Below are positions 1 to 64,000 of a DNA stretch of 64,000 nt, in pieces. The stretch's first letter is position 1. Every line of letters starts with the position of its first letter. This DNA comes from Pseudomonas fulva (GTDB lineage: Bacteria; Pseudomonadota; Gammaproteobacteria; Pseudomonadales; Pseudomonadaceae): NCBI RefSeq assembly GCF_023517795.1, contig NZ_CP082928.1, forward strand, positions 1,612,001-1,676,000. Reading direction: 5' to 3'. Below the pieces are notes generated by a model. It was not told the origin of the DNA. It worked only from the letters and a program-made list of their open reading frames with translations, and did not search any database. Made by a program: the position numbers and the translations under genes.

Positions 1-719
1 TCGTCGCTGCCATTGGCCAGGGCCTGCTCGACGATGGCCTGGGCGGCCTGTTGCAGGTCGCCCACATGCTCGTCGATGCAGCGCTGCATGGCACGCGCCT
101 CGACGAATTCGTAGACGCCGTCGGTGGCCAGCAGAAACAGGTCGCCCGCCTCCAGAGCCAGCGCCTGGTAGTCGATTTCCAGCTGCGGCCCGATACCCAG
201 AGCGCGGCTCAGGTAGCTCCTGCCCTCGCCGACCCAGAGGCGATGATCGCGGGTCAGCGGCTCCAGATCGCCGCCGCGCAGGCGGTAGATGCGCGTGTCG
301 CCGACGTGGAACAGGTGCGCGGTGGTGGATTTCAGCACCAGCGCGCTGAAGGTGCATACATGGCCACGGTCCATGTCGTAGCGGTGCTGGCCGCGCCGGG
401 TCTGGGCGTGCAGCCAGGCATTGGTGGCGCTGAGCACGCGGGTCACCGAGGTCTTCACCGACCAGGCGTCGCTGGTGCTGAAGTAATCGGAGAGAAACGC
501 CGCCACCGCCGTTTCACTGGCGATATGGCTGACGTCGCTGCTGCTGATGCCATCGGCCAGGGCGACGGCGATGCCCTTGCTGCTCAGTTGCGGCTCAAAG
601 GGCACGCACAGACCGTGGAAGTCCTGGTTGCGGGGCTTGCGACCCTTGTCCGAATACTGGCCGACGCTGACCTGCAGCTGGCTCTTCCTGCCCGTCCACA
701 GGTGTTCGGCAGTGGCCAT
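1..719 (-). CDS. PP2C-type protein phosphatase domain, probable bifunctional Ser/Thr kinase/phosphatase (5' part, cut by window edge)
   Basis: The reverse strand is open from an ATG at 719 to base 1. The translation starts MATAEHLWTGRKSQLQVSVG and has PP2C signatures: KGRKPRNQD near residue 25, ALADGISSS near 60, FHVGDTRIYRLR near 130 and LLATDGVYEFV near 185. These match the metal-binding aspartates of PP2C phosphatases. In many Pseudomonas the nitrite/nitrate assimilation locus carries a fused PP2C phosphatase plus Ser/Thr kinase of this kind, so a kinase domain is expected to the left but is not visible. The start lies one base after the stop of the upstream transporter gene, which implies cotranscription with nirBD. 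The substrate is unknown. Confidence 0.82.
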   Translation of the reverse strand, partial: MATAEHLWTGRKSQLQVSVGQYSDKGRKPRNQDFHGLCVPFEPQLSSKGIAVALADGISSSDVSHIASETAVAAFLSDYFSTSDAWSVKTSVTRVLSATNAWLHAQTRRGQHRYDMDRGHVCTFSALVLKSTTAHLFHVGDTRIYRLRGGDLEPLTRDHRLWVGEGRSYLSRALGIGPQLEIDYQALALEAGDLFLLATDGVYEFVEARAMQRCIDEHVGDLQQAAQAIVEQALANGSD

Positions 720-720
720 C

Positions 721-1533
721 TCAGTTGTAGGTGCGCCTGGCGCCGGTCTTCACGTGGGTGGTGTACAGCGTCAGGCCGGTAAAGGCCAGGCCGCCGACCA
801 GGTTGCCCAGCGCGGTGGGGATCTCGTTCCAGATCATGTAGTCCATCACCGAGAAATCACCGCCCAGGATGATGCCCGAGGGGAACAGGAACATGTTCAC
901 CACCGAGTGCTCGAAGCCCATGAAGAAGAACAGCATGATGGGCATCCACATGGCGATGGTCTTGCCGCTGACGGTGGTGGAGATCATCGCGCCGACCACG
1001 CCCATCGACACCATCCAGTTGCACAGCACGCCGCGCAGGAAGATGGTCGCCCAGCCCGCCGCGCCGTATTCGGCATAGCCCAGGGTGCGGTCTTCGCCGA
1101 TGTGCGAGATCTTCTCGCCGATCAGGCCGGGGTCCTTGGAAAAGCCGTAGGTGAACACGAAGGCCATCATGAAGGCCACGGTCAGGGCGCCGGCGAAGTT
1201 GCCGAGAAACACCAGGCCCCAGTTGCGCAGAATGCCGCCCACGGTGACGCCGGGACGTCGGTCGAGCAGCGCCAGCGGGGTGAGCATGAACACCCCGGTA
1301 AGCAGGTCGAAGCCCATCAGGTAGAGCATCACGAAACCGACCGGAAACAGCACCGCGCCGAGCAGCGGCGAGCCGGTGCCGACGCTCACGGCAATGGCGA
1401 AGACCGCCGCCAGGGACAGGATGGCGCCCGCCATGAAGGCGCGGATCAGGGTATCGCGGGTCGACATGAAGATCTTCGACTCACCGGCATCCACCATCTT
1501 GGTGACGAATTCGGCAGGAACCAGGTAGGACAT
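721..1533 (-). CDS. Formate/nitrite transporter (FNT) family channel
   Basis: A 270-residue polytopic membrane protein of the FocA/NirC family, which forms pentameric channels for formate or nitrite in the inner membrane. Family signs are the motif GAILSLAAVFAIAVSVGTGS in the first helix, LLTGVFML, LRNWGLVFLGNFAGAL, LRGVLCNWMVSMGV and GFEHSVVNMF, with about six hydrophobic segments. It lies 67 bp downstream of nirD on the same strand, so nitrite import or export linked to the assimilatory nitrite reductase is the likely role. A NirC-like name would be reasonable, but the substrate cannot be settled from sequence alone. Confidence 0.88.
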   Translation of the reverse strand: MSYLVPAEFVTKMVDAGESKIFMSTRDTLIRAFMAGAILSLAAVFAIAVSVGTGSPLLGAVLFPVGFVMLYLMGFDLLTGVFMLTPLALLDRRPGVTVGGILRNWGLVFLGNFAGALTVAFMMAFVFTYGFSKDPGLIGEKISHIGEDRTLGYAEYGAAGWATIFLRGVLCNWMVSMGVVGAMISTTVSGKTIAMWMPIMLFFFMGFEHSVVNMFLFPSGIILGGDFSVMDYMIWNEIPTALGNLVGGLAFTGLTLYTTHVKTGARRTYN

Positions 1534-1600
1534 GCTGACGCTCTCTCAAATGAACCAGACAGGTTGAAAACGGCGACTGCTGATCAGCCGCCAAATACGC

Positions 1601-1981
1601 TCAGGCCGCCAGGCCGATCTCCACGGTGTCGCCATTGAGGCGCACCGGCCACACGCGCAGGCGCTGCTCCGGGTACTCCAGGCAGGTGCCGTCACGCAGG
1701 CGAAAGTGCTGCTTGTAGAGCGGCGAGGCGATAACCAGGTCGCCCTTGATCTGGCCGATCAGGCCGCGGCCGATGACGTTGGCACCGGATTTCGGGTCGC
1801 GGTTCTCCACGGCGAACAGCTGCTCGCCGGCTTCGCTGTCCGGCAGGTGGAACAGGGCGATCTGCGCGCCGTCGAGCCAGGCCACCACCCCGGAGTTGGC
1901 GACCAGGTCCTGGCTGCGGCACAGCGGCTGCCATTCGGTGGCAGGAAGCGATTGGGCACGCACGGCATTGAACTGGCTCAT
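1601..1981 (-). CDS. nirD: Nitrite reductase (NADH) small subunit NirD
   Basis: A 126-residue protein matching NirD, the Rieske-like small subunit of cytoplasmic assimilatory NADH-dependent nitrite reductase. The fold resembles a Rieske domain but lacks the Cys/His cluster ligands, as is usual for NirD; visible motifs are FAVENRDPKSGANVIGRG and IASPLYKQHFRLRDG. The start ATG at 1981 overlaps the nirB stop by one base (TGATG), so the two subunits are translationally coupled. Longer upstream extensions are nirB sequence in another frame and were excluded. Confidence 0.95.
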   Translation of the reverse strand: MSQFNAVRAQSLPATEWQPLCRSQDLVANSGVVAWLDGAQIALFHLPDSEAGEQLFAVENRDPKSGANVIGRGLIGQIKGDLVIASPLYKQHFRLRDGTCLEYPEQRLRVWPVRLNGDTVEIGLAA

Positions 1982-4539
1982 CAGAGCACCTCCTCGGTAA
2001 CGGGAATCAGGTGGAGTTCGCTGGCGGTGATGGGGCGGCGCTGACCGCGCTCCTTGACGAAATGGATGTCCGGGTCGGCGCGCTTGTCGTTGACGAAGGT
2101 GCGGAAGCGCTTGAGCTTCTCCGGATCCTTGAGGGCGCCCGCCCACTCGCATTCGTAGCGGTCGACCACCAGTTGCATCTGCGCTTCCAGCTCGGCGGCC
2201 AGGCCCAGGCTGTCGTCGAGGATCACCGCCTTGAGGTAATCCAGACCGCCCTCCAGCGACTCGCGCCACACCGAGGTGCGCTGCAGCTTGTCGGCGGTAC
2301 GGATGTAGAACATCAGCACGCGATCGATGGTGCGGATCAGCGCCTCGTCGTCCAGATCGGTGGCAAACAGCTCGGCATGCCGCGGGCGCATGCCGCCGTT
2401 GCCGCACACGTAGAGGTTCCAGCCCTTGTCGGTGGCGATCACGCCGATGTCCTTGCTCTGCGCCTCGGCGCACTCGCGGGTGCAGCCGCTGACCGCGAAC
2501 TTGATCTTGTGGGGCGCGCGCAGGCCCTTGTAGCGATCCTCCAGGCGCAGCGCCATGCCGACGCTGTCCTGTACGCCATAGCGGCACCAGGTGCTGCCCA
2601 CGCAGGACTTCACGGTGCGCAGCGACTTGCCGTAGGCGTGGCCGGTCTCGAATCCGGCGGCGATCAATTCGCCCCAGATGTCCGGCAGCTCGTGCAACTG
2701 CGCGCCGAACAGGTCGATGCGCTGGCCGCCGGTGATCTTGGTGTAGAGGTCGTACTTCTTCGCCACGGCGCCGATGGCCAGCAGGCCGTCCGGGGTGATC
2801 TCGCCGCCGGGGATGCGCGGCACCACCGAGTAGGTGCCGTTCTTCTGCATGTTGGCCATGAAGGTGTCGTTGGTGTCCTGTAGCGGAATCAGCGCCGGAT
2901 CGGTGATCGGCTGGTTCCAGCACGAGGCGAGGATCGAGCCCACCGCCGGTTTGCAGATGTCGCAGCCGGTGTGGCCGCGGCCATGCTTGGCCAGCAGTTC
3001 CTCGAAACTGAGCACGCCTTCCACGCGGACGATGGCGTACAGCTCCTGGCGGGTATGGGCGAAGTGCTCGCAGAGGCTCTTGTCGACCGCCACGCCACGG
3101 GCGCTCAGCTCGTGCTCGAAGACCTGCTTGAGCAGCGCGCTGCAGCCGCCGCAGCCGCTGCCGGCCTTGGTGATGGCCTTGAGCTCGCCGAGGTCGGTGA
3201 TGCCGGCGTCGACCTGGCAGCACACCGCGCCCTTGCTGACGTTGTGGCAGGAGCAGATGGTAGCGGTATCCGGCAACGCATCGGCGCCCAGGGTCGGCGC
3301 ACCGTCGGAGAGCGGCAGGATCAGGCTCGACGGATCGGCCGGCAGCTTGATGCCGTTCTGGGCGTACTGCAGCAGGGTGTCGTAGTAGCTGTTGTCGCCG
3401 ACCAGCACGGCGCCGATGACCCGCTGGCCATCCGCCGAGACCACCAGGCGGCGGTAACTGGCACCCGCTTCGTCGATGTAGCGGTAGCTCTTGGCGCCCG
3501 GCGTGGCCCCGTGGGCATCGCCGATGGAGCCGACATCCACGCCGAGCAGCTTGAGCTTGGTCGACATGTCGGCACCGGTGAAGGGTTCATGGGGCTCACC
3601 GGCCAGTTGCGCGGCCACGGCGCGAGCCATGCTGTAGCCGGGCGCCACCAGGCCGAATACCGTGCCGTTCCAGGACGCGCATTCGCCGATGGCATAAATC
3701 AAAGGGTCACTGGTGCGGCAATCGTTGTCGACCACTACGCCGCCACGCGGGGCGATATCGAGGCCGGCGGCGCGGCCCAGGGCGTCCTGGGGGCGAATGC
3801 CGGCGGAGAACAGGATCAGGTCGGTCTCCAGATACTCACCGTCATTGAAATTCATACGGTAGGCGTATTCCTCACCGATGACGATTTCCTGGGTGGCGCG
3901 TGACAGATGCACGCCTACGCTCAGCGCCTCGATGCGCGCCCGCAGCGCGTCGCCGCCATCGGTGTCCAGCTGCACCGGCATCAGCCGCGGCGCGAACTCC
4001 ACCACATGGGCTTCCAGGCCGAGGGACTTCAATGCATTGGCCGCTTCCAGGCCGAGCAAGCCGCCGCCGACCACCACGCCCCGGCGGGCGCCTGCGGCGG
4101 CGCTGCGGATGCCATCGAGATCGTCCAGGGTGCGGTAGACCAGGCGCGAATTGCCTTCGGCACCGGGGATCGGCGGCACGAACGGATAGGACCCGGTGGC
4201 CAGCACCAGACGGTCGTAGCCACGACGCCCCTGGCTGGTGACCACTTCGCGCGCCTCACGGTCGATCTCCAGCACCGGCTCACCCAGGTGCAGGTGCACG
4301 CCATTGCTGGCGTACAGATCGGCCTCGCCGAGGGCCAGGGCTTCGGCATCCTTGCCGGAGAAGTACTCGGACAGGTGCACGCGGTCATAGGCGCGCTGAC
4401 GCTCTTCGCCATATACGTGCACCTGATAGCGGTGCAGCGCGCCACTGGCGATCAATTGCTCGATACAGTGGTGGCCGACCATGCCGTTGCCGATGACGAT
4501 CAGGGTCTCGCGCTTGATCGATGTGACGATGGAGTTCAT
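1981..4539 (-). CDS. nirB: Nitrite reductase (NADH) large subunit NirB
   Basis: An 852-residue cytoplasmic enzyme that reduces nitrite to ammonium with NADH for nitrogen assimilation. Domains in order: an FAD/NAD-binding pyridine nucleotide-disulfide oxidoreductase part starting with VIGNGMVGHHC; a BFD-like [2Fe-2S] segment (CSCHNVSKGAVC near residue 430 and SGCGGC about 35 residues later); then nitrite/sulfite reductase ferredoxin-like and siroheme domains with the ligands CVGSTWC near 645 and CTREC near 685. ATG 4539 gives the standard N-terminus MNSIVTSIKRETLIVIGNG; the frame stays open further upstream, but that part is leader. It is the first gene of a nirB-nirD-FNT-phosphatase operon with an attenuator-like terminator in its leader. 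Confidence 0.96.
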   Translation of the reverse strand: MNSIVTSIKRETLIVIGNGMVGHHCIEQLIASGALHRYQVHVYGEERQRAYDRVHLSEYFSGKDAEALALGEADLYASNGVHLHLGEPVLEIDREAREVVTSQGRRGYDRLVLATGSYPFVPPIPGAEGNSRLVYRTLDDLDGIRSAAAGARRGVVVGGGLLGLEAANALKSLGLEAHVVEFAPRLMPVQLDTDGGDALRARIEALSVGVHLSRATQEIVIGEEYAYRMNFNDGEYLETDLILFSAGIRPQDALGRAAGLDIAPRGGVVVDNDCRTSDPLIYAIGECASWNGTVFGLVAPGYSMARAVAAQLAGEPHEPFTGADMSTKLKLLGVDVGSIGDAHGATPGAKSYRYIDEAGASYRRLVVSADGQRVIGAVLVGDNSYYDTLLQYAQNGIKLPADPSSLILPLSDGAPTLGADALPDTATICSCHNVSKGAVCCQVDAGITDLGELKAITKAGSGCGGCSALLKQVFEHELSARGVAVDKSLCEHFAHTRQELYAIVRVEGVLSFEELLAKHGRGHTGCDICKPAVGSILASCWNQPITDPALIPLQDTNDTFMANMQKNGTYSVVPRIPGGEITPDGLLAIGAVAKKYDLYTKITGGQRIDLFGAQLHELPDIWGELIAAGFETGHAYGKSLRTVKSCVGSTWCRYGVQDSVGMALRLEDRYKGLRAPHKIKFAVSGCTRECAEAQSKDIGVIATDKGWNLYVCGNGGMRPRHAELFATDLDDEALIRTIDRVLMFYIRTADKLQRTSVWRESLEGGLDYLKAVILDDSLGLAAELEAQMQLVVDRYECEWAGALKDPEKLKRFRTFVNDKRADPDIHFVKERGQRRPITASELHLIPVTEEVL

Positions 4540-4611
4540 AGCCTGCCCTCTGTCTGCTGCGCTATCACGGTTTTGCAACGCCCCAAGGCTGGCCAGCAGA
4601 AACGGCAGGCC

Positions 4612-4651
4612 AAAAAAAAGACGCCTGGAGCTGTTGTCAGCTTCAGGCGTC
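4612..4651 (-). terminator. Intrinsic terminator inside the nirB leader (attenuator candidate)
   Basis: On the minus strand an inverted repeat GACGCCTG..AGCT / AGCT..CAGGCGTC with a 6-nt loop is followed directly by eight T residues. It ends about 72 nt before the nirB ATG, on the same strand, and no gene end precedes it. That placement fits transcription attenuation of nirB. In Azotobacter vinelandii the ANTAR protein NasT antiterminates the assimilatory nitrate reductase operon leader, so NasT-type control is the likely explanation here. The terminator is seen; the antitermination is inferred. Confidence 0.85.
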
Positions 4652-4869
4652 TTTGCCTTGGATTCGGTTATGTGGGGTGAGCATGGCTGCCCACCGGCCC
4701 CATCGTTGATGGGTGCACAAGCTCGATAGCAGGTTGCATGCCAGGGCGTTGAAAATAGCGGAAAGGCCAGTGAATACGGGCCTGGCGGGCGACCGCATGC
4801 GGGAGTGGCCGGCGAAGGATACGAACCAAGATGAAGCAGCAAGCCCTGAAACTCACCATATCGGGGCAA

Positions 4870-4883
4870 GCAAAAAGGTGTCC
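4870..4883 (-). promoter_or_regulatory. Possible sigma-54 promoter for nirB
   Basis: The minus strand reads GGACACCTTTTTGC, giving the GG/GC pair at -24/-12 spacing with a TTGC -12 element. Nitrogen-assimilation operons in Pseudomonas are commonly NtrC/sigma-54 dependent. The -24 box deviates from TGGCAC, so this is a weak candidate. It would give a leader of roughly 320 nt that includes the attenuator. Confidence 0.3.
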
Positions 4884-4955
4884 GAGGCAAGCCCGGGAGG
4901 GGCGCAGATAACAGCGAAAGCCATCGCTGGCCAACGGGTTTCACCCACATCACAC

Positions 4956-5004
4956 GTGGGAGGGCGCCATGCGCCCGAATGTCGCGGGCATGGCGCCCTC
5001 CCAC
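4956..5004 (+). repeat. REP-like palindrome, copy 1
   Basis: A 49-bp imperfect palindrome beginning GTGGGAGGGCGCCATGC and ending GCATGGCGCCCTCCCAC. Related copies lie at 44461-44508 and 59085-59135 in the same orientation, all intergenic. The rest of the 4540-5178 gap holds the nirB leader and the dsbD upstream region, with no further gene seen. Confidence 0.85.
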
Positions 5005-5178
5005 ATGGATATGCGACACCATCCTACGCTTGGCTAGCTCCCACGCGGCCTTGTGTCGCAGCAGCACAGTGCCGGGGCAGACGCCATACGCCAGGCGCAA
5101 CCGCCACTTACAGCACGCCCCATGGCAGGGATCGCCGGCTCCGTTATCATGGTGCGATCAATGCCCCACGAGATGCCC

Positions 5179-6951
5179 ATGCCACGTTTTATCTGCCTCT
5201 TGCTGTTGCTCGTCGTCCTGCCTGCCGGCGCCGGGATGTTCGACAGCCGTCCGAATGCCGCGCCCCTGGGCCAGGCGCTGAACAACAGCGCTGACTTCCT
5301 GCCGATACGCGAGGCCTTCACGCTCAGCCTGGTCGAGAGCTCGCCGACGTCGGCGAAGGTGCGCTTCGTGGCGGCCGAGGGCTATTACCTGTATCGCCAC
5401 CAGTTCAAGTTCAAGGTCGAACCGGCCGCGCTGGCCGGCGCCCCCGTCGAGGTGCCGCAAGGCCTGCACAAGAACGATCAGTACTTCGGCGACGTGCAGG
5501 TGTTCTACGAAGTACTGGATGTCGACATCCCGTTGAACAACCCGGACAACAAGCCGCTCAACCTCGCCGTCACCTACCAGGGCTGCGCCGACAAGGGCCT
5601 GTGCTATCCGCCGGAAACCGAGACGCTGGCCATCAATGGCGGCATTGCCGGCCAGGCCGGCGATGCAGCTACGCCCGCCAGCGGCAAAGCCACCTGGCGC
5701 TGGACCGACCTGGCGCTGATGTTCGCCGCCGGCCTGACCCTGACCTTCACGCCTTGCGTGCTGCCCATGCTGCCGATCCTCTCCGGCGTGGTGCTGCGCG
5801 GGCGGCCGAGCAAGGGCCGCGGCCTGGTGCTGTCGCTGGCCTACGTGCTGCCCATGGCCGCCTGCTACGCCGCGCTCGGTGCGCTGATGGGTCTGTTCGG
5901 CGCCAAGCTCAACCTGCAGGCCATGCTGCAATCACCGTGGATTCTGGTGCCCTTCGCGCTGTTCTTCGCGCTGTTCGCGGTGGCCATGTTTGGCGTCTTC
6001 GAACTGCGCCTGCCGGCCTTTATCCGTGAGCGCCTGGACCGCAAGGCGGCGCAGACCAGGGGCGGCACCATCGCCGGCGCGGCGACCCTGGGCGTGTTGT
6101 CCAGCCTGATCGTCTCGCCGTGCATCACTGCGCCCTTCACCGCGCTGCTGCTGTATATCAGCAGCACCGGCGATGCAGCGGGCGGCGCCCTGCAGCTGTT
6201 CGCCCTGGGCCTGGGCATGGGCACGCCGCTGGTGATCTTCGCCGCAGGCGGTGGCGCCCTGCTGCCCAAGTCCGGCACCTGGATGGTCGCCGTGCGCAAC
6301 GCCTTTGGCGTGATGCTGCTGGGCGTCTCGGTATGGCTGCTCGAGCGTGTACTGCCGGGACAGGTCGCCCTGGCGCTATGGGGGCTGCTGGCCGCCGGCG
6401 TCGCGCTGTTCCTCGGCGCCCTGGAATTCACCGCTAAAGATGCACGGGGCAAGCTCGCCCAGCTGTTCGGGCTGGCGCTGCTGGTCTATGCCCTGGCGGT
6501 CTGGACCGGCGCTCTCAAGGGCAACGACGATCCCCTGCAACCGCTGGCCGGCGGCATCGCCAGCACTCAAGCGAGCGCCGCCGGTAGTTGGCAGACGGTC
6601 AGCACCCCCACCGAGCTGGACGCCGCGCTGGCCCAGGCCAAGGGCAGCGGCCAGCCGCTGCTGCTCGACTGGTACGCCGACTGGTGCATCAGCTGCAAGA
6701 AGATCGAGCGCGACGTGTTCCATTCCCCGCAGATCGGTCCGCAACTGGCCGACTATCAGCTGCTGCGTTTCGACATGACCGACAGCACCGCCGCCCAACG
6801 CGCGCTGCTGGATCGCTATGGGCTGTTCGGCCCGCCGGCGATCCAGTTGTTCGCCGCCAACGGGCAGGAAATGCACGAGTTGCGAGTCGTCGGCGAAATC
6901 GATGCCGCAGGCTTTGCCGAGCGCCTGAGCAGCGCGCGAGAACGATTCTAG
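5179..6951 (+). CDS. dsbD: Thiol:disulfide interchange protein DsbD
   Basis: A 590-residue inner membrane protein that carries electrons from cytoplasmic thioredoxin to periplasmic thiol partners. It has a signal peptide (MPRFICLLLLLVVLP), a periplasmic alpha domain with the pair CADKGLC near residue 140, an eight-helix core with TPCVLPMLPI and SPCITAPF cysteines, and a C-terminal thioredoxin-like gamma domain with WCISCKK near residue 510. ATG 5179 is chosen because it gives a compact signal peptide and is preceded by ACGAG; in-frame ATGs at 5149, 5161 and 5173 are alternatives. In P. aeruginosa dipZ/dsbD likewise precedes aroQ and accBC. Confidence 0.93.
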   Translation: MPRFICLLLLLVVLPAGAGMFDSRPNAAPLGQALNNSADFLPIREAFTLSLVESSPTSAKVRFVAAEGYYLYRHQFKFKVEPAALAGAPVEVPQGLHKNDQYFGDVQVFYEVLDVDIPLNNPDNKPLNLAVTYQGCADKGLCYPPETETLAINGGIAGQAGDAATPASGKATWRWTDLALMFAAGLTLTFTPCVLPMLPILSGVVLRGRPSKGRGLVLSLAYVLPMAACYAALGALMGLFGAKLNLQAMLQSPWILVPFALFFALFAVAMFGVFELRLPAFIRERLDRKAAQTRGGTIAGAATLGVLSSLIVSPCITAPFTALLLYISSTGDAAGGALQLFALGLGMGTPLVIFAAGGGALLPKSGTWMVAVRNAFGVMLLGVSVWLLERVLPGQVALALWGLLAAGVALFLGALEFTAKDARGKLAQLFGLALLVYALAVWTGALKGNDDPLQPLAGGIASTQASAAGSWQTVSTPTELDAALAQAKGSGQPLLLDWYADWCISCKKIERDVFHSPQIGPQLADYQLLRFDMTDSTAAQRALLDRYGLFGPPAIQLFAANGQEMHELRVVGEIDAAGFAERLSSARERF

Positions 6952-7071
6952 GCAATTCGGTCACATATTCGGCCAACCCTGCACGGATCGTGCTGACTAC
7001 TCCCAAAAACTGGACAGCCCTACGGCACTTCTGGCAGAGTCCGCGCAGCTAAAAAGAAGGAAGCCCGGATC

Positions 7072-7521
7072 ATGTCGACCCTGCTGGTTTTGCACGGCCC
7101 CAATTTGAACCTGCTCGGCACCCGAGAGCCCGGCACCTATGGCGCCACCACCCTGGAGCAGATCAACCTCGACCTGGAACGGCGCGCCCGCGAAGCCGGC
7201 CACCATCTGCTGCACCTGCAGAGCAACGCCGAGTACGAGCTGATCGAGCGCATCCACGCCGCCCGCGGCGAAGGCGTCGACTTCATCATCATCAACCCGG
7301 CGGCCTTCACCCACACCAGCGTCGCATTACGTGACGCATTGCTGGCAGTGAGCATCCCATTCATCGAAGTGCACCTGTCCAACGTGCACAAGCGTGAGCC
7401 TTTCCGGCACCACTCCTACTTCTCCGACGTGGCGGTAGGGGTGATCTGCGGGCTCGGCGCCACCGGCTACCGCCTGGCGCTCGAAGCGTCGCTGGAGCAA
7501 CTGGCGAGCAAAAACACCTGA
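7072..7521 (+). CDS. aroQ: 3-dehydroquinate dehydratase, type II
   Basis: A 149-residue enzyme converting 3-dehydroquinate to 3-dehydroshikimate in the shikimate pathway. The type II dehydroquinase motifs are clear: [20 protein letters not shown] at the N-terminus, [32 protein letters not shown] with the catalytic His, and [19 protein letters not shown]. The full-length protein matches the usual 145-150 residues. An AAGAAGG ribosome site lies about 8 nt upstream. A MITE-like repeat separates it from accB. Confidence 0.97.
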
Positions 7522-7534
7522 AACCGGCGCCTAG

Positions 7535-7676
7535 ACAGATCATGTGAAAGCGTCGCGAGCGAAGGTCAGGCAAGGCAAAAAACGGCGAAAAAGCGCAGTT
7601 TACGAGTTGTAAATGAGCATTTTGAGCCGATTTTTAACGCAGCATGACCGAGCGCAGTAGCTTTCACACGATCTGT
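7535..7676 (+). repeat. MITE-like palindromic element, type A, copy 1 (142 bp)
   Basis: Ends in a near-perfect 17-bp inverted repeat: ACAGATCATGTGAAAGC at 7535-7551 and its complement at 7660-7676 with one mismatch. Inside, AAAAACGGC pairs with GCCGATTTTT, and TTTAC..GTAAA forms a small central hairpin. A diverged second copy is at 37650-37809. No coding capacity; it fills most of the aroQ-accB gap. Confidence 0.85.
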
Positions 7677-7735
7677 TCAAGCGGCGGTCATTCGCAAACT
7701 TGAACGACCCTGACCAGACTGGGAGTTGAACACCT

Positions 7736-8191
7736 ATGGATATTCGCAAAGTCAAAAAACTGATCGAGCTGCTGGAAGAGTCCGGCATCGACGAGCTGGA
7801 AATCAAAGAGGGCGAAGAGTCCGTACGCATCAGCCGTCATGGCAAGCAACCGGCTTACGCCCAACCGACCTACGCCCCAGCGCCTGCTCCGGTCGCAGCA
7901 GCAGCCGCTCCGGTTGCGGCTGCCGCTGACGCTGCCCCGGCCGCTGCCAAACTGAACGGCACCGTGGTGCGCTCGCCAATGGTCGGTACCTTCTACCGCG
8001 CCGCTTCGCCGACCTCGGCCAACTTCGTTGAAGTCGGTTCGACCGTGAAGAAGGGCGACATCCTCTGCATCGTCGAAGCGATGAAGATGATGAACCACAT
8101 CGAGGCCGAAACCAGCGGCACGATCGAATCCATCCTGGGCGAGAACGGCCAGCCGGTGGAATACGATCAACCGCTGTTCACCATCGTCTGA
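7736..8191 (+). CDS. accB: Acetyl-CoA carboxylase biotin carboxyl carrier protein
   Basis: A 151-residue biotin carrier of the heteromeric acetyl-CoA carboxylase, which makes malonyl-CoA for fatty acid synthesis. The N-terminal helix ([20 protein letters not shown]) is followed by a Pro/Ala-rich linker at about residues 40-75 and a C-terminal biotinyl domain with the biotinylation site EAMKMMN near residue 117. It overlaps no neighbour, and accC follows 17 bp downstream, so the two form the usual accBC operon. Confidence 0.97.
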
Positions 8192-8208
8192 TGCACGGGG
8201 AACCCGTA

Positions 8209-9564
8209 ATGCAGAAGCTGGAAAAAGTTCTGATCGCCAACCGCGGCGAGATCGCCCTGCGCATCCTGCGTGCCTGCAAGGAGCTGGGCATCAAGACCGT
8301 GGCCGTGCACTCCACTGCCGACCGCGAGCTGATGCACCTGGCCCTGGCCGACGAGTCCGTGTGCATTGGCCCGGCGCCGGGCAACCTGTCGTACCTGAAC
8401 ATCCCGGCCATCATCAGCGCCGCGGAAGTCACCGGTGCCACCGCCATCCACCCCGGCTACGGCTTCCTCGCGGAAAACGCCGACTTCGCCGAGCAGGTGG
8501 AAAACTCCGGGTTCGCCTTCATCGGCCCGAAAGCCGACACCATCCGCCTGATGGGCGACAAGGTGTCGGCCAAGGACGCCATGATCAAGGCCGGCGTACC
8601 GGTGGTGCCGGGCTCCGACGGCCCGCTGCCGGAAGACGAAGCCCAAGCCCTGCGCATCGCCCGTGAAGTCGGCTACCCGGTGATCATCAAGGCCGCCGGC
8701 GGCGGCGGTGGTCGCGGCATGCGCGTGGTGTGGAAGGAAGAAGACCTGATCAAGTCGGCCAAGCTGACCCGCACCGAAGCCGGTGCCGCGTTCGGCAACC
8801 CGATGGTCTACCTTGAGAAGTTCCTCGGCAACCCGCGTCACGTGGAAGTCCAGGTGCTGTCCGACGGCCAGGGCAACGCCATCCACCTGTACGACCGCGA
8901 CTGCTCGCTGCAGCGCCGTCACCAGAAGGTGCTGGAAGAAGCCCCGGCGCCGCTGATCGACGAGCAGGCCCGCGCCGAAGTGCTCAAGCGTTGCGTCGAT
9001 GCCTGCATCGAGATCGGCTACCGCGGCGCCGGCACCTTCGAGTTCCTCTATGAAGACGGCCGTTTCTACTTCATCGAGATGAACACCCGCGTCCAGGTCG
9101 AGCACCCGGTTACCGAGATGGTCACCGGCATCGACATCGTCAAGGAGATGCTCAGCATCGCCGCGGGCAACAAGCTGTCGTACAAGCAGGAAGACATCAA
9201 GCTTCTGGGCCACGCCCTGGAGTGCCGCATCAACGCCGAAGACCCGGACAACTTCATGCCCTGCCCCGGCAAGGTGAAGCATTTCCACGCCCCGGGCGGC
9301 TTCGGTGTGCGCGTCGACTCGCACCTGTACAGCGGCTACTCGGTACCGCCGAACTACGACTCGCTGATCGGCAAGCTGATCACCTACGGGGTGACCCGCG
9401 ACGAGGCTCTGGCCCGTATGCGCAACGCCCTGGACGAGATCGTTGTCGACGGCATCAAGACCAACGTGCCGCTGCACCGCGACCTGGTTCGCGACAAGGG
9501 TTTCTGCCAGGGTGGGATCAACATCCACTACCTGGAAAAGAAACTGGGCATGGACAAGCACTAA
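8209..9564 (+). CDS. accC: Acetyl-CoA carboxylase biotin carboxylase subunit
   Basis: A 451-residue ATP-grasp enzyme that carboxylates the biotin of AccB with ATP and bicarbonate. It starts [20 protein letters not shown]; the glycine-rich ATP loop [11 protein letters not shown], the active-site stretch [17 protein letters not shown] and YDSLIGKLI are all present. The ATG at 8209 has GGGGA upstream; an in-frame ATG at 8191 overlapping the accB stop is less likely because it adds a non-conserved MHGEPV. A strong terminator follows the gene. Confidence 0.97.
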
Positions 9565-9583
9565 GCGCGTCCGGCACCACAAG

Positions 9584-9613
9584 AAGGGGAGCGGCCAAGG
9601 CCGCTCCCCTTTT
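9584..9613 (+). terminator. Intrinsic terminator of accBC
   Basis: A perfect inverted repeat AAGGGGAGCGGCC / GGCCGCTCCCCTT ends in a short T run, 20 bp after the accC stop. Confidence 0.9.
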
Positions 9614-9641
9614 GCATTTCAACGTCTAAAAGGATGGCGAC

Positions 9642-10328
9642 ATGAGCCGATCTTGCCAAACCAGCCTGACGCCCGAGGCGCGCAAGCAAGCCTCCATCGC
9701 CCGCCTCGAGGCAGCCGGCATTCCCTATATCGAGCACCTGCCGATGATCGAGGATGCCAGCGAGGTGCGCGTGCGCAGCGCCGAGGAAATTGCCCGTCGC
9801 GCCATCGCCTGCCTGATCGCCATCCAGGCCGCCTGCGACCGCCAGGCCGGTCAGTACACGCCAGATACCGCCCGGTGGTGCCAGGAGCTGCTGGAGCAGT
9901 ACGGCATCGCCGAGCTGACGCACCAGGAAGCACGCATCCTCGGCAACGAGGGCGGCGATCAGGATGTGGTCAACATGGTGTGGAAGTACGAGGCCTACTG
10001 GGTACTGCTGTGGGCGCTGGGCGTGGTGGAGGAACTGGACTTCCCGGACCACGCCATCGATTGCGACTTCGCCATCCAGGCCGTGGCCCAGCACCCGGAC
10101 TTCGCTACCTTCATGGCACAGACGAAACGGCGCGACATCGCCAGCATTCTCGACGAAGCCGATCTGATCTACCGCTACCACTGGGCCTGCGTGGATGCCC
10201 GCCTGAAGCAGGCGCCCATGCCGGCCGGCCTGAACCCCAGCGTAGTCATGGAACGCCACGCCGCCTTAAACTGGCTTATCGACAACGACGGCCAGGACGA
10301 CTGGGACAACCCGGACGTCAGCACCTGA
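9642..10328 (+). CDS. DUF4272 domain-containing protein
   Basis: A 228-residue soluble protein of unknown function. The DUF4272 pattern is recognisable: a short N-terminal segment RKQASIARLEAAGIPYIEHL, then RSAEEIARRAIACL and a central WALGVVEELDFP followed by a conserved acidic/aromatic C-terminal part (YRYHWACVDARL). There is no signal peptide or membrane segment. Ribosome site AGGATGG lies just before ATG 9642. It sits alone between the accC terminator and prmA; a molecular role cannot be proposed from sequence. Confidence 0.78.
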   Translation: MSRSCQTSLTPEARKQASIARLEAAGIPYIEHLPMIEDASEVRVRSAEEIARRAIACLIAIQAACDRQAGQYTPDTARWCQELLEQYGIAELTHQEARILGNEGGDQDVVNMVWKYEAYWVLLWALGVVEELDFPDHAIDCDFAIQAVAQHPDFATFMAQTKRRDIASILDEADLIYRYHWACVDARLKQAPMPAGLNPSVVMERHAALNWLIDNDGQDDWDNPDVST

Positions 10329-10409
10329 ACCCGCCCGGCGCTTCGCCGCCTGGTCATCATCCTGCCGCCGCCTGCGCCATGCTAGCGGCCGCCCCAACCG
10401 GAGCTCTCC

Positions 10410-11288
10410 ATGCCCTGGCTACAACTGCGCCTCGCCATCACCCCCGAGCAGGCGCCCACCTATGAAGACGCCCTGCTGGACGTCGGTGCGGTATCCGTGA
10501 CCTTCATGGACGCCGAAGACCAGCCGATCTTCGAGCCCGATCTGGGTACCACGCCACTGTGGAGCCACACCCATCTGCTCGCCCTGTTCGAGGCCGATAC
10601 CGACGCCGATGCGCTGGTTGCCCACCTGCAACTGCTGACCGACGGCGCGCTGCCCGAGCACCAGATCGAGCGCATCGAAGATCAGGACTGGGAGCGCAGC
10701 TGGATGGACGGCTTCGCGCCGATGCGTTTCGGCCAGCGCCTGTGGATCGTGCCGAGCTGGCACGAAGCGCCGCAGCCGGATGCCGTCAACCTGCTGCTCG
10801 ATCCGGGCCTGGCGTTCGGCACCGGAACCCACCCGACCACCTCGCTGTGCCTGCAGTGGCTCGACGCCCAGCCGCTGGAAGGCTGCAGCGTGCTGGATTT
10901 CGGTTGCGGCTCGGGCATCCTGGCCATCGCCGCGCTGCTGCTCGGTGCGCCGCGCGCGGTGGGCACCGACATCGACCCACAGGCCCTGGAAGCGTCGCGC
11001 GACAACGCCGGGCGCAACGGCATCGCCGACGAGCGCTTTCCCGTCTACCTGCCGGCCGACCTGCCCCAGGAGCCGGCGGACGTGGTGGTCGCCAATATCC
11101 TTGCCGGCCCGCTGGTCAGCCTGGCGCCGCAGATCACCAGCCTGGTCAAGGGCGGCGGCCGCCTGGCGCTGTCGGGCATCCTCGCCGAACAGGCCGAGGA
11201 GGTGCGCGCCGCCTACGCCGCCGACTTCGAGCTCGACCCGACCGCCGTGCAGGACGGCTGGGTGCGCATCAGCGGCGTTCGCCGTTAG
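10410..11288 (+). CDS. prmA: Ribosomal protein L11 methyltransferase
   Basis: A 292-residue SAM-dependent methyltransferase that trimethylates ribosomal protein L11. The N-terminal substrate-recognition domain ([20 protein letters not shown]) precedes a Rossmann methyltransferase domain. Motifs are [19 protein letters not shown] near residue 130, [15 protein letters not shown] near 165 (SAM loop) and [10 protein letters not shown] near 225. The length and order match the family. In Pseudomonas prmA usually follows accBC, as here. Confidence 0.97.
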
Positions 11289-11403
11289 GCACGCGCCCGT
11301 GCCGTGCCCGCATTGGCGCGGCGCGGCACTTAATGCTGCTTTTGCAATCTGTTGGGTTAGACTATCGCCCCGTTTTTGCCGCCCCGCGGCCGTCGGATGA
11401 CGC

Positions 11404-12792
11404 ATGACCGAAAGCTTCGTGACCCAATGCCCGAACTGCAGCACCAGTTTCCGCGTGAACCTGGCCCAGCTCGCCGTCGCCCAGGGCTCGGTACGCTGCG
11501 GCGCCTGCCTGCAGGTGTTTAATGCCGCGCGTCAGTTGCGCGAACAGGGTCATCACATTCCGGACATGCGTGCCGCCGCACCGGCAGCGCCAAAGCCACC
11601 TGCACCTGCACCTGCACCTGCACCTGCACCTGCACCTGCACCTGCACCTGCACCGAGCATTGCAGCGGCTCCTCCGCTGCCCGCCAAGCCGGCCGGCAAG
11701 CCTGATGACGGCACGCTGTGGATTCACGACGACCTGGATCTCGATGATCTGGACCTCGACGAAGAACTGGCCAAGCTCGAAGCCCAGGAACAGCAGCTGT
11801 CGCGCCAGTTCCTCGAACTCGACCTGCCGACCCGGCAAACGCCGCGCTTCGACGACCAGGACGATGACGAACCTGGCGAAGACGAACGCTGGGCCGAAGC
11901 CCTGCTGCGTGACGACCCGCCGGTCAGCAAGCTGGAGCTCGAGCCGCTCGCCGAGCGCCAGACATCCAGTATCGATTTCGGCAAACCGCCGACCAGCACC
12001 CAGCCGCCGGAGCAGGTGCCGCCGCTACCCAAGACGCCCGGCCTGCGTGATGTACTCGCGCCCACCAAGCCCGTCGTCGCCAGCCGTGACGAGGACGAGC
12101 CGCTTTTCAGCCTCAACGCGCAGCGCGATGACGAGCCCGAACCCGATCCGGTTATTGACGCGCACGAAGACGATGAGCCGGAAACACCGCCACTCGCGCC
12201 GTCGAAAACCCAGAAAACCCGCCCACGCGCCGAGCCGAATCTGCGCGGCGAAGCCCTGTTCGAGCTCGAAGAGGAACCGCTGCAGCTCGACTGGCGGCCA
12301 CCGCGCAAACCCTGGGGCCGCTGGATCGGCTGGGGCCTGCTCAACCTGCTGGCGGCCACCGCGCTGGCCGGGCAATACGTGATCTATCACTACGCCGAAC
12401 TGGCCCGCCAGGATCAGTACCGCCCCTGGTTCGAGCAGGTCTGCCCGACCCTCGGCTGCACCCTGCCGTCCAAGGTCGACATCGACCAGATCAAGAGCAG
12501 CAACCTGGTGGTGCGCAGCCACCCGGAATTCAGCGGCGCCCTGGTCGTAGATGCGATCCTCTACAATCGTGCGTCGTTCTCGCAGCCATTTCCACTGCTG
12601 GAGATGCGTTTCGCCGATATCAACGGGCAGTTGATCGCCAGCCGCCGCTTCAAGCCTAGCGAGTACCTGGCGGGCGAGCTGGCCGGCCAGGCGGAAATGC
12701 CACCGCAGACGCCCATCCACATCGCCCTGGACATCCTCGACCCCGGTGCCCGGGCGGTGAACTACAGCCTCAACTTCCACTCGCCGGAGTAG
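11404..12792 (+). CDS. Zinc-ribbon and DUF3426 domain protein
   Basis: A 462-residue protein with an N-terminal MJ0042-type zinc ribbon (CPNCSTSFRV..CGACLQVF, residues 8-40), a long low-complexity acidic and Pro/Ala linker (about residues 55-290), one transmembrane helix (GWGLLNLLAATALAGQYVIY near 310) and a C-terminal DUF3426 domain. The topology suggests a cytoplasmic zinc ribbon and a periplasmic domain. It commonly lies between prmA and dusB in Pseudomonas. Its function is unknown. A hexanucleotide array in the linker encodes Pro-Ala repeats. Confidence 0.9.
   Translation: MTESFVTQCPNCSTSFRVNLAQLAVAQGSVRCGACLQVFNAARQLREQGHHIPDMRAAAPAAPKPPAPAPAPAPAPAPAPAPAPSIAAAPPLPAKPAGKPDDGTLWIHDDLDLDDLDLDEELAKLEAQEQQLSRQFLELDLPTRQTPRFDDQDDDEPGEDERWAEALLRDDPPVSKLELEPLAERQTSSIDFGKPPTSTQPPEQVPPLPKTPGLRDVLAPTKPVVASRDEDEPLFSLNAQRDDEPEPDPVIDAHEDDEPETPPLAPSKTQKTRPRAEPNLRGEALFELEEEPLQLDWRPPRKPWGRWIGWGLLNLLAATALAGQYVIYHYAELARQDQYRPWFEQVCPTLGCTLPSKVDIDQIKSSNLVVRSHPEFSGALVVDAILYNRASFSQPFPLLEMRFADINGQLIASRRFKPSEYLAGELAGQAEMPPQTPIHIALDILDPGARAVNYSLNFHSPE
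11599..11652 (+). repeat. Nine tandem CCTGCA hexamers within the DUF3426 gene
   Basis: Nine exact 6-bp units encode consecutive Pro-Ala dipeptides in the linker. Unit gain or loss keeps the reading frame, so linker length can vary between strains. Confidence 0.95.
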
Positions 12793-12925
12793 AGCCGGGC
12801 AGCTGATAAACGGCACCATCCCCTAGGCCGTCTGCAATGCACCCGGTCGCCGATACGACCGGGCAGCGCAGCCCAGCTGTTCAGATTTTGTTCAAAACCA
12901 CCTTTATCCGGTCATTCAGAGCGGG

Positions 12926-12931
12926 TATGAT
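12926..12931 (+). promoter_or_regulatory. Candidate -10 element for dusB-fis
   Basis: TATGAT lies 62 bp before the dusB start, in a 200-bp gap that also contains a hairpin CCCGGTCG..CGACCGGG at 12842-12863 without a T tract. The -35 (TTTATC, 17-bp spacing) is weak. A promoter for the dusB-fis operon is inferred. Confidence 0.4.
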
Positions 12932-12993
12932 CTCCCCCCTTTTCGCACTCTCCTACTGGTCTCAACAGCACGTCTCTTGAGCAGGGAAGCCCT

Positions 12994-13992
12994 ATGTCGG
13001 CGCTAAGCATCGGCCCCTATACATTGCCCAATCGACTGATCCTGGCCCCCATGGCCGGCGTCACCGATCAGCCATTCCGGCAACTGTGCCGGCGCCTCGG
13101 CGCCGGCATGGTCGTGTCCGAAATGGTCACCAGCGATGTGCGCCTGTGGAACACGCGCAAGTCGAGCCTGCGCATGATCCACAGCGGCGATCCGGAGCCA
13201 CGCTCCGTGCAGATCGCCGGTGGCGACCCGCAGATGCTCGCCGAGGCGGCCCGCGCCAATGTGCAGCTGGGCGCCCAGATCATCGACATCAACATGGGCT
13301 GCCCGGCCAAGAAGGTGTGCAACAAGGCGGCGGGTTCCGCCCTGCTCAAGGACCAGCCGCTGGTGCAGGCGATCCTCGAAGCGGTGGTCGCCGCCGTCGA
13401 CGTCCCGGTCACCCTGAAGATCCGCACAGGCTGGGACCGACAGAACAAGAACGGCGTCGAGGTCGCGCGCATCGCCGAGCAGAGCGGCATCGTCGCCCTG
13501 GCCGTGCACGGCCGCACCCGCGCCGACCTGTACACCGGCGAGGCGGAGTACGACACCATCGCCGCGATCAAGCAGGCCATATCGATTCCGGTACTGGCCA
13601 ATGGCGACATCGACTCGCCGGAAAAGGCCGCCCAGGTGCTGGCCGCCACCGGTGCCGATGGCCTGCTGATCGGCCGGGCGGCCCAGGGCCGCCCATGGAT
13701 TTTCAGAGAAATTGAGCATTACCTGCGCACCGGAGCCCATTGCCCGGCCCCTGCGCTGGCCGAGATCGAACGCATTCTGCTCGAGCACCTGGCCGCCCTG
13801 CACGCCTTCTACGGCGATGTCATGGGCGTACGCATCGCTCGCAAGCATGTGGGCTGGTACCTCGCGACGCTGCCCGGCGCCCGCGAATTCCGTGCCCAGT
13901 TCAATCGTCTGGACAGCCAGGAGGCGCAATGTGCAAGCGTTCGCCAGTTCTTCGGCGAACGCTACAACGACGAAAAAGAGGCTGCCGCATGA
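12994..13992 (+). CDS. dusB: tRNA-dihydrouridine synthase B
   Basis: A 332-residue FMN-dependent enzyme that reduces uridine to dihydrouridine in tRNA. It begins with the Dus signature LILAPMAGVTDQPFRQLCR; INMGCPAKKVCNKAAGSALL contains the catalytic cysteine near residue 105, and VTLKIRTGW, VHGRTRADLYTGEA and GLLIGRAAQGRPW follow. It overlaps fis by 4 bp (ATGA), the standard dusB-fis arrangement of gamma-proteobacteria. Confidence 0.96.
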   Translation: MSALSIGPYTLPNRLILAPMAGVTDQPFRQLCRRLGAGMVVSEMVTSDVRLWNTRKSSLRMIHSGDPEPRSVQIAGGDPQMLAEAARANVQLGAQIIDINMGCPAKKVCNKAAGSALLKDQPLVQAILEAVVAAVDVPVTLKIRTGWDRQNKNGVEVARIAEQSGIVALAVHGRTRADLYTGEAEYDTIAAIKQAISIPVLANGDIDSPEKAAQVLAATGADGLLIGRAAQGRPWIFREIEHYLRTGAHCPAPALAEIERILLEHLAALHAFYGDVMGVRIARKHVGWYLATLPGAREFRAQFNRLDSQEAQCASVRQFFGERYNDEKEAAA

Positions 13993-14309
13993 CACTGATG
14001 AACGAGACTTTAGGAAGTGGGATTGCACCCGTGAGCGACAACACCAGTTTGAAACAGCACCTCAACACACCGAGCGAAGAAGGCCAGACCCTGCGCGGCA
14101 GCGTCGAGAAAGCCCTGCACAACTACTTCGCTCACCTTGAGGGCGCAGACGTCACCGACGTCTACAACCTGGTGCTCACCGAGGTGGAAGCGCCGCTCTT
14201 GGAGACCGTCATGAACTACGTGAAGGGCAACCAGACCAAGGCCTCCGAACTGTTGGGCCTGAACCGCGGCACCCTGCGCAAGAAGCTCAAGCAGTACGAT
14301 CTGCTGTAA
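13989..14309 (+). CDS. fis: DNA-binding protein Fis
   Basis: A 106-residue nucleoid-associated protein. The N-terminal part is variable; the conserved C-terminal helix-turn-helix ([20 protein letters not shown]) is intact. Translation starts within the dusB stop codon (ATGA overlap), so it is coupled to dusB. A strong terminator follows, marking the end of the operon before purH. Confidence 0.97.
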
Positions 14310-14326
14310 TCACCGAAATCCTGAAG

Positions 14327-14355
14327 AAGGGCGGCCTCGATAAGCCGCCCTTTTT
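14327..14355 (+). terminator. Intrinsic terminator after fis
   Basis: Inverted repeat AAGGGCGGC / GCCGCCCTT with a short loop followed by a T run, 18 bp after the fis stop. Confidence 0.9.
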
Positions 14356-14383
14356 ACTGATTCCCCTGCTGATGGATCCTGTA

Positions 14384-15988
14384 ATGACCGACCAGACCAC
14401 CCGCCTCCCCGTCCGCCGTGCGCTGATCAGCGTGTCCGACAAGACCGGCATCCTCGAATTCGCCCGCGAGCTCGTTGCCCTCAACGTGGAAATCCTCTCC
14501 ACCGGCGGCACCTACAAGCTGCTCAAGGACAACGGCGTGGCAGCGGTGGAAGTGGCCGACTACACCGGTTTCCCGGAAATGATGGACGGCCGGGTAAAGA
14601 CCCTGCACCCGAAGATCCATGGCGGCATCCTTGGCCGTCGCGCCATTGACGGCGCGGTGATGGACGAGCACGGCATCAAGCCGATCGACCTGGTGGCGGT
14701 CAACCTGTACCCCTTCGCCGCCACCGTCGCCAAGCCGGGCTGCGACCTGGCCGATGCCATCGAGAACATCGATATCGGCGGGCCGACCATGGTGCGTTCG
14801 GCAGCCAAGAACCACAAGGACGTGGCCATTGTGGTCAACGCCGGCGACTACGCCGCGGTCATCGACTCCCTGAAACTCGGCGGCCTGTGCTATGCCCAGC
14901 GCTTCGACCTGGCCCTCAAGGCCTTCGAGCACACCGCCGCCTACGACGGCATGATCGCCAACTACCTGGGCACCATCGACCAGGGCCGCGACACCCTGTC
15001 CACCGAAGACCGCAGCCTGTTCCCGCGCACCTTCACCACCCAGTTCGTCAAGGCGCAGGACATGCGCTACGGCGAGAACCCGCACCAGCAAGCGGCGTTC
15101 TACGTCGAGCACGCCGACGAAGCCTGCGTGGCCACCGCCGTGCAGCTGCAGGGCAAGGAACTGTCGTTCAACAACGTGGCCGATACCGATGCCGCGCTGG
15201 AATGCGTGAAGAGTTTCGTCAAGCCGGCCTGCGTGATCGTCAAGCACGCCAACCCCTGCGGCGTCGCCGTGGTGCCGGAAGACGAGGGCGGCATCCGCAA
15301 GGCTTACGACCTGGCCTACGCCACCGACACCGAGTCGGCATTCGGCGGCATCATCGCCTTCAACCGCGAACTGGACGGCGAAACCGCCAAGGCCATCGTC
15401 GAGCGCCAGTTCGTCGAAGTGATCATCGCCCCGAGAATCAGCGACGCCGCCCGTGAAGTGGTCGCCGCCAAGGCCAACGTGCGCCTGCTCGCGTGCGGCG
15501 AGTGGCCGACCGAACGTGCGCCGGGCTGGGACTACAAGCGGGTCAACGGCGGCCTGCTGGTGCAGAGCCGCGATATCGGCATGATCACCGCCGATGACCT
15601 GAAGATCGTCACCCGGCGCGCGCCAAGCGAGCAGGAAGTACATGACCTGATCTTCGCCTGGAAAGTGGCCAAGTTCGTCAAATCCAATGCCATCGTGTAC
15701 GCCAAGAACCGCCAGACCGTGGGCGTCGGCGCCGGCCAGATGAGCCGCGTCAACTCCGCGCGCATCGCTGCCATCAAGGCCGAGCACGCCGGCCTGCCGG
15801 TACCGGGCGCGGTCATGGCCTCGGATGCCTTCTTCCCGTTCCGCGACGGCATCGACAACGCCGCCAAGGCCGGCATCACCGCAGTGATCCAGCCGGGCGG
15901 CTCGATGCGCGACAACGAAGTGATCGCCGCCGCCGACGAAGCGGGGATTGCCATGGTGTTCACCGGCATGCGCCACTTCAGGCACTAA
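14384..15988 (+). CDS. purH: Bifunctional AICAR transformylase / IMP cyclohydrolase
   Basis: A 534-residue enzyme catalysing the last two steps of IMP synthesis. The N-terminal MGS-like IMP cyclohydrolase domain ([30 protein letters not shown]) is followed by the transformylase domain with the KHANPCG motif near residue 287 and the [13 protein letters not shown] stretch near 230. ATG 14384 yields the conserved start [14 protein letters not shown]; an in-frame ATG at 14372 adds four residues. purD follows on the same strand after a gap of about 200 bp. Confidence 0.96.
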
Positions 15989-16119
15989 ATCGGCCGCACT
16001 CGGACAGGCATCTGCGGCGTTGCAGCTGGCTCCGATAATGCTCATTGCCAACAGGCAACTCCGCTTATCGAAACCAGCCGCGCCTTGCATCTACCAGCCC
16101 GATTGCGACCTCGGAATTT

Positions 16120-16149
16120 GTAGGGTGGATAACGCTTTGCCTATCCACC
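16120..16149 (+). repeat. Short GTAGGGTGGA-type inverted repeat
   Basis: GTAGGGTGGAT and ATCCACC flank 12 bp in the purH-purD gap. The ends resemble the type B element copies at 41541-41700 and 59160-59261. It may be a deleted copy or a fragment. Confidence 0.6.
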
Positions 16150-16186
16150 GTGCGGGCTCAAGGCCCGACTCCATTGGGAGAGAGAC

Positions 16187-17476
16187 ATGAACGTATTGAT
16201 CATCGGCAGCGGCGGTCGTGAACACGCCCTGGCCTGGAAAGTGGCGCAGGACAAGCGCATCGCCAAGGTCTTCGTCGCCCCCGGCAACGCCGGCACCGCC
16301 TTTGAGCCCAAGTGCGAGAACGTCGCCATCGACGTGCTGGACATCCAGGCACTGGCCGACTTCGCCGAAAAGAACGTGCAGCTGACCATCGTCGGCCCCG
16401 AAGCGCCGCTGGTGAAGGGCGTGGTCGACCTGTTCCGCTCCCGCGACCTGGACATCTTCGGCCCCACCGCCGCCGCCGCCCAGCTGGAAGGCTCCAAGGC
16501 CTTCACCAAGGATTTCCTGGCCCGCCAGAACATCCCGACTGCCGACTACCAGAACTTTACCGAGGTCGAGCCGGCCCTGGCCTACCTGCGCGAGAAAGGC
16601 GCACCGATCGTCATCAAGGCCGACGGCCTGGCCGCGGGCAAGGGCGTGATCGTCGCCATGACCCTGGCCGAAGCCGAGGACGCCGTGCGCGACATGCTCG
16701 CCGGCAATGCTTTCGGTGACGCCGGCTCGCGCGTGGTGATCGAGGAATTCCTCGACGGCGAGGAAGCCAGCTTCATCGTCATGGTCGACGGCCAGAACGT
16801 GCTGCCGATGGCCACCAGCCAGGACCACAAGCGCGTCGGCGATGCCGACAGTGGTCCGAACACCGGCGGCATGGGCGCCTACTCGCCGGCACCGGTGGTG
16901 ACCGCCGAGGTGCACAAGCGGGTGATGGACGAAGTGATCTACCCGACCGTGCGCGGCATGGCGGCCGAAGGCAACGTCTACACCGGTTTCCTGTACGCCG
17001 GCCTGATGATCGACAAGGCCGGCAAGCCGAAAGTCATCGAATTCAACTGCCGCTTCGGCGACCCGGAAACCCAGCCGATCATGGTGCGCCTGGAAAGCTC
17101 CCTGGTGCTGCTGGTCGAGGCCGCGCTGGCCAAGGCGCTGGACAAGGTCGAAGCGACCTGGGACCCGCGCCCGACCGTGGGCGTGGTGCTGGCTGCCGGT
17201 GGTTACCCGGGCGACTACGCCAAGGGCGACGTGATCGAAGGGCTGGATGACGCCGCGCAGCTCGAAGGCAAGGTATTCCATGCCGGTACCGCCCTGCAGG
17301 ACGGCCAGGTGGTGACCGCGGGCGGTCGCGTGCTGTGCGCCACCGCCATCGGCGCCAGCGTGGCCGACGCCCAGCAGCAGGCCTATCGCCTGGCCGCCAA
17401 GATCCGCTGGAACGGCATGTTCCACCGCAACGACATCGGCTACCGGGCGATCGCCCGCGAGCGCGGCGACAACTGA
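16187..17476 (+). CDS. purD: Phosphoribosylamine-glycine ligase
   Basis: A 429-residue ATP-grasp enzyme that makes glycinamide ribonucleotide in purine synthesis. Motifs: MNVLIIGSGGREHALAWK at the N-terminus, TIVGPEAPLVKGVVDLFR, IKADGLAAGKGVIVA (ATP-grasp) and GPNTGGMGAYSP, then FNCRFGDPETQ. It is full length. An AGAGAGAC ribosome site precedes the ATG. A hairpin follows the stop, then retS. Confidence 0.97.
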   Translation: MNVLIIGSGGREHALAWKVAQDKRIAKVFVAPGNAGTAFEPKCENVAIDVLDIQALADFAEKNVQLTIVGPEAPLVKGVVDLFRSRDLDIFGPTAAAAQLEGSKAFTKDFLARQNIPTADYQNFTEVEPALAYLREKGAPIVIKADGLAAGKGVIVAMTLAEAEDAVRDMLAGNAFGDAGSRVVIEEFLDGEEASFIVMVDGQNVLPMATSQDHKRVGDADSGPNTGGMGAYSPAPVVTAEVHKRVMDEVIYPTVRGMAAEGNVYTGFLYAGLMIDKAGKPKVIEFNCRFGDPETQPIMVRLESSLVLLVEAALAKALDKVEATWDPRPTVGVVLAAGGYPGDYAKGDVIEGLDDAAQLEGKVFHAGTALQDGQVVTAGGRVLCATAIGASVADAQQQAYRLAAKIRWNGMFHRNDIGYRAIARERGDN

Positions 17477-17487
17477 TGTAACACGAT

Positions 17488-17509
17488 GGCGGCATCGCGC
17501 GATGCCGCC
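17488..17509 (+). terminator. Hairpin after purD without T tract
   Basis: A perfect stem GGCGGCATC / GATGCCGCC with loop GCGC lies 11 bp after the purD stop. No T run follows, so intrinsic termination is uncertain; it may protect the transcript end. Confidence 0.5.
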
Positions 17510-17599
17510 CATCGGCAATACCGCAGGCAGCCGCTCGATCGGGCGGCCTGGCTGTCAGGATAGGGTTTCAGTTTCATAGTCTGTGCCACCTCGGCTGGC

Positions 17600-17605
17600 T
17601 ATAAT
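17600..17605 (+). promoter_or_regulatory. Candidate -10 element for retS
   Basis: TATAAT lies 30 bp before the GTG start of retS. No good -35 is visible at 17-bp spacing. Confidence 0.45.
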
Positions 17606-17635
17606 TCAGCCGTATAACCTAAAAGGGATTGCCAC

Positions 17636-20422
<2,787 letters not shown>

Positions 20423-20497
20423 TGCGCCTGCCAGGGCCCGTTGACGTTTCACCCGCGGCCACGCCCCGGTACCGCCCACTCCCCGGATAGAGCGCCC

Positions 20498-21382
20498 ATG
20501 GATATCAAGCAGCTCAAGTTTCTGATCGCCCTCGACGAAACCCGCCATTTCGGCCAGGCCGCGGCGCGCTGCCACGTCACCCAGCCGACGCTGTCGATGC
20601 GCCTGCGCAACCTGGAAAACGAGCTGGGCCTGGAACTGGTACGCCGTGGCCAGCGCTTCGAGGGCTTCACCGCCGAAGGCGAGCGCGTGCTGGCCTGGGC
20701 ACGCAGCCTGATGGCCGCCCACGACGGCCTGTATGCCGAGGCCGCCGCCTGCCGCGGCCAACTGGTCGGCACCCTGCGCCTGGGCGTGGTGCCGCTGTCC
20801 GGCTTCGACCCGATGGAGCTGGTGCGCCTGTTCGCCGAGCAGCATCCGGGGCTGCGTTTCCAGCTGTTCGCCCTGAGCAGCGACCAGATTCTCGAGCGCC
20901 TGGGCAGCAACCAGCTGGACCTGGGGCTGTCGTACCTGGATCGCCTCGACCGCGAGCACTTCGACAGCCTGGAACTGGCCGCCACGCGCATGGGCCTGCT
21001 GTACGACCGCCGGCATTTCCAGTTCACGGAAACCACCCTGCGCTGGGAAAGCCTGATCGACCTGCCCCTGGGCCTGCTGTCGGCCGGCATGCACTTTCGC
21101 CAGTCGATCGACCACAGCTTCCGCTCACGGGGTCTGACGCCCCTGCCCAAGCTGGAAACCGATGCCGTTCACCAACTGCTGCAGGCGGTCAGCGCCGGGC
21201 TGTGCTGTTCGATCATGCCGCTGCGCAACGGCCTGGCCGAGTTCACCAACGAGCTGATCCTCACCCCCATCGAGGACGCCCATACCCTGGCGCCGCTGGG
21301 CCTGATCATGCGCCGCGGCGCGCCTCGCTCCCCCCTGGCCGAGGCCTGCTTCAGCGAGGCGCGCACGCTGATCAGCGCCTGA
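20498..21382 (+). CDS. LysR-family transcriptional regulator
   Basis: A 294-residue LysR regulator. The N-terminal winged HTH (MDIKQLKFLIALDETRHFGQ, VTQPTLSMRLRNLENELG) is typical, followed by a periplasmic-binding-like effector domain (GTLRLGVVPLSGFDPMELVRL). The start at 20498 gives the standard LysR N-terminus; the frame is open for 19 more codons upstream without conserved sequence. Its 3' end overlaps the convergent transporter gene by 11 bp. The target is not evident. Confidence 0.92.
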   Translation: MDIKQLKFLIALDETRHFGQAAARCHVTQPTLSMRLRNLENELGLELVRRGQRFEGFTAEGERVLAWARSLMAAHDGLYAEAAACRGQLVGTLRLGVVPLSGFDPMELVRLFAEQHPGLRFQLFALSSDQILERLGSNQLDLGLSYLDRLDREHFDSLELAATRMGLLYDRRHFQFTETTLRWESLIDLPLGLLSAGMHFRQSIDHSFRSRGLTPLPKLETDAVHQLLQAVSAGLCCSIMPLRNGLAEFTNELILTPIEDAHTLAPLGLIMRRGAPRSPLAEACFSEARTLISA

Positions 21383-22694
21383 CCGCCGCCTCGCGCTCGG
21401 CCACCGGCATGCCGGTTTCGCCCCTATCCGCCCGGCCGCCCAGGTACCAGCCCAGTAGTCCCCAGAGCGCCGCGCAGATGGCGCCGACCAGCGCGATCAA
21501 TGCCACCCCGTAGCCGAGCAGGTCGATCAGGCTCTTGGCCCAGCCGCTTAGCGCATCACCGCCGCGGTAGACCACGGTGTCGATGAAGTTCTTGGCCTTG
21601 TACTTGCTCTCGGCATCCAGCGGCGCAAAGAGCATCTCCCGGCCCGGCCTCACGAAGGCGTATTCGCCGATGCGCCGCACGATCATCAGGCCGGCCAGCA
21701 CCGCGAAGGTCGGCGCCAGGGCCAGGGCCACAAAGCCCACGCCCATCAGCATCGGCACCGCGGCCAGCAGGCTGCGCACGCCGAGGCGCTGGGCGACGCG
21801 GCCGGTAATGAACAGCTGGGCCAGCAGCGCGCCGGCCTGCACGACGAAATCGATCAGCCCGAACACCCGCACCTGCTCGTCGCGATCCGGGAACAGCTCG
21901 GCCACCAGCCGCGCCTGCTCGAAATACAGAAAGGTGGTGACCGTGGCGAGCAGGATCACGAAGGCGCAGATGCCCAGCAGGTAGGACGAGGTGAACACCC
22001 GGGTCATGCCGCTGAACGGGTTGCCCGCCACCGGGCGTCGCGGACTCTCCGTCAGGCAGGCCCCCGGTCGCCCGGCACCGGCCCGCTCTCGCCAGCGCAT
22101 CAGGTAATGCTTGAGCGCCAGGGCGGCGGCCAGCAACAGCGCCGCCAACAGCGCCAGGCCGCTGGCGCCGATGCTGCCGACCAGCAGCGCGCTCAGCGCC
22201 GGGCCGGTCAGCCCGCCGACGCTGGCGCCCGCGGCGATAAAGGCGAACAGCCGCTTGGCCTGGGGCGCGTCGAATACGTCGGCCATCAGGCTCCAGGCCA
22301 CCGACACCACGAACAGGTTGTAGACCGAAATCCACACGTAGAACGTCCGCGCCAACCACAGGCTGTCGGCCATCAGGCTGAACGCCAGGGCGAAGCCCAG
22401 CAGGTTGAGGCAGAAGAAGCCGTAGACCCAGTCGATGAACTGGATGCGCGGCACCCGCGAATTGAGCCAGGCGAACAGCGGCACCGCCGCCAGCATGACC
22501 ACGAAAGTGGCGGTGAACAGCCATTGCAGGTTGTCCACCCCGGCCTGGATGCCCATCGACTCGCGGATCGGCCGCAGCATGAAGTAGCCGCTGAACAGGC
22601 AGAAGAACAGCGCAAATCCGGCCAGGGCGGCAATCAGCTCGCCGGGCTGCGCATTGAGGGCGCGGGCCAGGCGCTGGGGCAGGGAAAGGGGCAT
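21372..22694 (-). CDS. MFS-type NTP/NDP exchange transporter family protein
   Basis: A 440-residue membrane protein with about 12 hydrophobic helices. Segments such as FALFFCLFSGYFMLRPIRES and FYVWISVYNLFVVSVAWSLM followed by FAFIAAGASVGGLTGP are characteristic of the family related to ATP/ADP translocases (TLC/Npt) that is widespread in free-living proteobacteria as an MFS-like transporter. In such bacteria nucleotide exchange is not established, so the substrate is unknown. It is convergent with the LysR gene (11-bp overlap) and 70 bp downstream of recQ on the same strand. Confidence 0.82.
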   Translation of the reverse strand: MPLSLPQRLARALNAQPGELIAALAGFALFFCLFSGYFMLRPIRESMGIQAGVDNLQWLFTATFVVMLAAVPLFAWLNSRVPRIQFIDWVYGFFCLNLLGFALAFSLMADSLWLARTFYVWISVYNLFVVSVAWSLMADVFDAPQAKRLFAFIAAGASVGGLTGPALSALLVGSIGASGLALLAALLLAAALALKHYLMRWRERAGAGRPGACLTESPRRPVAGNPFSGMTRVFTSSYLLGICAFVILLATVTTFLYFEQARLVAELFPDRDEQVRVFGLIDFVVQAGALLAQLFITGRVAQRLGVRSLLAAVPMLMGVGFVALALAPTFAVLAGLMIVRRIGEYAFVRPGREMLFAPLDAESKYKAKNFIDTVVYRGGDALSGWAKSLIDLLGYGVALIALVGAICAALWGLLGWYLGGRADRGETGMPVAEREAAVRR

Positions 22695-22764
22695 GGCGTG
22701 GATTCCGGGGCTCGAAACGCTGCAGTATGGCCCACGGCGCCGCGCCCACCTCAGTCACAGCCCG

Positions 22765-24690
<1,926 letters not shown>

Positions 24691-24797
24691 GGGCTGTCAC
24701 TCCGTTGACCGCTGAATGGCCAGTAACCGTAACCTGTGTGGCAAGCGTTTCACAGCGCACAGCCACCCAGGACTGCGAGAAGTGTTGCACCATAAAT

Positions 24798-24825
24798 GAC
24801 AAAGCCGCCCGAAGGCGGCTTTGTC
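24798..24825 (-). terminator. Intrinsic terminator of pckA
   Basis: A 12-bp perfect stem GACAAAGCCGCC / GGCGGCTTTGTC with a 4-nt loop, 17 bp after the pckA stop on the minus strand; little T tract beyond the stem itself. Confidence 0.8.
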
Positions 24826-24842
24826 AGCGAGCGCGGGTCAAC

Positions 24843-26384
24843 TTACAGTTGCGGGCCGGCTTGCTTGATGGCGTCGCTGACGTCGAACTTGGTGAAGTTG
24901 TCGATGAACAGCTTGGCCAGGCCCTTGGCGGCCTCGTCGTAGGCGTTCTGGTCAGCCCAGGTGTTGCGCGGGTTGAGCAGGTTGGTCTCGACGCCCGGCA
25001 CCGACTTCGGCACATCCAGGTTGATGATCGGCAGGTGCTCGGTCTCGGCGCCGATCAGCGCACCGCTCTGGATCGCGGCGATCACGCCACGGGTGGTCGG
25101 AATGTTGAAGCGCTTGCCGACGCCGTAGCCACCACCGGTCCAGCCGGTGTTGACCAGGTAGACCTTGGAGCCGAAGGCCTGGATGCGCTTGATCAGCAGC
25201 TCGGCATAGACACCGGCCGGACGCGGGAAGAACGGCGCGCCGAAGCAGGTGGAGAAGGTTGACTTGATGCCGCTGCCCGAACCCATCTCGGTGGAACCGA
25301 CCAGGGCGGTGTAGCCGGACAGGAAGTGGTAGGCAGCCTGCTCGTTGTTGAGGATCGACACCGGCGGCAGTACGCCAGTCAGGTCGCAGGTCAGGAAGAT
25401 CACCGCGTTCGGCTCGCCACCGAGGTTCTTCTCGCTGCGTTTCTCGACGAACTCCAGCGGGTAGGCGGCGCGGCTGTTCTGGGTCAGGCTGTCGTCGGTG
25501 TAGTCCGGCTTGCGCTGCTCGTCGAGCACCACGTTTTCCAGCACGGTGCCGAACTTGATGGCTTTCCAGATCACCGGCTCGTTCTTCTCGGACAGGTCGA
25601 TGCACTTGGCATAGCAACCGCCCTCGATGTTGAATACCACGCCCTCGCCCCAGCCGTGCTCGTCGTCACCGATCAGGTAACGGCTTTCGTCGGCGGACAG
25701 GGTGGTCTTGCCGGTGCCGGACAGGCCGAAGAACAGGGTCACGTCGCCTTCTTCGCCGATGTTGGCGGCGCAGTGCATCGGCAGCACGTCGGCGGCCGGC
25801 AGCAGGAAGTTCTGCACGCTGAACATGGCCTTCTTCATCTCACCGGCGTAACGCATGCCGGCGATCAGCACCTTCTTCTGGGCGAAGTTGATGATCACGC
25901 AGCCGTCGGAGTTGGTGCCGTCGCGCTCTGGCACGCACTCGAAGTTGGCGACGTTGAGAACCTGCCACTCCTGCTTGCCGGACGGGTTGTACTGGCTCGG
26001 CTCGATGAACAGCTGACGGCCGAAGAGGTTCTGCCAGGCGGTGGCAGTGGTCATCTTGACGGGCAGGTAGTGAGCTTCGGCGGAACCTACATGAACGTGG
26101 GAAACGAAGCTGTCCTGGGCGTTGGAGAACGCCTGGACGCGCTCCCACAGCGCATCGAACTTGTCGGCTGGAAACTTGCGGTTGATCGGGCCCCAGCCGA
26201 TGTCGGCCGAAGTGCTCGGCTCGTCGACGATGAAGCGGTCGACCGGAGAACGCCCGGTACGGTGGCCGGTGCGTACAACCAGAGCACCGGTGGACGCCAG
26301 TTCGCCTTCACCGCGACGAAGGGCTTCTTCGACCAGTTGGGCAGTGCTGATGTCGGTGTACACAGCGTTGTTGGCTTGCGTCAT
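24843..26384 (-). CDS. pckA: Phosphoenolpyruvate carboxykinase (ATP)
   Basis: A 513-residue gluconeogenic enzyme converting oxaloacetate and ATP to phosphoenolpyruvate. Motifs: [19 protein letters not shown] near residue 50, the ATP P-loop [15 protein letters not shown] near 230, metal site IGDDEHGW and [14 protein letters not shown] 26384 gives [13 protein letters not shown], the usual Pseudomonas start; an upstream in-frame extension to 26438 has no support. The enzyme lets the cell grow on acids and aromatics that enter through the TCA cycle, which fits the catabolic genes in the window. Confidence 0.96.
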
Positions 26385-26537
26385 GTGAGTCCCCGTCGGC
26401 CGAACGGCCGAGTCTTCCAAACGTTTGTAGCCATGCAAAGGGCAGGACTACAGCTAAAAAAGTGCGCGGATTATGCCAGAAAAGCGGGCCGCGGGTGCAG
26501 CCCCCAATCAGAACAGCCTGCGCGTTGCTGGCAGCCC

Positions 26538-27425
26538 TCAGTGACGGGTGTCGGAGGGCTGCTGACTGCCTCCGCCAGCGAACAGCTGAGCGATGTCGGC
26601 GGCATCGAAGCCGTAGCGTTCGTTGCAGAACTGACAGTCGATTTCCACGCGGCCATGATGCTCGCTGAGCAGCAGCTCGGCATCGGCCCGCCCTAAACTG
26701 ACCAGCGCTTTGGCCGAGCGTTCACGCGAGCAGCTACAACGGAAGCGAATGCCCCGCGGCTCGAACAGGCGAACCGTCTCCTGGTGGTACAGGCGGTGCA
26801 GCAGGGTCTCGTTGTCCAGGCCCAGCAATTCCTCGTTCTGCAGGGTGTCGGCGAGGGTCACCAGATGCTCCCAGCTGGCGGCGCGCTCCTCGTCGTCGGT
26901 GAGCCGATCGGGCGGCAGCTGCTGGAGCAGCAGGCCACGGGCGCGCAGGCCGTCGGCGCACAGCCAGAACCGCGTGGCCAGCTGCTCGGAGGTGGCGAAA
27001 TAGTTGGTCAGAGAGTCGGCCAGGGTGGCGCCGTCCAGCGACACGATGCCCTGGTAACGCTGGCCCTGCTTGGGATCGACGGTCATCGCCAGCACGCCCT
27101 CGGGCATCAACTGACGCAGGCCGTCACCCTCGGCGATGCGCTCGGCGTCGTAACGGGCGATGCCACGCACGTCACCGTCGCTGGAGCATTCCACCATCAA
27201 CAGGGGCACCGGGCCTTCGGAGCGCACCTGCAGCACCAGCAGGCCATCGAACTTCAGGGTGCCGACCAGCAGCGAGGCAGCGGCCAGCAGCTCACCGAGC
27301 AGTTGCGCCACCGGGCGCGGATAATCGTGCTTGGCCAGCACCTGCTGATAGCTGCCGGACAGCCCCACCAGTTCACCGCGCACATCGGTGTCGTCGAAAA
27401 TAAAGCGTTGGGTGAAGTCGGACAT
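26538..27425 (-). CDS. hslO: Redox-regulated chaperone Hsp33
   Basis: A 295-residue cytoplasmic holdase chaperone activated by disulfide formation. The conserved C-terminal zinc switch is visible as RCSCSRER (C-X-C) and [10 protein letters not shown] (C-X2-C) about 30 residues apart. ATG 27425 ([19 protein letters not shown]) is the conserved start. It is one gene upstream of pckA on the same strand, as in other Pseudomonas, with no overlap. Confidence 0.96.
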
Positions 27426-27637
27426 AACGGGTCGCCTGCTATGGGATGCTAGACAGGCCAGGGGCGCGCCCACTGGACTGGGGGCCGGCAATTTTAGGCG
27501 CAAACGCGGCGCCGACCAAGCCGCACGCGAAGAACGGCTGGCGCACAGCAGCTGAACGCCGGCTGAACAAAGCGCCGATAGCGGCCAGCCGGGCTCGCGG
27601 GCTGCCTAGAATCGGCGGTTTTCTCCGAGCCGCCGTC

Positions 27638-28429
27638 ATGCCCCTCGCTCTCAATGCCCAATGGCGCCCACGCGCCCTGCTCATCAGCCACCTGCTCATC
27701 GGCCTGCTGTTCGCCAGCTGGCTGTGGCCGGTCACCCGCCTGTACTGGAATCAGTTCGACGTATGGCTGTTCCACCTGCTCAACGACCCGGTGCATGCCG
27801 GCGGCCTGTGGGCGCATATCTGGGCCATCGGCAGCATGCGCCCGGTGGACGCCGGGGTCGGCGTGGTGATGCTGGCGATCATGCTGCGCGCCGGTCTGAT
27901 TTTCCCGGCCAACCAGGTGCGCGTCGGGCTGTACGCCTTTCTGGTCGCGCTGATCGTCATGCTGCTGATGCGCGTGGGCTTTTCCGACCTGGTCGAGTAC
28001 ATGGGCTGGCAGCATGCGAGCCCCTCGTTACAGATTGAAGGCAGTGCACGACTGACCGAGATGTTTCCGGCCTGGGAAGAGCGCTGGGACCTCAAGGACA
28101 GCGCCAGCCGCAGCTTCCCGGGCGACCACGCCTCGGTGCTGATGATCTGGGCGATGTTCTGCAGCTTCTTCGTCAGCGGCTGGCGCCGCCTGCTGGTGTG
28201 GACGGTGGCGGTGATCGGCATGCTGCCGCGCCTGGTCGCCGGCGCCCACTGGGGCGCGGACGCCTTCGTCGGCGGCGTGCTGCTCAGCGTGCTGGGCATC
28301 GCCTGGAGCTGCTACACGCCGTTGGCCTACCGCGCCAGCGCCGCCCTCGAACGGGCGACGGCACCCCTGATGCGCGCCCTGGCACGACTGCCGGTGATCG
28401 GCGCCTTCGCGGTGGTCAGCGGGCGCTGA
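27638..28429 (+). CDS. PAP2-family phosphatase, membrane-bound
   Basis: A 263-residue membrane protein with about six hydrophobic segments and the PAP2/acid phosphatase motifs SFPGDHASV (PSGH-like, near residue 165) and PRLVAGAHWGADAFVG (R-X5-H-X3-D, near 200). Such enzymes act on lipid-linked phosphates such as undecaprenyl diphosphate or lipid A. ATG 27638 is the first strong start; the frame continues upstream into non-conserved sequence. It is divergent from hslO, with a gap of about 210 bp that should hold both promoters. Confidence 0.85.
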   Translation: MPLALNAQWRPRALLISHLLIGLLFASWLWPVTRLYWNQFDVWLFHLLNDPVHAGGLWAHIWAIGSMRPVDAGVGVVMLAIMLRAGLIFPANQVRVGLYAFLVALIVMLLMRVGFSDLVEYMGWQHASPSLQIEGSARLTEMFPAWEERWDLKDSASRSFPGDHASVLMIWAMFCSFFVSGWRRLLVWTVAVIGMLPRLVAGAHWGADAFVGGVLLSVLGIAWSCYTPLAYRASAALERATAPLMRALARLPVIGAFAVVSGR

Positions 28430-28460
28430 CCAACACCGGGCTGCTCCATGACGGGCAGCC

Positions 28461-28886
28461 TTATTCCACCCATTCCCCGGAGCCGCCACGCAGGTAAAAC
28501 AGCTGCCGACGCTGTTTCTTGCTCGGCCGCCCCTCGGTCTGCACGCCCAGGGCACCGGCCTTGCGCTGCTCGGCAGCCTTCTCGCGGCGCACGATGCTCT
28601 CGCCGGTCTCGGCGTAAAGGGTCTGCGCCTCGGGCGCCCCGCGGCGCACCACCGACAGCGCCTGCACCACCACGGTCCGCTCGTCGAAGCCGGTGCGAAT
28701 CACGTACTCCTCGCCAACCTTGGGCTCCTTGCCCGGCTTGCAGCGCTCACCCCGGCAATGCACCTTGCCACCCTCGATGGCCGCCTTGGCCAGCGCCCGC
28801 GTTTTATAGAAGCGTGCGGCCCACAGCCATTTATCCAAGCGAACCTTGTCATCGGCATCCTGCTTTGCCACCCTTACCTCACTCAT
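28461..28886 (-). CDS. hslR: Ribosome-associated heat shock protein Hsp15 (S4 domain)
   Basis: A 141-residue RNA-binding protein. The N-terminal S4 domain (VRLDKWLWAARFYKTRALAK) is followed by a basic tail (EGRPSKKQRRQLFYLRG). In E. coli Hsp15 rescues stalled 50S subunits carrying nascent chains. It is convergent with the PAP2 gene. Its start abuts the 265-bp palindromic element, whose end lies about 10 bp upstream. Confidence 0.93.
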   Translation of the reverse strand: MSEVRVAKQDADDKVRLDKWLWAARFYKTRALAKAAIEGGKVHCRGERCKPGKEPKVGEEYVIRTGFDERTVVVQALSVVRRGAPEAQTLYAETGESIVRREKAAEQRKAGALGVQTEGRPSKKQRRQLFYLRGGSGEWVE

Positions 28887-28895
28887 TGCTGGCGT

Positions 28896-29160
28896 GGGTC
28901 TGTTCCCGTTTCAGCGCGAGCCGCGTTGCAGCGAGAAATGGCCTCCGGTTAGGCGCAGGACGCAGGGAATGGTTGTTCCCTTGCCAAGTCCTGCAACGAC
29001 AGCGGAGGTCATTTCCCGCGCAACCCGGAGGGCCGGGCCAGTTTTTGCGCGATGCGGCGTTACTCGATGGCTCATTTGGCCCGCCAAACTTCGCATCTCG
29101 TGCCTTGCCTCGCGCAAAAACTGGCTCCGGCGCGGCCGTGCGTGAAACGGGAACAGACCC
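28896..29160 (+). mobile_element. 265-bp MITE-like element with perfect 18-bp terminal inverted repeats
   Basis: The ends are GGGTCTGTTCCCGTTTCA at 28896-28913 and its exact complement at 29143-29160. Inside are two side-by-side foldback units. The first is GAAATGGCCTCCG..CGGAGGTCATTTC, enclosing AGGACGCAGGGAA/TTCCCTTGCCAAGTCCT. The second is CCAGTTTTTGCGCGA..CTCGCGCAAAAACTGG. No coding frame is supported. It lies between hslR and the rimABK operon, so its hairpins may be read into the rimA leader. No transposase is nearby; mobility is inferred from the structure only. Confidence 0.8.
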
Positions 29161-29241
29161 TATCACAATTCTTTCCACACTCCAGCCTGTGCGCATTGTC
29201 CGATGCATGCAAGCCCGAGCGATCCTCATTCTGGAGCAGCG

Positions 29242-30033
29242 GTGACCCACTTTCCCAGCGACCTCGTCCACCCCGAAAAATGCCGTGGCTGCCAGGGCAG
29301 TACCGAGCTGGATTTCGCCTTTCATTTCGCCTTCCAGCCGATCATCGACATCCGCACTCGCCAGGTGTTCGCCCACGAGGCACTGGTGCGCGGACCGGCG
29401 GGCGAAGGCGCACTCTCCGTACTCGAACGCGTCAACGACGACAACCGCTACCGCTTCGACCAGCGCTGCCGCACCCAGGCCATCGCCGAAGCCAAGCAAC
29501 TGGGCATGGCCAGCTACCTGTCGATCAATTTCCTGCCCAACGCCGTGTACCGACCCGAGCTGTGCATCCGCAGCACCCTGGAAGCGGCGCGCCAGCACGA
29601 CTTCCCACTCGACCGGCTGATTTTCGAGACCCTGGAAAGCGACCACATGGCCGACAGCAAGCACCTGACCAACATCCTGCGCCAGTACCGTGAGTTCGGC
29701 TTCAAGACCGCCATCGACGACTTCGGCGCCGGCCATTCCGGGCTTACCCTGCTGGCCGATTTCCAGCCCGACCTGATCAAGCTGGACATGGCGCTGATTC
29801 GCAACGTCGACAGGGACAACGCCCGCCAGGCCATCGTGCGCGGCATCCTCGGCATATGTAACGATCTGGGTGTAACGGTGATCGCCGAGGGCATCGAAAC
29901 GCCGAGCGAGCGGGACTTCCTCGCCGCCAGTGGCATCGACCTGATGCAGGGTTACCTGTTCGCTAAGCCGCAGTTCAGGGGCCTGCCGGCGGTCGCCGAC
30001 GCGGCGTGGGCATCCGCCACGATCACCCACTGA
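29242..30033 (+). CDS. rimA: EAL-domain c-di-GMP phosphodiesterase RimA
   Basis: A 263-residue single EAL domain protein. Catalytic motifs are present: HEALVRG, SINFLPNAVY, IFETLES, AIDDFGAGHSGL, LIKLDMALIRN, AEGIET and MQGYLFAKP, so it should hydrolyse c-di-GMP. A CRGC motif lies near the N-terminus. The GTG start at 29242 has GGAG five bases upstream; an ATG at 29203 is possible but lacks a good ribosome site. With the following two genes it matches the rimABK operon described in P. fluorescens, in which RimA and RimB tune RimK-dependent ribosome modification. Confidence 0.88.
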   Translation: MTHFPSDLVHPEKCRGCQGSTELDFAFHFAFQPIIDIRTRQVFAHEALVRGPAGEGALSVLERVNDDNRYRFDQRCRTQAIAEAKQLGMASYLSINFLPNAVYRPELCIRSTLEAARQHDFPLDRLIFETLESDHMADSKHLTNILRQYREFGFKTAIDDFGAGHSGLTLLADFQPDLIKLDMALIRNVDRDNARQAIVRGILGICNDLGVTVIAEGIETPSERDFLAASGIDLMQGYLFAKPQFRGLPAVADAAWASATITH

Positions 30034-30107
30034 AAGGCGTGCGGCACGGCGGATTTTCAGTACCATGCGCGCCTGACGCCAGCCCTCTGTAGAAACGGAA
30101 CGCGTTC

Positions 30108-30575
30108 TTGAAGACATTCGACCACCTCAACGTGATCGGCCTGCGCGAGTGGGTGAACCTGCCGGAGCTGGGCATCGTCGGCCTGCGCGCCAAGATCGAC
30201 ACCGGCGCCAGCACCTCGAGCCTGCACGCCAGCGACATCCAGCCGTTCGAGCGTGACGGCGAACGCTGGGTGCGCTTCACTGCCTACATCGGCACCCAGG
30301 TGCAGCGCCGCCACCGCTGCGAGGCGCGCCTGGTGGCGCTGAAGACCATCAAGAGCTCCAATGGCCAGGCCCAGAGCCGCTACGTGATCCGCACCAGCCT
30401 GATGCTGGGCGATCTGCAGTGGCCGGTGGAGTTCACCCTGGCCAGCCGCAAGACCATGCGCTACCGCATGTTGCTCGGTTCCAAAGCGCTGGTCGACGGC
30501 CAGTTGGTGGTCAACCCGGCGCTCACTTACGTACAAGACAAACCCGTGCTTCCCGACCCGACCGGTGCCCAATGA
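30108..30575 (+). CDS. rimB: RimB, retropepsin-like ATP-dependent zinc protease family
   Basis: A 155-residue protein with the aspartic-protease-like motif [14 protein letters not shown] near residue 30 and [14 protein letters not shown] near the C-terminus, matching the RimB/YciV-like family once called ATP-dependent zinc protease. A TTG start codon is used ([21 protein letters not shown]). It overlaps rimK by 4 bp (ATGA). In P. fluorescens RimB is reported to modulate RimK. Confidence 0.9.
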
Positions 30576-31477
30576 AAATCGCTGTGCTGTCGCGCAATCC
30601 GCGCCTGTATTCCACGCGTCGCCTGGTCGAAGCCGGGCAGCAGCGCGGCCATGAAATGGTGGTGATCGACACCCTGCGCGCCTACATGAACATCGCCAGC
30701 CACAAGCCGCAGATCCACTACCGCGGCAAACCGCTGGAAGGCTTCGACGCGGTGATTCCGCGCATCGGCGCCTCGGTGACCTTCTACGGCTGCGCGGTAC
30801 TGCGCCAGTTCGAGATGATGGGCGTGGTGCCGCTCAACGAATCGGTGGCCATCGCCCGCTCGCGGGACAAGCTGCGCTCCCTGCAGTTGCTGTCGCGGCG
30901 CGGCATCGGCCTGCCGGTGACCGGCTTCGCCCACTCGCCGGACGACATTCCCGACCTGATCCAGATGGTCAACGGCGCGCCGCTGGTGATCAAGGTGCTC
31001 GAAGGCACCCAGGGTATCGGCGTGGTGCTCTGTGAAACCGAGAAGGCCGCCGAATCGGTGATCGAGGCCTTCATGGGCCTCAAGCAGAACATCATGGTGC
31101 AGGAATACATCAAGGAAGCCGGCGGCGCCGACATCCGCTGCTTCGTGGTCGGCGACAAGGTCATCGCCGCGATGAAGCGCCAGGCCAAGCCCGGCGAATT
31201 CCGCTCCAACCTGCACCGCGGCGGCACCGCCAGCCTGATCAAGATCACCCCGGAAGAACGCATGACCGCCATCCGCGCCGCCAAGGTGATGGGCCTGTCG
31301 GTGGCCGGCGTCGACATCCTGCGCTCCAACCACGGCCCGCTGGTGATGGAAGTGAATTCCTCGCCGGGCCTGGAAGGCATCGAAGTGACCACCGGCAAGG
31401 ACGTCGCCGGGATGATCATCGGCTACCTGGAAAAGAACGGCGGTCCCAACCTGACACGCACCAAGGGCAAAGGATGA
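30572..31477 (+). CDS. rimK: Ribosomal protein S6 glutamate ligase RimK
   Basis: A 301-residue ATP-grasp ligase that adds glutamates to the C-terminus of ribosomal protein S6, altering ribosome function. It starts [20 protein letters not shown]; the ATP-grasp elements [31 protein letters not shown] and [14 protein letters not shown] are intact. It overlaps rimB and ldcA by 4 bp each, so rimA-rimB-rimK-ldcA is one tightly coupled operon. Confidence 0.97.
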
Positions 31478-32370
31478 GCACCACCTTCACCGGCCGCGTG
31501 GCCCTGATCGCCCCCGCCTCGGCCATCGCCGACGAGATCTTCGACGCCACCCTGGCGCAGCTCGAGGTGCAGGGCATCGACTACCACCTGGGCCGCCATG
31601 TGCGCGCCCGTCATCGCTACCTGGCGGGCACCCCGGCGCAGCGCCTGGATGATCTGCATGAGGCCTTCGCCCTGCCGGACATCGACGCCGTCTGGTGCCT
31701 GCGCGGCGGCTATGGCAGTGCGCAACTGCTGCCGGGCATCGACTGGACGCTGCTGCAAAAGGCCAGCCCGCGCCCGCTGATCGGCTACTCCGACCTGTCG
31801 ATCCTGCTCGATGCCTTCGCCCGCCATGACCTGCCCGGCATCCACGGCCCGGTGGCCACCGCCCTTGGCCTGCAGGCAATGGCCGCGCCGGCCGGCCAAC
31901 GCGAGCGGCTGGCGTCGATGCGTTCGCTGTGGGATCTGCTGCAGGACCGCAGCCACTCGCTGCCGGTCCGCCATGTCAGCGGCCCGCAATCCACCGTCGA
32001 AGGGCCGCTGGTCGGCGGTAACCTCACGGCGCTGGCCAGCGGCTGCGGCACCGTGGCCGGTATGCAGCTGCCGAAGGCTGCCATCCTGATTCTCGAGGAC
32101 GTCGGCGAGCCCTACTACCGCCTGGAGCGCAGCTTCTGGCAGCTGTTCGAAAGCTTCGGCGAATGCCGCCCGGCGGCGGTATGCCTGGGCAGCTTCACCG
32201 ACTGCCCACGGCGCGGCGTGCAGCACAGTATCGAGGAAATCATCGGCGAGTACCTGGCGCCCTTCGATATTCCGCTCTACGGCGAGCTGCCCAGCGGCCA
32301 CGGCGACGCCAACTGCGCCTGGCCTTATGGCCGCCTGGCGCGCCTGCAAGGCGATACGCTGAGCTGGTGA
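31474..32370 (+). CDS. ldcA: Muramoyltetrapeptide (LD-) carboxypeptidase
   Basis: A 298-residue S66-family serine peptidase that removes the terminal D-Ala from murein tetrapeptides in cell-wall recycling. The catalytic Ser is in [12 protein letters not shown] near residue 108, with Glu in [14 protein letters not shown] and His in [12 protein letters not shown], matching the Ser-Glu-His triad of P. aeruginosa LdcA. It starts within the rimK stop codon. It is convergent with the GGDEF/EAL gene, with only 4 bp between stops. Confidence 0.95.
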
Positions 32371-32374
32371 CGCC

Positions 32375-35300
32375 TCAGCGGGGCCGAGCCAGGCGCTCGA
32401 GAAAGTCCGCCGCGATCATCGGCCTGCCGAGCAGGTAGCCCTGGCCGACCTCGCACCCCAGCGTTTTCAGGTGCGCGAGCTGCTCCGGCGTTTCGATGCC
32501 TTCGGCCACGCATTCCAGGCCCAGGTTGCGGGCGATCATCAGGATGGTTTCCACCAGCAGGACGTTGTTGCCATTGCCGCCGATGCCCAGGTCCTGGGTG
32601 AAGCTGCGGTCGATCTTCAGGCGATCCAGCGGCAGGCGCTTGAGGTAGGTCAGGGAGGAATAGCCGGTGCCGAAGTCGTCGATCGAGAAGCGCACGCCGA
32701 GGGCCTTGAGCGCCTGCATGTTGGCGATGCACTGCTCGACGTCCTCGAGTAGCACGCCTTCGGTAAGCTCCAGTTCCAGCGCCGTGGCGGGCACGCCGTA
32801 GCGCTCCAGGCAGCCGCGTACCCGCTCGACGCACTCGCGGCTGCGCAGCTCGCGCGGGCTGAGGTTCACCGCCAGCACCACGCCGGGGTAGTGCGGCAAC
32901 CAGTCCTGCAGCGTGGCGCATGCCCGTTCCAGGACCCAACTGCCGATGTCCTGAATCAAACCGGTTTCCTCGGCCAGCGGGATGAACTGGCCCGGCAGGA
33001 TTTCGCCCTTCTCCGGGTGCGCCCAGCGCACCAGTACCTCGGCGCCGATCAACTGGCCATCACCCAGTTGCAGCTGCGGCTGGAACACCAGGTACAGCTG
33101 GTCGCGGGCAATCGCCTGGCGCAGCTCGCCCTGCAGCTGCAGGCGCTGGTCAATGGCCGCCTGCATCTCCGGGGCGAAGAAGTGCAGCGCGTTGCGCCCG
33201 GCCTGCTTGGCACGGTACATGGCGGTATCCGCCTGCTTGAGGACGTCGGCAGCGTTCTGCTCGCCGAATGGATGCAGGGCGATGCCGATGCTGGCACTCA
33301 TCGACAGCTCATGGCCGTCGACCACGCAGGGTCGCTCCAGGCTCTTGAGCAAGCGCTCGCCGACCAGCGCGGCCTGCTCGCCCGCCAGCTGGGCATTGGC
33401 GTCCAGCCCCTCGAGCAGCACCACGAACTCGTCGCCGCCCATGCGCGCCAGGGTGTCTTCGTTGCGCAGCTGTGCCTCCAGGCGCGCGGTGACTTCCCGC
33501 AGCAGGCTGTCGCCGACCAGATGGCCAAGGCTGTCGTTGACCGTCTTGAAATGGTCGAGGTCGATGAACAGCAGCGCGCCCAGACTGCCCTGGCGAATCT
33601 CGCGATCCATGGCGTGCTGCAGGCGATCGAGCATCAGCCGGCGATTGGGCAGGCCGGTCAGCTCGTCGCTGTAGGCCAGGCGCTCGATCTCGCGCTGGTA
33701 GCGCTGGCGCTCGGAAATGTCCGTCACGCTGCAGCGGATCAACGTCGGTTCGCCCGGCAAGCGCACCAGACGCACCTCGCAGGGGAACTGCCGGCCCTTG
33801 CTGTCGCAGTGCAGCCACTCGAACACCGGTACCTCGCCCGCCAGGGCAGCCTTGAGGTAATGTTTGGCGGCCTCGGACGACGGCCTGCCGTCGCTTTGCA
33901 ACTGCGGACTCAGTTCGAAGGGCCGGCGGTTGAGCAACTCCTCGCGGCGATAGCCGAACAGGCGCAGGGCATTGGCGTTGAAATCGACCATGCCGCCCTC
34001 CTCGCTGTACAGCATGATCGCCTCCGGCGCATGCTCGACGACGGTGCGGTAGCGGGCCTCCGCCTCGAAGCGCGCACTGATGTCCTCCACCAGCACCAGG
34101 AACATGCTGACCCCGCCATCGTTGCGCCGCACCGCGCGCAGGTTGAGCCGTGTCGGCACTTGGCTGCCATCGGCGCGCAGGAAGTAGCGGTCACGCTCGA
34201 AGCCCTCGCGGCTGCCGGCCAGCACCTCGTCGAGCAGCGGCTGTTCGGCTTCCAGGTCATCCGCCCAACTGATGCCGGCCCAACTGGACTCGAACAACTG
34301 CTCACGACTCAGGCCGAGGATGCTGCACAGCTTGAGGTTGACCTCCGACCAGCCGAAGGTCGGGGTGATCAGCGCCATGCCGATCAGCGGCGCCTCGAAG
34401 AACAGGCGCAGGCGGTCGTCGCGCTCGCGCAGTTGCTGCTCGGTGCGCCGCCGGGCGGTGATGTCCTGGGCGGCGCCGTAGATGCGCACCAGCTCACCGC
34501 CGTCGCGCTCGGCGACCCCGAGCAGCCTCACCCAGCGCGTGCGGCCCCTGGCGGTGGTGGCACGCACCTCGATGTCGAACTGATCCTCGCCCTTGTACAT
34601 CTTCTGCAGGGTGCGGCCGATCAGCTCGCGGCCAGCGGCATCGAACTGGCTCAGCGACTCCTCGAAGGACGGCGCGCCACTTTTCGGATCCAGTTCGTAG
34701 ATGGCGAAGCAGCCGGCGCTCCAGTACATGCTCATGTCGCGCATGTTCAGCGACCAGCCGCCCAGGTCGGCGATGTTTTCCGTCTGGGTGAACAGGTGGC
34801 TCTGCTGCTGCAGGGTTTCGCGCTGACGCACCATGTCCTGGGCCAGTTGCTCACGGGCGCTGACATCCTGCTGCATGACGATGAAGTGGCTGACGCCCTG
34901 CTCGTCGCGCATCGGCGCCAGGATCACCTCGCCCCAGAAGGCTTTACCGTCATGACGTTGCAGGCGCAGGACGGCATTGCCGGGTACTTCACGGCGGATG
35001 GCGGTTTCCAGCACATGCAAGCCTTCGTGGCGTTTTTCGCCACGCAGCAGCTCGAGCAGGCTCAAGCCCAGCGTGGCGTCGGCTTCACGCCCGCTGATCT
35101 GCTCGAAGGCCGGGTTGCAGTAGACCAGCGGCAGCTGTGCCTGGCGCGCGTCGGCGATCAGCACGCCCAGCGGGCTGGCATCCAGCGCCGAATGCGCCAG
35201 GGTCAGCTGGCGTTGCACCGCAGCGCTATGCACCAGGGCCAGGCGCAGATCGGTGAGGCTGCGGCCGATCAGCAGCGCCGCCACCACGAACAGCAGGATG

Positions 35301-36148
35301 CCGACCTGCAGCTCGAGGCGCTGCGGTTCGATCCAGCTGCTGACCGTCAGCACCTGGCCCCACGGCAGCCCCAGGGTGGCCAGGGCGCTGACCGCCGCCC
35401 CGCATACCGCGCCGGAAAACCCCCAGACCAGTGCCAGCCCCAGCATGACCAGGCCGGCGGCCGGCATCTTCAGGGTTGCCGGCAGCAGCTCGAGCAACAG
35501 CGGCAGGCACACCAGCACCGGCAGCAACGCGTAGCGCGACGGCAAGGTGCGCAAGGCCGTCGGCACCTGCAGCAGGGGCGTCGCGATGCCCGCGGCCGGC
35601 AGCAGCCAACCGCGCCGGCGCAACCAGGGGCTCAGGTAGGTCAGCAGGGCGATGGCGATCACCAGCGAGCTCAGGCTGTCGACCAGCCACAGGGTCAGCA
35701 CCAGCTGTGGCAACTGCGCCATCGTCAGCTCGCCAAGGAACACGCGGCAGCCGATCAACAGCAGGCTGGTCAACGCCACCGGCAGCAGGACGCCCAGCAG
35801 GATGAAGCGCAGCACGTGGCTGATGTCCGGCAGGGCCGCATCGAACGGGCGCCAGCGCAGCAGCAGGTAACAGCAGGCGACGCCGAGGGTTTCCGGGAGT
35901 GCATGCAGGGGCGCCTGGTGCCAGTCCAGGCCCCATAGCGGCGTGGAGAGCAGCGCGTTGGCATAGAGCGCCAGCAGCACACGTGGCCCCCACCAGAGCA
36001 CCAGTACCAGGCCGAGGGCGAACGGCAGGTAGAGGACGCCCAACCCGCTCTCGACCTGGGTGGTCAGCGACAGCTGGGTGGCCAGCTGGAATACCGGCAG
36101 CGGTAACCACCAGGTCCAGAACGGCAAGCGCTCGGCAGTGCGGGGCAT
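32375..36148 (-). CDS. MASE1-PAS-GGDEF-EAL membrane signalling protein
   Basis: A 1257-residue predicted dual diguanylate cyclase/phosphodiesterase. The N-terminal 300 residues form a MASE1-type multi-helix membrane sensor. About four PAS/PAC modules follow (about 320-820), then a GGDEF domain (RMGGDEFVVLLEG near 930) with an upstream RNED I-site, and a C-terminal EAL domain (GAEVLVRW, AVNLSPREL, LELTEGV, SIDDFGTGYSSL, AEGIET, GQGYLLGRPM). Both active sites look intact, so net activity is uncertain. The start at 36148 precedes the first membrane helix. It is a single gene, convergent with ldcA, downstream of the sensor kinase gene. Confidence 0.92.
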   Translation of the reverse strand: MPRTAERLPFWTWWLPLPVFQLATQLSLTTQVESGLGVLYLPFALGLVLVLWWGPRVLLALYANALLSTPLWGLDWHQAPLHALPETLGVACCYLLLRWRPFDAALPDISHVLRFILLGVLLPVALTSLLLIGCRVFLGELTMAQLPQLVLTLWLVDSLSSLVIAIALLTYLSPWLRRRGWLLPAAGIATPLLQVPTALRTLPSRYALLPVLVCLPLLLELLPATLKMPAAGLVMLGLALVWGFSGAVCGAAVSALATLGLPWGQVLTVSSWIEPQRLELQVGILLFVVAALLIGRSLTDLRLALVHSAAVQRQLTLAHSALDASPLGVLIADARQAQLPLVYCNPAFEQISGREADATLGLSLLELLRGEKRHEGLHVLETAIRREVPGNAVLRLQRHDGKAFWGEVILAPMRDEQGVSHFIVMQQDVSAREQLAQDMVRQRETLQQQSHLFTQTENIADLGGWSLNMRDMSMYWSAGCFAIYELDPKSGAPSFEESLSQFDAAGRELIGRTLQKMYKGEDQFDIEVRATTARGRTRWVRLLGVAERDGGELVRIYGAAQDITARRRTEQQLRERDDRLRLFFEAPLIGMALITPTFGWSEVNLKLCSILGLSREQLFESSWAGISWADDLEAEQPLLDEVLAGSREGFERDRYFLRADGSQVPTRLNLRAVRRNDGGVSMFLVLVEDISARFEAEARYRTVVEHAPEAIMLYSEEGGMVDFNANALRLFGYRREELLNRRPFELSPQLQSDGRPSSEAAKHYLKAALAGEVPVFEWLHCDSKGRQFPCEVRLVRLPGEPTLIRCSVTDISERQRYQREIERLAYSDELTGLPNRRLMLDRLQHAMDREIRQGSLGALLFIDLDHFKTVNDSLGHLVGDSLLREVTARLEAQLRNEDTLARMGGDEFVVLLEGLDANAQLAGEQAALVGERLLKSLERPCVVDGHELSMSASIGIALHPFGEQNAADVLKQADTAMYRAKQAGRNALHFFAPEMQAAIDQRLQLQGELRQAIARDQLYLVFQPQLQLGDGQLIGAEVLVRWAHPEKGEILPGQFIPLAEETGLIQDIGSWVLERACATLQDWLPHYPGVVLAVNLSPRELRSRECVERVRGCLERYGVPATALELELTEGVLLEDVEQCIANMQALKALGVRFSIDDFGTGYSSLTYLKRLPLDRLKIDRSFTQDLGIGGNGNNVLLVETILMIARNLGLECVAEGIETPEQLAHLKTLGCEVGQGYLLGRPMIAADFLERLARPR

Positions 36149-36238
36149 ACGAACCTCATATCGTTATGCCAGCACAGCATGAAGCAGCCCGTCAGGGCTG
36201 TACAGGTGCCTGCATCGAGTTAACAGCCTAGTCGAGAA

Positions 36239-37552
36239 TCAGGCCGCGTCGCGTGGCAACAGCAACCCCAGAGGCAGGCAGATACGGGCTTCCAGGCCGC
36301 CGCCGGTACGGTTGCGCAGCTCCACGCTGCCACCATGCAGCGAGGCGATGCGCTTGACGATGGCCAGGCCCAATCCGGCGCCCTTGCCACCGCGGGCGCT
36401 GTCGCCACGGATGAACGGGTTGACGATATTGCTCAGCTCGCTCGGGTCGATACCGGCGCCACGGTCCATCACGCTCAGCACCACGTAAGGCGCGCTATGG
36501 TCACCGGCCACCGACAGCACGATCTCCACCGGGCTGCCGCCATAGCGCAGGGCGTTTTCGATGAGGTTGACGATCAGCCGCTTGATCGACACCCGGCGCA
36601 GCGGAAAGGCCGGCACCGCCTCGAGGAACAGGCGCACCTGTTCGCTCTTCTGGTTGTAGGGGGCGACCACCTCGCGAATCAGCTCGGGCAGCACCAGTTC
36701 TTCGACCGGCTCGTCGCGACCGTCCCGGATGAAGGCCAGGAACTGGTCGAGAATGGCGTCCATGTCCTCGATATCGCGCACCATGTCGTCGGTCAGCTCC
36801 GAATCATGGTCGAGAAACTCCAGGGACAGCCGCAATCGGGTCAGCGGCGTACGCAAGTCATGGGACACCCCGGCCAGCATCAGCTCGCGCTCACGCCCGG
36901 CCTGCTCGACGTCCTCGGCCATCTGGTTGAAGGCGCGGTACACCTCGGCCATCTCGCTTGGCGTGTCGCTCACCGGCAACCGCACGCTGCGGCCCTGGCC
37001 GAACTGGCGGGCGGCGATCACCAGACGCTTGAGCGGCGCACTGAGCTGGCGCACGAAGATCCATGCCGCTGCCGTGGACAGCAGGCCGATGCCCAGGAAC
37101 CAGCCCAGCACGCTCCAGATCCGCTGGCCACGCAGCGGATGCGGGTAGAGCGGCACGCGCACCCAGTCCTCACCGAGCGTCGGCGCGTGCACCCAGAGGG
37201 CCGGCGGGCTCTTGGCGCGCACCCGGGTTTCGGTATCCGGGCCCAGCTCGGACTGCATCTGCCGCTGGAAGATCTCGCTATAGGGCCAGTGCTCCTCGCT
37301 GGCCGGCACTTCCGCCCGGGTCACCCGCTTGAGGCCGGCGGCCTCGGCGATATTGGCGCGGTCGTCGGCATCCGCCGCCCAATAGGCGCGCAGGGTCAGT
37401 GCAGCGCCGTGGCTGTACTGACGGTCCACCAGCACGTCCTCGTTCATCATCAGGTAGACGAGGGTCAGCGCCTTGGAGAACAGCACGACGATCAGCACCA
37501 GCCAGAGGGTGCGCGAGAAGAAGCTTTGCGGAAACCAGAGTGGAGCTTTCAT
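36239..37552 (-). CDS. amgS: EnvZ/AmgS-type sensor histidine kinase
   Basis: A 437-residue inner membrane kinase: an N-terminal transmembrane helix (LWLVLIVVLFSKALTLVYLM), a periplasmic loop, a second helix near residue 180, HAMP, HisKA with AGVSHDLRTPLTRLRL (His near 245) and HATPase with NLIENALRYG, MDRGAGIDPSEL and GLGLAIVKRIASLHGG. With the OmpR-like partner upstream and tex and gshA beyond, it matches the AmgRS pair of P. aeruginosa that senses membrane protein stress and affects aminoglycoside tolerance. A MITE-like repeat separates it from its partner. Confidence 0.92.
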   Translation of the reverse strand: MKAPLWFPQSFFSRTLWLVLIVVLFSKALTLVYLMMNEDVLVDRQYSHGAALTLRAYWAADADDRANIAEAAGLKRVTRAEVPASEEHWPYSEIFQRQMQSELGPDTETRVRAKSPPALWVHAPTLGEDWVRVPLYPHPLRGQRIWSVLGWFLGIGLLSTAAAWIFVRQLSAPLKRLVIAARQFGQGRSVRLPVSDTPSEMAEVYRAFNQMAEDVEQAGRERELMLAGVSHDLRTPLTRLRLSLEFLDHDSELTDDMVRDIEDMDAILDQFLAFIRDGRDEPVEELVLPELIREVVAPYNQKSEQVRLFLEAVPAFPLRRVSIKRLIVNLIENALRYGGSPVEIVLSVAGDHSAPYVVLSVMDRGAGIDPSELSNIVNPFIRGDSARGGKGAGLGLAIVKRIASLHGGSVELRNRTGGGLEARICLPLGLLLPRDAA

Positions 37553-37649
37553 AGGAACAGGAGCCGGGGCAGAACGCTGAAGGCGGGGGCTGAACGAAAG
37601 AGGGCTGGTTTCGGTAGCCAGCCCTCATGCGTTTATCGGTCTACGGTCC

Positions 37650-37809
37650 GTTGAGAAACGTAGGCGACGACTGCACGGATGCAGGAGGTGAAGCGAAGCA
37701 GGAAGCCAGCGCAAGACGAAGATAGCCGATAAAGCGCAGTGTACGGGCAGTACATGAGCATTTTCGCTTACCTTCAACGCCGCGATGGCAACCCAGGCAG
37801 TTTCTCACC
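37650..37809 (+). repeat. MITE-like palindromic element, type A, copy 2
   Basis: About 160 bp bounded by GTTGAGAAAC and GTTTCTCACC (9 of 10 complementary). The centre AAGCGCAGTGTACGGGCAGTACATGAGCATTTT resembles the copy at 7535-7676 (given here as positions 37733-37765). It lies between the response regulator stop and the kinase start, so it should be transcribed within the amgRS mRNA. Confidence 0.75.
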
Positions 37810-37815
37810 AGCCTG

Positions 37816-38553
37816 TTACTTGTTGCCGTCCGGCACGAACACATACCCCACGCCCCACACGGTCTGGATATAGCGCGGCTTGGACGGGTCCGGCTCGATC
37901 AGGCGGCGCAGGCGGGAAATCTGCACGTCGATGGAGCGCTCCAGGGCGTCCCACTCGCGGCCACGGGCCAGGTTCATCAGCTTGTCGCGGGTCAGCGGCT
38001 CGCGGGCGTGCTGCACCAGCGCCTTGAGTACCGCGAACTCACCGGTGGTGAGCATGTGCACCTCGTTGCCCTTCTTCAGCTCGCGGGTGGCCAGGGACAG
38101 CTCGTACTCACCAAAGGTGACACTCTCGTCCTCGCTGCCCGGGGCGCCCGGCACCACCGGCGCCTGGCGGCGCAGCACGGCCTTGATACGGGCCAGCAGT
38201 TCGCGGGGGTTGAACGGCTTGGCCAGGTAGTCGTCGGCGCCGATTTCCAGACCCTGGATGCGGCTGCCCTCGTCGCCCTTGGCGGTCAGCATGATGATCG
38301 GCACCTGGTTGTTGGCGGCGCGCAGGCGACGGCAGGCACTCATGCCATCCTCGCCTGGCAGCATCAGGTCGAGCACCACCAGGTTGAACAGTTCGCGCGA
38401 CAGCAGGCGGTCCATCTGCTCGACGTTCTCCACCGCGCGTACGCGGTAGCCCTGCTCGTCGAAGAAGCGCTCGAGCAGACGACGCAGGCGGGCGTCGTCA
38501 TCGACAATCAGGATCTTCTCGCCTTCGACCGGTTGTACTGCAGTGCTGCTCAT
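37816..38553 (-). CDS. amgR: OmpR/AmgR-type response regulator
   Basis: A 245-residue two-component regulator with receiver domain (ILIVDDDARLRRLL, phosphoacceptor Asp in LVVLDLMLPGEDG near residue 63, KPFNPRELLAR) and OmpR winged-helix DNA-binding domain (MLTTGEFAVLKALV, SRLRRLIEPDPSKPRYIQTV). ATG 38553 gives MSSTAVQPVEGEKILIVDDD; the upstream extension to 38802 is not conserved. It precedes the EnvZ-like kinase and is divergent from tex. Confidence 0.95.
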   Translation of the reverse strand: MSSTAVQPVEGEKILIVDDDARLRRLLERFFDEQGYRVRAVENVEQMDRLLSRELFNLVVLDLMLPGEDGMSACRRLRAANNQVPIIMLTAKGDEGSRIQGLEIGADDYLAKPFNPRELLARIKAVLRRQAPVVPGAPGSEDESVTFGEYELSLATRELKKGNEVHMLTTGEFAVLKALVQHAREPLTRDKLMNLARGREWDALERSIDVQISRLRRLIEPDPSKPRYIQTVWGVGYVFVPDGNK

Positions 38554-38742
38554 AGAGGCTCCTTGAACGAGAGTCCGCGGCGCAATGCGCCGGGCTGAAC
38601 GGTGGGCATTATGGCTCAAAGGCCGTATGGACCACGCCATGCCCATTGTTAGCAGATTTTTCGCCGCAATTGGCGCACTTGCGCCTGATTCGCGGTCTGA
38701 CGGCGGGCAAAGGCGGATGGCCTGAGCGCAGCGTTGCGTGGC

Positions 38743-38748
38743 TATAAT
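38743..38748 (+). promoter_or_regulatory. Candidate -10 element for tex
   Basis: TATAAT in the 266-bp gap between the divergent amgR and tex genes, 71 bp before the tex start. The -35 is not obvious. Confidence 0.45.
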
Positions 38749-38819
38749 GCGCCGTTTTATCGTCCGGCCCATCATGAGCGAGGCCGGTTCCAGTCGTTTC
38801 AAGGTGGATTCTTCTTTCT

Positions 38820-41147
38820 ATGCTCAGCATCAACAACCGTATCGCCGAAGAACTGGGCGTGCGCCCGCAACAGGTCGCCGCCGCCGTCGCCCTGCTCGAC
38901 GAAGGCTCCACCGTGCCGTTCATCGCCCGTTACCGCAAGGAAGTCACCGGCAGCCTCGACGATACCCAGCTGCGCAACCTGGAAGAGCGCCTGCGCTACC
39001 TGCGCGAGCTCGATGATCGTCGCGCCAGCATCCTCGCCAGCATCGAGGAACAGGGCAAGTTGACCCCCGAGCTGACCCGCGAAATCAACCTCGCCGACAC
39101 CAAGACGCGTCTCGAAGACCTCTACCTGCCCTACAAGCAGAAGCGCCGCACCAAGGGCCAGATCGCCCTGGAAGCCGGCCTCGGCGAACTGGCCGACGCG
39201 CTGTTCAATGATCCGAGCCTGACCCCGGAGAGCGAAGCGGCGCGCTTCATCGATGCCGAGAAAGGCTTCGCCGACACCAAGGCAGTGCTCGAAGGCGCCA
39301 AGTACATCCTCATGGAGCGCTTCGCCGAGGACGCCAGCCTGCTCAGCAGCCTGCGCAGCTTCCTCAAGGACAACGCCACCCTGAGCGCCCGGGTCATCGC
39401 CGGCAAGGAAAACGAAGGCGCCAAGTTCCGCGACTATTTCGAGCATGACGAAAAGCTCAAGGGCGCCCCGTCGCACCGCGCCCTGGCGATCTTCCGGGGT
39501 CGCAACGAGGGCATCCTCACGGCCAGCCTCAAGGTCGGTGAGGAGCTGCCCGGCACCCTGCATCCCTGCGAGGGCATGATCGCCGAGCGTTTCGGCATCG
39601 CCAACCAGGGCCGCGCCGCGGACAAATGGCTGGGCGAAGTGGTGCGCTGGACCTGGAAGGTCAAGCTCTACACCCACCTGGAAACCGACCTGCTCGGCGA
39701 GCTGCGCGAAGGCGCCGAAGACGAGGCGATCAGCGTGTTCGCCCGCAACCTGCACGACCTGCTGCTCGCCGCACCGGCGGGCCCGCGCGCGACCCTGGGC
39801 CTCGACCCGGGCCTGCGCACCGGCTGCAAGGTGGCAGTGGTCGACGCCACCGGCAAGCTGCTCGATACCGCCACCGTCTACCCGCACGCGCCGCGCAACG
39901 ACTGGGACGGCACCCTCAACGTGCTGGCCAAGCTGTGCGCCAAGCACGGCGTCGACCTGATCGCCATCGGCAACGGCACCGCCAGCCGCGAGACCGACAA
40001 GCTGGCCATCGAGCTGATCAAGAAATACCCGGGCCTGAAGATGACCAAGATCATGGTCAGCGAAGCCGGCGCCTCGGTGTATTCCGCCTCGGAACTGGCG
40101 GCCAGGGAATTCCCGGACCTCGACGTGTCGCTGCGTGGCGCGGTAAGTATCGCCCGTCGCCTGCAGGATCCGCTGGCCGAGCTGGTGAAGATCGACCCGA
40201 AATCCATTGGCGTGGGCCAGTACCAGCACGATGTGTCCCAATTGAAATTGGCGCGTAGCCTGGACGCCGTGGTGGAAGACTGCGTGAACGCCGTGGGTGT
40301 GGACGTCAACACCGCCTCCAGCGCCCTGCTGGCGCGCATCTCCGGCCTCAACGCCACCCTGGCGCAGAACATCGTCGCCCACCGCGATGCCCACGGCGCC
40401 TTCAAGACCCGCGACGCCCTCAAGAAAGTCCCGCGCCTGGGCGACAAGACCTTCGAACAGGCCGCCGGCTTCCTGCGCGTGATGAATGGCGACAACCCGC
40501 TGGACGCCTCCGCGGTGCACCCGGAAACCTACCCCCTGGTACAGCGCATCGCCGCCGACACCGGCCGCGACATCCGCTCGCTGATCGGCGACGCGGGCTT
40601 CCTCAAGCGCCTGGACCCGAAGAAATTCACCGACGAGACCTTCGGCCAGGTGACCGTCAGCGACATTCTCAGCGAGCTGGAAAAGCCCGGCCGCGATCCG
40701 CGCCCCGAGTTCAAGACCGCCGAGTTCCAAGAAGGCGTGGAAACCCTGAAGGATCTCGAACTGGGGATGATCCTCGAGGGCGTGGTGACCAACGTGACCA
40801 ACTTCGGTGCCTTCGTCGATATCGGCGTGCACCAGGACGGCCTGGTGCATATCTCGGCGCTGTCCGAGAAATTCATCAAGGACCCGCACGAGGCGGTCAA
40901 GGCCGGCGACGTGGTCAAGGTCAAGGTCATGGAAGTGGACATCCCGCGCAACCGCATCGCCCTGTCGATGCGCATGAGCGACACACCCGGCGAGAAGGTC
41001 GATGGCCCCCGTGGTGCTGGCCGTCAGGGCGGCGGCAAGGGTGGCCAGGCGCCGCGCAGCGAGCGTCACTCCGGCCAGGACAAACCGGCTCCGGCCAATG
41101 CCGCCATGGCCGCGTTGTTCGCCAATGCCAAGCAGCTGAGGAAGTAG
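38820..41147 (+). CDS. tex: Tex-family RNA-binding transcription accessory protein
   Basis: A 775-residue cytoplasmic nucleic-acid-binding protein. Order: N-terminal helical Tex domain ([20 protein letters not shown]), YqgF/RNase H-like domain ([18 protein letters not shown] near residue 325), helix-hairpin-helix units ([20 protein letters not shown]) and a C-terminal S1 domain ([20 protein letters not shown] near 655), ending in a Gly/Arg-rich tail. Family members affect transcription and expression of virulence traits. The thioesterase gene follows 3 bp after the stop. Confidence 0.96.
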
Positions 41148-41150
41148 AGA

Positions 41151-41540
41151 ATGAGCCAACCCGTGGACGAGATCGGCAAGAGCAGCGCCTTCGGGCGCCT
41201 GCTCGGCCTCAAGATCGTCAAGGCCGAGGCCGGCGAGGCGATCATCGCCCTGAGCATGCACGATGGCCTGCGCAACCTGCATGGCAAGCTGCACGGCGGC
41301 GCGCTGTTCTCGCTGATCGACACCGCCATGGGCCAGGCCAGTCACAGCCTGACCGACGGCGAGCCGAGCAGCGTCACCCTGGAGTGCAAGGTCAACTACA
41401 TCCGCGGCGTCACCGAGGGTGACCTGAGCTGCCGCGCCTGGGTCGTCCACGCCGGGCGCCGCACCCAGGTGATCGAGGCCGAAGTGCACCAGCACGACAA
41501 GCTGGTGGCCAAGGCCCAGGCGACCTTCGCCTGCCTCTAA
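41151..41540 (+). CDS. PaaI-family hotdog thioesterase
   Basis: A 129-residue hotdog-fold protein with the active-site segment NLHGKLHGGALFSLIDTAMG and VTLECKVNYIRGV. It is likely an acyl-CoA or aryl-CoA thioesterase; the substrate is unknown. It starts 3 bp after the tex stop, so it is coexpressed with it. Confidence 0.9.
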   Translation: MSQPVDEIGKSSAFGRLLGLKIVKAEAGEAIIALSMHDGLRNLHGKLHGGALFSLIDTAMGQASHSLTDGEPSSVTLECKVNYIRGVTEGDLSCRAWVVHAGRRTQVIEAEVHQHDKLVAKAQATFACL

Positions 41541-41700
41541 GAACCTGTTTATGATCTTTCAGTAGTTCGTAGGGTGGACGACGCTTCATCCGTCCACCGC
41601 CCCGTGATCGCAACGGTGGATGAAAAGAGCGTCATCCACCCTACGGCCGCTTCTGCCTTGTAGCTGTCGCTTCATGCTCATAAAGATCGTGAACAGGCTC
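41541..41700 (+). repeat. MITE-like element, type B, copy 1, with nested inverted repeats
   Basis: The outer repeat GAACCTGTTTATGATCTTT (41541-41559) pairs with 41682-41700 at 16 of 19 positions. An inner repeat GTAGGGTGGA / TCCACCCTAC spans 41569-41644. A related inner unit lies inverted at 59160-59261. It fills half of the 320-bp thioesterase-gshA gap; the rest shows no gene. Confidence 0.85.
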
Positions 41701-41860
41701 CGAGGCCCATGTCACGGGCAGCGGCGCCATGAAAGCCGTCTGCGCATGTCGCTAAAACGTACACGCCTTTCGCCAGACGACCAACGTCAGCAATTCGCCC
41801 CTTGTAGAGTCCAGCGTCCACCCCCATATTGGGGCGACCGCTGCGTGAAGGAATGCAATC

Positions 41861-43441
41861 TTGAGCGACCTGTTCTCCCGCCGTCTGGCCCTGCTCGGCG
41901 AGCATGCCAACCTGTCCCTGCTCTCCCAGTGCCTGCATGGCATCGAGCGCGAATGCCTGCGCGTCGATGAAAGCGGCCAACTGGCCCTGAGCGGGCACCC
42001 GGCCGCGCTGGGTTCGGCGCTCACCAATGGGCAGATCACCACGGACTACTCCGAATCCCTGCTCGAGTTCATCACCGCCACCGCGGTCGACCCGGGCGAC
42101 ACCCTGGCCGAGCTTGAGCGCATCCACCGCTTCGTGTACAGCAAGCTCGACGGCGAATACCTGTGGAGCCCGTCGATGCCCGGCCCGCTGCCGGATGAAG
42201 AGACCATCCCGATCGCCCGCTACGGCAGCTCGCACATCGGCCAGCTCAAGTACGTGTACCGCAAGGGCTTGGCCCTGCGCTACGGCAAGACCATGCAGTG
42301 CATTGCCGGCATCCACTACAACTTCTCCCTGCCCGAGCCCCTGTGGGCGGTACTGCAGGAGGCCGAAGGCGATGGGCGCAGCGCCCGCGACTATCAGTCG
42401 TCGCGCTACATCGCGCTGATCCGCAACTTTCGCCGCTACAGCTGGCTGCTGATGTACCTGTTCGGCGCCTCGCCGGCACTGGACAAGAACTTCATGCGTG
42501 GCCGCCCGCACCAGCTCCAGGAGCTGGACGTCGACACCCTGTACCTGCCCTACGCCACCAGCCTGCGCATGAGCGACCTGGGTTACCAGAGCGAAGCCCA
42601 GGCGGGCCTCACGCCCTGCTACAACGACCTGGTCAGCTACACCGACAGCCTGCGCCAGGCGGTTGGCACGCCCTACCCGCCCTATGTCGATATCGGCACC
42701 AAGAAAGACGGCGAGTGGCTGCAGCTCAACACCAACGTGCTGCAGATCGAGAACGAGTACTACTCCAATATCCGCCCGAAACGCGTGACCTACAGTGGCG
42801 AGCGGCCGATCCAGGCGCTGATGGCCCGGGGCGTGCAGTACGTCGAGGCGCGCTGCCTGGACATCAACCCGTTCCTGCCGATGGGCATCGACCTCGCCGA
42901 ATCGCGTTTCCTCGACGCCTTCCTGCTCTACTGCGCCCTGCAGGACAGCCCGCAACTGAGCAACGGCGAATGCGGCGCCTGTTCGGACAACTTCCTCAAG
43001 GTGGTCAAGGACGGTCGTCGTCCCGGCCTGCACCTGCAACGCCATGGCGCGCCGGTGGTCCTGCAGACCTGGGCCCACGAGCTGCTCGACGGCATCGAGG
43101 CGATCACCCGACTGCTCGACCGCAGCAAGGGTACGGACGCCCACGGCGCGGCCCTGCAGGCCCAACGCGCGAAAATCGACGATGCCAGCCTGACGCCGTC
43201 GGCCCAGGTGCTCACCGAGTTGCAGAAAGGCGAAAGCTTTGCCGCGTTCTCGCTGCGCCAGAGCAAGCGCCACGCCGAGCACTTCCGCAGCCAGCCACTG
43301 AACGCCGAGCAGCAGGCCCAATTCGAACAGGCCGCCCGGCAGTCATTGCAGGAACAGGCCGAACTCGAAGCCCACGAGGAAGGCGACTTCGACAGTTTCG
43401 CCGCCGCCTACCAGGCCAGCATCCTCGCCCTGGCCGTGTGA
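41861..43441 (+). CDS. gshA: Glutamate-cysteine ligase
   Basis: A 526-residue enzyme of the gamma-proteobacterial GshA type that makes gamma-glutamylcysteine, the first step of glutathione synthesis. Conserved stretches: [20 protein letters not shown] near residue 27, [43 protein letters not shown] and CGACSDNFL. The start is TTG at 41861 (TTGAGCGACCTG), with AAGGAATG upstream. Confidence 0.95.
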
Positions 43442-43580
43442 CAGCCGGGCTAGGCACGCCTGGCCCGCGACGACTGCGTCACAAAAAAAACCAATGGTCA
43501 TAAATCCGGGACAGGTGGCCCGGCTTAGCCGAGCGGATTTGGCTAGGATGGTTGGCAAGCACTCTTTGCGAATCCCTCCC

Positions 43581-43805
43581 ATGAGCCACCGCGACAACAC
43601 GCAGCACTGGAGCCTGGAAAGCCTGACCAAGGCCTACCAGCAAGGCTATATGGCAGGGCTGGCCGGGCACCCCTCCGGCACCCTGCCCTTCGCTGACAGC
43701 ATGCCCGCTGCCGCCTGGGAAGCCGGCTGGGTCGACGGCGAAGGCCAGCGTCGGCTCAGCGCGGAAAAGCTCAGCCGCGCGCCTGACACCAAGAAACGCG
43801 CCTGA
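43581..43805 (+). CDS. Small Rmf/CrpP-like protein
   Basis: A 74-residue basic/polar protein whose centre (AYQQGYMAGLAGHP..WEAGWVDGEGQ) resembles ribosome modulation factor and CrpP proteins. RMF dimerises 70S ribosomes in stationary phase; CrpP was reported to affect ciprofloxacin resistance. Which role applies is unclear. The ATG at 43581 is the most conserved start; there is no strong ribosome site. It lies 139 bp after gshA. Confidence 0.75.
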   Translation: MSHRDNTQHWSLESLTKAYQQGYMAGLAGHPSGTLPFADSMPAAAWEAGWVDGEGQRRLSAEKLSRAPDTKKRA

Positions 43806-43921
43806 CACCGACACGCAGCTGAAATCTGTGCGCCCTCGCTCGACCATCCGGCAGCGCCACTGGCCAGTCAGCCCGGCAACGTGCAAAATGCTTAACTCGC
43901 TTAACTGAAGAAGCCCTCTCC

Positions 43922-44401
43922 ATGAGCAACGCCTCCAGCCAGATGGACACCACGCCCCAGGCCACCCCCGGAGGCGCTGCCCTGCCCGACAGCTGGCTGG
44001 ACACCCTGGTGGGCTATGCGTTGCGCCGTGCCCAGCTGAAAGTGTTCCAGCATCTGGTCGGCAACCTGGCCGAGCACGACCTGCGCCCGGCGCAGTTCAC
44101 CGCCATGGTGATCATCGAGAACGAGCCGGGGCTGATGCAGGCCGACCTGGCGCGCCAGCTGGCCATCGAGCCCCCGCAACTGGTGCCGCTGCTCAACAAG
44201 CTGGAAAGCCGCGGCCTGGCCCAGCGCGTACGTGGCGTGCAGGACAAGCGCGCCTATGGCGTGTTTCTCACCAAGGCCGGGATCGCCCTGCTCGGCCAGC
44301 TCAAGGCCATTGCCGTGGCCAGCGATGAAGAAGCCACTGCAGGCCTCGACGAGGATGAGCGTGCGCAGTTGTTGCGGTTGCTGCACAAGGTCAACGGTTA
44401 A
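43922..44401 (+). CDS. MarR-family transcriptional regulator
   Basis: A 159-residue winged-helix regulator with the MarR core: RPAQFTAMVIIENEPGLMQA, DLARQLAIEPPQLVPLLNKL (recognition helix) and RGLAQRVRGVQDKRAYGVFL. It is convergent with the acyl-CoA dehydrogenase gene that ends the ferulate operon. Hydroxycinnamate operons are typically controlled by MarR repressors (FerR, CouR) whose ligand is the CoA thioester, so this is a plausible FerR-like regulator, but its position at the far end is unlike P. putida. The link is inferred. Confidence 0.88.
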   Translation: MSNASSQMDTTPQATPGGAALPDSWLDTLVGYALRRAQLKVFQHLVGNLAEHDLRPAQFTAMVIIENEPGLMQADLARQLAIEPPQLVPLLNKLESRGLAQRVRGVQDKRAYGVFLTKAGIALLGQLKAIAVASDEEATAGLDEDERAQLLRLLHKVNG

Positions 44402-44416
44402 GCGCTATCGAATTAG

Positions 44417-44430
44417 TGGGCTAAAGCCCA
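44417..44430 (+). repeat. Short hairpin TGGGCT/AGCCCA
   Basis: A 6-bp perfect stem with 2-nt spacer, just after the MarR stop; a similar one is at 59021-59038 after vanB. It may mark transcript ends; no T tract. Confidence 0.55.
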
Positions 44431-44460
44431 GCCTACAGATCGGCCGCGCCTCGATTAACT

Positions 44461-44508
44461 GTGGGAGCGCGCCATGCGTGCGAAATCGCGGGCATGGCCC
44501 GCTCCCAC
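44461..44508 (+). repeat. REP-like palindrome, copy 2
   Basis: A 48-bp imperfect palindrome GTGGGAGCGCGCCATGC..GCATGGCCCGCTCCCAC between the convergent MarR and acyl-CoA dehydrogenase genes. Confidence 0.85.
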
Positions 44509-44570
44509 AGGTATTGCACCAATTATTCACTATCGCTGTTTTCCCAACCTAAAATTCTGGGAATCTGCAG

Positions 44571-46328
44571 TCAGCAGGCTGCATTAGTTAAGAACCCCAA
44601 CGGCGCCCGAGCGGCCTCGATCCGGGCGATGCGCAAATCGCTTTCCGGCATTAGATAGCTGAAGAAGAACGCCGCGCCATCGAGCTTCTCCTGATACCAG
44701 GGATCATCCGCCAGCAGCGCACTTGCCAGGCGCGCCGAACGCGCCCAGGCGTAGGCCAGCAGCGCCCAGCCGAGCAGGTGCAGAAAATCCCCGGCGATGC
44801 GGTACGGGTATTCAGCGTCGCCCTCGGTTCGCTTGAAGATGCCCTTCACCAAGACACGCAACTTCGTGCACAGCCCACTCAGCTGTTCGGCATACGTGCC
44901 ACCCGCCGCCGCTTCCTGCTCGAACACCGCCAGCAACTCACCCAGAGCCACGCCGTTATCGCCAAGCACCTTGCGCAGCAACAGGTCGTTGGCCTGAATC
45001 TCGTTGCTGCCCTCGTAGATCATGGCGATACGGCTGTCGCGCAGGGTCTGCTCGATGGCGTACTCGCCGATATAGCCATAGCCGCCAAACACCTGCAGCG
45101 CCTCGCTGGCCAGCTGAAACCCCTGGTCGGTGAAGAACGCCTTGATCACCGGGGTCAGTAGCCCGGTCAGGCGACTGGCCTGCTGGCGCTCGACTTCGGA
45201 TGCGGCATGCTCGGCCTGATCGAGCAGATGCGCCCCCCAATAACCGATGACCCGCAGCCCCTGGCTGACGGTGCGCAAACGCAGCAACGCCAGACGCATG
45301 GCCGGGTGGTAGTGGATCGGGTCGGCAGGCGCTGCAGTGGCGCCTTCTGGCCGGCTGGGCGCGCGCATCTGCCGGCGCTCGCGAGCATAGTCCGCGGCGT
45401 TCTGCCAGGCTGCCTCGGCATGCCCCAAACCCTGCAGACCCACATGCAAACGCGCCGAGTTCATCATCACGAACAGCGCCGCCAGGCCGCGATTCGCCTC
45501 GCCGATCAACCAGCCCTGGGCGCCGTCGAAACTCAACGAGCAGGTGGCGCTGCCCTTGATGCCCATCTTGTGCTCGATACCGTCGCAGCGCACGGCATTG
45601 CGGCGGCCATCGTCCAGCCGCTTGGGTACCAGAAACAGGGAAATGCCGCGGGTACCCGCCGGCGCATCCGCCAGGCGCGCGAGCACCAGGTGCAGAATGT
45701 CCTCGGTGAGGTCGTGCTCGCCGCCGGAAATGAACAGCTTGCTGCCGGTGAGCTGGTAACTGCCGTCGGCCTGAGGCTCTGCGCGGCAACGCAGCAGGCC
45801 GACGTCGCTGCCGGCCTGGGGCTCGGTGAGGCACATGGTCGGCAGGCTTTCGCCGCTGACGATGGCCGGCAGGTAGCGCTCCCTGAGTGGCAGCGGGGCA
45901 TGGGCCTGCAGGCACAGGTAAGCGCCGTGGGCGATGCCGGTGTACATCGCCCAGGCGTGATTGCTGGCGTAGAGCATTTCCTGCAGCGCCGCGTCCAACA
46001 ACTGCGGCAAGCCCTGACCGCCTTGGGCGGGATCGCAGGCCAGCGCTGGCCAGCCGCCCTCCACGTAGGCCCGGTAAGCTGCGGCGAAGCCATCGGGCGT
46101 GGTCACGTCGCCGTCCTGCCAGCGGCAGCCGCGCCGATCGCCGCTGGCGTTGAGCGGCGCCAATACGCCAGCGCTGAAACGTGCCGCTTCCTCCAACACC
46201 TGCACCGCCAGCGGCAGGTCGAGGTCAGTGAACGCCGGCAGCTCTACCCAGGCAGCAGGCGCCTGTAACCAGTGTTCGAGGACGAAACGCATATCGCGCA
46301 GCGGCGCCTTGTATTGCCACATGGTCAA
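44571..46328 (-). CDS. Acyl-CoA dehydrogenase of the ferulate operon
   Basis: A 585-residue FAD acyl-CoA dehydrogenase with the fold signatures LTEPQAGSDVGLLRCRAEP, LFISGGEHDLTE and the catalytic Glu in MIYEGSNEIQANDL near residue 440. It is last in the ech-vdh-fcs-thiolase operon, as in P. putida. There it may support an alternative beta-oxidation-like route for hydroxycinnamoyl-CoA or act on related acyl groups; ferulate conversion itself does not need it. A 19-bp gap separates it from the thiolase gene. Confidence 0.92.
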   Translation of the reverse strand: MTMWQYKAPLRDMRFVLEHWLQAPAAWVELPAFTDLDLPLAVQVLEEAARFSAGVLAPLNASGDRRGCRWQDGDVTTPDGFAAAYRAYVEGGWPALACDPAQGGQGLPQLLDAALQEMLYASNHAWAMYTGIAHGAYLCLQAHAPLPLRERYLPAIVSGESLPTMCLTEPQAGSDVGLLRCRAEPQADGSYQLTGSKLFISGGEHDLTEDILHLVLARLADAPAGTRGISLFLVPKRLDDGRRNAVRCDGIEHKMGIKGSATCSLSFDGAQGWLIGEANRGLAALFVMMNSARLHVGLQGLGHAEAAWQNAADYARERRQMRAPSRPEGATAAPADPIHYHPAMRLALLRLRTVSQGLRVIGYWGAHLLDQAEHAASEVERQQASRLTGLLTPVIKAFFTDQGFQLASEALQVFGGYGYIGEYAIEQTLRDSRIAMIYEGSNEIQANDLLLRKVLGDNGVALGELLAVFEQEAAAGGTYAEQLSGLCTKLRVLVKGIFKRTEGDAEYPYRIAGDFLHLLGWALLAYAWARSARLASALLADDPWYQEKLDGAAFFFSYLMPESDLRIARIEAARAPLGFLTNAAC

Positions 46329-46347
46329 CCTCCCTGTAGAGCAAACC

Positions 46348-47586
46348 TCAGGCCTGGTAGCCCGGATTCTCGATCAGCAGCGCCATGCCCTGCCCGCCAC
46401 CGATGCAGGCCGCGGCGACGCCATAACGCCGATTGGCGTCGCGCAGTTGCCGCGCCAGGGTCATCACCAGGCGCAGGCCGGTAGCTGCCAGTGGGTGGCC
46501 GAGGGCGATGGAGCCGCCGCGTTGATTCAGGCGTGCCGGATCCAGCGCCAACGCCTGGCTGACCGCCAGCACCTGGGCGCCCTGGGCCTCGTTGATTTCC
46601 AGCAGGCCGATCTCATCGAGCCCCAGGCCGCTGCGTTGCAGCAGCAGTTGAATAGCTGGGGCGGGGCCGATGCCCATGATCTCCGGCGCCACGCCGACCA
46701 CACTGCAGGCGCGCAGCAGCGCCAGGGGCGAGCCGGTGCACTCGGACGCTCGCCCGAGCAGCGCTGCTGCCGCGCCATCGACCACTGCGCAGCTGTTGCC
46801 GGCGGTCTGCACGCCGTCTGGGTGAATGGCGTTCAGGCGCGCCAGCGCCTCGGCATCGGTGGGCCGCGGGTGGCTGTCCTGCGCTACCTCGGCAACCCGC
46901 CTGGGCAGCTCGATGCCGCGGGCCTGGTAGCCGTCCAGCTCGAAACGTTCATTGCCGACGGCAACGATCTCCCCGGCCAGCCAGCCGCTGTCGCGGGCCT
47001 GCAGGGCGCGCTGGTGGCTGCCAAGGGCATAGGCGTCCACCTGCTCGCGGCTAATCCCGTATTCACGGGCCAGGCGCTCGGCAGTGGCGATCATGTCCAC
47101 CCCCGGCGCCGGATCCAGCAGCGCTTCCCAGAGAAAATCCCTGAAGCCGACCGGCGCACCGAGACGAAAGCCGCCGCGGTGCTCGTAGCTGGCAATCGGA
47201 TTGCGCGACATCGATTCGCTGCCCACGCACAGCGCCAGCTGCCCGCCCGTCTGCAGATGCATGGCGCCCTGGCGCAGCAACTCCAGGCCGGTGCCGCAGA
47301 TGCGCTGCACCGCCAGCGCCGGCACCTGCTGCGGCACGCCGCTGTACAGGCCGATATGCCGCGGCAGCAGGTAGGCGTCGAAACTGGCCTGGGCCATGGA
47401 GCCGGCCAGCACGCTGTCCACCGCCATCGGGTCGAGCCCGGCGCGGGCCAGCACGGCGCGGCCGACCTTGATGCCCAGGTCGATGGGCGAGACCTGGGCC
47501 AGCGGCCCGTTCAGATCACTCCAGGGCGTGCGCAGTGCCTCGATGATCGCCACATCCTCGAAGCGGCTGTACTGACCGCCCCTCAC
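46348..47586 (-). CDS. aat: Beta-ketothiolase / acetyl-CoA acetyltransferase of the ferulate operon
   Basis: A 412-residue thiolase: nucleophilic Cys in QRICGTGLELL near residue 91, His in GGSIALGHPLAATGLRLVM and the C-terminal Cys in AACIGGGQGMALL. The start is GTG at 47586, overlapping the feruloyl-CoA synthetase stop by 4 bp (GTGA), giving translational coupling. In Pseudomonas ferulate loci this gene is called aat; it is dispensable for vanillin formation there. Confidence 0.9.
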   Translation of the reverse strand: MRGGQYSRFEDVAIIEALRTPWSDLNGPLAQVSPIDLGIKVGRAVLARAGLDPMAVDSVLAGSMAQASFDAYLLPRHIGLYSGVPQQVPALAVQRICGTGLELLRQGAMHLQTGGQLALCVGSESMSRNPIASYEHRGGFRLGAPVGFRDFLWEALLDPAPGVDMIATAERLAREYGISREQVDAYALGSHQRALQARDSGWLAGEIVAVGNERFELDGYQARGIELPRRVAEVAQDSHPRPTDAEALARLNAIHPDGVQTAGNSCAVVDGAAAALLGRASECTGSPLALLRACSVVGVAPEIMGIGPAPAIQLLLQRSGLGLDEIGLLEINEAQGAQVLAVSQALALDPARLNQRGGSIALGHPLAATGLRLVMTLARQLRDANRRYGVAAACIGGGQGMALLIENPGYQA

Positions 47587-49439
47587 GGGTTTTTCTCGGC
47601 GCGCAGGATCGACTCGTCACGGCCGCGGTACAGCGCCTCGACCTGCTCGGCGCGCCACTGCAGCACCGCACGCTGGTTGATCGAACCCTTGTCGGTGATC
47701 TCGCCGCGGTCGATGGACGGCGCCTGACTCATCAGGGCGATCCATTCCAGCCGTGTGGCATTGCCGGTAGCTTCGCGATTGAGGCGCTGCAGCCAGTCGG
47801 CGAACCAGCCCCGTACCGGCGCGCTGGCCAGTACCTCGGCGTCGCTGGCGTCCGCCGCCAGGCCGGCCAGTTGCCGGCATTCGTAAAGACGCGGGAACAC
47901 CAGCAAGCCCAGGCATTCACGATCCGGCGCGGCGACCACCACGTCCTGCACGTAGGGCGAGCCTTCGAGCACCGCGCGATTGCGCAGCGGGCCGACGCTG
48001 ACGAACACCCCGGACGACAGCTTGAAGTCCTCGGCGATGCGCCCATCGAACATCAGGCCCAGCTGCGGATCGCTGGCATCGGCCAGCTTGAGCGCATCAC
48101 CGGAGCAGTAGAAGCCGTCCTCGTCGAACACCTCGGCGGTCTGCTGCTCGGCACGCCAGTAGCCAGGCATGATGTGCGGCCCGCGAAAGCGCCCTTCCAG
48201 CTTGCCGTCGACCGGTACCAGGCGCACTTCGCAACCCGGCGCCGGCAGGCCGACGTAGCCGGCCATGGACAGCGGCCCGGTGGTGAAGGTGCAGGACGGC
48301 GATGCCTCGGTCATGCCCAGCCCGGCCATCATGCGGATGCGCTCGCCACAATGCTGCTCGGCGATGCGGTCGAGGCGATCCCAGATACTCTGCGACAGCC
48401 CGGCGGCGGCGAAGAAGAACAGCTTGATGCGCGCGAAGAAGCTTGCGCGCAGCGTCGCGTCCTGCTCCAGGGCGTTGACCAGTTCCTCCCAGCCCTTGGG
48501 CACGGTCAGGTAGGCGGTCGGCGAAATCTCGCGCAGGTTGCGCAGGGTCTCGGCCATGCCCTGGGGCGTCGGCTTGCCGTCGTCGAGGTAGAAGGTGCCA
48601 CCGTTGTACAGCACGATGCCCAGGTTGTGGCTGCCGCCAAAGGTGTGGTTCCACGGCAGCCAGTCGACCAGCACCGGCGGCTCTTCGCCGAATACCGGGA
48701 AGGTCTGCAGCAGCATCTGCTGGTTGGCGCAGAGCATGCGCTGGGTGGTGATCACCGCCTTGGGCAGCTTGGTCGAGCCGGAGGTGAACAGGAACTTGGC
48801 GATGGTATCGGGGCCGGTGGCGGCGAAGGCGGCTTGCGCCTCGGCGCCACCGGGCTCTGCCAGCAGGCTGGCGAAATCGAGGTTGCGCCGGCCCGCCACT
48901 TCACCGTGCACGGTGATTACCGGCACCTCGGCGGCCATCACGGCGTCGATGGCGCGCTGGTAGGGCGCGGCGTTGTCGACGAACAGCAGGCCAGGCTGCA
49001 GCAAGTCGCAGACATGGCGCAGCTTGGCGTGATCCTGGGAGAGCAGCGAATAGGCCGGCGATACCGGGCAGTAGGGAATGCCTGCGTACAGGGCGCCAAG
49101 GGCCATCTGCAGGTGCGGCAGGCCGTTGCCGGAAAGAATCGCCAGGGGCCGCTCGGCGCTCAGGCCGAAGCCGAGCAGGCGTTGGGCGATGGCCCGCACC
49201 GCCTCGAGCATCTGAGCATAACTGGTGTGCTGCCACTCGCCGTTCTCGCCGCGCACGGCCAGGAAGGTCTGCTGCCCACGCACCTCGGCCCAGTGCACCA
49301 GGCGATCGAGCAAGCGCTCGGGCAATGGCGCCAGCGGTTCCAGCGAGCGCATGTGCAACACGCCCTGACGTTCGCTGACCTCAACGGCCGGGCGGCCGAT
49401 GGACACCTGGCGATAACGCGGTCCGGTATCGGAGTTCAC
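47583..49439 (-). CDS. fcs: Feruloyl-CoA synthetase
   Basis: A 618-residue AMP-forming acyl-CoA synthetase. The AMP-binding core FLFTSGSTKLPKAVITTQRM near residue 215, LGMTEASPSCTFTTGP and CSGDALKLAD are present. It activates ferulate, coumarate or caffeate with CoA and ATP, feeding the Ech hydratase/lyase. Neighbours ech and vdh on the same strand make the assignment firm. ATG 49439 gives MNSDTGPRYRQVSIGRP. Confidence 0.93.
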   Translation of the reverse strand: MNSDTGPRYRQVSIGRPAVEVSERQGVLHMRSLEPLAPLPERLLDRLVHWAEVRGQQTFLAVRGENGEWQHTSYAQMLEAVRAIAQRLLGFGLSAERPLAILSGNGLPHLQMALGALYAGIPYCPVSPAYSLLSQDHAKLRHVCDLLQPGLLFVDNAAPYQRAIDAVMAAEVPVITVHGEVAGRRNLDFASLLAEPGGAEAQAAFAATGPDTIAKFLFTSGSTKLPKAVITTQRMLCANQQMLLQTFPVFGEEPPVLVDWLPWNHTFGGSHNLGIVLYNGGTFYLDDGKPTPQGMAETLRNLREISPTAYLTVPKGWEELVNALEQDATLRASFFARIKLFFFAAAGLSQSIWDRLDRIAEQHCGERIRMMAGLGMTEASPSCTFTTGPLSMAGYVGLPAPGCEVRLVPVDGKLEGRFRGPHIMPGYWRAEQQTAEVFDEDGFYCSGDALKLADASDPQLGLMFDGRIAEDFKLSSGVFVSVGPLRNRAVLEGSPYVQDVVVAAPDRECLGLLVFPRLYECRQLAGLAADASDAEVLASAPVRGWFADWLQRLNREATGNATRLEWIALMSQAPSIDRGEITDKGSINQRAVLQWRAEQVEALYRGRDESILRAEKNP

Positions 49440-49550
49440 TTTGCTTCTCCACGCGGGCGACTCGGGTCGCCACTATTGTTCTTGTCGAGGCGCCGTGATC
49501 GCCCCTTGCAAGAGGCGACCGGCACACGCAGGAATGCAGCAATGGTTTGA

Positions 49551-50999
49551 CTAGATCGGGTAGTGCCGCAGGCCGTTCTGCAGGGTCACCCAGCGCAACT
49601 GGGTGAACTGCTCGATGGCCGACTTGCCGCCGAAACTGCCGTAACCACTGGCCTTGACGCCGCCGAACGGCATCTGCGCCTCGTCGTGTACGGTCGGCCC
49701 GTTGATATGGCAGATGCCCGACTCGACCCGCTGGGCCAGGGCCAGCGCTCGCGTGGTATCGCGGCTGAAGATCGCCGCCGACAGGCCGAACTCGGAGTCG
49801 TTGGCCAGGCGCAGCAGTTCTTCGTCACCGCTACCGCGCAGCACCACGGCCACCGGCCCGAAGGACTCCTCGGCGTACAGGCGCATGGCCGGGGTGACGT
49901 TGTCGAGCAGGGTCGCCTGCATGATGCTGCCTTCGACCTGACCACCGGCGACCAGCCGCGCGCCCTTGCCGACGGCGTCGTCGACCAGGGCCCTGATGCG
50001 CTCGCCCGCCGAGGTGTCGACCAGCGAGCCGAGCACCGAGGCGCTGTCGGCCGGGTTGCCGGCGCGCAGGGTGGCGATCTTCGCCGCCAGCTTGGCGACG
50101 AAGGCATCGGCCACTTTGCTGTCGACCACCAGGCGCTCGGTGGACATGCAGATCTGCCCCTGGTTGAAGTAGGCACCGAAGGCCGCGGCTTCGACGGCGG
50201 CGTCCAGGTCGGCATCGTCGAGCACCAGCAGCGGCGCCTTGCCGCCAAGTTCCAGCAGCGCCGGCTTGAGATGGCGGGCCGACAGTTCGCCGACGATGCG
50301 CCCGACCTTGGTCGAGCCGGTGAAGTTGACCCGCCGTACCGCCGGGTTGGCGATCAGCCGCTCGACGATCGCCGCCGCGTCGGCCGGGGCGTTGCTGATC
50401 ACGTTGACCACGCCGTCACCCAGGCCGGCATCCTGCAGCACCTGGCCGATCAGCCGGTGTACCGCGGGGCTCAGCTCGGACGCCTTGAGCACCACGGTGT
50501 TGCCACAGGCCAGCGGCATGGCGATGGCGCGGGTGGCGAGAATCACCGGGGCGTTCCATGGCGCGATGCCGAGCACCACGCCGCAGGGCTGACGCAGCGC
50601 CATGGCGAAGCTGCCGGGCACGTCGGAGGGAATCACCTCGCCATGGATCTGGGTGGTCAGCGAGGCCGCCTCGCGCAGCATGTTGGACGCCAGGTGCACG
50701 TTGAAGCCGTACCAGTTGGCCATCGCCCCGGTTTCCCCGGCAGCGGCAATGAATTCGTCGGCGCGTGCCTGCATCTCCCCGGCAGCCTTGAGCAGGCGCG
50801 TGCGCCGCTCGTTGGGCGCCAGCGCGGCCCAGGCGGGAAACGCGGCCTGGGCGGCGGCCACTGCGGCATCGGCATCCTCCAGGGTGGCCGCGGCGACCCG
50901 CGACACCACCTCGCCGGTCACCGGGTTACAACGTTCGAAGGTGCGTTCGTCCCGGGACGGGCACGAGCGGCCACCAATCAGCAGGGGCACGTCCAGCAT
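49551..50999 (-). CDS. vdh: Vanillin dehydrogenase
   Basis: A 482-residue aldehyde dehydrogenase that oxidises vanillin (and 4-hydroxybenzaldehyde) to the acid with NAD(P). Signatures: GIAPWNAPVILATRAIAMPL, NFTGSTKVGRIVGEL, catalytic Glu in LELGGKAPLLVLDD near 255 and catalytic Cys in GQICMSTERLVVD near 288. It lies between ech and fcs, the order seen in P. putida. Confidence 0.94.
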   Translation of the reverse strand: MLDVPLLIGGRSCPSRDERTFERCNPVTGEVVSRVAAATLEDADAAVAAAQAAFPAWAALAPNERRTRLLKAAGEMQARADEFIAAAGETGAMANWYGFNVHLASNMLREAASLTTQIHGEVIPSDVPGSFAMALRQPCGVVLGIAPWNAPVILATRAIAMPLACGNTVVLKASELSPAVHRLIGQVLQDAGLGDGVVNVISNAPADAAAIVERLIANPAVRRVNFTGSTKVGRIVGELSARHLKPALLELGGKAPLLVLDDADLDAAVEAAAFGAYFNQGQICMSTERLVVDSKVADAFVAKLAAKIATLRAGNPADSASVLGSLVDTSAGERIRALVDDAVGKGARLVAGGQVEGSIMQATLLDNVTPAMRLYAEESFGPVAVVLRGSGDEELLRLANDSEFGLSAAIFSRDTTRALALAQRVESGICHINGPTVHDEAQMPFGGVKASGYGSFGGKSAIEQFTQLRWVTLQNGLRHYPI

Positions 51000-51076
51000 G
51001 GTGATTCCTCATTGTTGTCGTTGTAGGAAACGCTCGCGACGCCCTGGCGGACGCCGCGCAATGCAAGGCCAGGCGA

Positions 51077-51907
51077 TCAGCGCTTGTAGGCCTGCAGACC
51101 GGGCTTGATGGTCTTGTCGTCGAGGAACTGCTTCATGCCCTGCTCGCGACCGCCCTCTTCGTCGAGCAGGCGCGACTGGTCGAGCTTGGCGTACAGGTAA
51201 TCCTCGTTCTGCTCCCAGGTCAGCTCGCGGCAACGCTTGAAGCCATGCTTGGCGGCACGCAGCACCACCGGGTTCTTTTCCAGCAGGTTGCGCGCCAGTT
51301 CCAGGGTGGTTTCGCGCAGCTGCGCCAGGGGCACGCTTTCGTTGACCAGGCCCATCTCGGCGGCTTTCTTACCGTCGAAGGTCTTGCCGGTCATGATGTA
51401 GTACAGCGACTGGCGGTGGCCCACGGTGTCGGCCATGGCCTTGCTGACCAGGTTGCCCGGCGGGATGCCCCAGTTGATTTCGGAGAGGCCGAAGGTGGCT
51501 TCGTCGGCGCAGATCGCCAGGTCGCAGGCCACCAGCGGGCTGAAGCCGCCGCCGAAGCACCAGCCGTTGACCATGGCGATGGTCGGCTTGGCGTACATGC
51601 GCAGCAGTTTCCACTGCCATTGCGAGGCTTCACGGCGGATCTTCTCCTGGAGAATCTCCGGGCCGGCATCCACCTCGCGGAAGTATTCCTTGAGGTCCAT
51701 GCCCGCGGTCCACGACTCGCCAGCACCGGTCAGCACCAGTACGCGGGCCTCGGCGTCCTGCTCCAGCACCTCGAGGATCTCGACCATCTCGCGGTTGAGG
51801 GTCGGGCTCATGGCATTGCGTTTTTCCGGACGGTTGAGGGTGACCCAGGCGATGCCTTCTTCGACATCGACCTTGACGGTTTGCCAGCGGCCTTCGTACT
51901 TGCTCAT
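51077..51907 (-). CDS. ech: p-Hydroxycinnamoyl-CoA hydratase/lyase
   Basis: A 276-residue crotonase-fold enzyme that hydrates feruloyl- or coumaroyl-CoA and splits it to vanillin or 4-hydroxybenzaldehyde plus acetyl-CoA. Family motifs: VTLNRPEKRNAMSPTLNREM, LVLTGAGESWTAGMDLKEYF, MVNGWCFGGGFSPLVACDLA and FGLSEINWGIPPGNLVSKAM. It is the first gene of the ferulate operon; the upstream region has a promoter-like sequence and an AT-rich palindrome. Confidence 0.95.
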   Translation of the reverse strand: MSKYEGRWQTVKVDVEEGIAWVTLNRPEKRNAMSPTLNREMVEILEVLEQDAEARVLVLTGAGESWTAGMDLKEYFREVDAGPEILQEKIRREASQWQWKLLRMYAKPTIAMVNGWCFGGGFSPLVACDLAICADEATFGLSEINWGIPPGNLVSKAMADTVGHRQSLYYIMTGKTFDGKKAAEMGLVNESVPLAQLRETTLELARNLLEKNPVVLRAAKHGFKRCRELTWEQNEDYLYAKLDQSRLLDEEGGREQGMKQFLDDKTIKPGLQAYKR

Positions 51908-51941
51908 GGGGTGTGCTCTTGTTTTGGTTGTCGATGAACAG

Positions 51942-51982
51942 AAGCTAATCCCGAAAAATAGTTATGTCAATTAATCATTAAT
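51942..51982 (-). promoter_or_regulatory. Candidate promoter and operator of the ferulate operon
   Basis: Minus strand TTGACA (51965-51970), 17-bp spacer, TAGCTT (51942-51947). A perfect 6-1-6 palindrome ATTAAT-C-ATTAAT at 51970-51982 touches the -35 and is a candidate site for a MarR-type repressor. The sequence is seen; the function is inferred. Confidence 0.5.
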
Positions 51983-52077
51983 CAAAATCACCATTCGTGC
52001 CGAATTCGGACATTCCGCCGCCAGCGCCATCGTTCGCGGGCGCGAAGAACCTCGAACAGTTCACGCCGCCGCTTCGC

Positions 52078-52095
52078 TATAGCCAAAGGCTTACA
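52078..52095 (+). promoter_or_regulatory. GacA-box-like upstream activating sequence
   Basis: TATAGC-CAAAGG-CTTACA. The right half matches the GacA box TGTAAG-N6-CTTACA exactly and the left half at three of six positions. Its centre is about 65 bp upstream of the inferred start of the small RNA, the spacing expected for rsm promoters. Confidence 0.65.
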
Positions 52096-52139
52096 CGACG
52101 GTGCGCTGGTTCGCTCTGGTGATGACCCCGGCCGCGCCG

Positions 52140-52145
52140 TAATCT
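52140..52145 (+). promoter_or_regulatory. -10 element of the Rsm-type RNA
   Basis: TAATCT, about 7 bp before the inferred transcript start. No clear -35, as is common for GacA-activated rsm promoters. Confidence 0.55.
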
Positions 52146-52151
52146 AGCCCC

Positions 52152-52263
52152 ATTCCTGCAGCACAGGACGTGCTCAGGGTCATGGATGACGTGACCATAG
52201 CTAGGATGGCAGCCGACAGGACGTTGGCATTGGTCAGTAAAAGCCCGCTTCGGCGGGTTTTTT
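52152..52263 (+). ncRNA. RsmX/RsmY-family RsmA-sequestering small RNA
   Basis: About 112 nt with four GGA motifs. Three sit clearly in hairpin loops: AGCAC-AGGAC-GTGCT (52160-52174), GTCA-TGGA-TGAC (52179-52190) and GCCGAC-AGGAC-GTTGGC (52212-52228). One (AGGAT, 52203-52207) has a weak stem. A terminator ends the RNA. RsmX, RsmY and RsmZ RNAs bind RsmA/RsmE through such loops and relieve translational repression; they are induced by GacA, and a GacA-box-like site lies upstream. The 5' end is inferred from the -10. Which paralogue it is cannot be told from sequence; no protein-coding frame competes. Confidence 0.85.
52241..52263 (+). terminator. Intrinsic terminator of the Rsm-type RNA
   Basis: CCCGC-TTCG-GCGGG (52244-52257) with flanking A/T pairing and a six-T tail. 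Confidence 0.95.
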
Positions 52264-52365
52264 ATTGCCTGCGCAAAAGTGTGGCGGCGCACCGCCGGTT
52301 CAAGTTGCCGGCTGACACGCCCGCCGTTTGCCAGGCGCGCCAGCATGCTTACCGGCCCAGGGCCG

Positions 52366-53580
52366 CTAACGGGATGTGGTCGAGACTGGCGGTGCGTCGA
52401 CGGCCCGGCGCCGGCTCATGCCGAGCACCACCAGCGCCGCGATCACCAGCCCTGGCGAAGCCGCCAGCAGCACGCCAGTGGCACCGGCCCCCGCAGCGAG
52501 AATCTGCCCGGCGGCCAGGGGCCCGGAGACCGAGCCCAGGCGCCCGACCGCCACCGCGGCCCCTACGCCGGTAGCACGAACCGAGGTGGGGTACGCTGGA
52601 GGCGCCAACGCGTAAAGCATCAGTTGCGCGGCCAACATGAACAGCCCTGCCGCGAAGCCAGCCGCCGCCATGGCCGCTAGACCGGACACCAGGCCCAAGG
52701 CGGCCAGTGCGCCGAGCAGACCGCCGTAACAGATCACCACCACGGCCGTTCGGTTGTAGCGATCCAGCAACACGCCGCCGAGCAGCGAACCAGCGGCCCC
52801 ACCGATGTTGAAGAGCATCTGCACGGTGCCTGCCTGCGGCTTGCTGAACCCCTGCTCCAACAGCAGTGAAGGCAGCCAGTTGAGCAGCATGTACATTACG
52901 GTCAGGGTAAAGAAGTAACTGACCCACAACGCCAGGGTGGTCACCGAACGGCCTTCGCCAAATAACGCGTGCCCGGTGGAAACCCGTGTCGGGGCCGCGG
53001 ATTGCTGCGCGCTGAAATCCCGCGACTCCGGCAGCATCACCATCAGCAAAGGTGCAATCAGCAATGGCGCCACGCCGCCGACGATGAACACCATTTGCCA
53101 GCTCTCACCACCGAGCATGCCCACTACCGCCGCGATGGCGCCGCCGAGCGGCACCCCGCAGTACATGATGCTGATGGCCGTGCCACGGCGCCGTTCCTCG
53201 ACCGCCTCGGCGCACAGGGCGATCAGGTTCGGCAAGGCGGCGCCAAGGCCCAGGCCGGTCATGAAGCGCGCCAGCAGCAGGCCGTTGACGCTGGCGACAA
53301 AGGCGGTCCACAACGAGAAGATGCCGAACAGAATCACCGCGCCGATCAGCACGCGCTTGCGGCCGATGCGGTCGGCCAGCCAGCCGCCGAAGAATGCCCC
53401 GGGCAGCAGGCCGATGATGCTGGCGCTGAACATCCAGCCCATCATTTTCTGATCCAGTTCGAACGCCTGGCGAATGCCCGCCGCGGCAATGCCCGCCGAT
53501 TGCAGATCCAGGCCTTCGATGAGCGCAACGATGAAACACAGCGTGACGGTCAGCGTCGAGCGACGCGATGACGTATCCAT
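52366..53580 (-). CDS. MFS aromatic-acid transporter (MhpT-like)
   Basis: A 404-residue, 12-helix major facilitator of the aromatic acid:H+ symporter type: FIVALIEGLDLQSAGIAAAG with the charged residue in helix 1, GGWLADRIGRKRVLIGAVIL in loop 2-3, and PAYPTSVRATGVGAAVAVGR. It resembles MhpT, so a hydroxycinnamate or phenylpropanoid substrate is likely given ech-vdh-fcs next door. ATG 53580; earlier starts give no homology. It is divergent from the OprD porin gene. Confidence 0.85.
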   Translation of the reverse strand: MDTSSRRSTLTVTLCFIVALIEGLDLQSAGIAAAGIRQAFELDQKMMGWMFSASIIGLLPGAFFGGWLADRIGRKRVLIGAVILFGIFSLWTAFVASVNGLLLARFMTGLGLGAALPNLIALCAEAVEERRRGTAISIMYCGVPLGGAIAAVVGMLGGESWQMVFIVGGVAPLLIAPLLMVMLPESRDFSAQQSAAPTRVSTGHALFGEGRSVTTLALWVSYFFTLTVMYMLLNWLPSLLLEQGFSKPQAGTVQMLFNIGGAAGSLLGGVLLDRYNRTAVVVICYGGLLGALAALGLVSGLAAMAAAGFAAGLFMLAAQLMLYALAPPAYPTSVRATGVGAAVAVGRLGSVSGPLAAGQILAAGAGATGVLLAASPGLVIAALVVLGMSRRRAVDAPPVSTTSR

Positions 53581-53771
53581 GGGGAGACCCTCGATTTTAT
53601 TGTTGTTGTGATCGCCCGCGACAAACCGCCCTGCGAGCCCTGAAAAGATTAACAAAGATAATGAATAACGAAACTAATTCAGCCCTGAATACCATTTTGA
53701 GGATAATTGAAACGTATCAATCACTTAGCTAAAGAATTTTATTAACACTTAAAATAATTAATATTTTTAAC

Positions 53772-53786
53772 GTTCGATTATCGAAC
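53772..53786. promoter_or_regulatory. IclR-type operator candidate (PcaR/PcaU-like box)
   Basis: A perfect 7-1-7 palindrome GTTCGAT-T-ATCGAAC in the AT-rich 320-bp gap between the MFS and OprD genes. It closely resembles the box GTTCGATAATCGCAC bound by PcaR in P. putida. No IclR gene is in the window, so the regulator would be encoded elsewhere. Confidence 0.6.
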
Positions 53787-53900
53787 ACTGCACATTGACC
53801 GCTCGTCATTGCCTTTCCATTCTCGCCCCACTGCAACGCGAACAGCGCTGCATCACCGCCGCATCGGCGGGGCCAAGAACAACAATAAAAGGACAATGAC

Positions 53901-55202
53901 ATGCACACCCATAGGGCGCTCGACTCCGTTTTCTCTCACCGCCGTTCATTGGCCGGCCTGCTGCTGGCTCCCAGCCTGCTGGCCGGGCATGCCCTGGCCG
54001 ACGGCTTCGTCGCAGACAGCAGCGCCAGGCTGACCACCCGTAGCTACTACCTGGATCGTGATTACCAGGACGATGGCGCCAAGTCGGCAGCCCGCGAATG
54101 GGCCCAGGGCTTCATTCTCAAGATGGAGTCGGGCTACACGCCGGGTGCCGTCGGTTTCGGCCTGGACCTCAGCGGCCTGCTGGGCGTCAAGCTGGACTCC
54201 TCACCCGGGCGCAGCGGCACCGAGCTGCTGCCGGTTTCCGCCAGCAGCGGGCGGGCGGCCGACGAGTATTCGCGCCTGGCGCCGACGGCGAAGCTGCGCC
54301 CCGGCAAGAGCGTACTGAAGGTCGGCGACGTATCGCCGTTTCTGCCCTCCATCGTCGCCAGCCCGTCACGACTGCTGCCCCAGAGTTTTCGCGGTGCCTA
54401 TCTGCAGTCCGCCGATATCGACGACCTGACCCTGCATGCCGGCTACCTCGACCGCATCAACCGCCGCGATTCCAGCAACTACCAGGCGATGACCGTCGCC
54501 TCGCCGAACCGGCGCTTCAACCCGACGGCCGAAAGCTCCCACGCGGCCTTCTTCGGTGGCGACTATCAGCTCGGCAAGGGGCTGAAGCTGCGCGCCTATC
54601 ACACCACCGTCGCCGAGCTTTACCGCCAGGAATACCTCGGCCTGCTCCACGAACTGCCGGTTGGCCCCGGCGTGCTGAGCAGCGACCTGCGCGCCTTCTT
54701 CAGCAACGAAGACGGCAGCGCCAAGGCCGGCAAGGTGGACAACCGCAACCTCGCCGCGCAGTTCGCCTATGCCCTGGACGGCCATCGCTTCACCCTGGGC
54801 TACATGCACCAGCGCGGCGACACGGCCAAGCCCTACATCTCCGGCACCGAATCCATGGTGATCAGCGAGATGGCGATGAGCTCGGACTTCCTCAACCCCA
54901 AGGAGCGCACCTGGCAGGCGATCTACGATTACGACTTCGCCGCTGCCGGTGTGCCCGGCCTGAAGACGCGCCTGCGTTACCTGCGCGGCGACAACATCGA
55001 ACTGCCGACACTGGGCGGCGCCGGCCTCAAGGAGCGCGAGTTGCAGATGGAGATCGGCTACGTGATCCAGAGCGGCACCTTCAAGGGTGTCGGCCTGAAG
55101 GCGCGGCACTCGATCTATCGCAACGACTTCGCCGCGGGCGCCGCCTTTCGCGACGAAAACCAGACCCGCCTGCATATCGACTACACCCTGGCGCTCTGGT
55201 AA
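53901..55202 (+). CDS. OprD-family outer membrane porin
   Basis: A 433-residue outer membrane protein with signal peptide (LAGLLLAPSLLAGHALA) and OprD-type beta-barrel features: LTTRSYYLDRDYQDD near the mature N-terminus, EWAQGFILKMESGYTPGAVG, and aromatic C-terminus ending DYTLALW. OprD/Occ porins import acids; those at vanillate and ferulate loci serve aromatic acids. The context between two aromatic-acid transporters supports this. An IclR-type box precedes it. Confidence 0.92.
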   Translation: MHTHRALDSVFSHRRSLAGLLLAPSLLAGHALADGFVADSSARLTTRSYYLDRDYQDDGAKSAAREWAQGFILKMESGYTPGAVGFGLDLSGLLGVKLDSSPGRSGTELLPVSASSGRAADEYSRLAPTAKLRPGKSVLKVGDVSPFLPSIVASPSRLLPQSFRGAYLQSADIDDLTLHAGYLDRINRRDSSNYQAMTVASPNRRFNPTAESSHAAFFGGDYQLGKGLKLRAYHTTVAELYRQEYLGLLHELPVGPGVLSSDLRAFFSNEDGSAKAGKVDNRNLAAQFAYALDGHRFTLGYMHQRGDTAKPYISGTESMVISEMAMSSDFLNPKERTWQAIYDYDFAAAGVPGLKTRLRYLRGDNIELPTLGGAGLKERELQMEIGYVIQSGTFKGVGLKARHSIYRNDFAAGAAFRDENQTRLHIDYTLALW

Positions 55203-55242
55203 CCGCCAGGGCGCGGGGCACCAGCCTCGCGCCCTGGCCGGT

Positions 55243-56571
55243 TCAGGCCCGGGCCGGCGTCATCGACTGCGGCTTCTGCGCCGGCAACAAGGTCAACAGC
55301 AGCACCGCTGCAGCGACGAACACCAGGGCGAACCAGGTATAAAGCTGCAGCGGCTGCCAGCCATCATCGAGCATGAAGCCCGCCACGGTCGGCGACAGGA
55401 TCGCCCCGCCGCGACCGATACCGATCGCCCAACCCACCCCGGTGGCCCGCACCGAAGCGCCATAGATCAACGGCGACAGCGCATACAGACCGGCGACGCA
55501 GCCATTGGAAAACAGCCCGATCAGCAGGCCCATGCCCAGCGCCGCGGTGAACGACGAGCCGAGGCCGGTGAACACCACCAGCAGCACGGCGGTGATCAGC
55601 ATGAAGCCGGCCAGTACCCGCGCCAGGGAAAAGCGCGCCGACAACAGCCCCAGCAGCGCTGCGCCAAAAATGCCGCCGATGCTCAGCAGCACGCCGCCGG
55701 TCACGCCCTGCTGCACCGAGAGACCGGATTGGGTCAGCAGCTTGGGCGTCCAGCTCATGATGAAGTAGAAGCCGAACATCACCAGGAAGAACAGCACCCA
55801 GATCAGCAGGGTGCTGCGCCGCTGCTCGGGGTCGAACAGCCGCGCGAAGGATCCGCTGCCGGCGCGCTCGCCCACCGGCAGCGCCGGTAGCACAGCCAGG
55901 CCCGGCTGCCCCAGCTTCGCAGCCAGGCGATTGACCCGCACCAGCGCCTTGGCCGGCTGCCTGGAGAGCAGGAAGTCCAGGGACTCGGGCAACCACAGCA
56001 GCACCGGCACGATGGCCACGAAGGTCATCAGGCCGCCGGCGAAGAACACCGAGCGCCAGCCCCAGTGCGACAGCAGCCACACCGCCAGCAAACCACCAAG
56101 CGTGGCGCCCAGGGCATAACCGGTGGATTGCAGGCTGACCGCCAGGCCGCGCCAGCGCTTGCAGGCGTACTCGCTGGCGATCACGTTGCTGCTGGCCAGG
56201 ATGCCGCCGATGCCCAGCCCGGTCAGGCCGCGCAGCAGTGCCAATTGGGTGGGCGTCTGGCTGAGTGCCGAAAGCAGCATGCCGCTGCCGGAAATCACCA
56301 GGCACAGCAGGATCAGCGGGCGCCGGCCGAGGCGATCGGCCCAGGGCGCGATGAACAGCGAACCGGCCGCCATGCCGAGCAGGCCGGCACTGAGCAGCAT
56401 GCCGATCTGCGCGCCGCCCAGCGACCAGTCGGCGGCGACTGACGAGGCCGTGAAGGCCATCACCAGCACATCGAAGCCATCGATCATGTTGAGCACGATA
56501 CAGACGCCGATGGCCACCCACTGAAAGCCACGCATCGGCCCTTGGTCAACGACTTGGCGGAGATCGCTCAT
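55243..56571 (-). CDS. vanK: MFS transporter VanK/PcaK-like, aromatic acid:H+ symporter
   Basis: A 442-residue, 12-helix permease of the AAHS family: CIVLNMIDGFDVLVMAFTAS in helix 1, FIAPWADRLGRRPLILLCLV, and IYGASVRATGVGWAIGIGRG. It is divergent from vanAB with VanR-type operators between, so vanillate is the likely substrate; protocatechuate is possible. ATG 56571 has GGGAGGTG upstream. It is convergent with the OprD gene. Confidence 0.87.
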   Translation of the reverse strand: MSDLRQVVDQGPMRGFQWVAIGVCIVLNMIDGFDVLVMAFTASSVAADWSLGGAQIGMLLSAGLLGMAAGSLFIAPWADRLGRRPLILLCLVISGSGMLLSALSQTPTQLALLRGLTGLGIGGILASSNVIASEYACKRWRGLAVSLQSTGYALGATLGGLLAVWLLSHWGWRSVFFAGGLMTFVAIVPVLLWLPESLDFLLSRQPAKALVRVNRLAAKLGQPGLAVLPALPVGERAGSGSFARLFDPEQRRSTLLIWVLFFLVMFGFYFIMSWTPKLLTQSGLSVQQGVTGGVLLSIGGIFGAALLGLLSARFSLARVLAGFMLITAVLLVVFTGLGSSFTAALGMGLLIGLFSNGCVAGLYALSPLIYGASVRATGVGWAIGIGRGGAILSPTVAGFMLDDGWQPLQLYTWFALVFVAAAVLLLTLLPAQKPQSMTPARA

Positions 56572-56704
56572 CGCGCACCTCCCACCGTAACGGACGATAA
56601 GTACAGAGGCAGGCTGCCATCGGCAGCTGACAGAGCTAAGCAAGGGTTCATCGGCGCAGATCCTGGATTGTTTTTATGGGAAAAGCCGCCGCCAACCTTG
56701 CAGA

Positions 56705-56716
56705 AGTGGATCCAAT
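56705..56716. promoter_or_regulatory. VanR operator candidate, vanK side
   Basis: AGTGGATCCAAT matches the known VanR operator ATTGGATCCAAT at 11 of 12 positions, 134 bp upstream of vanK. The surrounding 362-bp gap has no gene. Confidence 0.7.
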
Positions 56717-56868
56717 ATTCAATCCAGGCAAGCGGGGCGGAAACGCCCCGTTTGCGCTTCGCCCCGGCCCAGGTCCCGCCCCACGCGGCCTGGCGCAATT
56801 AACGAGACCTCAAGAATGCGTTCGCTGATCGGACAGTTTGTCTTGTTAACTATTTTCCCGGACAAGCC

Positions 56869-56874
56869 TTGACA
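56869..56874 (+). promoter_or_regulatory. -35 element of vanA
   Basis: A consensus TTGACA; 17 bp downstream the -10 would overlap the VanR box at 56897. The -10 itself (CAACCA) is poor, consistent with a regulated promoter. Confidence 0.45.
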
Positions 56875-56896
56875 TTAGCCTGATTAAAAACCAACC

Positions 56897-56908
56897 ATTG
56901 GATCCAAT
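56897..56908. promoter_or_regulatory. VanR operator, vanA side
   Basis: Perfect palindrome ATTGGATCCAAT, identical to the VanR operator used in Caulobacter vanAB. It lies 25 bp before the vanA start and would block transcription from the promoter until vanillate binds VanR. Confidence 0.85.
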
Positions 56909-56933
56909 AACACCAACAATAACCGAGGTCGTC

Positions 56934-57998
56934 ATGTACCCGAAAAATGCCTGGTATGTAGCCTGCACCCCTGACGAAATTGCCGAGACGCCTCTGGGCC
57001 GGCAGATCTGCGGGGAAAAGATCGTGTTCTACCGCGGCGCCGAGGGCCAGGTGGTGGCCCTCGAGGATTTCTGCCCGCACCGTGGCGCACCGCTGTCGCT
57101 CGGCTACGTCGAGAATGGCAACCTGATCTGCGGCTACCACGGCCTGGAGATGGGCTGCGAGGGCAAGACCGTGTCGATGCCAGGCCAGCGCGTGCGCGGT
57201 TTCCCCGGCATTCGCGCCTTCGCCGCGGTGGAGCGCTATGGCTTCATCTGGGTATGGACCGGCGATCAGGCCCTGGCCGACCCGGCGACCATCCACCACC
57301 TGGAATGGGCGGAAAATCCCGGGTGGGCTTACGGCGGCGGGTTGTTTCACATCAACTGTGATTACCGGCTGATGATCGACAACCTGATGGACCTGACCCA
57401 CGAAACCTACGTGCATGCCTCCAGCATCGGCCAGAAGGAGATCGACGAAGCGCCGCCGGTCACCAAGGTCGAAGGCGACGAGGTGGTCACCAGCCGCCAT
57501 ATGGAAAACATCATGGCCCCGCCCTTCTGGCGCATGGCGCTTCGCGGCAACGGCCTGGCGGACGACGTACCGGTGGACCGCTGGCAGATCTGCCGCTTCA
57601 ACCCGCCCAGCCACGTGATGATCGAGGTCGGTGTGGCCCATGCGGGTCACGGCGGCTACGAGGCGCCGGCCAATGTGAAGGCGGCGAGCATCGTGGTCGA
57701 CTTCATCACCCCGGAGACCGAAACCTCGATCTGGTACTTCTGGGGCATGGCGCGCAGCTTCAAGCCCGGGGATCAGGCGCTGACCGACAGCATTCGCGAA
57801 GGCCAGGGCAAGATCTTCAGCGAAGACCTGGAGATGCTCGAACGCCAGCAGCGCAACCTGCTCTGGCAGCCGGAGCGCGGGCTGCTCAAGCTCAATATCG
57901 ATGCCGGTGGCGTGCAGTCGCGACGCATCATCGACCGCCTGCTGGCTGAAGAGCAGGCCCTCGCCGCCCGGAAAATCGACGTCCGCCAGGTCGGCTGA
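56934..57998 (+). CDS. vanA: Vanillate O-demethylase oxygenase subunit
   Basis: A 354-residue Rieske non-heme iron oxygenase that demethylates vanillate to protocatechuate and formaldehyde. Rieske ligands C47, H49, C66 and H69 (FCPHRGAPLSLG, LICGYHGLEM); the mononuclear iron site is DLTHETYVH (D-X2-H-X4-H) near residue 155. ATG 56934 matches the family N-terminus MYPKNAWYVA. vanB follows after 57 bp. Confidence 0.97.
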   Translation: MYPKNAWYVACTPDEIAETPLGRQICGEKIVFYRGAEGQVVALEDFCPHRGAPLSLGYVENGNLICGYHGLEMGCEGKTVSMPGQRVRGFPGIRAFAAVERYGFIWVWTGDQALADPATIHHLEWAENPGWAYGGGLFHINCDYRLMIDNLMDLTHETYVHASSIGQKEIDEAPPVTKVEGDEVVTSRHMENIMAPPFWRMALRGNGLADDVPVDRWQICRFNPPSHVMIEVGVAHAGHGGYEAPANVKAASIVVDFITPETETSIWYFWGMARSFKPGDQALTDSIREGQGKIFSEDLEMLERQQRNLLWQPERGLLKLNIDAGGVQSRRIIDRLLAEEQALAARKIDVRQVG

Positions 57999-58055
57999 CC
58001 CCTGCCCGTCGCGCGCCACAGGGTGGCGCGCGCAAGCCTTCAAGAGAGCGCCACC

Positions 58056-59003
58056 ATGATCGACGTCATCGTCAAATCCATCGAGCAGCAGGCCCAGGAC
58101 ATTCTCGGCTTCGAGCTGGCCCGCGCCGATGGCGAACCGCTGCCCGCCTTCAGCGCCGGCGCCCATATCGACGTGCACCTGCCGGATGGCCTGATCCGCC
58201 AGTATTCGCTGTGCAACCACCCCGAGGAGCGGCACCGCTACCAGATCGCCGTGTTGCGCAGCGCCGATTCGCGCGGTGGCTCCAGCGCCATGCACGGCCT
58301 CGAGCAGGGCGTCCGGCTGAGCATCAGCGAGCCACGCAACCTGTTTCCCCTGCAGCACGACGCCGGGCGCCATCTGCTGATGGCCGGCGGCATCGGTATC
58401 ACGCCGATCCTGTGCATGGCCGAACGCCTTAGCCACACCGGTGGCGATTTCACCCTGCACTATTTCGCCCGTTCGGCTCGCCAGGCGGCGTTCGTCGACC
58501 GCCTGCGCCAGTCGCCCTTCGCCGACCGCGTGCACCTGCACTTCGACGATGGCGAACCGGGCAAGCGCCCGGACACCGCCGCTCTGCTCGGCGCGGCGGA
58601 CCCGCACACGCACCTGTACGTCTGCGGCCCGGGCGGCTTCATGGAGCATGTGCTGGACAGCGCCCGCGGGCTGGGCTGGGCGAACGACAACCTGCACCGC
58701 GAGTACTTCAGCGCCGCAGCCGACGAGCAGCCGAAAAGCGGTTTCGAGATTCAGCTGGCCAGCAGCGGCGACGTGCTGCAGGTGCCGGAAGGCGTCAGCG
58801 TGGTGGAGGTGTTGCGCGGCGTCGGCGTGGAGATCCCGGTGTCCTGCGAGCAGGGCATCTGCGGCACCTGCCTGACCCGGGTGCTCGACGGTGAGCCGGA
58901 CCACCGCGACCTGTTTCTTACCGAGGATGAACAGGCCGCCAATGATCAATTCACGCCCTGCTGTTCACGGGCGAAAAGCGCGCGGTTGGTGCTGGATATC
59001 TGA
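58056..59003 (+). CDS. vanB: Vanillate O-demethylase reductase subunit
   Basis: A 315-residue oxidoreductase that passes electrons from NADH to VanA. FMN-binding RQYSLCN, NAD-binding [11 protein letters not shown] near residue 112, and a C-terminal plant-type [2Fe-2S] domain with [10 protein letters not shown] (C-X4-C-X2-C) near 270 and a last Cys in [12 protein letters not shown] 58056 has AAGAGAG upstream; the frame is open further but unconserved. Confidence 0.96.
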
Positions 59004-59020
59004 CCCCTGCCGGCAGCGAT

Positions 59021-59038
59021 GGTGGGCTGAAGCCCACC
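59021..59038 (+). repeat. Hairpin after vanB (GGTGGGCT/AGCCCACC)
   Basis: An 8-bp perfect stem with a 2-nt spacer, 17 bp after the vanB stop; possible transcript end, no T tract. It resembles the hairpin at 44417-44430. Confidence 0.55.
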
Positions 59039-59084
59039 CTACACCCTTGATGTCTGAGTAATAGGCGGAATGCACCTGACGAAT

Positions 59085-59135
59085 GTGGGAGCGCGCCATG
59101 CGCGCGAAAAAATCGCGGATATGGCCCGCTCCCAC
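59085..59135 (+). repeat. REP-like palindrome, copy 3
   Basis: A 51-bp palindrome GTGGGAGCGCGCCATGC..ATGGCCCGCTCCCAC between the convergent vanB and acetyltransferase genes. Confidence 0.85.
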
Positions 59136-59159
59136 AGGTTGCCACGAATAGATCAGCTA

Positions 59160-59261
59160 AGTTGGGTGGATGACGCTCTTTTCATCCACCACTGCCATTG
59201 CGATCGCAGAACGGTGGACGGGGCGTGCCGCGTAGGTGAAGCGTCGTCCACCCTACCAACT
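59160..59261 (-). repeat. MITE-like element, type B, copy 2 (inverted)
   Basis: About 100 bp with ends AGTTGGGTGGATGACGC / GCGTCGTCCACCCTACCAACT. The interior matches the reverse complement of 41569-41644 with an insertion. It lacks the outer repeat of copy 1. Confidence 0.8.
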
Positions 59262-59284
59262 GCGCTTGAGAGATCGGCTCCGCC

Positions 59285-59737
59285 TTACAGCTCACGCGAC
59301 ATGACAAAGGTTCGCTCATCGCCGTCGACAACCTCGCGAATCACGGCGTAGCCAAGAGCTGTATAGAACGGCACCGCCGTCAGCGAGGCAGGCACCCGCA
59401 ATTGCTGCGCGCCAGCCGCACGGGCCACACCTTCGACATGTTTCATCAGGGCCTTGCCCAGGCCACGGCCCTGCATCTCGGGCAGCACGAACACCGACCT
59501 GACCACATCCTCCGCCAAGCTCGCAGTGGCCACCAGGCACGCGCCATCGAGCGCCACGAACACCTCACGCGAGGCCATCAGCTTACGCACGCCAGCGGCG
59601 TCGAAATTGCCGGCCACCCGGTCGATTACCTCGGGTGAGTAATCCTGCGCATTGCTGAGTCGTAGGGTCTGCACGATAAGCCGGCTGATCGCCTCGGCAT
59701 CGCTGTCGCGTGCGCGACGAATCTGCACGTCAGCCAT
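59285..59737 (-). CDS. GNAT-family N-acetyltransferase
   Basis: A 150-residue GNAT acetyltransferase: IRRARDSDAEAISRLIV at the N-terminus and the acetyl-CoA loop VLPEMQGRGLGKALMKHVEG near residue 88, then VPFYTALGYAVIREV. The substrate is unknown. The start overlaps the vanR stop by 8 bp, so it is cotranslated with vanR. Confidence 0.9.
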   Translation of the reverse strand: MADVQIRRARDSDAEAISRLIVQTLRLSNAQDYSPEVIDRVAGNFDAAGVRKLMASREVFVALDGACLVATASLAEDVVRSVFVLPEMQGRGLGKALMKHVEGVARAAGAQQLRVPASLTAVPFYTALGYAVIREVVDGDERTFVMSREL

Positions 59738-60440
59738 GGCGCAGGATGGTCATCGCCGCCTCGCCTGCGTCACCCTGCATCGCCCGGGCGTAGCGCAGGG
59801 TGGCATTGGCGTGCTCGCGCATGATGTTTTCGGCGCGCGCGCCCTGGCCATTGACCAGGGCGTCGTAAACGGCGTGATGCTGCATATGGGCGAAACTGAA
59901 ACGCCGGTACTCGCGGGGCATGTCGTTACCGTCCACGGCCAGGGAGCTGACCGAGGCGAACGGCAGGTGATCGTTACGTGCCAGGGCCACGGCGATGGCG
60001 CTGTTGCCGCTGGCCTCGATAATCGCCTGGTGGAAGCGCTTGTTGAGGTCGTGATAGCTCTCCAGCTCTTCCATCACCACGTGGCCCTTCTCGAACAGCC
60101 GATCGCCCTCCACCAGGCAAGCCTGCAGGCGCTGGCGAATGTCTTCACTGAGGCCGCGCTCGGCGGCCTGGCGGGCGGCCAGGCCTTCGAGCACGCCACG
60201 CACCTCCACGGCGCCGGCGATATCTTCGTCGGTCACCGCACGCACCGTGTAGCCACGGCCCGGCGCCTTGCACAGGAGGCCTTCCTGCTCGAGGGTGCGA
60301 AAGGCGATGCGAATCGGCGTGCGTGACACCTGCAACCGCTCGGCAGTAGGGATTTCGGCGATGCGCTCGCCAGCCGCCAGTTCGCCCGAGGCGATCATCT
60401 GCCGCAACGCCGCCAGTACCCGCTGTCCGGATTTGTACAT
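59730..60440 (-). CDS. vanR: GntR/FadR-type regulator VanR
   Basis: A 236-residue GntR regulator: N-terminal wHTH (RIAEIPTAERLQVSRTPIRI) and FCD effector domain (VRGVLEGLAARQAAERG, LNKRFHQAIIEASGN, HHAVYDALVNGQGARAENIM). It is adjacent to vanAB, and VanR-type operators are present at the vanK/vanA gap, so it is the vanillate-responsive repressor. ATG 60440 follows a GAGG ribosome site; a longer frame to 60590 has no conserved sequence. Confidence 0.92.
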   Translation of the reverse strand: MYKSGQRVLAALRQMIASGELAAGERIAEIPTAERLQVSRTPIRIAFRTLEQEGLLCKAPGRGYTVRAVTDEDIAGAVEVRGVLEGLAARQAAERGLSEDIRQRLQACLVEGDRLFEKGHVVMEELESYHDLNKRFHQAIIEASGNSAIAVALARNDHLPFASVSSLAVDGNDMPREYRRFSFAHMQHHAVYDALVNGQGARAENIMREHANATLRYARAMQGDAGEAAMTILRHG

Positions 60441-60471
60441 CACGCCCTCGCCGCCTTTCTGAAGCGCCCCA

Positions 60472-60858
60472 TCATACCGCCCGCCAGCGGCGCAGCGCCC
60501 AGCCGGCGAGCAGCGCGGACACAACCTCGAAGAGCATTGCCCACAGGTTGAAGGTCTGCTGCGCGCCGCCATCGAGCCACAGGCCGACAATGCGCCCCAG
60601 TGCCAGGCTGGTGTAGAGCACCAGCAACAGCGTCAGGGCCGGCCGGGTCAGCTCGTGCCGCGCTAACGCCAGCCCCAGAAACACCGCCAGCCCGATCTGC
60701 AGGGCCCCGTAATAGGCACGCACATCGGTGACCGCGGCGGACTCCATCAGCAGCATGCCGCTGACCGCGCCCATTTCCTGCGGCCATAGAAAATAGGCGG
60801 TGCCGAAGCCGGCGAGCAGCAGCACTTGCACGACGAGAAAGATACGGGCGTAGAGCAT
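60472..60858 (-). CDS. DUF4345-type small membrane protein
   Basis: A 128-residue protein with four predicted membrane helices (FLVVQVLLLAGFGTAYFLWP, LQIGLAVFLGLALA, LTLLLVLYTSLALGRIVGLW, LFEVVSALLAGWALRRW). The G-x-x-YFLWP and YYGALQIGLAVFL pattern resembles DUF4345. Function unknown. It lies 31 bp upstream of vanR and 40 bp downstream of pobR on the same strand. Confidence 0.75.
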   Translation of the reverse strand: MLYARIFLVVQVLLLAGFGTAYFLWPQEMGAVSGMLLMESAAVTDVRAYYGALQIGLAVFLGLALARHELTRPALTLLLVLYTSLALGRIVGLWLDGGAQQTFNLWAMLFEVVSALLAGWALRRWRAV

Positions 60859-60898
60859 GGCGCAGTCCTCCTGGGCTCATGGGCAGAGCATAGGCCAG

Positions 60899-63088
<2,190 letters not shown>

Positions 63089-63143
63089 GTAAACCGCCGC
63101 TGGCGGCGCTATGCTCGCGAAATCTTTCAGGAGGATTTGCGTC

Positions 63144-63578
63144 ATGCGCCCACTGCTTCTTGTCGCCGGCCTGTTCGCCGGTCTCGCCCAGGCCGCCGAG
63201 CCGCTGACTATCGACGTGCACCGAGACGCCAACTGCGGCTGCTGCAAGGGCTGGATCAGCCACCTGCAGGCCAACGGTTTTAACGTGAACGATCATGTCG
63301 AGACCGACATGCACGCGGTCAAGGAGCGCCTTGGCGTGCCCGAGCGCCTGAGCTCCTGTCACACCGGGGTGATCGACGGCAAATTCGTCGAAGGCCACGT
63401 GCCGGCCGCCGACATTCTCAAACTGCGCGAGCGCCGCGACCTGATCGGCATCGCCGCGCCCGGCATGCCCACCGGCTCGCCGGGCATGGAGCGCGGCAAT
63501 ATCCGCGATGCCTATCAGGTGGTTGGATTGGACGCACAAGGCGGCGAAAGCGTGGTCAGTAGTTATCCGAGTAACTGA
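63144..63578 (+). CDS. DUF411 domain protein, exported metal-binding
   Basis: A 144-residue protein with signal peptide (MRPLLLVAGLFAGLAQA) and DUF411 features: HRDANCGCCKGWISHL near residue 30, RLSSCHTGVIDGKFVEGHVP near 75 and IAAPGMPTGSPGME. Cys and His residues suggest copper or other metal handling in the periplasm. AGGAGGA ribosome site upstream of ATG 63144. Confidence 0.85.
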   Translation: MRPLLLVAGLFAGLAQAAEPLTIDVHRDANCGCCKGWISHLQANGFNVNDHVETDMHAVKERLGVPERLSSCHTGVIDGKFVEGHVPAADILKLRERRDLIGIAAPGMPTGSPGMERGNIRDAYQVVGLDAQGGESVVSSYPSN

Positions 63579-63603
63579 CTCGCTCTCTTGAAAGGACATC
63601 GCC

Positions 63604-64000
63604 ATGCGCTGGAAACGAGCTCGCCGCAGTGACAACGTCGTGGACGCCCGCGGTGGCGGAGGTGGTGGCATGCGCTTTGGCGGCGGCCGCGGGCTGAGCC
63701 TGGGCGGCATCGCCATCGTCGTGGTGGTGGGTTTGCTGATGGGCCAGGACCCGCTGCAGATCCTCGGCCAGCTGGCCGGCCAGTCCGGCGGTTATTCGAG
63801 CAGCCAGGTGGATCGCCCGGCGGCCAACGACGAGCAGTCGGAGTTCGTGCGCGCCGTACTGGGCGATACCGAAGACACCTGGCGCACCATCTTCCAAGCC
63901 AACAGTCGCCAGTATCAGGATCCGAAACTGGTGTTGTTCGACGGCGGGGTGAATTCGGCCTGCGGCTTCGCCAGTTCGGCGGTCGGCCCCTTCTACTGCC
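63604..64000 (+). CDS. YpfJ-type neutral zinc metallopeptidase, 5' part (cut by window edge)
   Basis: 132 visible residues beginning MRWKRARRSDNVVDARGGGG, with a Gly-rich stretch, one membrane helix (LSLGGIAIVVVVGLLMGQDP) and FVRAVLGDTEDTWRTIFQAN, LVLFDGGVNSACGFASSAVG. This matches the N-terminus of YpfJ/KPN_02809 family metallopeptidases. The HEXXH zinc site would be past the edge and cannot be checked. Confidence 0.9.
   Translation, partial: MRWKRARRSDNVVDARGGGGGGMRFGGGRGLSLGGIAIVVVVGLLMGQDPLQILGQLAGQSGGYSSSQVDRPAANDEQSEFVRAVLGDTEDTWRTIFQANSRQYQDPKLVLFDGGVNSACGFASSAVGPFYC

Follow-up and report, generated by a model that had tools for sequence, protein, structure and literature searches.

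Between ech and an aromatic-acid transporter gene in a 64,000-nucleotide stretch of Pseudomonas DNA (the window, below), the initial annotation had placed a small RNA of the RsmX/Y type, and had proposed that it joins the Gac/Rsm cascade to the ferulate catabolism genes of this region. In the portion of PMC2375449 at hand RsmX, RsmY, and RsmZ are described as RNAs that carry GGA motifs and sequester proteins of the RsmA type. The locus raises two questions, namely, whether the RNA is a genuine member of this family and whether its place beside the ferulate genes has a regulatory meaning. The comparisons presented here support a real rsmX gene, which adds a member to a known family. It is almost certainly one of this genome's three small RNA genes of the Gac/Rsm cascade and most likely acts by the known mechanism, ech and the transporter gene being probably accidental neighbours brought there by rearrangement. 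The elements of the locus are collected in Table 1.

Table 1. Elements of the rsmX unit and the genes on its two sides (positions in the window).
Feature	Position	Strand	Basis or remark
Putative GacA upstream activating sequence (GacA box)	52078–52095	+	TATAGCCAAAGGCTTACA; direct reading and comparison
-10-like hexamer TAATCT	52140–52145	+	Direct reading and alignment
rsmX small RNA gene	52151–52263	+	Rfam RF02144 match, 113 nt
Intrinsic terminator, CCCGC-TTCG-GCGGG hairpin followed by T run	52244–52263	+	Direct reading and fold
ech	51077–51907	-	On one side of the rsmX unit
Aromatic-acid transporter gene	52366–53655	-	On the other side of the rsmX unit

Identity of the small RNA

The whole window was scanned with 4227 Rfam models at their curated cut-offs, and RF02144 (rsmX) was the sole match to pass, covering model positions 1–114 of 114 and scoring 78.9 bits where the cut-off is 56 (E = 7.5e-13 for the window as a whole). 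The comparison with Rfam covariance models, which the initial annotation had suggested as a check, therefore returned a full-length match and bore out the RsmX/Y-type RNA. RsmX is the better name, because the RsmY model gives only 40.3 bits at this place, under its cut-off of 57; the RsmZ model gave no match at the window RNA. The score of 78.9 bits is moderate, the maximum for rsmX in the genus sample being 125.7, and the rsmX model yielded zero matches in 14 control genomes. The rsmX covariance model is reportedly the subject of a paper by Moll et al. of 2010. In a permissive Rfam scan isrB, istR, and S15-leader matches also appeared, all under their own cut-offs and taken as chance, the weak isrB and istR matches overlapping the rsmX terminator.

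The window RNA is similar to rsmX-1 and rsmX-2 of P. brassicacearum, as given in the available part of PMC7911923, in length (107–113 nt in its Table 1 versus about 112) and in the possession of GGA hairpin loops, a terminator, and an activating sequence. It differs from them in its chromosomal neighbours and in number: in the 5.44-Mb, single-contig genome the window locus is the sole rsmX match, whereas the same Table 1 gives tandem copies in P. brassicacearum, P. fluorescens F113, P. stutzeri, and three P. syringae strains. The Gac/Rsm small RNAs RsmY (RF00195) and RsmZ (RF00166) also bear GGA motifs, but they are separate genes in the same genome, each with one match over the cut-off (86.8 bits for rsmY and 108.1 bits for rsmZ); the RsmY model has four more matches in the genome under its cut-off, one of them being the window rsmX.

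As to the protein components, the genome yielded a single CsrA-family gene (G000:C1:640718-640876, L211); Table 2 of PMC7366521, in the extract at hand, lists at least two in each of its nine Pseudomonas rows. A hybrid sensor kinase with 7TMR-DISMED2, 7TMR-DISM_7TM, HisKA, and HATPase_c domains and two receiver stretches is encoded at 17636–20422 on the plus strand, so that the earlier statement of RetS in the window was confirmed for the RetS-like architecture; the name itself is taken from this domain architecture, and no NCBIfam model was over its cut-off among the 25 matches listed for this protein. The gene lies about 32 kb from rsmX, which is proximity only.

Activating site and promoter

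The activating site has the imperfect form TATAGC-N6-CTTACA, 16 of whose 18 bases are the same as in the GacA activating sequence of P. brassicacearum given in the seen part of PMC7911923. According to that text rsmX-2 was found by means of this sequence, and the expression of rsmX-1 and rsmX-2 is exclusively GacA-dependent. A palindromic site upstream of the RsmX, RsmY, and RsmZ genes is also mentioned in the accessible text of PMC2375449, and in the present genome the site upstream of rsmZ is a perfect palindrome, TGTAAG-N6-CTTACA (L013, 1312–1329).

The window site begins 73 bases upstream of the rsmX match, and a similar site with 11 to 14 of the 14 specified bases stands 72–75 bases upstream of the match in 29 of the 30 further rsmX loci compared, with L023 as the one that lacks it at this distance; the 30 loci are the best-scoring ones of the genus search, several of them closely alike, and form an uneven sample. 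When the 120 upstream bases were shuffled 20,000 times base by base, no shuffle reached 13 or more of the 14 bases and three reached 12, the window having 14, in a test that is partly circular, as the window site and the published one both went into the pattern. In an alignment of 11 sequences, from which G386 was excluded and in which P. straminea is probably present twice (L045 and G147), 15 of the 18 positions of the site are invariant, as is the TAATCT hexamer, which by a count by eye also occurs in 19 of the 30 other rsmX upstream regions. Both the GacA-box-like site and the -10 element of the initial annotation are upheld by these comparisons, and a transcription start may be inferred near 52152. 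Control of the window rsmX by GacA is presumed, and this is supported by the covariance match together with the site, its spacing, and its conservation.

Predicted fold and conserved pairing

The minimum-energy fold of 52152–52263 has a free energy of -47.6 kcal/mol compared with a shuffle mean of -33.39 (z -4.54), and none of 200 shuffles was as stable. The initial annotation described a 112-nt transcript with three GGA loops and a terminator; the terminator was confirmed, the Rfam match is one nucleotide longer, and the GGA motifs number four, each within a hairpin loop of the predicted single-sequence fold. An RNAalifold consensus was calculated for 23 rsmX sequences, a hand-chosen set of the window, 18 of the 30 best-scoring genus loci, and four close relatives. 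It contains 25 pairs, including GGA hairpins 1, 2, and 4 and the terminator, while the third GGA hairpin and the outer helix, both seen in the single-sequence fold, stay unpaired. At six of the 25 consensus pairs at least one of the 23 sequences has both sides changed with pairing kept. The terminator is nearly invariant in this set and is paired in the window fold.

By analogy with published rsmX genes, GacA would act at the upstream site and turn on transcription from about 52152. The resulting RNA of about 112 nt would, as in other members of the family, offer its GGA loops to the CsrA/RsmA protein, bind and titrate it, and so would lift the repression of target messages in trans.

Neighbouring genes

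The NCBIfam and Pfam assignments of the neighbours are consistent with the ferulate catabolism cluster of the initial annotation. Three neighbours exceed their NCBIfam cut-offs: an MhpT-like aromatic transporter with 564.2 bits where the cut-off is 410, a p-hydroxycinnamoyl-CoA hydratase/lyase with 508 bits where it is 276, and an acetyl-CoA C-acyltransferase with 333.7 bits where it is 240.55. For the acyl-CoA dehydrogenase, acyl-CoA synthetase, and aldehyde dehydrogenase the NCBIfam matches listed all stay below the cut-off, and the OprD porin and VanA-like oxygenase were assigned by Pfam. By eye, a GGA was seen no more than about 20 nt from the start codon in vdh, in fcs, and in the acyl-CoA dehydrogenase and porin genes, and by the same inspection ech has none in the 20 nt ahead of its start codon. 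GGA often belongs to the ribosome-binding site, and its presence near start codons is therefore neutral with respect to control by RsmA; control of these four genes in trans by Gac/Rsm may nevertheless exist.

P. straminea and P. daroniae are close relatives of the source organism, whose ech is 100% identical to that of P. straminea and of Pseudomonas sp. PA27 and 98% identical to that of P. daroniae and P. flavescens. Among 80 ech loci rsmX adjoins ech in at least three, those of PA27 (L044), P. straminea (L045), and P. daroniae (L046), which is a lower bound, as the sequence compared upstream of ech is shorter than 8 kb in some of the loci (15 bases in L099 and 730 in L094). The whole ech-rsmX stretch was found in 6 of 398 genus genomes, the window's own included, G147 and L045 being probably one genome. 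In P. flavescens (L047) the match spans the ech cluster and the sequence upstream of ech and stops at 51993 without reaching rsmX, and the locus itself gave no rsmX match. The P. viridiflava (L048) and P. putida (L055) loci likewise gave no rsmX match and have, upstream of ech, the stretch with the transporter and porin genes. In G425 ech and rsmX are kept together, while the greater part of the transporter and porin stretch known from the window is absent beside rsmX. In 19 rsmX regions from 17 genomes of other lineages the gene clusters that neighbour rsmX in the window were absent from the six nearest open reading frames on each side, as defined by crude longest-frame calling that included some antisense frames.

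A different arrangement is presented by genomes G164 and G384, whose rsmX genes (87% and 86% identity) have no ech beside them, ech being absent from the 18.5-kb regions around rsmX in both. The order there is type III secretion genes, rsmX, a GNAT acetyltransferase gene, and ypfJ (L204 and L205, respectively). The type III secretion genes beside rsmX encode FHIPEP and YscD-like proteins in L204 and homologues in L205. The window, too, has a homologue of this GNAT gene (56% identity) as well as ypfJ, both further to the right, past the transporter, porin, and vanA genes. Similarity between the window and these two loci sets in a few bases ahead of the activating site and ends just past the terminator, so that the rsmX unit is better conserved than its flanks between the two arrangements, and a similar activating site is kept in both genomes despite the missing ech neighbour. 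G384 has, besides the first, a second, diverged rsmX copy of 71.7 bits (G384:C14:97879-97995; L206, L265).

In the scan of 30 ypfJ loci for rsmX the 1.5-kb flanks barely reach the place where rsmX would be expected. A BLASTN search of ypfJ regions of 13.5 to 15 kb in 12 of the 13 genomes that ranked next in ypfJ score (G123 left out) found no rsmX there; three of these genomes (G060, G260, and G288) have rsmX elsewhere. In G224 about 7 kb separate ech from ypfJ.

Distribution of rsmX and published reports

An rsmX match at E ≤ 0.001 was obtained in 256 of 298 genus genomes and was over the cut-off in 178 of them, while two relatives, G224 and G180, gave no match at E 0.001. A DNA search had matches in 55 of 76 relatives, many spanning only the terminator part of the query, which makes it unusable as a count of rsmX. 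The seen part of PMC7366521 has the entry “RsmX?” for P. putida KT2440 and for P. entomophila and P. donghuensis, among others, gives RsmY and RsmZ but no RsmX; in the portion of the P. putida paper PMC6849547 at hand RsmX is named only for P. protegens. A literature search, with most subscription journals outside its scope, returned no paper with both rsmX and ferul- and none with both straminea and rsmX, and among papers combining Gac, Rsm, ferulic acid, vanillin, and Pseudomonas no title concerned the present subject.

Meaning of the position

The proposed link of the Gac/Rsm cascade with the ferulate region was argued from position and is not sustained: the adjacency occurs in few of the ech loci and genus genomes compared, and the neighbours vary by lineage. 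Such a link is unlikely. A local form of it can be formulated, in which GacA bound in the intergenic region shared by ech and rsmX, or rsmX transcription itself, affects ech, so that in this clade rsmX activation and ferulate gene expression would be interdependent and ferulate use coupled to the Gac state. The divergent orientation of the two genes, with 170 bp from the ech start codon to the activating site, and the retention of the arrangement in the six genomes and the named loci L044–L046 speak for this; if true, it would couple the cascade locally to plant-phenolic catabolism. We nevertheless regard it as quite improbable, since P. flavescens has the ech upstream sequence without rsmX, since G164 and G384 have a similar activating site without an adjoining ech, and since the stretch before the ech start codon is free of GGA and the literature search paired rsmX with ferulate in no paper. 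A trans-acting sponge RNA need not sit next to its targets, and ech and the aromatic transporter gene are therefore most likely chance neighbours placed there by rearrangement.

Still less probable is that the gene is a decayed copy, a relic whose work is done by RsmY and RsmZ. The moderate covariance score is compatible with decay, and the lack of a match in G224 and G180 indicates that rsmX can be lacking in relatives; yet the activating site, -10 element, GGA motifs, stems, and terminator are all kept, and the unit is better conserved than its flanks across the two arrangements. That the feature is an RsmY homologue has a probability close to nil: the RsmY model does match at this place, but it does so below its cut-off and far under the rsmX score, and the genome has a separate RsmY. 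The preferred reading remains that of an rsmX gene of known mechanism whose position by the ferulate genes looks like genome reshuffling, because neighbours differ between the ech, type III secretion, and other-lineage settings while the unit itself stays whole.

In summary, a well-supported rsmX is added to the P. straminea and P. daroniae group. Its unit, intact from the activating site to the terminator amid changing neighbours, calls for caution in inferring the function of a sponge RNA from the genes adjacent to it.
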